Origin: Entoloma clypeatum
Taxonomy: Eukaryota; Basidiomycota; Agaricomycetes; Agaricales; Entolomataceae
Assembly: GCA_963565915.1 (NCBI GenBank)
Contig: OY751488.1
Coordinates: forward strand, 3,100,001 to 3,164,000
Length of the DNA: 64,000 nucleotides
Reading direction: 5' to 3'
Part shown: one piece after another, positions 1 through 64,000 of the stretch
How positions within the stretch are numbered: position 1 is the first letter of the stretch
Layout of the letters: each line of letters starts with the position of its first letter
Notes under the pieces: generated by a model
The model's database searches: none
Told to the model about the DNA's origin: nothing
Seen by the model: only the letters and a program-made list of their open reading frames with translations
Translations under genes and position numbers: made by a program

Positions 1-384
1 TCCAAGAACCATAGAACAGGAGGAATCGAGCGGAGTCACGTAGGCTGTAATGGCCATATATTCACCGGAGGAAAAGTATACAGGGAGATCAACCGCCTGA
101 GTAATGACGGAGTTGGGCGTTCCGTCAAATAATTTAAGTTTGATCGGAGGTATGGAGGTGAAAGGGAGTTTATAGGATGAAGCGTAACGGGAGTCAATAA
201 AACAATGAGTAGAGCCGGAGTCCACAAGGGCGGCTATCGGAGAAGAATCGGAGATAAGCGGAGATGTAAGTCGGACACGGAGGGAATTGGGGTCGGAAAG
301 AGCGGAAGCATTGAGTAGAGCGGTAGTACGGATGGGTTCAACGCAGTCCTCAGGCCATACAGAGTCCTGTGGACTGCCTGCTAA
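1..384 (-). CDS. Ty3/gypsy pol, N-terminal part (retropepsin), cut by the window edge
   Basis: Reading the minus strand in the frame -1 relative to gag gives an open frame from the end of gag to the window edge with no stop. About 40 codons upstream of the edge-side half it encodes ALVDSGSTHCFIDS, the D-S-G active-site motif of an aspartic retropepsin (DSG at 214-222). This is the protease at the start of a gypsy Pol polyprotein; reverse transcriptase, RNase H and integrase would lie left of base 1. There is no ATG near the gag stop, so translation most likely comes from ribosomes slipping at 384-390. Family assignment rests on the gag-protease order and the DSG motif; the rest of pol cannot be seen. 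Confidence 0.8.
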
Positions 385-1538
385 TTTTTTGTTTCGTCCA
401 TGGTCTTGGCTTGGGCAGCGCACGCCTTAGCCTTAGAGGCGGAGGATGAAGACTTCAGGCAATCTTTCGCGACGTGTCCAGCTTTGCCACAAAACGTACA
501 GAGGTTGTTATCAAAACAGCGTTTGCGTTCCTCCGGAGTTAGCTTTCCATCTTTTCTGAGTTTGTTGGAGATGTCGGACTTGGGAGCAGAGGAAGGCTTC
601 GACTGTTTGCCCTGGTTCTGTGTCTGCGGTTTGGCTTTGGAGTTTTTATTGGAGTTTGCGGAGGGGGTTTTAGCTTCGGATTTGTCAGATTTGGATGCAG
701 ATTTGTCGGAGCGGGATTTCTCGCGCTGACGTTCCCAGTGGCGAGCATCAATAGTCTGTGCTAGCTCCCTAAGTGCTGGTAACGTGCTTGGCTTTGCTTG
801 AGTCCCAAGGACATCTTTAATCCGCTCTGCCAACCTGGAGTAGTACCAGTGATGCAGGGCGGAGCTGTCCCAGTGCGTTTTGGCAGCAAGGCGTGTGAAC
901 TCGATATTATACTTGAGAATATATTGATTTTCACGCATTTTGAGATTGTCCAGAGAGTCGGCAGCATCCGCAATGGGGTCAATGACCCCGAATTCTGTGC
1001 AGAGTGTGCGGAGGAATGCGGACCAATCTTCATACCAGTCCGGGGGGTTGTCCAGGTCCGGTTCGATGATGAAATGCTCGAAATAATCGAGAGCTGTGCC
1101 TTGGAGGAAAGAGATGGCGAGAGTGATTTTGGCAGAGTCATCGTCATACTCGGAGTTGTCGCGGAAGAACAATGTGCATTGGAGGATGAACTGGTTCAGT
1201 TTCCGGGGATTGGAACCATCGAAGGTATCCGGATCCTTAGCCTTTTTGTGATGCTTGTGACCTTTGCTGCATTTGAGTTCATTGGTCATTAAGAGGAAAG
1301 CATCCCCAAGGGCTTGTGGGCCGAAAATATTCTGAGGAGACGGGGGTGCGGATTCTATGGGGGAAGTGGGGATCGGAATATTATGCGGAGGTGTGATGGG
1401 CCGAAAACCCGGAGGTGTCGGAGTAGTCAGAGTTACGGGGGATAGTTCTGTTAAACATTGTTCAACATTTTGTAGAACTTGCTGCCTAGAAGTGCCAGCT
1501 TCTGCAGCTTTTGCTGTCTTGGTGTTTCGGAGTGCCAT
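381..1538 (-). CDS. Ty3/gypsy Gag protein with CCHC zinc knuckle
   Basis: A 385-residue ORF starts at ATG 1538 and ends with TAG at 381. It has a Pro/Thr-rich N-terminus, a central retrotransposon Gag region (around residues 90-250, with the aromatic pattern of the capsid-like fold, e.g. ALDYFEHF and WSAFLRTLCTEFG), a long Lys/Ser-rich basic linker and a C-terminal zinc knuckle CTFCGKAGHVAKDC (C-x2-C-x4-H-x4-C). Gag forms the virus-like particle and binds element RNA. The frame is intact, so the copy may be fairly young. Plus-strand ORFs over the same DNA are shadows. The stop codon directly follows a slippery heptamer (see separate entry). Confidence 0.9.
   Translation of the reverse strand: MALRNTKTAKAAEAGTSRQQVLQNVEQCLTELSPVTLTTPTPPGFRPITPPHNIPIPTSPIESAPPSPQNIFGPQALGDAFLLMTNELKCSKGHKHHKKAKDPDTFDGSNPRKLNQFILQCTLFFRDNSEYDDDSAKITLAISFLQGTALDYFEHFIIEPDLDNPPDWYEDWSAFLRTLCTEFGVIDPIADAADSLDNLKMRENQYILKYNIEFTRLAAKTHWDSSALHHWYYSRLAERIKDVLGTQAKPSTLPALRELAQTIDARHWERQREKSRSDKSASKSDKSEAKTPSANSNKNSKAKPQTQNQGKQSKPSSAPKSDISNKLRKDGKLTPEERKRCFDNNLCTFCGKAGHVAKDCLKSSSSASKAKACAAQAKTMDETKN
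384..390 (-). promoter_or_regulatory. Putative -1 programmed frameshift site between gag and pol
   Basis: On the sense (minus) strand the last gag codons read ACA AAA AAT TAG. The heptamer A AAA AAT fits the X XXY YYZ slippery pattern, and a one-base back-slip moves ribosomes from the gag stop straight into the open pol frame that encodes the DSG protease. No downstream pseudoknot was worked out, so function is inferred from position and frame only. Confidence 0.65.
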
Positions 1539-1578
1539 GACTAGCAGGAATCCAAAAACGGTTTGAGTTCGAATATAC

Positions 1579-2328
1579 TGTTAAGTGGGTGAAACATCGG
1601 AGCTTCATCGGAGTCCGTCGGAGGTCGGACGTAGGACTGAGACCGGAGCTGAACTCCGGAAGTGCGGAGGAACAACGAAGGGGAGGGACGTGGCTTCAAC
1701 GTATGTGTTGCGCCGCCGTTTGTTGGATAAGGTGTCCCAATTTCAGGAAGTCAGAGGAGAGGTCGGAGGTGCGGAGGTCCTCGGAGAGATCTCGGTGAGA
1801 GACACGTTGACGTGGAAGTGGTCAGACGACGTCGGAGTTGTGACTCGGACACAGTACTGAGCTCGTCAAAGGGTAACGATGGAGGAAGAGCAGTAGATGA
1901 GGATGTCGTCGGCGTATTGTACCATGGCGAGGATCTCTGGCATGAACGGGGAGTAGAGGAGTGAACTTTGTTGATATTCGAACTGAGGAACTACAGGTAT
2001 GGTACGAGCTTAAATACCTAAATGTGATTACTTTACGGAGATGGTCGGAGTAGGTCCGGAGTTGTGGCATAAGTTGCCAGTGACTGTAGCGAACATCGGA
2101 GATGTCGGTCAACGGACCATGCGGAAAAGGCGATGCATAAGTAAACGGGAATATGAATATGAAATGCATAAAGGCATGGAGTTATGAATATGAATATGAA
2201 ATGCATAAAGGCATGGAGTTATGAATATGAAATGCACGATGGCAACGTGCGGAGATGCAGAGGTAACAGATGTCCAGAATGTCGGAGGACGATCGGAGTG
2301 GATCGGAGATTCAGAGACAGATATAACA
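1579..2328 (-). repeat. 5' LTR of the gypsy element
   Basis: About 40 bp upstream of the gag ATG begins a non-coding block with short terminal inverted repeats TGTTA (1579) and TAACA (ending 2328), the TG...CA ends expected of an LTR, giving about 750 bp. The partner LTR would lie outside the window, so the boundary cannot be confirmed by comparison; a 5-bp target duplication would start GTATG at 2329. It contains about 17 copies of CGGAG on the + strand and a short tandem repeat. I could not recognise a tRNA primer site beside it. Confidence 0.6.
2149..2236. repeat. 37-bp tandem repeat, about 2.4 copies, inside the gypsy LTR
   Basis: A 37-bp unit beginning GAATATGAATATGAAATGCA and ending GGCATGGAGTTAT is present at 2149-2185 and again, apparently identical, at 2186-2222. 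A third copy starts at 2223 lacking one GAATAT hexamer and fades after ATGCA. It lies near the outer end of the LTR, where U3 enhancer repeats commonly occur. Confidence 0.85.
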
Positions 2329-2329
2329 G

Positions 2330-2749
2330 TATGGATATCCAACACCTATGCCAATGTGGGGCTACCCAGGGCCTGGATCTGGTGGCATGCCCCCATCAGG
2401 TCGATCATATTTCGGGATGCCGCAGACACAAATGATCAACTCTGTGCCTGCCATCGCTGCATCCAGCACAGCTTCAATTATCGTTCCTGATGTTGTTTCA
2501 TGGTTCTCGTATCTTGACCAACATGAGGAGCGCAATAAGAACGACATTATATTTGCACCATACGGAGCTATTCTCAAGGCCAAAGGCTTTCTTCGTATTT
2601 CGCAACTTACCTTGGACTTTATCAAGCTGAGCAATTTGCAGGAGTGGCTTGGGATCGAGGTTGGCACTGCTATCTTAATCATGCAATATGCCAAAGATGA
2701 TATGGAGGCTCTCAAAGCATGCACATGGGTATTTCCAAGTAACAAATAG
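2330..2749 (+). pseudogene. 5'-truncated fragment of an unidentified fungal gene
   Basis: An open frame runs from the gypsy LTR boundary to TAG at 2747. It starts mid-sequence in a Gly/Pro/Met-rich stretch (Y-P-T-P-M-P-M-W-G-Y-P-G) and continues into a well-formed, probably helical region with motifs VSWFSYLDQHEERN, FAPYGAILKAKGFLR and LQEWLGIEVGTAILIMQY. The first in-frame ATG is at 2348, but coding-like sequence continues upstream to the LTR, so the N-terminus was probably lost to the gypsy insertion. The C-terminal part resembles a sequence type I associate with Agaricomycete hypothetical proteins; I assign no function. Confidence 0.5.
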
Positions 2750-2875
2750 ATAGTTAGGTAGTTACAGTAGTTACACAAACTCGTTGAATAGATAATGCAA
2801 GATCCAGAAACATGTTCGATCACTATAACACAACAATAGAGACAAACCACTCGCAGCATACAACACAATATCTAC

Positions 2876-3649
2876 TCAAATATATCCACAGTGTCCATAC
2901 CAGCCATATGAATCTTGCGGCGAAATGATATATAAAGCTTTGAGAAGGGTCAGATGAACATCTTCATCTGACATCTCCATCATCGCCATTTGGACATAAC
3001 CACCATCCCGACAAAGATAATATTTCATGGCTGAAAACGCGAGTTCAATGGGGTTGAAGTCAGGAGAGTATGGTGGTAGAAACTCGCACTTCATTCCTCT
3101 ATTTCCCATGTCAATTATTGACAAAATTGAAAATCAAGGCATACCAAGAATGAATGAGCTCCAGTATCTCTGGATGCTTATGAATTCAGCAATTATCCAT
3201 GACAATCACAGAGTTTGGTGTGGGATAGGGACACATGTTGTCCAGAAGACCTTCAATAAATGAATAAAATGTCTCCATACAAAACAAGCCTTCAACAATG
3301 TCACAGTGGATAATGCCATCGTGAAGCGAAAGTGAAGGAAGAACAGAGAATCTAGAAAGCACAATGTTAGGTGATGATGTCTCTGTTTGGGCCAAAGGAC
3401 ATACTGTCGCCCGCGCACAAAAAATGCCTTTCGCTGGGCTTTCGTTCCACGAATAGACCACACGTAACCTCTGTACGTTGTTCGTCGATCAACAGAGGAT
3501 TCATCAATGAAGACGAGTTGCTCAGCACTGTATTTGCCAATCCTTGAGACATACTCAAGACGTTTCTCTGCAGATCGCTCTGTGGCGACACAGGTGAGCT
3601 AGAAAGTATCATCGCATCAGCAGCCACAAAAGTACGGGTGGTATGCTGA
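2876..3649 (-). pseudogene. IS630/Tc1-type DDE transposase, C-terminal half
   Basis: Minus-strand exons encode the catalytic part of a DDE transposase: first Asp in VFIDESSVDRR (near 3520), second Asp in VIVMDNC (near 3195), and Glu in PPYSPDFNPIELAF (near 3060). An intron starting GTATGT and ending TTTCTAG (about 3358-3409) joins the first two blocks in frame. Directly after the DNC motif comes an in-frame TGA (3186-3188) where relatives have Arg, so the reading frame is broken; a second frame change near 3130-3160 probably marks another intron. The N-terminal exons lie beyond the copia insertion at 9440-9861. Confidence 0.85.
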
Positions 3650-3654
3650 CTTTC
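3650..3654. repeat. Left target-site duplication CTTTC of the copia element
   Basis: CTTTC immediately precedes the left LTR and is repeated at 9440-9444 immediately after the right LTR, the 5-bp duplication typical of LTR-element integration. Confidence 0.95.
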
Positions 3655-3963
3655 TGTTGAAACTTTTCCCATCACGTAGATTAGATTAGATTAGATTACA
3701 TCACGTGACCTTTACATATCTTCATTACATACTTGTTTGGTTGGTACAAACAGTAGTACGGTATATAAGACCAGGAAACTGTCAATATCAACAAGTTGTC
3801 TCTTGACTCTTAACCAGCTCCATCGCTCTTACCAGCCTCAACCGCTCTCACCAGCCTTACCCCTCCAAACCATGTAAGTGACCATAGCGGTATTGTAGAG
3901 TACTTCCACTGTAGCTATGTTGCTCAGTACACCTGTGGCTAGCGCCCAGGTGGAACTTCAACA
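3655..3963 (+). repeat. Copia element 5' LTR, 309 bp
   Basis: Starts TGTTGAAACTT and ends AACTTCAACA, with the inverted ends TGTTGAA/TTCAACA. It contains four AGATT repeats, a CACGTG E-box and a TATATAA box (around 3762) followed by a pyrimidine-rich start region. By eye it is identical over all 309 bases to the right LTR at 9131-9439. Confidence 0.97.
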
Positions 3964-3975
3964 GGTTATGGGCCC
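3964..3975 (+). promoter_or_regulatory. Primer-binding site, complementary to the middle of initiator tRNA-Met
   Basis: The twelve bases after the LTR are GGTTATGGGCCC. This is the reverse complement of the GGGCCCATAACC segment around the anticodon of eukaryotic initiator tRNA-Met, the half-tRNA priming arrangement known from Drosophila copia. It is not complementary to a tRNA 3' CCA end. Confidence 0.8.
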
Positions 3976-4325
3976 CGGATAGCAGAGGGACTTGGGAAAC
4001 GCTGGCAACAGCGAGTACCTGCCCACTCTACCCTGGTTGGCAAAGAACCGATCGAAAAGATCTAGGTTCTGAGTCATACTTCTTCACATATGAACCTGGG
4101 AACGTCATTACGACAAGTACCTGTCATGAGACGTCCCTAAGGGGATTGACCTAGTACACTCCATGTGGAAACGTTGATCGCACCTTATATGTTTCTGACA
4201 TATAAAGGGTTTTCCCATGACTGCTATTCCTGAAGGGAATATGTCATAAGGAATCATTCAATTGTTTTCTCGAATCATATTCATAACACATCACTGATTG
4301 AGAACCCTTTTTAGATTCATTCAAA
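3964..4325 (+). other. Copia 5' untranslated leader
   Basis: About 360 bp between the primer site and the polyprotein ATG with no long ORF. It holds two AGTACC hexamers (near 4014 and 4116) and ends in an A/T-rich stretch before ATG 4326. RNA packaging or dimerisation signals are expected here in retroelements; none was individually recognised. Confidence 0.6.
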
Positions 4326-7300
4326 ATGTCTACCTCTCGTTCTGCCCTCGACACAATCACTGCCTTTGACGGCATCGACTACCGGAGCTGGGCCGAGAAA
4401 ATGAAGTCCTACCTCCTCCATCAAGGAGTCTGGCGCCTTGTTTCTGGCGACATCCCCCGCCCTGTCATCGCCGACTTCACCACCACAGTCTCCACCCCTG
4501 GGGCCACTGCTACTGCTCCCCCTGTGCTGGCCACCACGGTCGACCAGCCCGGCTTCCGCAAGGAAGAAAAAGCCTGGATCAGGGACGACAACGTAGCTCT
4601 TGGGGCGATACGCCTGAAGGTCTCCGAGGCGATCAGACGCCACATCAAGGACGCCACTTCCTCGAAAGATGCCTGGAAGTCATTAAAGGATGCCTACTCC
4701 AAGGTATCCCCGGCTGTCATCTTCGGCGACTTCAAGGCCGCCGCCACCTACAAGCTCTCTGGACGCGACCCCGTCCCCGAAATCGAACGCCTGGGGTCTC
4801 TTTTCGCTCGGCTCGCCGATTCGAACTTTGACGTCCCCGATCTAATGCAGGCAATGATCCTGGCAAATGCAATTCCCGACGCCTGGTCGTCACTGTCCAC
4901 CGCCCTCTTCCAGGTCTATGACGCCGACGATTTCACCTACAAGGCCGTCGCCGAAAGCATCATATCAGAGTACCGACGCAAGTATTCGATTGGGTCCACT
5001 CGTACGTCCAACGAGCAGGCCCAGAAAATTTCCGGGACAAAGCGAAAGGGGCAGGACCCCAAATGGGAAAGGCAACAGAAGCCGAGTACCTCGCAGAACG
5101 ATGCTGACGAGCAGCCTAACTCGACCGACCATAGTACCGCTTCTGAAAAGAAGAAGGGAAAAGGACGATGGCGCAATCAGAAGAAAAACGCCAACACTGC
5201 GGACAACGTGTCCGACCATGTGGAAGAAACGGTTGAGTTCGTTGCTCCCGCCATCCACTTCCCTCCTCTTCCGACACCGTCCTTCACAACCGTCACTGGT
5301 CGCGGGAAAACGACAAGTACCGCCCAGCCCGATTCCACAAATATGCAGTCGCTCCTGCAGCGTATGAACCCCCCTCCGTCACAGTACACCGGGCTTCCTT
5401 CTGGAAAACCATCTGTGTGGAAAAAGAACGACCATGTCCGCAAACTCGCGCGCGGCATTGGTGCTCGCCCCTCAGGATCGAATCTTCGTATCCTAGACAC
5501 CATCATTCCTGACATCGACGAAAGGCCGGCTAAACAGCGTCGCGTAGCCCCGTCGATAGAAGAATCACTGAAAATGATGGACATAGACCATCAAAGCGAG
5601 CGGATGGGGCCGGAACAATTCGAAGACGGGCTGATCGAACTTGACGGTTCGTCACATTCTTCTCTCAAACTTGACCAAATGGGAAATGCTAATAATCACG
5701 CACAGACGTTTGAATATATATTAGCTAGTACCGATGCAGATAGTATAGATCTCTTTAGCGATGATCTGTACAAAAAATATACCAAACATTTTGCGTCCTG
5801 CACACACTGCAAAGAGAAAGAACGCGCTCAGTGGATCTTAGATTCCGGCGCATCATTACACTTTACCCATGAGTTCAAAGACTTCGCGTATTACAGGCCT
5901 CTCAAGGCTAAGCGATTTGTCCAAACAGCTGCAAAGGGAAAGAAACTGGAAATTCTCGGAGTTGGGGCCGTTCCAGTACGGCATACCCTGAATGGGGAAA
6001 CTAAAACCCATCTCCTACGACCGGTATTTTATATTCCGGATATGGACACACATCTATTGTCCCTAGGCGTCTTCCTTAACCATGGTTACAAAGTTGATGG
6101 AATGCGCGGAGAAATTAATATCTCTAAAGGGCTGAACAAAATACAGTTTTCGCCTCATTTCATCGGACAAACCATTTACTGGTTAGACACTGAAATACGC
6201 TATGACCAAATCCACGCAATCTCTAGCGAAATCACTGTTGAAACCTGGCATAAACGTCTTGGCCACCCAAATGACCAGGCGCTTAATAAAATTCCCACTA
6301 GTACCAAAGGAGTACCCAGGACGTTAGTACGTGAGAAATCACAGGAAAACTGCACGGGGTGTCTAAAAGGGAAAATGCCGAATCAATCTTATCCTAACTC
6401 AATGACAAGGGCTGTCAAACCCTTTGATTTGATCCATTCGGATTTGAAGCAGATATCCACAGCATCGTACCATAAGTACAAATATTTCCTTACCTTTTTG
6501 GACGATTTTTCCTCCCATGTCTGGGTCGTCTTGCTTAGGAAGAAGTCAGGCGCCATCACGGCGCTGAAACAATTCCTTGCGATGATCCAGAATCAATTTG
6601 CCGCTACCCCTAAAAAGTGGCGGGTTGATGGAGGTGGAGAATTTGACGAATACAAGGATGTACTTGCCGATCATGGAATTCTGATCGATATCACGCTCCC
6701 ATATCAGCACCAGCAGAATGGTAGAGCAGAAAGGATCAATCGAACACTATGGGAAAAATCTCAGGCATTGCGCTTCGATGCATGCTTACCGCCCATGTGG
6801 TGGGAATTCTGTTTGGAACACGCAGCATTTCTCTACAACAGAACCCCCATGCAGCGTCTTGAATGGAAAACCCCTTACTTCAGGGTGACCAATGAGATCC
6901 CCGACATGTCTAGTGTCAGAGTATTTGGATGTCAGGCATATGTATATATCCCAAAAGAGAAACGTAGGAACTCCCTGGAATCAAGATCCCGATTGATGAT
7001 TTATCTCGGATCGAAACCAGGTGTCAAAGGATACCGCTTCATGGATCCTGAGACCAACACGATTTTCATGGGCGGGAAAGCTATCTTTGATGAAAGCAAG
7101 TACCCTAGATGCCACATTGACCCGTTGCCAGAAAACCACCCAGAAATGGAAAACCCAGAGCCGGCTGATGAGTTTGAGGATCTCATTCCCGGCAGCAATG
7201 ATGACGATAGTCACAACGAAACACCTCATATCCCAGTTCCCATTGAACAGGATCAACCTGAATCAGACAACGAACTGCCTGCCAGTGAGCCTGATGACGA

Positions 7301-9053
7301 ACCGCGAGTACCCACTCCGGAACCCGAGCAAGTACCAGATCGACCGATCAGGGAACGACGAGTTCGGAAGATGCCAGGAAGCATCTATGGGGAAGACACT
7401 CCAGCGTCTGATCTTGAAAAATTAGATCGAAGACGGAGATTGGGCGGTCAAACGGCATGGATGAATGACCTCCTGATGGAGGCAATATCAGTCCAAGTTG
7501 GCATCGTTGAAATGTCCCATAAAGACATATACCCTCTTCCAAATAAAGAAGACTGGTATGCGGCTGAACGTAAAGAGCTAGACATGCTCAAACGCCGCGG
7601 GGTGATCACGGAGCTAGTACCCCTGCCTGCAGGGAGGAAAGCTCTAAGGAACAAATGGGTTTACAACGAAAAGTCCGACGGGCGTCTGAAAGCGCGCCTC
7701 GTCGCAAAAGGCTTCTCACAGGTAGAAGGGATCGACTTCGATCAGATCTTCTCACCAGTCGTAAGATATGAAACCGTCCGATTAATACTGGCATTGACAG
7801 CCCTTGAAGGGTGGTTCATGACTCTTTTGGACGTCTCATCAGCCTTCCTCTATGGAACGCTCCGTGAAGTCATTTACATGCGACAGCCTGAGGGCTACAT
7901 AGTAAAAGGGAAAGAACACCTTGTGTACCAACTATTCAAAGCTCTATATGGACTTAAGCAGGCCGCATTAGCCTGGTGGAGGGAACTTGATTCCTCCATG
8001 AAAAAGCTCGGATTTGTCCGGCTTCACTCCGATGCGGGAGTGTTCATTCACAAAAGTACCAACGGGGAAATTGTAATCGCCGTCATCTATGTCGACGACT
8101 CTGCTTTTCTCGGCACAAACCGGGAATATACGCTAGAAAAGAAGAAGGCCTTCATGACAACATGGGAATGCAGGGACCTAGGTCACCTAGTGCCCGATGG
8201 GGAACCAAAGGAATTTCTCTCAATCCAAATAAGGCAACGTGGGAAGAGGATCTTCATTGATCAAGTACCTTACCTTGAGAAAATTCTGGCACGCATGGGG
8301 ATGAGCGAATCTAACGCCACCCATACCCCACTCCCTACAGGCTACAAACCCATGGCGTCCGAAGATGAACCCAATGCGGAACTCCGATCCAAGTACCAAT
8401 CCGTCATCGGATCACTCCTATATCTGATGATTGGAACGAGGCCTGACATCTGCTTTGCTGTAATCAAAATGTCCCAATTTTCCGTGAATCCCACAAAACG
8501 CCATTTAGAGGTGGCTAGGGATATTTGCAGATATTTAAAGGCAACAAAAAATTACGCAATAATGTATGATGGGGACTCAGGGAAAGGGATCTATGCATTC
8601 ACAGACTCCGACTGGGCGTCAGATGAGAACACGAGGAGGTCTACCACCGGCTTCTTCATATCACTGGCGTCTGGAGCGATAACATGGGTATCATCGGCGC
8701 AAAAAACCATCGCCCTCTCTTCTACAGAAGCAGAGTATATGGCGCTATCAGATTGCAGTCGCGCAGCAACATGGCTGAGAAGCATGCTTGCCGAACTTGG
8801 AATGCAGATCGGATCAGTACCGATCTATGGAGATAACAACGGCTCTGTCTTTATCGCATCCAACCCTGTGACTGAGAAGCGATCCAAGCACATTGACGTG
8901 CGATTCCACTTCGTCAGAGAAAAAGTCTCCGAAGGAATAATTACGGTCGAATTCATTGAAGGAGTGAACAACCCTGCAGATCTTTTAACTAAGAATCTGG
9001 GGAAAATCCTCTTTTCCAAGTTTATCCCGTACTTCGGATTGATAAAAAACTAG
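4326..9053 (+). CDS. Ty1/copia Gag-Pol polyprotein, intact, 1575 aa
   Basis: A single uninterrupted ORF encodes all enzymes needed for transposition in copia order. Residues 1-300 are a Gag-like region with a basic tail but no CCHC knuckle. The protease has DSGASLHFT (Asp 506). A GAG-pre-integrase HHCC module (WHKRLGHP...CTGCLKGK) leads to the integrase with D706, D768 and E802. The reverse transcriptase contains YVDD at 1255-1258, and RNase H starts at TDSDW (Asp 1427) with STEAEY and GDNNG. It ends with a short tail before the 3' LTR. Gag and Pol share one frame, so no frameshift is needed. Integrity plus matching LTRs suggests a recently active copy. Plus- and minus-strand ORFs inside it are shadows. 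Confidence 0.98.
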   Translation: MSTSRSALDTITAFDGIDYRSWAEKMKSYLLHQGVWRLVSGDIPRPVIADFTTTVSTPGATATAPPVLATTVDQPGFRKEEKAWIRDDNVALGAIRLKVSEAIRRHIKDATSSKDAWKSLKDAYSKVSPAVIFGDFKAAATYKLSGRDPVPEIERLGSLFARLADSNFDVPDLMQAMILANAIPDAWSSLSTALFQVYDADDFTYKAVAESIISEYRRKYSIGSTRTSNEQAQKISGTKRKGQDPKWERQQKPSTSQNDADEQPNSTDHSTASEKKKGKGRWRNQKKNANTADNVSDHVEETVEFVAPAIHFPPLPTPSFTTVTGRGKTTSTAQPDSTNMQSLLQRMNPPPSQYTGLPSGKPSVWKKNDHVRKLARGIGARPSGSNLRILDTIIPDIDERPAKQRRVAPSIEESLKMMDIDHQSERMGPEQFEDGLIELDGSSHSSLKLDQMGNANNHAQTFEYILASTDADSIDLFSDDLYKKYTKHFASCTHCKEKERAQWILDSGASLHFTHEFKDFAYYRPLKAKRFVQTAAKGKKLEILGVGAVPVRHTLNGETKTHLLRPVFYIPDMDTHLLSLGVFLNHGYKVDGMRGEINISKGLNKIQFSPHFIGQTIYWLDTEIRYDQIHAISSEITVETWHKRLGHPNDQALNKIPTSTKGVPRTLVREKSQENCTGCLKGKMPNQSYPNSMTRAVKPFDLIHSDLKQISTASYHKYKYFLTFLDDFSSHVWVVLLRKKSGAITALKQFLAMIQNQFAATPKKWRVDGGGEFDEYKDVLADHGILIDITLPYQHQQNGRAERINRTLWEKSQALRFDACLPPMWWEFCLEHAAFLYNRTPMQRLEWKTPYFRVTNEIPDMSSVRVFGCQAYVYIPKEKRRNSLESRSRLMIYLGSKPGVKGYRFMDPETNTIFMGGKAIFDESKYPRCHIDPLPENHPEMENPEPADEFEDLIPGSNDDDSHNETPHIPVPIEQDQPESDNELPASEPDDEPRVPTPEPEQVPDRPIRERRVRKMPGSIYGEDTPASDLEKLDRRRRLGGQTAWMNDLLMEAISVQVGIVEMSHKDIYPLPNKEDWYAAERKELDMLKRRGVITELVPLPAGRKALRNKWVYNEKSDGRLKARLVAKGFSQVEGIDFDQIFSPVVRYETVRLILALTALEGWFMTLLDVSSAFLYGTLREVIYMRQPEGYIVKGKEHLVYQLFKALYGLKQAALAWWRELDSSMKKLGFVRLHSDAGVFIHKSTNGEIVIAVIYVDDSAFLGTNREYTLEKKKAFMTTWECRDLGHLVPDGEPKEFLSIQIRQRGKRIFIDQVPYLEKILARMGMSESNATHTPLPTGYKPMASEDEPNAELRSKYQSVIGSLLYLMIGTRPDICFAVIKMSQFSVNPTKRHLEVARDICRYLKATKNYAIMYDGDSGKGIYAFTDSDWASDENTRRSTTGFFISLASGAITWVSSAQKTIALSSTEAEYMALSDCSRAATWLRSMLAELGMQIGSVPIYGDNNGSVFIASNPVTEKRSKHIDVRFHFVREKVSEGIITVEFIEGVNNPADLLTKNLGKILFSKFIPYFGLIKN

Positions 9054-9123
9054 GCGAAACAGAGTACCTATATATATATATGTGGGAAAAAGTAAGATGT
9101 ATTTAGAAGTATGTACTAAATAT

Positions 9124-9130
9124 GGGGGGG
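9124..9130 (+). promoter_or_regulatory. Polypurine tract of the copia element
   Basis: A run of seven G directly abuts the 3' LTR, the position where plus-strand DNA synthesis is primed. A short TATATA run lies about 55 bp upstream. Confidence 0.8.
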
Positions 9131-9439
9131 TGTTGAAACTTTTCCCATCACGTAGATTAGATTAGATTAGATTACATCACGTGACCTTTACATATCTTCA
9201 TTACATACTTGTTTGGTTGGTACAAACAGTAGTACGGTATATAAGACCAGGAAACTGTCAATATCAACAAGTTGTCTCTTGACTCTTAACCAGCTCCATC
9301 GCTCTTACCAGCCTCAACCGCTCTCACCAGCCTTACCCCTCCAAACCATGTAAGTGACCATAGCGGTATTGTAGAGTACTTCCACTGTAGCTATGTTGCT
9401 CAGTACACCTGTGGCTAGCGCCCAGGTGGAACTTCAACA
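9131..9439 (+). repeat. Copia element 3' LTR, 309 bp
   Basis: Same ends and length as the 5' LTR at 3655-3963 and no difference found on reading both base by base. Followed by CTTTC (9440-9444), the second copy of the target duplication. Confidence 0.97.
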
Positions 9440-9861
9440 CTTTCTTCATTGTGAATCCAGCCTGACGAAGTCTTTGCCAGATGGTGGAATGCAAGACACT
9501 GGCACCACAACTAATTTCGAGCATCTCCTTGAGCTTGTCGAGGTACAAATCTGGTTGTTGATTAACGGCTCCAAGTAAGAACTAGAGGCAAGTAATGAGA
9601 GCCCAAGATTTCAAAATAATATGACAGACCACGAACCTCCATGTCGACATCTCGAAGCTGCTGGTTTCTCTTGTTTTCCTTTTCCTCTTGAACCAACTCA
9701 CTTCCCTCAAGGGTTCCATGTGCCTGGAAATGGGATATGATGTGTCTGATGGTTCATTCCGAAACTCCAATACACATAGCAATCTGGTCGTTTTTGAGGA
9801 GCTTTGACAGTCGCAGGATGATGCATTGCATCTCTGATGAGACTTTTCTGTCACGCATCAT
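9440..9861 (-). pseudogene. IS630/Tc1-type transposase, N-terminal half
   Basis: Minus-strand sequence continues the transposase split by the copia element. It probably starts at ATG 9861 or 9858 (MRDRKVSSEMQ), runs through a helix-turn-helix region (NDQIAMCIGVSERTIRHIISHF), an intron between about 9630 and 9575, and the segment ending GFTMKK at 9443. Across the copia insertion the next bases read GTCAGC...TTTCTAG, an intron, and then LTCVATERSAEKR, which continues the protein in the distal half. The helix-turn-helix would bind the transposon ends. No terminal inverted repeats of this transposon were recognised. Confidence 0.75.
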
Positions 9862-10155
9862 GACTACGAAGCAGTTAGACCATAACATCATAGGTAACGT
9901 ACTTCTCACCAGATGCCGAAATTCCGAAGATTTGGAAGTCACTGTGTGCCTTGCGGTCAATGACAACGACAACTGGTCGGTTCGTCCATGTCATTTGGTA
10001 TAACTTCTGGCATGATACGCTTCATCATTGTCGAGATATTGGTGTCGGAGTGCTGGGATGGTGTGAAACAATTTTTTGGCATGGAAAAAGGTCACGTGGC
10101 CAACCTAAATGCAAAAGACAGTACTCTTAACCAAATAGCATCTATTTTTTTTTAT

Positions 10156-10785
10156 GTACCAACTAGGGTTGCGGAAAAAACCCTCTGTTTTTTACCAGAC
10201 CCCTTTTTTACTGGTAAAAATGGCCATGTGCTTGGTAAATTCCCCCCTCCAGAATATCACAGGTAAAAAATATACTTCACGTGATACAATCATGCTAAAC
10301 TTTCAACATGACATACATAGAGTTCCAATAGCATTGTCTTCTCCTTGATTGGTCTATTACAGTGACATAAAGAGCGCCTGAGGCAAGCCCTTGCACACTA
10401 ATGATGAAGACCGCGATGATTCGTGGCTAGACAAGATGCTGAGAGCGACAAGTTCCGGGGGAGAGTTTGGCCTTGATGCCGAGAGTGAGCCCTGGGTGAA
10501 TTTGAAATCGAGTTTCCTGGCACGAGTCTTGGCCAAGGAAGGCTCTGTTGAGGTTGCGCAAGGCACCCTTGCCTCCACGGTGGTGCCAGCGGCTGCGGAG
10601 GATGGAGACGACGATGATTTTTCGGGGATCTTTAGTTAGAAAATGCCGTTTTGGGGTGCATGTGACCATAATGTGACCGGTAAATTACCGGTAAAAAAAC
10701 TTGAAAAAACCCCTCTATGGTAGACTAGTCATGCGCTCGGTAATTTACACCCCCAAGGGGTTTTTTCCGCAACCCTAGTACCAAC
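10156..10785. mobile_element. Non-autonomous hAT element, 614 bp, with 8-bp target duplication
   Basis: The element spans 10164-10777. Its ends are a perfect 20-bp terminal inverted repeat beginning TAGGGTTGCGG and flanked on both sides by GTACCAAC (10156-10163 and 10778-10785), an 8-bp duplication diagnostic of hAT transposons. Repeated GGTAAA/TTTACC motifs near both ends look like the subterminal sites hAT transposases bind. An 82-codon ORF at 10391-10639 (acidic end DDDDFSGIFS) shows no hAT dimerisation signature, so no transposase is present and the element depends on a source elsewhere. Confidence 0.92.
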
Positions 10786-10938
10786 TCGGGGGTGTCACAT
10801 GTCTGTATCGGTACGTAGGGGGTGGTGCAATACTTTTCTTGCTTACTGTACGCCATAGGTGTGCATCCGTCGTGCGTCATTGTTCATGATGTGATTTGTG
10901 GCGCTGAGGACCTTTAACCTGTTCTGAAGCAAACTTAT

Positions 10939-11300
10939 AACTCAAGGACAAAGAATCTTTGCACCGCTCACGTCATGCTCGGTGGATGGATTGAAGTGCT
11001 TCTTGAGCTCGACACTGACAGCGGTATTGGCGGTCATGATTGAGTGGTTGACTCCAGGGCGGTAGAAAGATGTGTGATTTTCCCTGGCAATATCGGAAAG
11101 AGTTCGGGAATAGCCATGTTGGCGAAACAGGAATGTCTGGGAGCGCTCTCCGTGTCCACACTTCCCAAGGGCAGTGAAAATGTCCACCAAAGCAGCGAAA
11201 GCAGTCGCTTCAGGCCCAGGACACTCCGTGGGCAAAGTTAGATGAGTCCACCCATCATTAGTGATGTGCCGTTCACAAGCGCTTGGCGGACATCACATAT
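10939..11300 (-). pseudogene. Unidentified coding fragment
   Basis: A minus-strand frame open from about 11300 to the stop near 10940 encodes a protein-like stretch (ERHITNDGWTHLTLPTECPGPEATAF, then ALVDIFTALGKCGHGERSQTFLFRQHGYSRTLSDIA). Composition and lack of low complexity suggest real coding history, but there is no good start, no recognisable motif, and it sits among transposon remains. It could be a leftover exon of a host gene or of a transposon. Confidence 0.35.
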
Positions 11301-11366
11301 CGATTCTGCATCAGGATCGAAAGGAAGGTAATGAGCACGGAACTCTGAGAAGTTACAAATAACCAT

Positions 11367-11766
11367 TAGTCACACTCAATTCTGTTTTTTTTTCCTTGTT
11401 TTTTTTTTTCTGCGAGCACATGGTCACTTGATGAAGAGAAACAGCAGCTGATGCCAAGGTCGATATGATTCTGAGTTTGATTCCGAACACGGCGCGGCGG
11501 TTCGGAAAGTGCAATGTCTAGTGGTCCAAACGGCGCAAAGTATTCAAACATCTGACTACGACGCGACACGAGGGTTATGTGCTCCCGGCAGACGCGTAAC
11601 ATCTACGTACGGCACACAGATGTGGTGAGGCGCCGTCGACGGTCCTCCTTTTTAGGCGCCGACGAATCCATCATCAGACTTGGCATCATTGGTACCTCAT
11701 GGCCTCAATGTTGCAGCTCGCAGCAAAAAAAAAACAAGAAAAAAAAAACAGAATTGAGTGGGACTA
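11367..11766. mobile_element. Mariner-type MITE, 396 bp, TA target duplication
   Basis: Between 11369 and 11764 the two ends are inverted copies of each other. The outer 16 bp match with one difference (GTCACACTCAATTCTG against GTCCCACTCAATTCTG). Both continue into paired T/A homopolymer tracts and a CTGCGAGC block, with weaker inverted similarity further in (GATGCCAAG). The flanks are TA on both sides (11367-11368 and 11765-11766), as for Tc1/mariner/IS630 insertions. There is no coding capacity. Whether it relates to the split transposase at 2876-9861 is unknown. Confidence 0.8.
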
Positions 11767-12160
11767 TTTCCGAATCCATTTCCTTTGCGATTCGCGATCG
11801 AAGCTCCGTTTGTTTCAGCTGGTTACCGTCGGAGCGTATCGAACGTGGTGTTTGGTTCCTATGTTTTTGTTAGGGAAACGCGGTGTGTATAGAGTGAAAG
11901 AACCGGCCCACATGTCTCTGATGTAAGGGTGCAGATACTAGCCTGTGCAGAGCGTTGTCGCAGGTGGTAAAGGTAGTCTTGTCAACCTGTAGGTGGTTGA
12001 GGTTGGAAACTAGGGTTGCGTGAAAAAGTCGGGACGGTGTAACTAAGTTGTAATTTACAAGGTCGATTTCGTTCACACCGGTCACGAGACCGGTTGGCCT
12101 CGCCGCAGCAATGCTGGAGTTCGGGGAGCCCAATGCGCGCAATTCGCTATCCTGTCGTAA
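11767..12160. other. Non-coding interval, transposon debris
   Basis: No gene recognised. At 12011 an orphan TAGGGTTGCG followed by TGAAAAAG resembles the terminus of the hAT element, but no matching right end was found. A short perfect hairpin ACCGGTC-ACGA-GACCGGT lies near 12077-12094. Confidence 0.5.
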
Positions 12161-12603
12161 AGCCATGAATCCAGTTCATTAACAGCGTCGGCTCCCGTAC
12201 CCTCTCCTGTTACGAGCGTCATCCCTCCGACTCCCCAGAAGCCCATGAGCGCCAGCGGGAGGACTGGTGGCGCGCAGGCTGCCAAGGTGACGTCACGCAG
12301 CCCTTCTCCTGCTACGGAAGACCAGGTGCTGCGTACCGGTCGCGCGAGTATCAGTCGAGCAGGGTCGGCTGGATTGCGCGGGGTCCAAGGGCGCCTGGCG
12401 CGGGGAATGTGGTGAACAATTTGAACAATAGGAACAGCGTAGCTGGGTCCCCGCCACCGCCGAGCTCGCCGTTGAGTCGGGCTACGCATAGGTTGTCTAG
12501 GAGTCCTGCAGGGCGGCCATCGAGCGTGCTTGGGAGGACTGGCGCGTTTTCGAGGAGGACGATGGCGAGTGATGCGGAGGACGACGTTGTGGATAGGAAG
12601 TGA
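12161..12603 (+). pseudogene. 3' end of a Ser/Pro-rich protein gene, function unknown
   Basis: An open frame from 12161 encodes a low-complexity basic Ser/Pro/Arg segment (e.g. PPTPQKPMSASGRTGG and TGRASISRAGSAG). It meets TGA at 12412 but could join the neighbouring frame through a short intron of about 49 bp beginning GTCCAAGG (about 12383) and ending AATAG. The neighbouring frame then ends SDAEDDVVDRK-stop at 12603. No upstream exon or start was found, so this is either a truncated gene tail or chance coding in GC-rich DNA. Minus-strand ORFs here are just as long and look random. Confidence 0.3.
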
Positions 12604-12851
12604 TTTATGGACGATATGTTTTGGACAGTTTGTGGTTTGAATTTTATGCTTGTATGTATAAGACATGAGGCGCGTGACCGACGCGTCTGTGTACATGTGA
12701 TGTTTGGACGCATGAGGCCCACAGCCCCTGCATTCATTGCACTGGGCCCAGTCAAAGACACAGACTCGGGCTGCCTACCTCCTGCCCTCCCATCAAGCCT
12801 CGTTATTGTGCATATACTTAAACCACCATCTTCTTTCCCACCCAGCGCTTC

Positions 12852-14224
12852 ATGGCTCAACCCCCAGTCGCTCCCCCTCTGAGCACCCAAACACCCTCGC
12901 CTGGATCTGCCGCTGCGATTGTACCGTCTAATGATCAGGTATGTGAACCCTATGAGCCTATGCTGTCAAACACTGAACGGCTGGGTGCTGCTGCCTTTGA
13001 ACAGGTTGTAGTTATATATGTCGTACGTCATACCTTTTTGACTTAAAATGCGGAACCCTCATCTGGTCTCACAGATCATTGCTATGGCCGTGATCATCTT
13101 TGGATTTTGGAACGTCCCCATTGTTCGCAATGTCATAAACCCGCTGAAGCTGTTTACCATTGGCCTGCACGAACTGTGTCATATCTTTGCGGTATGATCG
13201 GATTCTGCCTTTATCGTGATTTCCCATATACACACACGACGCTTATGACCGATCTTTTTGTAGGCTATTTTATCGGGCGGGAGGATATTGAGAATAACTA
13301 TTGATCCGCATATTGGTGGCGCGACTATCGTCGAGGGCGGGCATCCTGTATTCATCCTGGCGTCGGGGTACATTGGATCTGCGCTGCTTGGAGGACTATT
13401 TGTGCTCGCGGGGTGGGATACGCTGGTGGCGAAGGTGATGAGTTTTGTCCTTGGGATTGGTCTTATCATGCCGCTGGCCCTTGTGAGAGATAAATTGTGA
13501 GCTCGAGTTATGTTTCGCACTTTGATTCAGTATTCTAAGTTTTTGATGGTCAAGGACGATAGCGCTGACCGCTTTATATGAGGGGTTACTTGTCGGGTTT
13601 TGGTTTGTTGACCACGCGTAAGTCCACTCGGAGGCGTTTTACATATTGGCACTTTTATCGTTGACGTCCAGACAAGCGCTGCGGTGGTATTGCCTCTTCG
13701 TGGGCATGATGAGGTACGCAATACACTATACTTCATACGAACGATACTGAATGACATCCACAGCGCTCTTTTTGTTGTTTGTATGTTTTGTCGTCCTTAT
13801 TCTTTTTCTGACGTTAATCACGTTATACTCGTCAGGGGATGTTGCGGATGACCGATTCTTTCACAAAACCAATGACTCTGATGCAACACAGTTTTCTATC
13901 CTTTATCCGCGCGTGGGTCCACATGGTATGGCGTTTGCTCGTCTCACTATATTGCGTCAATTTCCTATTTATTTCTTGGAATTCATAGTGTGGGCTGCGC
14001 TATGGATAATATTTGCGCTCGCAGTGTTGGCAGGGTTTATCTTATTGGGTTTATGGGAATTCAAGGCGAGCCTATGTCCCTCTCTCAAAGACTCGCGTAT
14101 TCATGCTTTTAAATAGCTCACGGACGAAGAGATGAGCGCACAAGCTGGTAAGCTACAAACCCCCGTCGGGTGCACTATAACAGAATTCTCATTTTGCCCT
14201 TTAGCAGCATTTCTTCCAACATGA
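12852..14224 (+). CDS. Peptidase M50B-like membrane metalloprotease
   Basis: Eleven exons can be joined: 12852-12938, 13005-13022, 13075-13191, 13264-13496, 13555-13617, 13672-13713, 13764-13780, 13836-13925, 13989-14065, 14117-14147 and 14205-14224. The protein (about 260 aa) has a Pro-rich N-terminus, then a hydrophobic segment, the zinc-binding HELCH (HExxH type) in LFTIGLHELCHIFA, the M50B-typical TIDPHIGGATIVEGG stretch, several hydrophobic helices, and a VADDRFFHKTNDSDA loop. M50B proteins are multi-pass zinc metalloprotease relatives of site-2 proteases; the fungal role is unknown. Intron 9 (14066-14116) appears to be GC-AG. Two exons are only 18 and 17 nt. Confidence 0.85.
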
Positions 14225-14572
14225 CCTTGTTGGTCTGCCAATTGCTTTGGCCCTTCCGTGCACATGTCCAATGACGCTTTACCGACGATCCAATGCATAT
14301 TTAGCAAGCTCATGGATGATGACATTATTGACATCTTACATAGAACACACTTGTACAATCAACCCTATACTTATGTATTTATATACCCCCGCATGTTGGC
14401 ATTGTACACGAAGCAGTCCATTCATTCAAGTGTCTTATCCTGGAGATACATGATTAATAATATGCCATTAACTATTGGCAGGGCGAAATATTGTGGGCAA
14501 GCAATGACAAGGGATCCACAACAGGGATAGGCGAATGGCGTATAAATGACAATGCTTGTTTGGGATACACGA
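14225..14572. other. Convergent 3' intergenic region
   Basis: About 350 bp between the stop codons of the M50B gene and FIS1, which face each other. A/T-rich with no convincing ORF or RNA gene; it should hold both 3' UTRs. Confidence 0.6.
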
Positions 14573-15247
14573 CTACCGTCGGGCTCGCTTTATCAGGCCG
14601 GCCAGGATAAGTGTACCAAGTGCTGCTGCACCGCCCACGAGGGCCATGCCAATGTACCCCTCTATGGTTCAGGTCGGTGTCAGATGGGAACAGTGCTAGT
14701 CACAGTAGAGACAAACCCCGAGCAACTCCTTTGTCAATGAGTTGTGCAAGTGACTGAGCTTGCAGGTTCGTCGGTTCTTTCTCCAAAAGGAGAGCTAAAC
14801 AGGAGTCATGAGCATTGCGTACAGATCCCCAATGTGTACAACTAACCATTGAAACGTCTTGCCTCTTCAAAGTTGGACATCTTGTAATACCCCAGAGCGA
14901 GGTAATATAAGCATTCTCTGCGTCGAGTAGGTTCTGTCCGGAAAATTTCTGTGACGGGAGATTAAACGGCGGATGGCATAACTGCGGATGATTGACGCAC
15001 CCTGTAGCAGCCTCACTCCCTCAACTTGATGGTCCCGGACTGGGCTTTTCACCAAGCCCCATGCATAGTTAAATTTGGTTTGTACTGTGACGTGTGCTTG
15101 ACGCAATTCCTTCTCGTGTTGTAACCGCAGTACCTGAAGATGGTATCAGGAACTGGAGACAACTGGTGTTGACAATATCTGTACCTCTAGTTCGTCGTAA
15201 GTTAATGAGAGCTCAGCATCAGCGGCATACGGGAGCTCCGTCGACAT
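14573..15247 (-). CDS. FIS1: Mitochondrial fission protein Fis1
   Basis: Five minus-strand exons (15247-15185, 15133-15001, 14948-14847, 14794-14717, 14661-14573) give an uninterrupted 154-aa protein, the usual Fis1 length. Visible landmarks are the N-terminal acidic arm, the TPR-like core with [17 protein letters not shown] and [13 protein letters not shown], and a single C-terminal membrane anchor ([22 protein letters not shown]) followed by the basic tail KRARR that directs insertion into the mitochondrial outer membrane. Fis1 recruits the dynamin fission machinery to mitochondria and peroxisomes. It shares a 155-bp head-to-head promoter with the U2AF gene. Confidence 0.95.
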
Positions 15248-15402
15248 TGTGGGGATCGTCGACACTGTTGGTCGGTTAATTGGCTTTAATTGGTCGGTTA
15301 ATTCGGCGGACAAGAAGGAGCGGAGTTTGAAGGCACCTTTCCTCACTCATCCCACGAAGCTGCGAAAAAAAAAAACTTGCTGAAGCCAAGTAGCGACCAA
15401 AA
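15248..15402. promoter_or_regulatory. Bidirectional promoter FIS1 / U2AF large subunit
   Basis: Only 155 bp separate the two divergent start codons. It contains a perfect 14-bp direct repeat TTGGTCGGTTAATT at 15268-15281 and 15290-15303 (22-bp period, about two helical turns) and a run of 12 A near 15365 ahead of the U2AF start. The repeat is a candidate transcription-factor site pair; no known factor is assigned. Confidence 0.6.
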
Positions 15403-17620
<2,218 letters not shown>

Positions 17621-18090
17621 GGAGATCGAATTAGTTCCCCTAGTATTTGCAATCTTTTTGTTCGTATACGTCCGCTCATGATGTGATTTTGTTAATTAAT
17701 ATCCATCGTGTTTTGCTCTGGTTTACATTCAACTGTGCTGCACCCTTGATTTGATTCAATACTTCAATCCGACCTCTCAGGATGACAGGTCAAAGCACCT
17801 GATAAGTTGCACATGAGGAAGATGGGTTTCCCTCAAGACCGCGCATGCTCTCTCCTCTGACGCGGACGAGCGGATCATGATTTATTACTCGGTGGCTTCA
17901 TCACCACTGTCCACTCCTTGCCGAACGGCTATCATGGCATGTAGATCGCTTCCGCCCGCCCTTTATCGCCGCCTCTGATAGTCCTCTTTGCAATCCGCCG
18001 CTTATTGTGGACCTCCAAACATGTATGCGCTGATCGAATTGCATACAAAAGTCGTGCCCAACCATCCCTTAGCACTTCCACACGACCACC
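17621..18090. other. Intergenic region upstream of the permease
   Basis: About 470 bp between the U2AF stop and the permease ATG, both on the + strand. T-rich downstream of U2AF, as for a terminator region. No ORF or structured RNA recognised. Confidence 0.6.
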
Positions 18091-20794
18091 ATGTCTGAGT
18101 CTGCAGGGAAAAGCGACCCAAGGGAGAGCAAACTTGAGAAAGACGAGGCCGAGCTTGCACGAATGGGATATAAGCAGGAACTCAAGTACACCTTGTTCTA
18201 TTCGTCCTTTGAGATGGAGCTAATCGCGTATTCCAACGAAGGCGAGAGTTGGGCCTGTTGCAGGTGAGTTGTTGGTACTGGTATAGCATCGTAAACCGTG
18301 ACACCCATGTTCAACTATTTCCAGAATTTCGGGGTAGCAACATGTCCAACCGTCATCACACAACCTGTTAACCGCTTGGATTGAATTAGGTCTCATTCTC
18401 CATCATATCCGTGATTACAGGAATACCTTCGCTTTTCTTATATGGCTTGGTGAGGATCACCCGTATAAAACACTATATGCATTTACTATCAAAACAACAG
18501 AACACTGGCGGACCTGCAGTCATGGTATGGGGCTGGATCGTAGTAGGTAGAACCACCCATGGTCGCTTGCAGCAGAGCTTCTGAAAATTTCAGCCTTCTT
18601 CACAATGATGGTAGGATTGGCAATGGCCGGTAAGTCTCTTTCCCTTATTTCATTGAAATGATTTATATCTTCGTCGTCGTCAGAAATTTGCAGGTACACG
18701 TACGGTTAATTGCGAACAAGATCAGCCTCTGACGGAAAGTCAAAGTGCCCATCCTACTTCTGGTGGGCCTTATTATTGGGCGGCTATGTTATCGCCGCGA
18801 AAGCACGCTCCACTTGCGTCATGGATTACTGGTACTATACGGTGTCCTTGCGAGGTCGAAATGCCATTTCTGATCGACTTGCAGGTTGGTTCAACCTATT
18901 GGGTCAGGTGGCAATAACGACTGGAATCAGGTGAGTAAATCCCTTCGGTCATCTCATTTCTCATACGCTTTGACTTCATCAGTTTTGCATGCGCGACGTT
19001 CCTATCAACAGTTTGTACATTAAAAAGCGATTTTGAACCGACATCAAGGACGACTATTGGTGGGTTCTTTTTCCTCATACCCAGGTATGAGTTACTCAGC
19101 CTGTATTCCAGGTATTTATGCCGCGGTGGTATTCAGCCAAGGACTAACGAATACGTTTGGTGTGCACTTGCTTCATTATCTAAATAATGTGTCTGTGTGG
19201 TGGCATGCAATTGGGACCTTTTCATTGGTTGTGGCTATTCTCGCCAAAGCACCAACCCATCAGTCTCGAAATTTTGTATTCCGAACATTCATTGATGGAA
19301 CAGGGGAAGGTGGCGAGGGTTGGAGTGTCAGGGCGAGTAACGTGTATGTTGTCGCAATTGGGGTAAGCGTCATAATTGTTGCTTCTATATTTTAATCTGC
19401 GAGTCATCAATGGCTGACGATGTACCCCAGATTTTGATGGCTCAAGTAAGAGATGCATTGCCTCGCCTCACTATTTCTCATTCCCTTGTTCTCGTGATTT
19501 ATAAGTATACTATGACTGGTAAGAAAAATTGGACACTACACAAGCGTTTATCACCAACGCAACCACATTCGCAGGCTTTGACGCTAGTGCCCACGTCAGT
19601 CATATATTATCCTGGTCCTAACAGACCATTGATAATCGCATACTCAGATGACGGAAGAAACACAAAATGCAGCTGTGTCAGGAAGCATCGGTATTATCAT
19701 GGCGATTGGAGTTTCAGCCATCCTGGGCTGGTTCCTCCTGCTCGGTCTGCTGTTTTCCATCCAAGATCTCGATGGGACTCTGGCTTCGCGAACAGGGCAG
19801 CCCGTTACGCAGATATTCCTGGACACTGTTGGAGAGAATGGAGCCATTGTTCTCATGGTACTTTTCTACTCTTTCCGATCTGGATTGGCCGCGCCAACTC
19901 TGATACTCAGGTTATCGTTATTGGTGCAATGTACTTCTGCGGGTAAGCATCGGGTACATTGTTGTGAGCAAGAACGACTGAATTTCATGAGAAAGAACCT
20001 TTTCCATTACCTCGAACTCACGTATGATGTACGCCTTTGCACGGGATGGTGGGATCCCGGGACACAGGTTCTTCAGCAATGTCGACGCCAAATGGAAGTC
20101 ACCAATCAGGACAGGTTGTTTATCCTTTTCTCATTTGCCACTAGATTTTCAGACAATCGAATAGTATGGCTAGCATGTACGCTTAGCTTCATTCTGGGAC
20201 TGCCGAGTCTTGGCAGCTCTGTCGCCTTTGCCGCTGCGACGTCGATAGCAACAATCGGTCTTTATATTTCTTATGGTATGTACACCGAACGGTGCTCGCA
20301 ATATTCATGACATGACGAGGACTTTAGGGATACCAATCGCGCTTCGCCTCATCTATCGCGACAAATTCGTTCGCGGGCCTTTCCATCTCGGTGCTTTTTC
20401 ATTCCCTGTTGCACTGGCTGCGGTGACATGGATTCTTTTTATATCCATTACATTCATCCTACCAAACGTTAATGTGCGTCTATTTCCTTGGAACACCGTG
20501 CAGTTATGGACTGAAAACTGCTCTTCTGTGAATCGAAGCCCGTCACCTCGCAGACGTTGAACTATGCTATTGTAGCTGTTGGGATTGTGCTGACATATAG
20601 TCTCGGTTTCTGGATTTTGAGTGCCAGGAAATGGTTTACAGGGCCTGTTAAGCAGATCTTAGGTGAGTAGGATCGAGTTAGCAGGAGTGTCCCAAGCTCG
20701 TCCACTCATTGCTCCTCGATCCTGTCACCCTTCGGTAACCCAAGATACCAGCGATGTAGACCGAGAGAGGTACGAGACAGACGCTGCGGCATAG
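18091..20794 (+). CDS. APC-family amino-acid/GABA-type permease
   Basis: Many short exons join into one intact transporter of roughly 520 aa. Landmarks are an acidic N-terminus, NFGVSFSIISVITGIPSLF (first transmembrane helix), PTSGGPYYWAAML with the conserved KHAPLASWITGW, YTMTGFDASAHMTEET, SRMMYAFARDGGIPGHRFF and a final ARKWFTGPVKQI, matching the fungal GABA/choline/polyamine permease group (Uga4/Hnm1 type). About twelve transmembrane segments are visible. It should import amino acids or amines by proton symport at the plasma or vacuolar membrane; the substrate cannot be read. Very small exons are required: 22 nt (18242-18263), 9 nt (18325-18333), 15 nt (19431-19445), 13 nt (19506-19518) and 20 nt (19575-19594). 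Confidence 0.92.
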
Positions 20795-20906
20795 GGCCAT
20801 AATCATCCATATTGTTTGTTGTGTTATTATACAATATATTACGGTGCCACTGGTCAGATGTTCGTGAACCAGATTAGAGAGATTACATATGTTTGTGTGG
20901 TTGGAA

Positions 20907-22307
20907 CTAAAGTCTTTTTTCCTCGACAAGGGTCACAGTTTCAGGTTTGATGCTAGCAAAAAGATCAGCCGCTGTATGGTGTGGCTTCCAACCAATCGAG
21001 CGAGAGCGATTAGCTCGACAGCGCGAATTGGAACCAAGGTATTTGGAGCCCTGTATGGATATATGTCAAGCAGAAGGCGTTTCAATGCGATGACTTCGTA
21101 CACCAAAATATTTCGCAATTTCCTCATGGGTGAAGCTCGTAGGCTCTTCATTTTTCCCTCGCCCCAGAATGACGAGTTCTTGAGCGATTGTTTTGCCGAG
21201 ATCATACAAGCGGTGTTCACCGTTTTCTCCAAAGTAGAAACCTTGACGACCATGTCCCGTGTCGGGGTTCAGGCGGATTGAGTCGAACAGAACGATGTAG
21301 AGATCTGAAACTAGAGATGTAATTGCCAACGTGAGTTTGTGGTCACAGCCGGGGCCGAACGCACTATCGTGAATATGAACATTAGGCCAGAGGTTCTTGC
21401 CTAGCCCGACCATGCCCCCTTGACCGCGGTCCAGCGATACAGTGATAAGGGACGGTACTTGAATGGAATGGGAATTTTGAATCTCGAGATCCACAAGTTT
21501 TCCGTTTGCAATGCCGTAAATCGTCGAAGGGAGGATGATATACGTCTTCACGTAACCTGCTTGAGATTTCAACATGTGTCTCAGGCTTTATGGATGACAT
21601 GCTAACCCTGCTTATCGGCATTCACAAGCTCAAGATCAACGTTGCGATGAGGCTGGGTTGGAGGAAGATTTTCAATTTGGTCCAGATTTGTGTCATCATA
21701 GATGGTGTCGGAGGCGTACATCCCCTCGGCGTTGTCAGCGAGAACACCTAGAATTAAATATCAGATAGGAGGTGCCAGGGGCCGTAAGGAAAATTCAACC
21801 AGTGCCAGACTGAATTTTTATCAGCAAGTGTCGCAATCAACTATGAAATCTTTAAACTTGCAGTATGGATGAGGATGGAAACATTCCCTGTCTCGTTGCG
21901 TCTTTTCTTTAGCCCCCCCAAAACGGCTTTAGCAGCCCCGAGATTATCGGCATCAGCCTGTGAGTTTAATGGGCGTTACTGTTCGTTAACCTTCAAGTTC
22001 AGGGGCACTTGCCATGGAAAAGAATACGTCGGCCTCAGAGGCGAATGTCTCGACGAGGGAAAGATCAGAATGTGAACCTATTACGGTGTTCACACCCAGA
22101 GCCCGGAGTTTTTCAGCTTTCTCTGGTGACCGAATGAGGGCGCTAATATTGAAAGAGTTCACATCTGTGCGGCTAAGAAAACGGTCAAGGACAGATCCCC
22201 CAATGTATCCTGTGAGAATCCAATGGAACGTCAGCCATATGCGAAAACAGTCATTTCTGAGATGCACCAGTGACACCAGTCATACAAACATTGATTTTGG
22301 CCGGCAT
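20907..22307 (-). CDS. NmrA-like / NAD(P)-binding Rossmann reductase
   Basis: Starts at ATG 22307 with a Rossmann motif interrupted by an intron: CMTGVTGYIGGSVLDRFL. It then shows ISALIRSPEKAEKLRALGVNTVIGSHSDL, VSILIHTSGTGVLADNAEGMY, YIILPSTIYGIANGKLVD, LYIVLFDSIRLNPDTG and RSRSIGWKPHHTAADLFASIKPE, the layout of fungal NmrA/epimerase-like proteins (about 340 aa). These bind NAD(P)H and act as reductases or redox sensors; the substrate is unknown. Two introns (21958-22012 and 21810-21861) begin with GCAAGT rather than GT. It is the last of four head-to-tail minus-strand genes and converges on the permease with 112 bp between stops. Confidence 0.88.
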
Positions 22308-22427
22308 TGTGGTAGTCAGCGTTTGAAGTGGTGTGATGACGTCAGTGAGTTTCACACATTGGACAGAACAGTAACAGCAGTCGCATTGTCGCTTATGCCT
22401 ACTGTATACTCTTGAGTAAGAAAAGTT

Positions 22428-25020
22428 CATGTCGGCAGATCTGGATTAATCCCACAACGTCAAAAGTCCAATGCAAAAGGAATGGAGTTTTCAACATCAA
22501 GGCGAGAATGAACCTGTACTTCCCGAGATCCCCCATTGCCCGACCTGACTGTGGCCAAACATTCCACCTTCCTTCGGTAGAAGAATGGGCTGAATGGGCA
22601 TCATATACCTGACATCCAGTTCTTCAAGGACGGTCTTTAAATTGCGCATGAAGGCGGTGCGGCGCTCCCATCGGCCACCCCAGTCTTGCCAGTTGGGGCG
22701 ATCTGTACAAGTAAGGATAAACCGCTGTGAATCATTGTGGGAGGATCACTACTCACGCTCCATTGCGACGGTAACATAAATGGCATTTTGATATTCCATT
22801 TTGTCAATGTTGAAGCCAAATCCGGACCAATCTCGATTGTTGGCTGTAATATACTCATTGAGCTTCGATTTAAGCTGGTCCATAATTTCTAGGGGAGTAT
22901 CATAGGAGATTATCAAACTGGTCGATTCCCACCTAGTTTTCGTTCAGTTCAGGCCCACTTGATCATTCATACTTTGTAATGGGTAGAAGAGCTCACATGG
23001 ATTTACTCCGGCGTAGGTTGTGGACCAACTTTGTGCTTGCAAGGAGACCGTTCGGAGCAATGATCTCTTGACCGTCTACTCGACGAAAAGTCGTGGAAAA
23101 CAATCCGAATTCTCGGACATATAGTACCTGCCAATAGGTTATAAGTTCCGCCGCTGATTGTTTGCATCCTGTAACATACTTGATCGTCAATCATCACAAG
23201 GTCGCCGACATCAAAGACATGAGTCGAGAAGATGAATATGAGCTGCTGTGGCGGTCAACATTTGCGACAAACGAGATACAGAGGTATTTACGCACCGATT
23301 CGAACAGTGTCTGTGCTGAGTGGCCGAAGACGAAAGAAAAGCCGAGAATGATAGTTGCCAATGGAACGAGTGATGAAAGAGTGTTGCTCCGATTGAAGAT
23401 TAATAGGCAAACAAAGATGATTCCGACGAGAGCGATAGCCAATAATACAGCATCCAGTTTCGCAACGATAGAGTCCACATCCTGTGAACATTTTGCATGA
23501 AAAATGATCTTGGATCACTTCTAAGAGACTAACCTTGAGACTCGCAACTAGTGATTTGCGTTCTCTATAAATTCTCTGGACAGCTTCACGCATTTCTCGT
23601 TTGCTGATATCACCGTTTTCGTCTTTGTCGAACAGAGCGAAAGCTTCTTGCTGTGCCGGAGTTGTTTAACGCAGCCTGCAGGTACGAAATACAACTCACC
23701 GCTTCAGCAGTTGTGCGGAAGTAGGGATAGAAGTCTGCCAAGCCTGTTATTTGACATCGAGCTCTCATAACTTGGAACATACCATCGACGACAAGATGAG
23801 TCCTGCCTGGGTCGACATCCGTAAGCGCGCCAAACAACTTCCGCGCCAACCGTCTAGCCGAAAACAAGCTTCCAATCGCTACCTCCCTGTTGAATCGCGA
23901 ATCTTTGAAGGCGACAGCACCGATCGCTCCACCAACCTTTTGGCGGAATGAGCAACAGAGGCTTCCGTAAACTAATGATTGCAGTGCACCTGATCAACTA
24001 TAACGCTCGCCATAGCTTTATGCCCCTTGCGCCGCCTTACATTACTTCGGCGGTTGCTCGGCCTATCAGACGACTGGGGATATGAGAACGTAGAAATTCC
24101 ATCGGCGCTGGTCTGTTCGTTCTTGTGACCTCGCTGAGGTAGGGCGAATAGATCGATGGAAGCCGACGGTCCGTGATGATTCCGCTTATTATTAGGCAGC
24201 TTCTTGGCCGTTGATGGTGGTGGATTTGACAGTCGGTCCAATGCTTTCAGAGCCAATCTATTCTGGCCAAGACGTTCTGCCAAGGCTTTTTCATGGAAAT
24301 TGATGGCGACAAATTGAAGAAACAACTTTTCAAGTAATAGAATGATGCTTGCACCGAATAAGGCCTGAAGTCGAATTAGCATGTGCTCCCACTCCCTCCA
24401 AGGATGCCTCACCTGCATAACACGATTGACGATGACCCAATAAGACTCAGGAGGGTGATAAATGGCTCGAGTGATAGACAATATTATCCATGCTGCGGAA
24501 ACGTCCAGGGTCAACTTGAGCCAGCTAGAGACAGCCATAACCAGCTGTAGGATTGAATTGATATCGTAAGGCATCGCCTAATGAGGAGGAATACCTCGAG
24601 CTGGATTTTCATCCGTTCAACTTGAGCTCCAAATACCACCATGGCCGAGATGACCACATGAGGAATGGCGTCGACAAGCAGATATATGACGCAACTGACA
24701 CCCCATGAAATCGATAACCAAAGGGACCAGAACCGAACCTGAGAGCGGGCGGCACTATTCTTGAATCTCAGGTCAACGACAAGTAAGGGAGTGATCAAGA
24801 TTCCATCGACTAATAGCCCAACCAGCAGAACCCGAAGAAACACGGAAAGCCTCATGAATGCAATCCACAAGGCCCTTCCGCGCCTAGCCTTGATTTGCTC
24901 TTCCTTGAATTTCGTGAACCCGTCGTCCTCATCCCAGTCGAACTCGTCAGAGGAGTTGGTAACTGTTGTATCCGAGTCGGAGTGGAGATTTCTTGACATT
25001 TTTTCGTCCTCGCTGGTCAT
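22428..25020 (-). CDS. Fungal MscS-type mechanosensitive ion channel with EF-hand
   Basis: Starts at ATG 25020 with an acidic cytoplasmic N-terminus (SSDEFDWDEDDGF), followed by four or more hydrophobic helices. A long basic Ser-rich loop comes next, then an EF-hand (FALFDKDENGDISKREM), further transmembrane helices (IALVGIIFVCLLIF) and the MscS pore/beta-domain region (PLATIILGFSFVFGHSAQTLFES, FIFSTHVFDVGDLV). The C-terminal MscS domain ends with MPIQPILLPKEGG. This is the architecture of fission-yeast Msy1/Msy2, which sit in ER membranes and control calcium after hypo-osmotic shock. The EF-hand suggests calcium regulation. The start lies just 81 bp after the stop of the ABC transporter gene. 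Confidence 0.93.
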
Positions 25021-25101
25021 GGCAGAAGCCAAGCTGTGGGAAGGCTGTTACACATTGTGGAGCTCTGAATTTACACGGTGGTCGGTAGAACACTATCTAT
25101 T

Positions 25102-31255
<6,154 letters not shown>

Positions 31256-31361
31256 GGAGTTGTTGGGAGGGTTTATTCATTTATTTATTTATTTAAGCAG
31301 TTAAATAAAAGGAACTCCGTTCTGTGGGTCCACTCTATGTCTATATCATACTTGGCAGGTA

Positions 31362-32117
31362 TCAATCGTCCAGTGATGGTAGGGCATCTGCAATGACCTT
31401 CGCTCCTAACGCGACTCTTTTGAAAAGCTCGTATGACCTGTCAATATCATCGTTGATGATGACCAGATCGTGAACGTTGGGCTCCTTGGCATACTGTACT
31501 TCTTTGAGTGCCGTGGCGAGACGCTTTTGGACGACAACAGGTGTCTCTGTGCCACGTTCTTGAAGGCGAGCGCGGAGGGCAGCCATTGAAGGAGGCGATA
31601 TGAAAACATAAATGGGATTTAAATCTGTGTTCTTTATTTGACGGACGCCCTATTTACACGTTCGACACGATGTCGAATGAGAGGAATGTACATATCGGAA
31701 CACACCTGCGACTCAATGTCCAATATACACCGTCTACCGCGTCGTTGGACCTCCCGCACTGTGGCAAAGCTGGTTCCATAGAGGTTTCCAGAAAATTCGG
31801 CATGTTCGATGAAAGCACCCTCCTGAAGCAGCTCCCTGAACTTCTTGGGGGTCACGAAGTGGTACTGCTTTCCATCGGCCTCACCTGGCCGAGGCGAACG
31901 GGTCGTATCTAAGAATGGGTTGAAGGGGGAAAAGAAAGTAGGGGGAAAATGGCGTACGGGAAACGCTAAAGCCGAACTTGTCTGGGTATTCGTCAAATAG
32001 GCGTTGAAGGAGGGTGCTCTTCCCGACGCCGGAAGGACCAGAGAGAACCAATGGACGGAGGAAATCAGGGCGGGGAGACATGGGCGGTAAGTCGTAAGAG
32101 ACAGTGGTGGTGACCAT
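31362..32117 (-). CDS. GUK1: Guanylate kinase
   Basis: Three exons. The P-loop [13 protein letters not shown] (near 32030) is followed by the GMP-binding region [10 protein letters not shown] (created by splicing at 31958/31908), [30 protein letters not shown] and the lid/C-terminal segment ending PSLDD at 31362. Length about 205 aa, normal for the family. The enzyme phosphorylates GMP to GDP in the cytosol. An extension of about 12 residues before MSPRPD gives two possible starts (32117 or 32078). It is divergent from the STK32-like kinase across 158 bp and 106 bp upstream of the ABCC start. Confidence 0.95.
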
Positions 32118-32275
32118 CAGTGACAGTGATGATGTGACAAGGGAGTGTACAACACTTGTGCTCCCCCTCCCAACCCTCCCTCTGTTCTGTAAATTATCTC
32201 TCCCCCTAGCCCAGAACCCCCCAAAACAGGCTTTTGGTCTCGTCGCTCTTTATATACGACTAACTAACGGCTTAA

Positions 32276-34044
<1,769 letters not shown>

Positions 34045-34297
34045 CACCTAGGTGCGACCCATCTGACTCTGCTATTTCAACGGCCCTGGTTCATCGGCTT
34101 TTACATGGTTATCTCTGAGGATTCTTCTTACTCTCCTTGCTATCTACCCCATACTATGTTGAATGTTGGTCCATCCTTACCCTTCAGTTCTCCCTCCCTT
34201 GGGGTTTTACTCGGTCAGGTCAATAATGTTTGTTTTAATTTTTTATGTATTACATACCCATCATGAACGAGCCATGTTTCTCCCTCACGTGAGCACC

Positions 34298-37200
34298 ATG
34301 TCCCAGTCATTTCCCCCGACCGATGGGATTCCCTTTTCCTTGTGCGTCCTTCTGACCTTTCGACGGAAATATTATCATAAACTCACCTGTAGTTTCTGTT
34401 CTCTCCTACGCGAAATTTCCCGGCTCCAGCCTCACAAGGTGGGATCAGGACGATACAGCCATCGAGCTTACCCTGCGAGAGAAATCTTCCATGGGTGGGT
34501 AAACCAACTCAGACGTGGTTACTCACCCCTGCCTTGTGGGACTACTTCCGTGGTTTTCAAGCTCCTGTTTCCGGAGGAAGACCACCATCGAAAGTATGAC
34601 CTCCAGGAAACAAGGCTCACTGGATACCTTGCAGAGTGTTTTGGCCTGGGCGTACACCAGCTTCAACAGTGGCACGCGGAAACCGCGTCCGGTTGCCTTG
34701 GGCAAGAGCTGCAACGGGCTTTGGAGCTATCGTGTCCAGTATGACTCGCGTTGGCTAGTGTTCGGGTGAAGGAAGCTTAACGCGTTCTTTGTCAGGCGGT
34801 CGGAGGTCACATCAGCCCTTTATCCATCGCGCAGGTAGATGAACTCCTTAACCAGCTGGCCTCGTTGTCGGCGTATTCAGACAGCTCGATTCGATCCAAG
34901 TATACACGACACAAGGGCCTCAGCCGAGCATCCATTTTGAAAAATCTCTTTCGCACATTGTCCCCGATCGATGCCTCGTTTCTTACCCAGATAATCCTCA
35001 AAGACCTCCGACCTATACTGTACCCTTTGCGAGAAACTCATTACGCTGTCACACTTTTGGATTTCAATACGAAATCAATCAGGATGCTGACCAAGGAGCA
35101 CGCCATGATGGAATGGGATAACACAAAATGGATGCTCAATGCGTATCGTACAACTTCTACTCTTGAAGAGGCCGCCAACCGCTTTGAACTGCCAGAAAAT
35201 GAAAGGGGACCAAATGGGCCTCGATTACACGTCCCGATCGCCGTGAATAACTTCCGTTGCCTTCTCCTTGTGTTTTTGTCCTGATGGGCACTATTGTAGA
35301 TCCCGAAATCCGAAAAGGGTCGCAGTCCCCAACATGCGCTTTCATACTTTCACAGATCCCAAAGGGTCTGGGCAGAAACGAAATATGATGGAGAAAGAGC
35401 ACAAATTCATGTTCAAATTCAAGATGATGGTACACCGAAGATCACGATTTTCAGCAAGAGCAGGAGGGATTCCACTCTCGACCGAATCGCCGTTCATAGG
35501 ATAATATACGAAGCACTCGGACTATCGAAGTACGGGGACGATACGGGAGGAAAAAGCAAGGTGAGGAGTGGTGTAATCCTGGATGCTGAGATGGTCGCTT
35601 GTCATGGTGATCACATCGATGGTATGTGTCCCATCCCTACACACCCATGACCTATCAGCTCTCATGAACTTCTCTCAATCATGACAGAATTTTGGAGAAT
35701 ACGTGGCCTTGTTGAGAGAACTGCATATGGCGTTCGCAGCGCTCGACGCACCAAGACTGTGGTCTTGGATTCTCAGTCGAGGTAATCAACAAATGTGATC
35801 GCTGTTTTGCCACGTTTATATTGAAGCCGAAATAGCTGTTCCCAATCATCCATGGTCACTGACCATTCGCCTGATCGTCACCTGGGATTGGTGTTTTTCG
35901 ATGTTCTTGCCTTCAATGATGTCTCTCTACTTTCAGCACCGTATTCTCGCCGGCGAGAAATACTTGAATCTCTTATTCACCTCGACCCGGGAAAAGCTAT
36001 GCTTGTTGAACGACACCCCATCACCATGCATTTAGATAACAACCAACCCGCTCAGATTGCGATTGAAAGAATATTTTCCAACATCATTGCAACTTATCAA
36101 GAAGGCATCGTTCTCAAAGGTGAAGAGACAAGATATCACGATCTCGACACCCCATGGGTGAAACTCAAGCGAGACTATATTCCGGGATATGGCGACGCGC
36201 TCGACCTTGTTATCATCGGTGTTGGATGGGACAAAGCGCGGGCAAGAGAGTTAAGAGGTCCGTTCTGGTTGCAAACCCCACAGCCTCTGACCCATTCGCC
36301 ACAGTTGGGCCAAATACGATCACGACCCTGTATGTTGGGGGACTCGCAAACGCAAATGCTATCAAGCAAGAAGTAATGTTTATTGCTGTATACCTCATAC
36401 CCCTACGTTACCAACAGTCATCGTTATTATAGCCTTCACTTTTACCCCATTTCGAGGTATACTTTACGGTGTCCTACGGCCTGACACGCAGTCAGCTGGA
36501 AGAGATCAATTTCTTGATAAAAAACTCAGAGACTGTTAGGTATAATACTCTAAAGGTCTGTGCCTTGTCCTCTCCTACGTACTTATCTGACACTGTGCAG
36601 GATCCACTAATAGACCAGGAATATACTTTTACATTGCTGTCTAGTCTGTACCCTCCGGCCCTGATTTTGAAGACGCCATTAGTTGCTGAGCTTGTAGGTG
36701 CAGGCTTCACCAAAGCCCCGAAGAGCAGGGTAATGTTCTATGTGCAGTTTATATTCGGGCGCTAAGACTGCCTCCAGAACTACGAGTTGAGATTTCCCAG
36801 GCTTACCAAGATTTACCGCAAGGGAGAACGTGGTTGGAAGGACGCCGTGAATCTTCAAGGGCTACATAAAACTGCTTGCGAGGTGATTGGCCGCGACAAT
36901 TCTGACAAAAACGCTCGTGACATCTGCAATAAACTCTGGGGAAAACTTGTATCTCCCAGTGCAAAGTCTTCCCTCAAACGGAAAGCAACCTCTGACCTGT
37001 GGGAAGAACGATTGGCTGCGCTGGATGGCAGGAATCGGAGTCGAGAGCGTAATGTTGGTAGGAAGGTCACTTTACCAGTTACTGGCGCCTTTACCGCCAG
37101 AGCTTGCACATACACGGCTCCCCAGCCATTGGCTACCAAGACGAATACTATAACGGCGGTCTCTCCATATCGCCTTCCCTCTCCCGCGCTCAATGCGAGG

Positions 37201-37785
37201 CATACCCTTTCCATCGGTCCAGAGCATACTCCAACACCAGAACCACTGCCGCCCGCTATGTCTTTGACGATTTCCACTGGAGAGCATCCAGGACAAAGAA
37301 GGAGTGTTACTTCAATCGCCAGCCCACCAATCTTCGAGGGCAGGGTTCTTACTCTGAAGAACTCACTGGAGGGTGCTACCGCGACTATTCCAAGAGAACC
37401 TCGAATCCCCGGAAAGAAATTTCTTGAGGGTGCTCTTGTATGGTTCTCTAGCCCCCGTATAAAACATCCGGGGTCTTCAAACCTTGCGCTGAGGAATGCA
37501 GTGCCGCGTCAGGGGCGGTTGCATTCGTTGGAGTCACTTTTGTTGGGTTGTGGCTGGCATACGGACTCGCCTGAAGCGACAGGTGTTGAGCGGGGAGTGA
37601 TATTTGTAGACGACACCGTCATGACTGGGGTGGGATGGAGGGGCAGTGTGCTGAGGTTGATCGAGGAACGCAAATCCAAACTTTTTCCGAATCGAGCACG
37701 AAAAACTATCTGGATTTTTGATACTGAGACATGGGCTTTTGACAGAGAAGATATAGAGGATCATGCACTCTGTCGTCTGAACTAG
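34298..37785 (+). CDS. ATP-dependent DNA ligase
   Basis: The active-site motif ETKYDGERAQIH puts the adenylated Lys at 35381-35383. Around it are an N-terminal DNA-binding domain (GTTSVVFKLLFPEEDHHRKYDLQE...RLTGYL) and nucleotidyltransferase motifs VILDAEMVA, LGLVFFDVLAFND and EGIVLKG. WVKLKRDYI and an OB-fold region follow. The C-terminus (about 330 aa, 36787-37785) is Ser/Pro-rich and ends in a region with HSLESLLLGCGWH and GVIFVDDT that could be a divergent BRCT-like module. It is nearest in layout to LIG4-type or S. pombe Adl1-like fungal ligases; I cannot tell which. The start at 34298 is the best ATG but is not certain. ETR1 begins 31 bp after the stop. Confidence 0.85.
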
Positions 37786-37816
37786 TTTGTTGTGTTCAGA
37801 GTAATTTCTTTCCAAA

Positions 37817-39286
37817 ATGTCTTTCTTCCCAACCAGGCGCTTGTTATCCCACCTTGTAAACCGTGCAATCGCCTATTCTCAAAATGGCGACCCAGCCAAG
37901 GTCCTTCATGTGCTCAGCTACCGTTCATTACCACCCCCGACGCCCAACACAGTGAATGTTCAGTTCATTCTGGCCCCAATCAACCCGGCGGATTTGAATG
38001 TCATCGAGGGTGTTTATCCTGCAAAGCCCAGTCCAGACATTACACTCGGGAAGGATGGCGCCTATGAACCGATGTTTGTCGGCGGGAACGAAGGTCTCGC
38101 CCGGGTTACAAATGTCGGTGGCAATGTGAAGGGATTCAAGAAAGACGACTGGGTCGTCATGACCAAACCGCAGATTGGAACTTGGTGCACTTCCAAGAAC
38201 GTCGGGGTCGATGAAGTCCTCAAAGTCCCTCGCGTGGATGGGCTCAGTGAAGTAAATGCGGCCACGATGACCGTACGTTCTGTTCTCATTGATGTTCGGC
38301 GCTGTCCTTGTCCTCATGCCAGCTTGACAGGTAAACCCGCCAACAGCTTATAACATGTTGCGAGACTTTGTCCCGCTCCAGGAAGGCGATTGGGTGGTTC
38401 AGAATGGGGCCAACAGTGCAGTTCGTTTAGTCTGACACCAATAAATTGATATCACTAACGGAATGGCAGGTTGGTCAAGGTGTCATTCAAATTGCTGCCT
38501 CTCGAGGAATCAAGACTTTGAACTTCGTCAGACCTCGGTATTTCCCTTTGATCACTCCTCCTCCCCATCACACCATGACAAGTAAGGTCCAGTAAAAACT
38601 TACAAGAGCTGACGGACCAGCTGCAAGACCTAGGGGCCACGAAAGTGCTCACGTATGACGCACTGTCGGACAAATCACTCTCTCGCAATGTGAAGGAATG
38701 GACAAGCGGAAAGGTGTGTAAGTGCAGTCATCATACGGTGACTATGTCTATATTGACCATGATAGCGTATTAAATTGGGCCTCAATTGCGTGGGTAAGAT
38801 AACTGTTCCCTCGATGAGACTGTGCAATAGCTCTCAAACTGGGCAGGCGGAAGGGAAACATCGCTCATGGCGCGACTACTTGGCGAGGATGCTCATCTAG
38901 TCTCATACGGAGCAATGTCGAAGCAACCGCTATCGCTTCCGACTTCGCTTTTCATCTTCAAAAACCTGACAGCACACGGTTTTTGGCAGACACGGTGGTA
39001 TCTCAGGAAGTCTCCAGAAGAAAGGGAACAGCTCATGGGGGCCTTGGTAAATCTTATGAGGACAGGACAAGTATGTTGACGTTCTTCAACTAGGGCGGTA
39101 CTAATCAAATTATATTCATAGTTAAGAGAACCTTTCCATGAGATTGTCACGATTTCTGCAAGGGATACAAACGAAGATGCAACTCGTAAATTGAGAGATG
39201 TCATTACCGGGTTATCGTCTGGTCATCGGCGGAAGATTCTAGTGAAATTCGAAAGCGGCGAGCCGACAGGTTCGATAAACCAATAG
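37817..39286 (+). CDS. ETR1: Mitochondrial trans-2-enoyl-CoA/ACP reductase
   Basis: A short basic N-terminus (MSFFPTRRLLSHLVNRA) suits a mitochondrial import signal. It is followed by the GroES-like part (INPADLNVIEGVYP, FVGGNEGLARVTNVGGNVKGF, DWVVMTKPQIGTWCT) and the NADPH-binding Rossmann part (DWVVQNGANSAVGQGVIQIA, LGLNCVGG), with the ending HEIVTISARD...KILVKF. This is the MECR/Etr1 family of mitochondrial fatty-acid synthesis, which makes the lipoate precursor. The Tyr of the N-P-A-D-L-N / Y-P region and the NADPH loop are present. About six short introns. It follows the DNA ligase at 31 bp and converges on the p24 gene with 44 bp between stops. Confidence 0.95.
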
Positions 39287-39330
39287 CTTAATTCCATCTA
39301 GAGTAGTGGAACAGATGAGACATCGAGGCG

Positions 39331-40140
39331 CTACCTACTCTTCCTGTCTTCGAAGAACCGCTTTATCGAGGTAGAATGTCAACATCACCGCCGTGAAAGA
39401 ATAAAATGCACAACGCACCTTCAAATGCCGCAACTGCCATGTACATGTTGCAATCAAGACCGCAATCTGGGCAACGCTGTACCAGACAGCCCTCGTGTTG
39501 GTAGCCTCACTGAGATCCCTATAGTCGGCCTCCCTCTCGCGCTGGTATTGCTGTTCTCTTCGGATGTCTTCGAGTTTCTCATTGAGATCGCGGACCTTTG
39601 CAGCGAGGCCAGAGACGTGCGAGCGGTCGTGTTCGACGTCAGTTTTTGAGGAGCCAACGACGATGTCGAGGTAGAGCCGGATGTGTGTGTGGCTGAACCA
39701 CGAGGAATGATTGGTGGAGAGACAGATGGAGTGGTCGCCCGCGTCGTGGGATGTGAAGGTGAATTTTCCTTCTTGGGGCCCGGTGGTCTTGACCATGACG
39801 TCTCCCGACTCGGATTCCTGGAATGCAGCCGTTGACAAAAGGTGTCGATGGGAAGAAATGGAGGGTGAACGTACGACGACTTCTATGACTATCCCTAGCT
39901 CTGGGTTTCCGTCATACTTTTGACGGTCCTCAAGCCACTCGAGTGCACGATAACTCCCTGGAGTTCTATGTCATGTTTTAAATGTTCGTGCGCTAAATGG
40001 ATGTGCACACCTTCGACTACGGTGTCAGTGGGAAGCTCTTCGACGAAGCACCGTTTCTGGTTGGCGTCAAGATAGAAATGAAGGGCGTTTGCTGTGACTG
40101 CAAAGAAGAGCACGAACAGCACCGACGACAGTGGTCTCAT
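39331..40140 (-). CDS. p24 family cargo receptor (EMP24/ERP type)
   Basis: Starts MRPLSSVLFVLFFAVTANA, a signal peptide. The GOLD domain follows with the first cysteine in RCFVEELPTDTVVEGSY and the second in DHSICLSTNHSSWF, then a coiled-coil stretch (LAAKVRDLNEKLEDIRREQQYQREREADYR), a single transmembrane helix (WYSVAQIAVLIATCTWQL) and the cytosolic tail ending FFEDRKSR. That tail has the di-aromatic signal for COPII and basic residues used by COPI. The RCF-EELP start points to the p24-alpha (Erp1-like) group. It cycles between ER and Golgi and sorts cargo. The frame needs an intron from about 40012 to 39965 (GTGTGC...CCAG). Confidence 0.93.
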
Positions 40141-40234
40141 TTGAGGTATGGTCGTGAGCGAACTTCGTGAGCGTACGTAATATGACAAGCTTTTGTTTTC
40201 AGTATTGTAATGTACGAGAGGTACACTGGTGATA

Positions 40235-41479
40235 TTAAACGTTCGGCTTGTAGACCAAACCGACACCATGGGTCAAACTGTTTGTTCGATTGACCAGACC
40301 GAGACCAAGACCGATGCCACCAATGCCTCCTGGAACGCCCATGCCTCCACCACAACCCAAGGCACCGATAAGCAAATCACGACAACATCGAGCACGCTCC
40401 CTCCTTTGAACAAACCAGCTGCCAGCATCTGATGGCGCAGCCAAGGGCATGCAGACGATCCCCTTGTCTGTTGCAGTCCTGACAACGCGGACGAGGTCGT
40501 CCATCTCTGCCTCTGAATCGATATGATCCAAGTCCTCTGTAAAGTCCCCACCCATCTCCTCCTTCAAGCGGACTGCAGCTGCGGAAGCGGTGGCCTTTTT
40601 TCCGGATTTCTTGGGAACGCCCGGAGCGCCTGGCTTTTTGTTCAAGGCGGAGGGATCGATGCCGAGTGCTGCAGCAGCTTCGTCGGCCAAGCGTTTCTTT
40701 TCGAGCTTTTCACGTTCGCGCTTCTCCTTCTTTTCGGCCTTTGTCTCTCGCTTGATGGGCTCGACAAATTTCGGGTTATTGGCGCGCTGCCATTCGAGCA
40801 GAAGATCATCGTAGATCCGCGAGCGACCCTGTACGGTGCGCTTGGCACCCATGGAATGGGATTTGCAGGTGAGGGAGCGAGAGCAAGGCAGACCCTTGTC
40901 GTTGATGACGCCACACTGCTTGTCATAGTCGACGGGGCCTTTGAGGCGGCCCTTGGTCACTTTGGCGGCCGGTTTGGTCTTCTTCTTGGGCGGGAGAGAT
41001 GGATCGTCGGGGGTGGGGGACGCTTTGCGCTTCTTGGAGCCCTTCTTCGGGTCTGGATGTCTAGCTGGCTGAGCAAAATGGGGGGATTGGGAGTGCAAGA
41101 GCGCAAATTACCGTCTGAGTCTACAGCAGCCTTGCCTTTTGCACCCTTCTTGCCTCCCAGACGGATGGTGGCACAGGTTTCTGTGCGCACGGTTGGTTGG
41201 CAGAGCAAGAAGCGAGCGGCAGGTCTTACCTGCATGTTCGGCCATGAAGCTTCGGAGGACAGGTTTGGCGCAGTCACTGCACTTGACGAGGCCGATGTCA
41301 GCGGCAGAGGTGAGGGGCTGGGCGGCGAAAAGCTTCATGTCGCGGGCGGAGAGCCATGCTGTTGGCGGGGAATGGAGGGAGGGGAGGTCAGTGGGGCTGG
41401 GGGGTGAGCAGGACGTCCATGGAAAGGGGTCGGGGGCCGTGGCGGGCGGGGTGCTCGGGGACCGGAGCTTGAGGGTCAT
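40235..41479 (-). CDS. SGF73: SAGA complex subunit Sgf73 (ataxin-7-like)
   Basis: The N-terminal part has a first zinc motif ([12 protein letters not shown]...MAEHAG, completed after splicing by ETCATIRL). The central SCA7 domain reads [37 protein letters not shown], the defining C-x-n-C-x5-C-x2-H zinc fold that binds nucleosomes and anchors the deubiquitinase module. After that come a basic Lys/Glu-rich helix and a Gly-rich tail. A deubiquitinase anchor of SAGA in the nucleus. Two introns near the N-terminus. It shares a 152-bp divergent promoter with the FAD monooxygenase, and p24 follows 94 bp downstream. A long + strand ORF over it is a shadow. Confidence 0.92.
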
Positions 41480-41631
41480 GCCAATGAAGAGTGGTCACAG
41501 GAGGGTCACAGGATGTGACGTGATGTGATGGCATAGATCAGATCAGTTCGATCATACCAACCGCGCGATGATCTGCAACACCGTCCATCGCCCATAACGA
41601 ATTCACGCTCAATTTATCCCACCCCCCCACC

Positions 41632-43540
41632 ATGCCCGCCAAACGCGCCTCTGCCGCCCTCTCCATCAATTTTATTATCGTCGGCGGCGGCGTCGGCGGC
41701 CTCGCATGTGCATATGCCCTCGCGCGAAGCGGCCATCGCGTCCGCGTCCTCGAAAAGAGCCCTTCTTCGCGGCACGTCCGTCTCTCTCCTCCATCCTCGA
41801 AGTCGCCCCTCCTGACGCGGTGCATTCCCCAGACCACCGGCGGCATCCGCATCCCCCCAAATATCAGCAAAATACTCATGGAGTGGGGGTTGGAGGACAG
41901 GTTGCGCAACGTTAGGCGTTGTCGCAAAAGCACTTTTCATTCAAGTGGGTGTTATAAATCATATTAAATGTCGCATATACGATACTTTTCTCGCGCTCAC
42001 CGTAATATCTAGTCGAAACAGGTGAATACCTCGGTTTTCTTGAGTGGAAGGAGGATGTCATCCGCGAAACCGGTGGCGAATTCCTTCTCATGGCCGTACG
42101 TTGAGCTCCTCCCACATCTCCCGCTCAGATCACTTCACCTGTTCTCAGCATGAAGAACTCCACGGTCTCATGCTCGAACTGGCTGTTTCCGTCGGAGCAC
42201 ACATCTCGTTTGATTCTCCCATCACTTCGGTTTCGACTGATGGAGACGGCCCTTCCGTAACACTAGCCGACGGTTCTACTCTCCAGGCAGATGTCGTCAT
42301 AGGTGCTGATGGCTTCCAGAGTCTTGTCAGGGATTTCATAAGTGGGGTTGAGGATCATCCCACTGAATCTGGTCAGAGCTTCCTCACGTACGTACCTAAG
42401 CTCCCTCGCAACCAGGCAGACCCACCCTTCTTCGTTTCCTGAATTGTAGAATAACCTTTCCTTCGGACCAACTAAGAAGCGACCCAGATTTAGGCAAATG
42501 GGTTGATCTTCCGGAGGTATGTATCGAAACAAATTTAATTTCATCTCTTCAAACTTGAAATGTCATTCTAGTGGCCAATATGGATGGGTGACATGAGATG
42601 TGTTCTTGGTATGTCCGCATCGTCTTTATACCCTCGGTCACCCTGACCGTCACATTAGCTTATCCGATCGTGAGTGCCGTCCCTCAGGAGAAAGGATCCA
42701 CCAAGCCCACAGAGTTTTTTCTAGCGAGACGGTCGCGAATTTTGTTTTCACATATATTGGCCTGATGATGAACTTTTGGACAAACAACCGATACAAGAGG
42801 GATGGGAGGAAGTCGTTTCCACAGATTGTATAGATCTCACTGGTTTCGATGACGGGTCAGTCGTGCTCCCGGCTCTCATGGGAAAAATTGTTTCTCACAT
42901 CTACTCAAGGATTCGGCGGCTAACAAGGATGGTCCCAACTGCCCTCCGAACAAAATATATGCTGCGTGATAATGTAGAAGACTGGGTCGATCAATCTGGA
43001 AGGGTGGTATTGATAGGAGAAGCTGCTCACCCTCTCCTAGTGAGTTTATCGGTTCCTCTGGCATGTAGTAATGTAACGCGTCGAATTCTTCATCAGCCAT
43101 GCTCAACGCAAGGCGCAGGCCTTGCAGTCGAAGATGCTGCTGCCCTTGGTGTTCTTATGTCTCACCTCCGGACATGGGAACAGATACCCCAATTCTTGGA
43201 AGCGTTCCAGGATTTGCGCCAGTCACGAAGCCTTGAAGTCAAAGCCTCTGAGCTACAAAATGCCAGTCTCTGCACTCTGCCTCCCGGCGAGGTGCGCGAC
43301 GGTCGAGATGCAGCCATGAGACTTTCATTGCACACGAATCCTGACGCTGATTGGGATGATACCTCGTTGAGAGAGCAGTATGATACCATTGGTTCTATCT
43401 TCGGATACAACGCCATAGAGGCGGCAGAAGATTGGTGGTTGAAGTGGGGTATCTTGGGCGATAACAGGGTGCAGAATCACGTCACAATGGACTTGTTTTC
43501 CAATTTTGCAATCACAAAGGTAGAAATCTCGCAGTCATAG
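41632..43540 (+). CDS. FAD-dependent monooxygenase (salicylate-hydroxylase-like)
   Basis: Starts at ATG 41632. FIIVGGGVGGLACAYALARSGHRVRVLEKS is the GxGxxG dinucleotide fold, then GIRIPPNISKILMEWGL. DVVIGADGFQSLVRDF is the DG motif and GRVVLIGEAAHPLL is the GD motif (here GE instead of GD). A final FAD-side helix STQGAGLAVEDAAALGVLMSH follows. These enzymes hydroxylate small aromatics or polyketide intermediates using NAD(P)H and oxygen. About six introns, some with less certain joints around 42600-42760. No neighbouring biosynthetic genes suggest a pathway. Converges with TAF10, 132 bp between stops. Confidence 0.88.
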
Positions 43541-43672
43541 ATAGTTACGCGTTGCTTACGAACCAGTGGTATATGTTCAAAAGACTTCAAAGACCAGCCG
43601 CCGAAGCAGAATGCTTGGACACACTCGGTCGTGCGCGTGACGCGAAGGCAGGGGCGACAGGGATATACGATG

Positions 43673-44343
43673 CTACATGTAGAATTCCGGCTTTCGCGCA
43701 TTTATACCATATTCTGAAAGTGCAGCACTCAAATCGTCCATCATCAATGTCGTTCTGGTCCGGTCCTGTGCCAAAATAGTTTTAACAGCACGACGGGAAT
43801 CAGGAGTTTCAAACCTTGACCGATCCTGGACCACTCAAGGGCTGATTGGCACGAGCTCTTCCACCAGCGGCATTCGTCCGAATGCGCGCGTGTTGATATG
43901 CATCCGCAGCGATATCAGATACAAATTTTTGGGCCGCAAGCGAAAGCAATCGTTTCCTGACGGAAAGATGGACTATAAGGAACAGGGCGATAGGTATGAA
44001 ACGTAGGGTCAAGCGCACAGCCTGACATCCTCGCATTCAAACCCAACACGTTGGAGGAAATAATCTGTCACTTCATTTGGGATCTGTAGGAGGGGAATCG
44101 ACCTCAGTGGTCAAGGTATATTGTTCATCTCGAACGGACCAGCGGGTCATAATCGTCGAGCATCAACATGAACTCCGCAAGAGTACGATCTTTCCGTGCC
44201 TCTTCGGCTGCCTGCCGTGTTTGTGCTGGAGCTGAGGATGTGGAGGCCGCGCCTGCAGTTCCGGTTTGCGTTTGCTGGGCATCTGGGGTACTATGAGAAT
44301 GTCCGGGCGCGAATCCTGATGTTGGCGGAGGTACAGTTGACAT
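43673..44343 (-). CDS. TAF10: TAF10, shared subunit of TFIID and SAGA
   Basis: Four minus-strand exons. The N-terminus is Ser/Thr/Ala-rich, then [16 protein letters not shown] leads through a splice into [15 protein letters not shown] sequence (here [22 protein letters not shown]). The histone-fold core follows with [26 protein letters not shown], and the C-terminal [22 protein letters not shown] ends at TAG 43673. About 180 aa with the complete TAF10 histone fold that pairs with TAF3/TAF8/SPT7. The ORFs seen without splicing are only pieces. SGF73, another SAGA subunit, lies 2.2 kb away. Confidence 0.95.
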
Positions 44344-45021
44344 GGGGAAGAAGTCGGGGTTTCGGAGTTGGCGGGATTTAAAATAGCTATAAAATGAGGC
44401 GGTTACTAAAACTTCAAAACACCACCTTCAATGTGAGTAACCCTCAACGTTGCCTTTTTTTTGCCTTTTTATCTTCCGGTTTATATGATGTTTGAGGCAT
44501 TTGGCTTTACGCGGGAGCGCACCCTGCACTGCAGAAACCTATCTCAGCTACCTTCGGGCGGTGCTGCTTTGGTGGTATTCGTCCCGCTCTCTCTGAATCC
44601 GGCTCTTCCCTCCTTTCATTTTGCATGTACTAACGAGGACTTTCTCCCAGGTCTCTGCCATTTTACGTCCTGTTGCAATGATGAATTTTTTAGTTTGTAG
44701 ATAGATAGCATTTTTCATGTAATAGAATGTTGAGGTGCAATTATGATGTCCTTAGTCATGTTCATACCACTGTTGTTGCGTTTTCTTTCTCTAGCAGAAT
44801 ACAGGCGCCGCCCGCTCACGTTCATTTCTAGTAAGTCTGTGACACTGCGACCAAGCCACCGCCAGGCAGCCTCAGCCAAGCCTCAGCGCTCAGCAACGAT
44901 ATACTCGGCGCCAACGGGTTTTAATCTGATTGTGGGGAAGGTACATAAACCATCTGATGGGCTTGCCAGTGGCTGAATGACAGGGTGGCTGAGTTGCTTG
45001 CTCTTGACAGTTTCGAATCCT
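44344..45021 (+). other. Intergenic region with possible small spliced transcript
   Basis: Between TAF10 and the Zn2Cys6 gene. Signs of splicing on the + strand are a GTGAGT donor at 44434, an acceptor TGCAG near 44540, and a perfect branch site TACTAAC (44628-44634) followed by TTTCTCCCAG (acceptor 44650). Joining ATG 44393 through these gives a tiny Cys-rich peptide I do not recognise. It could be a small gene, a long 5' UTR of the factor downstream, or an RNA host gene. Nothing firmer can be said. Confidence 0.35.
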
Positions 45022-48000
45022 ATGACAACTTCTAAAGTCTGCGACGAGTCGGGATCAAGAAAACCAGGTTTATCATGTGCTGAATGCCGAAGGTAAGAGG
45101 ACAAAACGAGCCTGGTCATATCTAAAAACACAATTCCTTCAGGTCAAAGCTAAAGTGTGATAGGTATCAAGCTATCACTTCCTCATATTTTCCTTGGTCT
45201 GATCAACGGGGCAGAGTATTTCCATGCCAGTCATGTATCAGGTATGTGGTCGGCACCATCGGCTCAGAACGTTCTACTCCAATGTTGCAGGCGAGGATGT
45301 CCCGGCATTTGCCCAGAAGGTTTGTCCTGTGGATCATCTTGCGTCGTCTTTGGCTAAGATATCCTGTAATAGGAACGCTAGCCGCGACGAAGGGGAACAA
45401 GTGAGAATGTCATTCTTTTCGATCCCAAAGCCGTTATTATTGAGCTCGGGCCGCTTCACAGGGTCCTTATGGCTCAAGCACAGAGACTCACAGAACAGGT
45501 TAAAATGTTGAACGCGAGAGTCCAAGAGCTCGAAGCCGCCCTTGGCCAGACACAACCCCCGCCAATCAGGATGAAGATGCACACAAACCTTGTCACGCAT
45601 GACAGGGACAGCTATGGCGAAGGAGAGGGCAAGGAGATCTCGAAAGCAATGGGGTCACTTTCGCTAGGCCTTGACGGGCAAGCGAAGTATCATGGAGAAT
45701 CAGCAGGATCTGAGGTGCGTCTCCTTGAGTCAAGTTCAATCTCGGCTTTGACAGAGAACGGTTTTCACAGTATTTGCAAGACCTTCTCGGGGTATGTGTG
45801 TTCGCCCCATAGCCTTGTCCATTCCGATTTCAATCCCCACACACAGCCGTCTGAAGAGGACATCCAAATATTCAAGCAGGGTTCAGTCAACCTCCCGAAC
45901 GAAATCATCGACCTGATGCGGGCATTTCCTTTTGGTTTGAAGGATTGTCCTTACAACAACTCAATTTTTTTCCCCTACCTACCAACTAAACAAAGAGCTA
46001 TGGAGCTGGCATCAATATACTACAGAAATGTAGCCTGGATGTACGTTTACCCCCTTTCCTATTGTTCAGTCCTGATGTACGGGTTGGTTAACAGGTACGA
46101 TCCCGTTTCCTTCGAAGATTTCATGATGTCCATCATCAATCCAATCTACGGTGATCATGGATATGCCGTTATCGATGCCCTGCATTCCCACCGCCTTTCG
46201 GTGTTCTTTATGGTCTTGGCTCACGGGAGATTCTATCACCCTCTTCCGGCGACAGATATCTCAGCGGAACAGTTTCATTCTCTTGCTAGGGCGGCTCTTT
46301 CCCTCGATTCAATCCTGATCGAAGTCACTCCTGCAACTGTCCAAGCCTTGTTCCTCGTCTTTCGTTTTGTTTATGACGCAGATCTTACGGCCAAAGAAGA
46401 GCGGTGGTTATTGGCTGGTCTTTGTGCTAGAATTGCTCACACGGTATGTTGATGTCAGATGAAAATCATTCCCCTCACTGGCTAATGTCCTTTCTGATAA
46501 GATCGGCCTACGTAAGTTGCCGTCGCCGTTCCCCCATCTCATAACCTGAGCCTTCATCCCCGTTCTGTAGAACGGGACGGCGCAGCATGGGGCCTTGAAC
46601 GTGAGGAAATTCAGCGACGTCGACGTGTACGAATCTTTTCTTGTCAATCTCCTCTCTCTGAACATCCTTTTCTTTAGCTGTTTTGGGAACTTTTTGTTTG
46701 GGAATCTTGGTCAGTAAGTGCAAAGCGTCATGTTTGTCTGGACTCTTGCTCATCCTTGTGCAGAGCCTTGTGCATGGTCGTCCTGGTGCCCTTCTCATTA
46801 ATCATACCGACTGCAAATTTGCAGACGACCTGGATCCATTCCACGATCCATCTGGGAAAATTGAACTTGGATGTGCGATCTCGTTTTCTCTGGTGCTATC
46901 CAACAATCTCACGCACCTGATAGTTCACGCGTGGAAATTCCGTTACTCTGCAGAATGCCTATCGGTCTCAGTGGACCACGTTTTCAGTACAAAAGCACCG
47001 CCTTACTCAGCCTTATTGGCAATTGAGAAGAAGATTCACCAGTTTCCGATTCCCAACCATTTGCGCTCCCCGGAGCAGGCTTCCGACACTGGTCTGTCTT
47101 GGTCGAGTGACCCCGTGCGCGCCCTTCAACAATATTGCACTTTATGTGTAAGAGAGTCGAGTTCGCGCTCAGTTCACTGTTTCGTATCACCAATTGATAA
47201 CTGACTGGACATCTGTCAGATCTTCTCTACATCCATCGGAGTTACTTCGCTCAGGCGATCCGAGAAACGTCGGAGAATCCGCTGCAACACAAGTATGGTC
47301 GATCGGTATCGGCTACGTATCAAAGCGCTTGCCGCCTGATATCCAGTCTCCGGAGTCTATATCTCATTTGTCCCCTCGCGTCTCACGTTTGGTTCTTCTG
47401 GTCGGGGGTATTTTCCGCTTGTGTATGATATTCATGAACATCACAAAAACGTGACCTGACATTCCTTTAGGTTGTTCTAGGAGCATTCGTTGTCGAAAGT
47501 CCAGGGTGCTCCCTGTCCGAAAGAGCCATCCATATACTTGAAACAACCCTTCCGTTCTTTGAAGATGGGTCAAGGCCATGTCGACCCCCATCTAGCTTGG
47601 TAGGCTTTTCGTGTCCTTTAATCTCTGGTAATCTGAGGTTGTCTCCCAACAGATCTTTCTCCAGAAGATGTATAAGCGCGCTTCCTCTTCATATGGCGCC
47701 TTTAGATCAGGGTTGTTCCAGAATTCAAACCAGTCAAATGAAACGGATGACCTGGAGGTGATAGGGGGTCGCAAGTCTGTAATTACCCCCAAGTCCAATA
47801 CAAACTCACCTTCATATCTCCATCGCGAGAGTGAGGGTGGTAGCAGTCCTCCCAGTCATTCCGGCGCTGCGGAAACGCTCATGGTCCTTCACCAACATAT
47901 AGATAGTCCTCCCTCTCATCCCCAGAAAAGCCCCGATTTTGGAATGGCTCCTGCTTCCCAGTTCCAACATCCACCATATTCGAAGGTGATGGAAACGGAA

Positions 48001-48300
48001 CACGGCTATATGGATGCTCGCACATCTGCAGCTCCCGAATTACCTGTTGGCCTCACATCTGGGAATCAGGCCGATCTCAGCCCAAGAAAAGTTGCATCTT
48101 GGCAACCATCGTACTCGACCGATCGTCATCACTATTCCCCTCATTCACCCTCGTCCAATGTCTATGCCCCTTATGACACTTCTGTTGACATGCAGGACAC
48201 AGGCTCCGAAGGAGTACGTTATGGGTATATTCCAGCCCCAATGACTCAAGACGAGATCTGGCGGAATTTCATGCTTACATTCAATGGACAGGGACAGTGA
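45022..48300 (+). CDS. Zn(II)2Cys6 fungal transcription factor
   Basis: The binuclear zinc cluster becomes visible only after splicing five small exons (45022-45092, 45143-45163, 45215-45241, 45291-45319, 45373-45400): C-x2-C-x6-C-x6-C-x2-C in SCAECRRSKLKCDRVFPCQSC, then IRRGCPGIC. A short TLAATKGNK linker and a leucine-rich coiled coil (LTEQVKMLNARVQELEAAL) follow from 45462. Next is the fungal-specific regulatory domain (AIRAFSA-like middle, GRPGALLINHTDCKFADDLD, FVFSTKAPPYS) and a Ser/Pro-rich activation tail ending TFNGQGQ. A DNA-binding regulator of unknown targets. Unspliced ORFs cover only the middle and end. Confidence 0.92.
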
Positions 48301-48480
48301 GGGGGAAGGGACAGACGTCGCTGAAAGTATCTATCTAGCTATCTCTGCACTGTCAACTTGCTATCTGTACCGATGTAATACGTTATTGATTTATTCATGA
48401 CCATTATCGATTGAACGCTAATGGGGAATTGTCAAAGTTTGGCGATTGCATACAGTATCTTCACTGATTAGCGTGCAGCC

Positions 48481-50025
48481 TCACGTCATGTCCATCTGAA
48501 TAAGGTGGTGCCCATCTAAAGGCATCGACGGGATCTTATCTTTAAACTCCATGGCAGTGAGGAGTGTATCGACGTCAGGAGAGACAGAGAATCTCTTGTT
48601 TACTTCCCCAAGAACGACAAGTCGTTTGCCGGTTGCGTCGAGATATACTGCTTGCTGGAGGAAAGAGGGTTGAGTTGTTGCATTGACCTGTGCCAACGAG
48701 TCAGAATCAAACAGAAAAGTGCACATCGAGAACGCACATCGAGAACTATCCCATTGGCGAGCTTCATCTTAACGGCACCACTCCGGTAAACTACAAGTTC
48801 TCCAATGACTCCATCGATGGTTGGTTCCGGTAAAGTCGTCTGCTGTTGGGAGGCTGGTGTTTTTGATGATCCCGGTTCACCTTTGACGCCGAGAGGAAAG
48901 GCTTGCTTGTCAGCCACCTCTGTTCTGTCTGAGATACCATCCATTGGTGGAGGTGGGAAACCTCCTTGAGGTACGAATGAAGGGAAAGGAGACGGGAACT
49001 GGAAGAGATAGAGTCTTTCTTCTCGAAGGCCTGTAGTCTGCGAAACGAAGGTTTGAGTGAGCCGAACGAGAAAAGGCTGAATTGAACGGAATACCTGTTC
49101 AGCGTCCGCTCTAGCCGTGAAGTTCTCGATGATATCTTCCATTTCCTCTTCTTCTTCGCTTTCGCTAAGGTCGAGGGCATTGGCTGCGTCAACTGCACCA
49201 GTTCCTGGGGCAAGAAAAGATTGGTGCTAGGGGACAAGGGGGTGCGCTGGAAGGCATACCGGGGGCTTCAACGAGTTCTTCTTTCTTCACCTTTTTCGAA
49301 TAGCGTTCTTTTCGCAAGCTTTGTGGAGCCATCCAGTCCATTTGAGATATATGTTCCATGTCAACGATTTCGACGCCTTCATCTGGCTCGGAATATACTT
49401 CATCGTCCTCGGCAGCTTTCGTTACAGCAATTTTTCCCTTGCTCTCAAATTCTGATTTGACTGTTGCCAGACCGCTAGGTCGAATGCTCGAGCCGAGAGA
49501 AGGACCAGATCCAGGAATTGGAACGGGCGAGAAATTGGAGCTTGGAACGGACCGCCTGAAGCTGCTCCCCGCTAGGGCAGGTCCCATCGCAAACGGGCCA
49601 CTGGCAGTCATCTCAAGGTCTGGTCGAGGGGCCCCTCTGCCTCTTCCTCTGCCTCTACCATCTCCGCGTCCACGGCCACGTCCTCTGCTACGTTCGGTAA
49701 CTGCTGCAGAAACTTCTTGAGGAGCGGCTTCCTGGAAATGGGTTTCATTCAACTCTCAGTATGAGGGATGTTCCTCAGGACGCACGGGTTGTACTTCTCT
49801 AAGCCAGCCTGTGAGTGATTTCTGTGCGGGATATATGAGTTGGGGAGGACTTATTCACTCCTTTTTCCTTCTAGCGGGGAGTGTCGGGACGAATTTGAGC
49901 TTTTGGGTACCCTGGCGGGTGACGTCGCTTGGATTCTTTGCAAGACTTCCTATGGCCTTTTGTGGGAGAATTCCTGAAGTAGGTGTGTCGTGAAAGATTG
50001 ATTTACCAGAGTCTTGACGAGCCAT
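48481..50025 (-). CDS. RPC53: RNA polymerase III subunit RPC4 (Rpc53)
   Basis: Starts at ATG 50025 (MARQDSGKS). KLKFVPTLPARRKKE is the conserved N-terminal motif, then an Arg-Gly repeat segment (about 25 residues), an acidic linker (SEPDEGVEIVDMEHISQMDWMAPQSLRKERY), RLYLFQFPSPFPSF, and the C-terminal dimerisation part GVIGELVVYRSGAVKMKLANGIVLDV and FLQQAVYLDATGKRLVVLGEVNKRFSVSPDVDTLL. This pairs with Rpc37 at the Pol III termination/reinitiation site. About six introns; the one before the Arg-Gly segment ends CCAG after donor GTGCGT. Divergent from the HGPRT gene with only 101 bp between starts. Confidence 0.94.
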
Positions 50026-50126
50026 CTGTGCTGGATATATATCCACGTGATCGACGATATCTGATTCTCAACTCAACCACTACTTACACAGAACATCGCA
50101 TAACATCGCACCCGCGAACCCGATAA

Positions 50127-51234
50127 ATGGCGGAAACAAAGCTTCATGTCACTTACAACGATATCCATAACCTCATTCGCAGGACAACACCTAAAATTGC
50201 CGCAGAGTTCAATCCTGACCTCCTGATCGCGATTGGTAGGGAAAACGCTATGTAGGCTCTAGCTCGCCTTTGCTAACATTCATTTTTCCAAACAGGTGGC
50301 GGGTCAGTACACATTAATGTCATAACCGTTGAACACTGAATCGAGGAAGATATAGGGGTTTTTTTCCCCGCCCGTGTCATGGTGAACATACTTCACCAAC
50401 CTGTCGTAGATCATATGTGTTCACGTTGGAGCCGTGCAGCGTACCCTTCTGAGAGAAGCGACTGAGAACAAGACTTTGCAGATTCAAGCCATTGGGCTGT
50501 CGCTTTACGAACCCGTCGCGGGAACTACCGTAGAGCAGCTTGGGAAAGAGGTCGTCCGGACACAGTGGATGTGATTCCCTCTCTTCTTGCTTTGTGGCCT
50601 ATGGTGATTGACGTCCCAACAGGTCAAATCCAGGGGAAATTCTTGTCGGAAAGAGGAACCTCATCGTTGTGAGTTGTGTTTGCGACGGAAGACGTTCGAA
50701 CCTGTAATGTGCGCAGGACGAAGTGGATGACAGTCGGAAAACTCTCCAGTGAGCATGCATACCGGAAGGAGTAAGGAACGAAACATTCTGATATGACAGT
50801 TACGCGCTTTCGGAGTTGCAGAAAGACGTCGAGGTCGAGCTGTTGCTCCATCCAGAGGCGGAACGTGAGGCATTGCGTGGGGCAACGAAGTTTGCGATTT
50901 TTGTGGTGCACAACAAGAAGAAGGCCAAACTTGCGGAATTGCCTCCGGGAACACCGTGGGTTGTCTTGACACCGTTTCTGCGCCTGTGCAATGACCAACC
51001 ACTTGGGTAGCTATTATTCTGGAGAAGATACGATTGGGGAAGCATGGCGAGTTTGATACGATATTTCTCACAGACTGAGAGCTGAGACCAACTTCACAGG
51101 TTGGAATATCCTTGGGAAGCAAGGTAAGATGCACGCTTTGGAAGGTGGTATGTTTTTTAATGCTGGCTTGTAGTGACATCGAGGAGCACGATCGGTTGGC
51201 TGGGCTGGATAAAGAGAGAGTCAAAGCAGTTTAA
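50127..51234 (+). CDS. HPT1: Hypoxanthine-guanine phosphoribosyltransferase
   Basis: Starts at ATG 50127: KLHVTYNDIHNLIRRTTPKIA, then DLLIAIG GGG FFPARVM across two introns, IQAIGLSLYEPV and RTQWM. The PRPP-binding motif IVDEVDDSRKTL is split by an intron (joined near 50718), then VVHNKKKAKLAELP and YPWEASDIEEHDRLAGLDKERVKAV to TAA 51234. This matches the yeast Hpt1-type purine salvage enzyme that joins PRPP to hypoxanthine or guanine in the cytosol. Eight or so short exons. The ORF track fragment at 50816 is one of them. A 153-bp gap leads to the helicase gene. Confidence 0.92.
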
Positions 51235-51387
51235 CCGTACTCAGCTGCTGTGCTAAATTTATGCATACCTGAGTACGTGGGTCCACCGCAGCACCGCCAT
51301 CAAACTTCTCAGCGTCTAAGTTGTCCAGCATCTACTACATAAGAATCCTTGTTGTCTGTCTGCAATGCCGTCAATTTGTCCCACATC

Positions 51388-54300
51388 ATGGCCTCTGCCC
51401 GCCTCTTCAAGCTCACTAAGCACCTTGACGCTGTTGTACACGGCCGCCTCCCCGTCACTTCCCACAATGCCAGTCTCTTTCTCGAGGCCATCTCTGTCCA
51501 GCAAGATCGCCCTTCCTGTATCAACAAGCTTATCGCCAGCAAGTGCGGCCTTGATGCCGTCCAGGCAGCGATGCGATGTAACATCACCCCTGACTTTCTC
51601 AATGGCCCAGCCGCCTCTTTCTTGTCTTATCTGCGGGCACCAGATCTGAAGGATGTCGCCGGTGGACTCTTCCTGGATGAAATTGTGATGAGAATTGTGG
51701 ACCCGCCCATTTTCTGGGATGCCTTTTCCCTCTCTTTTACCAGAGGCCTGCTTTCGAACGATGCACAAGTTTGCTTCGCATGGCTGCTCCACCATCTTGT
51801 CTCCTTACCTGCCTCTACCTCGAACGCATATCGCAATCAGGCCTGCACTCTTGTGAGCGTGCTTCAGACTTCACCTGAAACCGCTGTCAGGAACCTTGGT
51901 CAGAGGATTGACCATGTCCTTTCCACCCGCAACGCCGCGGTCACGCCGACCAGCAACGCCCGTGATGGTCCTGGTGGCCGTCACGATAACGATCATACCG
52001 ACTTCCGTGACATTGCCATCCTCCCGACCTCTGAAGAAATCAAGTCAAGAGAACCACCTTTTTTGAGGCCCAGTGACGCCTTAGACGACCCCAGCACAGA
52101 ACACATGCGTCTTTCCCTGCACCTCGACAACCAGTTTCGGCTATTGCGCGAGGATATGCTATATGAGATGCGTGAGGAGTTGGAGATTGCATTTGGGAAA
52201 AAAAAGGGTAATCACAGAGGGCTAGTTTTGAATGGGCTGACTCCACTCGATATATATTGTGGACCCGACAACAAACGCTGCAAATGGGGTGTCACGCTAC
52301 GTTGCAACGACGATCTCCCACAGCTCAAGAATGCCAAGGATCGGAGAAAGTTTCTGAATGACAACCGCAATCTCCTCCGTCACCAATCTTTAACCTGCTT
52401 GATGGTGGACGGGGAAATTCTGGCCTTTCCCACCATCAATCGCGATGAAGAACTCCTTGCACGGAAGCCCTCCGTGGTAGTGCTGCAGTTCGAAGGAGAG
52501 GTATCGACGTCAAAGGTTCTCCTCAAGCTCAAGACCGCTAAAGCAATCAAGCTTATTCAGATTGACACGGCCGTCTTCTCGTATGCACCTGTTCTCAGCG
52601 CGCTTCAGCACATCACATCTATGCCACTTTCCCCCGAGCTCTTCCTTTGGAAGGACGACGATACCAGCACAGAAACCATATTCCAGCCATCAGTCATCGT
52701 CCAGGCTCTTCGAAAGAACCCAAAATGTGACCTGAAAGATATACTCAAGACGTCCAAAACCATCAGACTGGACCAATCGCAGGCCGATTCTCTCATTTCA
52801 GGACTGACTCAGAGAGTATCTTTGATTCAAGGCCCGCCCGGTAGGTTCTTTGAACCGTCACTTGTCCGATTACTCAGATCAATATTTCTTATCAGGCACC
52901 GGCAAGTCATTCATTGGCGCACTCATTGCCAAATCCATACATGATTTCACACATTTGACTATTATGGTCGTTTGCTATACCAATCATGCACTTGACGATA
53001 TCCTCACAGGGCTTCTTGACATAGGGATTCCTTCAGATAGTATGGTGCGGCTCGGCGGGAAGTCTACCTCACGCACGGAGGCGATGACTATGCAGAAGCA
53101 GAAATCGACATTCAGACGAGATAAAGCCGCTTGGGCTGTCATTGATCGACTCAAATCGGCAGCTGAAACTTTCCGTGAGGATCTGGAGGAAAAGTTCAGC
53201 AGTTATTTACAATCAAACGTGGCAGCGAAGGACATTTTGGACCACCTAGAATTCGAAAGCTCCGAGTTTTTTGAAGCCTTTCGAGTTCCTCAGACTGAAG
53301 ATGGTTCCACACTGGTTGGTGTGGGAGGTAAAGCTGTGACTGAGTTTTATCTCTTGCAGCAATGGGAAAGGGGCCATCATGCAGGTATCTTCAGAAATGA
53401 GCCAAATGTCGAGCAAGCATCACATATCTGGACAATGCGTCTCCCAGATCGACGGGAACAGCTTGATAAATGGAGGAATGCGATTTTGCAGGAACAAGTG
53501 GACGACATGTATGCCGTCGCATCAAAATATAACAGTTTTCAAGATCAACTTGCTCGCCAATGGGCTGAAAAGGATACGGAAATTCTTCGGAGCAAGCGCA
53601 TCATTGGATGTACTACGACCGCAGCGGCAAAGTATAGCGATAGTATTCAAAGTGCGTCTCCGGACGTTCTCCTTGTTGAAGAGGCAGGGGAAATTCTTGA
53701 AAGTCATGTCCTCACTGCTCTCGGCTCCAAGACATCGCAGCTTGTCATGATAGGTGATCACAAGTGAGTACATGGAAACTTCAAATATTGGGGGTCATAC
53801 CAAGATGGATTTCAGGCAACTGCGGCCAAAAGTGAATCATTACAAGCTTACAGTCGAAAAAGGGGATGGATATGATCTGAATAGGTCTCTTTTTGAACGC
53901 CTCATCATTAAAGGGTATCCTCACGAGAAGCTCACCCAACAACACCGGATGCGCCCGGAGATTTCTGAACTTGTTCGTGCGCTAACATACCCGGAACTTG
54001 TCGACGCTCCGAAAACCCAGGGCCGCGCCAATCTCCGCGGCGTGCAGGATAATATCGTCTTCATCAGCCATGACCATCCGGAGGATAATTCCCTACAGCT
54101 TGCTGATCGCCGGGATGGCGAATCGACATCTTCGAAACAAAACTCCTATGAAGTACAAATGGTTCTCAAAATATTGCGCTATCTTGCACAACAGGGATAC
54201 GGAACTGACACGGTTGTCATTCTGACACCATATCTTGGTCAGCTTCAGAAACTGCAATCTGCACTGAAGCAGGACAACGATCCCATTCTTAATGATCTCG

Positions 54301-57300
54301 ACTCCTTCGACCTGGTTCGTGCTGGGCTCCTATCACCAGTGGAAGCGAAAATGTCCAAGAAGCCTATCCGCCTTGCGACGATAGGTTCGTCCATCCGTTT
54401 ACCACCAATGATCATGGCAACTTCATTTTGACATCGAAAACGCAGATAACTACCAGGGCGAAGAAAGTGACATTGTGATCATCTCTCTCACTCGAAGCAA
54501 CCCTCAAAATGACATTGGCTTCATGTTTTCGCCTGAACGTCTGAATGTGCTCCTGTCACGGGCCCGCAATGCCTTGATTATGATTGGCAATGCGAAAACT
54601 TTTATGAATTCACGAAAGGGTGGAGAGCTTTGGAGACATCTGTTCGATCTGCTTAGGAAGGGAAAACATATCTATGAAGGAATGCCGGTGCAATGCGACA
54701 GGCATAATGATCGAAAAGCCCTTCTCAGAAGACCTGAAGATTTTGATTTACAGTGCCCTGATGGTGGCTGCATGGAACCATGGCGAGTGATATTTTCAGT
54801 CTGTATTTCGAGTTTTTCATGATACATATTCCGATAATTGCTAGTGGTACAATGCTCAAGTGCGGTCAGCACCCGTGTCTGTCCAAGTGCCATCAAATCT
54901 CCGACCATTCAAAAATGTTATGCTTGCATATTCTCCTATCGTCCTGTCCGAACGGACATGAACAGTCGTGGAAATGCTGTCAAGGGGGCCCAATAACCTG
55001 CAAAAAATGCGAACATGCAGCTAAAGCCGCCGCAGAAAAGAGCAGAAAAGATTTCGAACTTCAACAGAAGAAGGACGCTGACCAACTTGCTCACAAGCAG
55101 GCCATAGATGCATTGAACGGGGAGATCGCCAAACAGGAACAAATCGTCAAGGATGCATCTCTGGCGGAAGAAAGGGCGAATGCTCTGCGGTCGAAGGAAA
55201 AGGACCTGGTTGCCGCCAAAGCTCGAGCTACCCAAGCTCAAGATGCAGATACATCAGCGAACCCCACCAAGGTCTCCCCAGCAGCAGCACCTCAAAAAGG
55301 CGTTTTCGATTACCTTTCCACTACATTTGGCATGACTCGGATGATGTCAGGTGGCAATCGAGACCCTTCCCCGGATGTGGCGTCCTCCGATACACTACAC
55401 ACAGGTGAGAAAATCTCTCCTTTGGCCAATCTTCCCTCCTGAACTATTGTAGGATCCGACAACACAATCCGCGCAACGCCGGTATCAAAAAAAATTGACA
55501 AGACCTTCCCGCCGATAGCGCCCTCCCCATCGCAGATGGAGTGGCAGCGCCAAAAGGTTATACATGGCGCAGAAAATGAGGCGATTGATGTTATCATGGC
55601 CATGATTGGCCTAGAAACAGTCAAAAGCCAGGTCCTCGCGATAAAGGACACTATTGATACAAGGCAACGTCAAGGTGCATCTTTCAAGCACGAACGCTTG
55701 AATCTCGTTTTACTCGGGAATCCCGGAACTGGTGAGTAGCGCCAGATGGAAGATGATGATTGCCTAGGACTTGAACATTGTTTGTTAGGAAAAACGACAG
55801 TTGCCCGCCATTATGCAAAGTTTTTAACATCACTCCAGGTTCTTCCTGGAAACGCTTTTGTGGAAACCACAGGCTCTCGGCTCGCCAATGACGGCGTTCC
55901 AGGAATCAAGAAAATTGTGGAGGAAACTGTCAAAGCTGGAGGAGGAGCGATCTTCATCGACGAGGCGTATCAACTCACGAGTGAACACAACTTCCAAGGG
56001 AAACAAGTGCTTGACTTTCTCCTTGCTGAGATGGAAAACAATACTGGTGTTCTCGTCTTCATCTTGGCAGGCTATAACAAGGAGATGGAGAAGTTTTTTG
56101 AACATAACCCCGGTCTGCAAAGCAGAGTCCCGTACAAACTTCAGTTCGACGACTACAGCGATAGCGAGTTCCTCGCTATGTTCGAGAAAATAGTCGAGAA
56201 AAGATATGCAGCAAGGATGAAAATGCAACTAGGGCCCAGTGGTTTATATGTACGCATCGCTATCCGGCGCCTTGGCAGAGGTCGAGGGAAGGAGGGATTC
56301 GGAAATGCGCGGCAATTGGAAAATATGCTCAGCCAGATCTTTCGACGTCAGGCAAAACGTCTCACCGAGGAACGTCGACGTCGCCAGTACCCCGATGACT
56401 TTCTTCTCACCAAAGAGGACTTAATAGGAACGGACCCCTCCAAGGCAATATTACAATGCGAAGCATGGACCGAGCTGCAAAAGATGATTGGGCTGCAGTC
56501 AGTGAAGGAAGCTGTCCAGACTCTCATCGACTCCACAACGGAAAATTATCACCGTGAATTGGAGGAATGCAAACCCCTTGAGATGTCATTAAATCGTACA
56601 TTTCTTGGCTCTCCCGGCACAGGAAAGACCACAGTGGCCAAGCTCTATGGCAAAATACTAGCAGATCTAGGGCTGATCAGTAACGGCGAAGGTAAATATC
56701 GTCGGAATCTGCAGTTATCAGGGCCACTTACACACGCTCATTGCAGTCGTGACGAAAAATCCAGCAGATTTTATCGGCTCTGTCCTTGGCGAATCGGAGA
56801 GAAAGACAAAGGCCATCTTAGCCTCTACAATAGGGAAGGTTCTCATCATTGACGAGGTTGGTACCCATATATGAATTTCGATTGAGTGCCTTTGAACCGC
56901 GAACTGTATACAGGCGTACATGTTGTACGGAGGGGGCGCCGCCAGCGGTTCTGGGAACACGAGTGACATCTATAAGACCGCCGTCATCGATACTATCGTA
57001 GCAGAAGTGCAGAGCGTACCGGGAGAAGACCGATGTGTGCTGCTACTTGGGTATAAAGAACAAATGACTGAAATGTTCCAAGTGAGTGTATTACTGCACA
57101 CCTTGGACGATCCCTCTTATCTTTGTATCAAGAATGTCAACCCGGGACTTACGCGACGTTTTGCCATTGAAGATGCATTTAATTTTGAGGACTTCGATAA
57201 TGCCCAACTATTGCAGATTCTCGACATGAAACTAAAGAGCCAGGACCTGTCTGCGACGAACGAAGCCAAAGCCACAGCCATTCAAGTGTTGGATCGCGCC

Positions 57301-58949
57301 AGGAATCGCCCAAACTTTGGAAATGGTGGGGAAGTTGAGAACATTCTCCGCCAAGCCAAAACCCGCTATATGCGACGAACAAAAGTTTCTCGTGGGCCGC
57401 GCAAATTCGTCTTTGATTCACAGGACTTCGATCCCGACTTTGATCGTGATGCACATGCGTCCGACAACCTTGCTAGGCTCTTCAAGGATGTCGTGGGTTG
57501 TGAGGAAGTTGTGAAGAGGCTGGAAAGCTATCAACATCTTGCTCGCGCGATGAAAACCCGGAATATGGATCCTCGCGAAGAAATCCCGACTAATTTTGTT
57601 TTCAAAGGGCCTCCAGGTACGTTCCATCTACAAATCAAGATGAGATCAACTAAGCAGCCATCAAATTAGGCACAGGGAAGACAACGATCGCCCGCAAAAT
57701 GGGAGAAGTGTATTACGACCTGGGATTCCTAAATACGAAGGAAATTATAGAATGCTCCGCGTCTGACCTCGTCGGGCAATATGTTGGCCACACTGGTCCC
57801 AAAACCAAGAAACTTTTGGAGAAAGCCCTTGGACGAGTACTTTTTGTTGATGAGGCATACAGGTTGGCCGAGGGCCGTTTTGCTCAGGAGGCTATGGACG
57901 AGTTGGTTGGCCTTTTGACCCAAGAGAAATTCAAATCGAAACTCATTGTCATCCTTGCCGGGTACGACCAAGATATGAACAAGCTGATGGCAGTCAATTC
58001 TGGTCTTGCAAGTCGGTTCCCCGAGCACATCCAATTCAGAAACATGGAGCCGTCCCGCTGCCTGGAGTTGCTACACAAAGAGTTGACCAAGAAGAAGATC
58101 CTGGTGCAGGAACTAGAATCTCCCTCCTGCAAATCCTACATCCAAATGAAGGAGCTCATCGAAGAACTATCCACTCTGCCATCATGGGGAAATGCACGAG
58201 ACATATTGACGCTTTCGAAAACAATGATAAAAAAGGCTTTTTTAGCAGATGCCGATGCGCCACCAGGTGTCGTGATGATATTTCCGGTGGATGCTGCGAT
58301 AGCTTGCATCGAGGAGATGCTGAAGGAACAGCAGGAGAGATGCACCAATGTACCCAGGACAACTCGGACAGCATCCGACCCATTGCAACGCACCTCAACA
58401 CCCCCGCGGCCATCTCCACCAAATATCCAGATAGCACCGCCGGAGATGAAGAAATCCGTGCCAAATCCGCCGAGAACGACAATGAATCCGGCCGTGCCTT
58501 CCGATGGGCGTGATCCTGGAGTAACGGATGCGGTGTGGAACGAGCTTCAAGCTGCAAAGAAAAGAGAGGAGCAGCAGGCACAGAAGGGCAAGGGGACGGC
58601 AAAGAAACTCCAACGTGATATCAACCAAGTAAGAGAAGCTCTTCGCCAGCAAGAACGCATAGTTCAAGAGCTTGCGCGAGCTGTCGCAAAGGACCAAGCA
58701 GAAAGGGAGGAACTGAAACGTAAACGAGAGGCTGCACGCCTCAAGGATCTCGAAGCCCGGCGACGGGCCGCTCAACTTGAAGGGATACGACGACGCAAAG
58801 AGGAAGAAAAGAAGAAGGAAGAAAGGAACCAAGCTGCCTTGCAGAGGATGGGGGTCTGTGTGGCAGGTTATCAATGGATAAATATGGGCTCGGGCTACCG
58901 TTGTGCGGGTGGAAGCCATTTTATTTCTAACGCGCAATTACCCTCTTGA
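51388..58949 (+). CDS. Giant NFX1/ZNFX1-like SF1 helicase fused to three CbxX-type AAA+ ATPases
   Basis: About 2,300 aa by eye after removing some ten introns. Residues 1-450: helical N-terminus without known motif. Then the SF1 helicase: Walker A QGPPGTGKSF, CYTNHALDDIL, LLVEEAGEI, GDHKQLRP (across an intron), QQHRMRPEI, DNYQGEESDIVIISLTRS and LLSRARNALIMIGN. An NFX1-type zinc finger follows (CGQHPCLSKCHQISDHSKMLC near 54855), then a Lys/Glu coiled coil. Next are three CbxX/CfxQ AAA+ modules: P-loops near 55720, 56610 and 57610, Walker B IFIDEAYQL, LIIDEAYML and LFVDEAYRL. The C-terminus has a charged coiled coil and the Cys/His tail YRCAGGSH. Likely an RNA-linked remodeller; ZNFX1 relatives act in small-RNA inheritance and antiviral sensing. 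Confidence 0.9.
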
Positions 58950-58959
58950 TAGATTACTA

Positions 58960-59368
58960 TTACACAGCCGGCAGGGCACATTGCGCGGTGTTCTCCCATC
59001 TCGCACAAATAAGCGCAAATTAATTGGGAAATAGGCTGCGCGTCGGGATCACACCTGAATGAGTAATTAGATTGTGTATTTGTCTGGGAGGCTGTCGCAC
59101 AGCAAATCCCACAAATAAATCATTTGTCTTGTTTTCCCTTTTGACTGTGTTTTTTTTTGGCAGGTGTTGCCATAGCAACAACGCGCAACCAAAAGAAAAA
59201 ATCGCAAAACAGGTCAATTGTGCAATTTGCTGTGCGACAGCCTCCCAGACAAATACACAATCTAATTACTCATTCAGGTGTGATCCCGACACGCAGCCTA
59301 TTTCCCAATTAATTTGCGCTTATTTGTGCGAGATGGCTGCCGCGCAATGTCCCCTGCCAGCTGTGTTA
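58960..59368. mobile_element. Palindromic Harbinger-type (Tourist-like) MITE, 403 bp
   Basis: Element 58963-59365, flanked by TTA on both sides (58960-58962 and 59366-59368), the 3-bp duplication of PIF/Harbinger elements. The outer ends match as CACAGC-Y-GGCAGGG...CATTGCGCGG. Inside, arms 58996-59107 and 59225-59338 are inverted copies differing only by one base and one CA unit, about 112 bp each, separated by a 117-bp spacer. There is no coding capacity. It lies 13 bp after the stop of the helicase-AAA gene, so it is almost certainly inside that gene's 3' UTR or terminator. Confidence 0.9.
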
Positions 59369-59508
59369 CATGTTTATGAGTGACTCGGAGGGGCAAACAA
59401 AACTTTTCCAAACGCGGTTATGTAAATTTCCCTGTACTTTCGTAAAAAGGTTTGTGGGTCGGTGCTTCCTTACCACCGCCCATTTCCATCTTTCGGACAG
59501 TCTAGCAC

Positions 59509-60766
59509 ATGGTCGAGGAGATAGATTATGAGGCGCTACCAGCAAACGCAGGCTTCGCGGTGTGTTTATACCCTGTCTCTTTATTACCAGTTCCGAACGT
59601 GCACCCTTTCCATGTAGGTGAACATGCTGGCCGGTGCACTGGTGCGTTAACGATGTAGCTCTGGCTATGACACCGCCTTGACGAGTTGTATTGGGATTTG
59701 TAGGCAGGCATATCCGAGCATGCGGTCATGTACCCTGTGGATAGTATCAAAGTGAGCTTTCTGTTTGCTGAGGCATTCTGAGTGCTCATTATCATCCATA
59801 CGAATTCTAGACCCGAATGCAAGTCTTCGCGACGTCCCCTGTGGCAGTTTATAGTGGAGTCGGGAATGCCTTCAGCCGAATATCATCGACAGAGGGATTA
59901 AGAGCCCTTTGGAGGGGGGTGTCCTCCGTTGTCCTTGGAGCTGGTCCGGCTCATGCGGTGCATTTCGGGACCTTAGAGGCCGTGAAGGAGCTTGCAGGAG
60001 GTAATGAGGCTGGTAATCAATGGGTGGCAACGTGTGAGCTGCAGATCTCTTTGCCCTTGATTCTGACCCTTTATTCACCTTGTTCCTCGCTATATAGCAC
60101 TAGCTGGTGCTTCAGCGACTATTGCAAGCGATGCTCTGATGAATCCCTTTGATGGTATGTTGGCTCCACTTCAATCGTTGGGTTTTTATCCTCATCGACA
60201 ACACCTATTGCTTATCATAGTCATCAAGCAAAGAATGCAAGTACACCAATCTGAGTTCCGATCTGTCTTCACCTGTGCTCGGGTGGTATACCTCAATGAG
60301 GGGCTTGGAGCCTTTTACGTCTCTTACCCGACGACTTTGGCCATCTCAATCCCGTTTAACGCGATACAGTTTACTGTGTATGAACAAATGAAACGATTCT
60401 TGAACCCCACACACCAATACTCGCCGACAACGCATATAATGTCCGGGGCTGTCGCGGGTGCCATAGCGGCTGCAGTTACGACACCACTAGATGTTGCCAA
60501 GACGATTCTTCAGACGCGCGGTACATCTGCTGATCCAGACATACGAAATGTCAAGGGAATGACGGATGCTTTCCGGGTTATCTGGCAGAGAGACGGTGTC
60601 AAGGGATTCGGCCGAGGTCTGGCACCACGCGTATTAACAATTATGCCCAGCACAGCCCTCTGCTGGCTCTCATATGAGTTTTTCAGTAAGTCCCATTACT
60701 ATCGGAGTGGTATCCTCAACGTAACCTTGCTGCTTCCTTGCAGAGGCTGCAATCCGGGCGGACTAA
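59509..60766 (+). CDS. MRS4: Mitochondrial iron transporter mitoferrin (MRS3/4)
   Basis: Three mitochondrial-carrier repeats, each with the P-x-D/E-x-x-K/R signature: MYPVDSIKTRMQ (first repeat), MNPFDVIKQRMQ (second, after splicing) and TTPLDVAKTILQ (third). The start MVEEIDYEALP and the phrase GPAHAVHFGTLEAVKE fit the mitoferrin group, which imports iron into the matrix for heme and Fe-S cluster synthesis. Six to seven short introns. It ends KAAIRAD at TAA 60764-60766. Minus-strand ORFs here are shadows. Confidence 0.93.
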
Positions 60767-60952
60767 TGCCAATAGGGTTCATGAGGACATACTCACCGTT
60801 CAGTCAGGCTCTAATATTAGTACTTTTCATCGCAATGCCAGTGCTACTTACGCAGATACATACTCATAAGCAGTAAATTTACATGTGACGTCATAGTACT
60901 ATGGTTCATCGAAATCATCCCTCGACTTATCGTTGTCTGACTACCATCATCC

Positions 60953-63900
60953 ATGATGGCGAAAGGTAGTTACCAATCATCCAGCAAGCCAAAACCTTCA
61001 CTTTCCATCTCTAAGCGCCCAACATCGCCCTCAACTTGCTCCAACTCTAGTCCGATAACACCGAAAACCCCTGCGGATGAAGGCCTAGAGTTTTTCCAAT
61101 CGCCAAGTCACCCAGGAGAGGCTCCGATCCAGGTGTACGAGCTTCGCCTTGACGTTGATGGCGGACCCCGCAAGGACAGTTCAGTGCGTAGTTTTTCAAC
61201 AAACTATACTACCTCTGATGAGTCCAACACGTAGTATATTCGTCTTCCGCCAGCATACGTGCCTTATATTTTACGTGTTTCCATTGAAGCTGGTACGCCG
61301 GCTGCGAAGAATGGTCTGTTCATCACCAATTTCCCTCTTGATGGGGGTGTGTTCTCCCGAGATCGTTTCGCAAAGAGAAAGTATGTTGCCTTGCTACGGA
61401 ACGCGCATATATCCCGCTTATCACCCTCGTCTATCCTTCAGATTGCCTACCGACTACTCTAAACCGATTCAAGTGGATCTGCCCATCTCACATGCTGGTG
61501 CTTTCGTGTACTGGGTCGAATACGACGGGGTTTCTGGCGAAAGGATCAAAGGTCGCGAAGGGTACTTCAACATTGATCCGATTCTTAAAATCAAGGCTCG
61601 GTCACATATACTGCATCCCGAAACCTTGAAGGCATTATCGCCTGGCCAAGGTGGCGCCGTCATCAGTAAAGACGAGTATGTCAAGTTACCTCTGAATGGT
61701 CTGGCCATCTTGACTCTCGTCTCGAAATGGATGGGGCCGATCTCTGAATGGCGGAAGCATTTAGAAGAGGCTTCCCAAAGAGGCTACAACATGGTGCATT
61801 GGACACCTCTTCAGGAGCGTGGCCAAAGTGGAAGCCCTTACTCCATTCGAGATCAGATGCGATATGATCCTAGTCTTGGATCCGACCCCTCCTGCGTCGA
61901 TGGTATCCTCAAAATCGCCAAAGAAGATTACGGTCTACTTTCCCTTACAGACGTTGTTCTCAATCATACTGCAAACGACAGTCCCTGGCTCTTCGAACAT
62001 CCAGAAGCTGGTGCGTCCATTTTCACAGTTGTTTTAGTTGGCTCACAACTTCGACATCTGCGAACTCAGGTTACAGTCCCGCGAATACCCCTGGTCTGAC
62101 CCCTGCACTAGAACTTGATTCTGCCATCATAGATTTTTCTGGGTCCCTCACAGAGAAAGGCCTTCCATCGTCAGTTTCCTCTGAGGCAGATGTAGAAACT
62201 CTCGTTTCTGCATTCCATGATTTCATCAAAGGCCTTGACCTGTGGCAGTACTACGTCATCGACACTGCCTATCAAAGGGTTTCCGTCAAGGATGCAATCG
62301 TTTCCGGAAAGTATAGACCTTGGGCTGGTCCTGAGGTTAAAGGAAAGACTGTCGTAGAACTCTCAAAGATCATCCGGTCGCAGGGAAAAATCAACGAACT
62401 GGATTCATTGGCAGCTAGATTTTGTGTCAATATCGATGCTGGCATCGCTGCAGCAATCACAACAGCCGCATTCGCTGAATTGACAAACCCAGACGCTTTA
62501 GCAGATGCTTGGGTCAAGGTGGTTGACGTCATTAATGTGCCACTCTACCAAGAATGGGAAACGGATACGAGAGTGGCTCTTCAAAATATCAAGAATCGTG
62601 TGAGGTATACCAGGTTAGATCAGAATGGCCCTAAGCTAGGGGAAATCACAAAAACGTATGTCTCCTTCTTATCGTCCGGAATCGTGGCTTCCCCTCTTTA
62701 CCAAGGAATCCACTCGTCGAGTCGTATTTCACTCGGCTGCTCTCAGCCACAACGGCAGATCCCTTGGTATACTCATTGGCGAATAATGGTTGGATCTGGG
62801 ATGCTAATCCTCTGCAAAACTTCGCCCTTCCTCCTTCAAAAGCATATCTCCGTCGTGAGGTTATTGTCTGGGGTGATTGCGTCAAGCTACGTTATGGCTC
62901 GACCCCTTCCGAGAACCCATGGTTATGGGCTCATATGACTTCTTATGTGACATCTCTTGCTCGTACCTTTGACGGCTTCCGAATCGACAACTGTCATTCC
63001 ACCCCATTGGAAGTAGGGACAGTCATGCTCGATGCCGCCCGCGCTATGAACCCAAATCTGTATGTTTGCGCCGAATTGTTTACTGGAAGCGAAGAAATGG
63101 ACCTTGTATTTGTGAGGGAGTTGGGAGTGAACAGCTTGATTAGGGAGAGCGGTAACGCCCCTGACCCCAAGGAATTCTCGAGATTGATTTACAGACATGG
63201 CGTTGGGAAACCCATCGGTTCGTAATTCCACCCCGCTCGCCGAAAAGTATCAATGTTTCCCACTTGACACAGGTTCCATGGATGCCGTGTGCTTGACGAG
63301 CATCGAGGAGCTTCCTTCACCCACTGGCAAGGGCCCTATCCGTACTTGTGCCGTCAGTCCCCTTACCGGTTGTCTACCTCATGCACTCTTTTACGACCTC
63401 ACTCATGATAATGAGTCTCCTCTTGACAAGCGTTCTGCGGAAGACGCTCTTTCTACAGGAGCCCTCGTCACTTTTAGTTGCAGCGCCATTGGTTCAGTGA
63501 AGGGATTCGATGATTTGTATCCAAAACTTCTTAATTTGGTGAAAGAGCAACGGCTATATGACGTGACTGGGCTCGGGAGGCAGAGCGGAATTGCAAAGGT
63601 GAAAAGAGTTTTGAACTCTCTGCACGTAGAGATGATGCTCGATGGATTCGAGGAAGGGCACGTACATCAAGAAAATGATGTACGTTGGTTTTAAATCTCT
63701 CGCTCATTCGTTTGGTTGATTTTGATCATGTGGCAGTACATCGTCGTTCACCGCGTGCAGCCAGCCACGCAAAAGGGGTATTTATTGATCGCACATACAG
63801 CATTTTCCAACGGTCCAAAGGACCGCGGTTTCAGTGAGTGCTCTTCTCTCGATGAAAAAGATCTCGACAAATCGGCTTTATCCTTTTTCGCCAGTAAACC

Positions 63901-64000
63901 CCATCAAACTTCGTCGAACTCGAGCTAAATTCATTCTCGGGGCAAATATCGAAATCACCTCGAATGAGATTCTTGACGATAACAAGACGATTCATGGCCT
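60953..64000 (+). CDS. GDB1: Glycogen debranching enzyme, 5' part, cut by the window edge
   Basis: Starts at ATG 60953 with a Ser/Pro-rich tail-like N-terminus, followed by the glucanotransferase half: VYELRLDVDGGP, NMVHWTPLQERGQSGSPYSI, LTDVVLNHTANDSPWLFEHPEAG, FDGFRIDNCHSTPLEVG with the catalytic Asp, and VCAELFTGSEEMD with the acid/base Glu. It runs on to ILDDNKTIHGL at the right edge. The amylo-1,6-glucosidase half is outside. The bifunctional enzyme degrades glycogen branches in the cytosol. About eight introns; the frame is open across all of them. Confidence 0.95.

Follow-up and report, generated by a model that had tools for sequence, protein, structure and literature searches.

A predicted Entoloma clypeatum protein that appears to join a ZNFX1-type helicase to three CbxX-type AAA+ modules

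Does a single gene of the fungus Entoloma clypeatum encode an RNA helicase and a set of AAA+ ATPases in one chain and, if so, what might such a protein do? The window analyzed is a stretch of 64,000 nt of contig OY751488.1, read on the forward strand, and all coordinates of the gene are positions within it on the + strand. The coding region, ATG through stop, occupies 51388..58949 and has 11 exons (7011 nt) specifying 2336 amino acids. Left unspliced, it contains 83, 81 and 63 stops in the three forward frames. The 10 predicted introns are 48-62 nt long and lie at 52841-52895, 53764-53815, 54385-54445, 54783-54844, 55405-55452, 55732-55788, 56692-56746, 56857-56913, 57082-57132 and 57617-57669. 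Nine are GT-AG and the fourth is GC-AG. The product would have, in order, an N-terminal domain, an SF1 helicase, a Cys/His finger, a linker, three CbxX-type AAA+ modules, a second linker and a Cys/His tail. The genome holds one copy of this gene.

The splice junctions can be judged against homologs. The fusion protein was aligned with 120 of them (121 rows), and equal length over ±8 residues was scored at each junction. Eight of the 10 junctions have equal length in 111-119 of the 121 proteins. The intron 8 junction, beside a variable glycine loop, has equal length in 46/121. Intron 5 is the least supported, with 4/121 at a junction that falls in a variable linker. Its 48 nt are a multiple of three and include one in-frame stop when read through, so the fusion of helicase to AAA+ modules requires its removal. 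This dependence on intron 5, the need for a GC-AG donor, and the existence of split public models (Blastosporella C0991_005439 and C0991_005440) would fit an artefact in which two adjacent genes have been read as one. That explanation is highly improbable, since 118 of the 120 listed homologs, from many genera, show the same order in one model (although annotation pipelines may copy each other), and the codon created at the GC-AG junction specifies a cysteine present in 118/121 proteins. Judged from the sequence, helicase and AAA+ trio appear to be encoded as one protein. The single spliced frame proposed in the first-pass annotation, with a ZNFX1-type SF1 helicase and three CbxX-type AAA+ modules, is borne out by the splicing, the Pfam matches and the PDB matches.

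The N-terminal domain (aa 1-455, 51388..52752) has few recognizable features. Residues 202-410 show a weak alignment (29 bits) to residues 415-613 of ZNFX1. Beyond one sub-threshold chance match, no Pfam domain was found in it at E ≤ 1, and a PDB search with a profile of aa 1-182 gave chance matches only (E 0.81 and 2). The helicase that follows (aa 456-1030, 52753..54645) matches AAA_11 and AAA_12 and carries the motifs GPPGTGKS, VEEAGE, GDHKQLR, QHRM, NYQGEE and LLSRAR. Its closest solved structure is ZNFX1 (9q9z, 232 bits), followed by NAM7, the yeast UPF1 (104 bits); UPF1 and Aquarius are among the nearest solved helicases after ZNFX1. The Cys/His cluster (aa 1067-1131, 54754..55010) is split by the GC-AG intron and has what we take to be an NFX1-like pattern. 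At most positions its Cys and His are kept in 118-119 of the 121 proteins. The Pfam zf-NF-X1 model does not match the cluster, a weak test because the same model also misses a ZNFX1-like locus elsewhere in the genome. An NFX1 zinc finger had been claimed here; the conserved Cys/His pattern is compatible with one, and the Pfam model does not confirm it.

This other locus lies on contig C1 and is apparently one gene. It combines the helicase with NFX1-like patterns and the RZ finger of ZNFX1, and has CCCH fingers besides. A genome search for the RZ finger (PF20173) gave two hits, both at the end of the C1 locus (C1:2364775-2364974), and the finger is absent from the C-terminal 228 aa of the fusion. 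The fusion gene is probably not this fungus's ZNFX1. Its helicase is rightly called ZNFX1-like by nearest structure, but the RZ finger resides on the C1 locus instead.

Pfam results for the fusion protein cover 25 of the 29 families listed. They include, besides the two helicase families, AAA in three stretches and AAA_lid_6 in two; a search of the E. clypeatum genome for AAA_lid_6 gave two matches, both in this gene. Each of the three AAA modules has CbbX or EccA1 as its best PDB match. AAA1 (aa 1296-1570, 55551..56432) has intact Walker A and B motifs and a putative arginine finger. It lacks an aromatic residue at the pore-loop place and has its own conserved ETTGSRLANDGV stretch. In AAA2 (aa 1575-1850, 56445..57435) the pore-loop position is mostly non-aromatic, with V in 57 of the 121 sequences, A in 26, H in 24, Y in 13 and F in one. 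AAA3 (aa 1855-2110, 57448..58268) has a CbbX-like pore loop, DLVGQYVGHT, compared with DLVGQYIGHT in CbbX, and the pore residue is Tyr in 113/121 and Phe in 7/121. The CbbX-like pore tyrosine is kept only in AAA3. All four ATPase sites, that of the helicase and those of the trio, are conserved across the 121 aligned sequences. The Walker A Lys and Thr are present in 121/121 for each AAA module, and the Walker B Asp-Glu in 121, 118 (with 3 gaps) and 121 for AAA1, AAA2 and AAA3. The full GxPGxGK[ST] pattern occurs four times in 107/121 sequences and only three times in 14/121, so single ATPase sites are altered in some models. The Walker motifs, on whose integrity the first-pass annotation had staked its reading, are unbroken after splicing. 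Its description of three CbxX-type modules holds for the ATPase motifs, with the qualification that the modules are unequal.

Beyond the trio lies a K/E/R-rich segment (aa 2225-2303, 58611..58847) that could form a coiled coil, as far as composition can tell. The C-terminal tail (aa 2304-2336, 58848..58946) reads C-x2-G-Y-x-W followed by G-Y-R-C-x-G-G-x-H. It had been noticed as a Cys/His tail from the outset, and its residues are conserved (C in 119, W in 116, C in 117 and H in 116 of 121). The tail has no Pfam match, and a PDB search with its profile gave a chance match (E 1.5). An RZ finger was considered as its identity and rejected, the tail having no RZ match and PF20173 lying elsewhere in the genome. 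Among the matches listed, six paralogs that have no AAA match also show a match to the tail, a weak one in two cases. Another gene of the same genome has a weakly similar tail.

One explanation for these features is a signalling switch. The helicase would sense RNA, the trio would then oligomerise, and the tail would recruit partners with no pulling of a substrate. Retention of ATPase sites in AAA1 and AAA2, where the pore aromatic is missing or mostly so, is consistent with such a device, as are the conservation of the tail and its occurrence on the paralogs and, weakly, on the other gene. A switch does not explain why AAA3 retains its pore loop and tyrosine, and the Pfam families listed (25 of 29) include no effector domain or sensor repeat. 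The P-loops fit AAA at 148 bits versus 42 bits for nSTAND3, which argues against a STAND NTPase. We consider the switch unlikely.

Related fusions in fungi had been anticipated, and they are common. All seven segments are present in the same order in 118 of the 120 homologs listed, which come from many genera, presumably of mushrooms and moulds judging by their names. Identity is 51-67% in 119 of these 120 rows, and in some the alignment spans only around half of the protein; the other, P0085, has 39% identity over 8%. Within-species duplicates occur, and in eleven species both copies are on equally long contigs. In public gene models the trio is missing from paralogs of Armillaria, Suillus and Amanita. 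In the alignment the Armillaria and Suillus sequences skip the trio after about residue 1300, and the Amanita sequence does so after about 1210. By the same gene models an MA3 domain occupies the trio's position in an Armillaria/Desarmillaria group. In a tree, each of two trio-less proteins has a fusion as its partner, P0243 with support 0.64 and P0262 with 1.0; the three MA3 forms group with the fusions of the Armillaria group (0.987). Covalent coupling of helicase to AAA+ modules, as first proposed, is present in the fusion and is not obligate in the family if these models are right; the helicase could then do without the trio. The claim of trio loss rests on the three aligned cases and the MA3 group only. 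In a second homolog set 68 of 120 listed proteins have no AAA module by a 40% coverage rule, and many of these end at an apparent exon edge. A free-standing AAA trio family was also considered, 117 of 120 listed proteins having no helicase by the same rule. It was set aside: 27/120 keep a finger match, many candidates have their first residue within AAA1, and some come from split models.

The reading that we favor, with a probability of about 0.4, is a fungal family of RNA-targeted AAA+ remodellers in which the helicase brings a threading motor of the AAA+ type to proteins that sit on selected RNA. The helicase would bind and move along a selected RNA, and the chain would oligomerise through its CbxX modules as CbbX does. 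A protein substrate might then be threaded or pulled by AAA3, the sole module with a canonical pore tyrosine, with AAA1 and AAA2 serving as assembly or regulatory modules. The outcome would be a protein stripped from RNA or unfolded on it, with the RNPs of viruses or transposons and RNA-silencing complexes as possible targets. A somewhat less probable alternative is housekeeping: cellular mRNPs or stalled translation complexes would be remodelled for quality control, with no special defence role. The breadth of genera among the homologs, the strong constraint on the ATPase sites, the proximity of UPF1 and Aquarius to the helicase, and MA3, a translation-factor domain, in the Armillaria forms all suit housekeeping. 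Within-species duplication and loss or exchange of the trio would, however, be unusual for an essential machine.

To judge by the paralogs with MA3 or with no trio, the helicase may be the chassis that does the targeting and the C-terminus an output that can be exchanged. It is doubtful, though conceivable, that this extends to a modular RNA-sensing system in which a constant ZNFX1-type helicase recognizes foreign or aberrant RNA and the C-terminus responds. The outputs in such a speculative scheme would be the CbxX motor trio, the MA3 domain, or the Cys/His tail alone, and its logic might loosely be likened to that of immune receptors. If it were true, the repeated duplications, the losses of the trio and the exchange of domains would be signs of an evolving defence against viruses or transposons, working beside RNAi and a canonical ZNFX1. 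A genome-defence role for the fusion is plausible. The same genome has matches to Piwi at nine places, RdRP at four and Dicer_dimer at three, and these Argonaute, RdRP and Dicer matches allow a link to RNAi without demonstrating one. The two downstream neighbors checked, a mitochondrial carrier and a glycogen debranching enzyme, give no gene context supporting defence. An Rfam scan of the window at gathering scores found no match.

Returning to the remodeller reading, a protein of about 2300 residues with four conserved ATPase sites joins two well-known machines and is unstudied in the literature searched, where no title describing the fusion was found. If RNA controls the AAA motor, RNA recognition would be linked directly to protein unfolding, and fungi would have a means of responding to RNA that is separate from both RNAi and ZNFX1. 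Paralogs seemingly without the trio or with MA3 provide natural controls.

Several known systems share parts of this architecture. ZNFX1, ZNFX-1 and Hrr1 are nearest in the helicase core, with the weak N-terminal alignment in addition. They differ in that the fusion lacks the RZ finger and adds three AAA+ modules, and it has one Cys/His cluster where human ZNFX1 has six NFX1 fingers, according to PMC11959080. The Mokosh defence helicase MkoA resembles the helicase region of homolog P0001 (243 bits, PADLOC). The fusion differs in having the AAA+ trio, and none of the Pfam families listed (25 of 29) is a PLD nuclease domain. Cryptococcus Znf3, an RNAi factor, has three zinc fingers, a coiled coil and a putative RNase domain; it was dropped as a relative because the passages of PMC4778953 that describe it give it no helicase. 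Bacterial tandem CbxX proteins share the array: 48 frames with at least three CbxX matches each came from 80 loci kept. The fusion's helicase, finger, N-terminal domain and tail were matched in 0/80 of these loci with their fetched flanks, so action on RNA is not a given for the AAA array. Pore-loop counts from these bacterial proteins are left aside, the crude pattern behind them having missed most of the loops. A scan of viral contigs gave at least 31 loci with CbxX-like matches. CbbX/CfxQ, SpoVK and EccA are the known proteins closest to the modules, which have CbbX or EccA1 as best PDB matches and include AAA_lid_6 matches. For homologs P0001 and P0127, the NCBIfam model spore_V_K exceeds its cut-off and those for CbbX and EccA fall short of theirs, all scores being sums over three stretches. 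These proteins differ from the fusion, which has three unequal modules per chain, a fused helicase and one pore tyrosine. The homologous fungal fusions share the same segment order, and the E. clypeatum gene is a further member of that group with no difference in kind.

The fusion gene lies at 51388-58949 (plus strand) in a genome of 60 Mb and 20 contigs. Unspliced, all forward frames of this interval are closed, with 83, 81 and 63 stops; after splicing, eleven exons give 2336 codons and a stop. The ten introns are 48-62 nt each, nine of them GT-AG and one GC-AG, and the GC-AG junction creates a Cys codon for a residue common to 118 of 121 aligned proteins. That alignment combines the fusion protein with the best 120 of the 2177 matches at E <= 0.001 obtained with the full-length protein (7979 candidates scored). 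At eight introns the junction length over ±8 residues is equal in 111-119 of the 121 proteins; intron 8, next to a variable glycine loop, reaches 46, and intron 5, in the variable linker, just 4. Because a retained intron 5 carries an in-frame stop, the join of helicase to AAA modules requires its splicing. Two neighbouring genes misread as a single gene would meet at the least supported intron, but such an artefact is very improbable. The single spliced frame proposed in the first-pass annotation is borne out by the ten-intron splicing and by the junctions compared with 120 homologs. In the public models, at least one pair of 'separate' proteins (Blastosporella C0991_005439 and C0991_005440) resembles one split gene.

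The Pfam assignment, covering 25 of 29 matching families, places AAA_11 and AAA_12 in the helicase half, AAA in three stretches of the C-terminal half and AAA_lid_6 in two stretches (among the matches listed). Among solved structures the helicase is closest to ZNFX1 (9q9z, 232 bits), followed by NAM7, the yeast UPF1 (104 bits), in agreement with its earlier naming as a ZNFX1-type enzyme. The three CbxX/CfxQ-type modules named with it are likewise recovered: CbbX is matched by AAA1 (114.7 bits) and AAA2 (102.5 bits), and AAA3 matches EccA1 (116.7 bits) and CbbX (116.3 bits). The NCBIfam model spore_V_K exceeds its own cut-off on homolog P0001, with a score summed across three stretches. For the proposed NFX1 zinc finger, the Cys and His residues are retained in 118-119 of 121 proteins at most finger positions, but Pfam zf-NF-X1 gives no match to it.

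All seven segments were detected in 118 of the 120 homologs, one lacking the finger and one the tail, by profiles built from the alignment of the same sequences, so that this checks order and is not an independent test. The closest homolog, from Hypsizygus marmoreus, is 67% identical (best of 120 of 2177). The two linkers are the least conserved parts (mean identity 0.24 and 0.29), AAA2 the most conserved (0.66). Walker motifs broken after correct splicing were not seen: the Walker A Lys and Thr are present in 121/121 sequences in each of AAA1, AAA2 and AAA3, and the Walker B Asp-Glu in 121/121 in AAA1 and AAA3 and in 118 in AAA2 (three gaps). The helicase GPPGTGKS is invariant, and the full GxPGxGK[ST] pattern is found at four sites in 107 sequences and at three in the other 14. 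Candidate arginine fingers are retained in all three modules. A pore tyrosine has a role in CbbX. The corresponding AAA3 residue is Tyr in 113 of 121 sequences and Phe in a further 7; in AAA2 it varies (V57, A26, H24, Y13, F1), and AAA1 has a conserved stretch of its own and no counterpart. What the sequences establish is the order of the domains, the conservation of the ATPase sites, the differences between the pore loops and the occurrence in many genera. The protein may bind RNA and may oligomerise; AAA3 might thread substrate.

In a midpoint-rooted FastTree of the 121 proteins, the fusion protein groups (support 1.0) with P0001 (Hypsizygus, family Lyophyllaceae), P0003 and P0016 (Tephrocybe rancida), P0004 (Asterophora) and P0012 (Tephrocybe sp.); the fungus that carries the gene is thus probably related to Lyophyllaceae. 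Eleven species have two members each among the 120 on contigs of equal length (pairs picked by eye), for example four Armillaria species, Mycena and Crassisporium; in these the two members probably lie on one contig. Other public gene models lack the trio. Armillaria ostoyae P0243 shares 88.6% identity with the fusion P0024 over residues 1-1305 and resumes at 2224; for Suillus P0251 against P0100 the identity is 84.9% over 1-1301, resuming at 2381 (41%), and for Amanita muscaria P0262 against P0104, also from that species, it is 84.0% over 1-1210, resuming at 2192 (60%). With the same helicase half, P0260, P0263 and P0269 (Desarmillaria and Armillaria) show an MA3 match in place of the trio, at 34.8, 27.4 and 19.4 bits, the last below the Pfam cut-off of 23.2. 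A second tree pairs P0243 with the fusion P0055 (0.64), P0262 with P0104 (1.0) and one Suillus form with the other; it unites the MA3 forms in a clade (1.0) adjoining thirteen Armillaria-group sequences (0.987). All of these sequences are public gene models, and a predictor that passed over the trio as an intron would produce the same picture.

Starting 12 bases downstream of the fusion stop codon is a roughly 405-bp inverted repeat (58962-59366; arms 82% alike). It looks like a MITE, and the genome has further related copies (15 candidates scored, 32 matching rows listed). The predicted fold of 58950-59400 is a very stable hairpin (-297.9 kcal/mol, z -30, 0/100 shuffles), and a long hairpin would form if the repeat were co-transcribed with the gene. 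Frames for a mitochondrial carrier and for a glycogen debranching enzyme follow at 60139-62099. The window also holds a Copia-type LTR-retrotransposon frame (4326-9053, open over 1575 aa), flanked by one short tandem repeat unit at 3807-3857 and 9283-9333, and a Ty3-type capsid-like frame (381-1538, minus strand) with a zinc-knuckle match just under cut-off.

Within the genome, among best candidates scored, five of six trio matches are the fusion gene (the sixth is weak, E 8e-4), as are four of nine helicase matches, the rest being 34-50% identical. Both AAA_lid_6 matches fall inside it. Piwi has nine matching places in the genome, RdRP four and Dicer_dimer three. On contig C10, two identical stretches of 3099 bases, some 8.3 kb from each other (near 2468751 and 2477075), each encode a K/E-rich protein whose terminal tail is weakly like the fusion tail (36% identity, E 0.011); their identity could reflect duplication or an assembly effect.

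One of the remaining helicase matches falls in a ZNFX1-like locus (C1:2364775-2373136, minus strand), which has CCCH fingers, NFX1-like patterns, a QGEE motif and an SF1 helicase frame with a P-loop; the two RZ-finger matches found in the genome both lie at its end. Its elements share one strand, and it is probably one gene. The best solved match of its helicase frame is ZNFX1, at only 48 bits and covering the helicase in part. The fusion helicase scores 87 bits over a comparable stretch, so similarity alone does not place the C1 locus nearer ZNFX1; it is the nearer relative by its layout of helicase, NFX1-like patterns and RZ finger, shared with ZNFX1 apart from the CCCH fingers.

Published work describes ZNFX-1 as sustaining small-RNA amplification in C. 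elegans, with S. pombe Hrr1 as its orthologue (PMC9276528). In human ZNFX1 an ARM fold is combined with six NFX1 fingers and one RZ finger (PMC11959080), and domain homology is described between Mokosh proteins and the piRNA pathway (PMC11291487). From this literature a part in RNA defence is reasonable, and no more, for the helicase half; the whole protein might serve in defence.

Tandem CbxX modules also occur without a helicase. Of at least 592 prokaryotic stretches, 473 encode a relative, and in the best 80 loci 48 open frames hold three or more CbxX matches, as the fusion does. Unlike it, 0/80 of these loci (several of which end at contig ends) have a helicase, finger, N-terminal or tail match at E <= 1e-5. 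Among the matches listed, the fusion is seen only in proteins with fungal names or none. On the helicase side, homolog P0001 matches MkoA, the helicase of the Mokosh defence system, in PADLOC at 243 bits.
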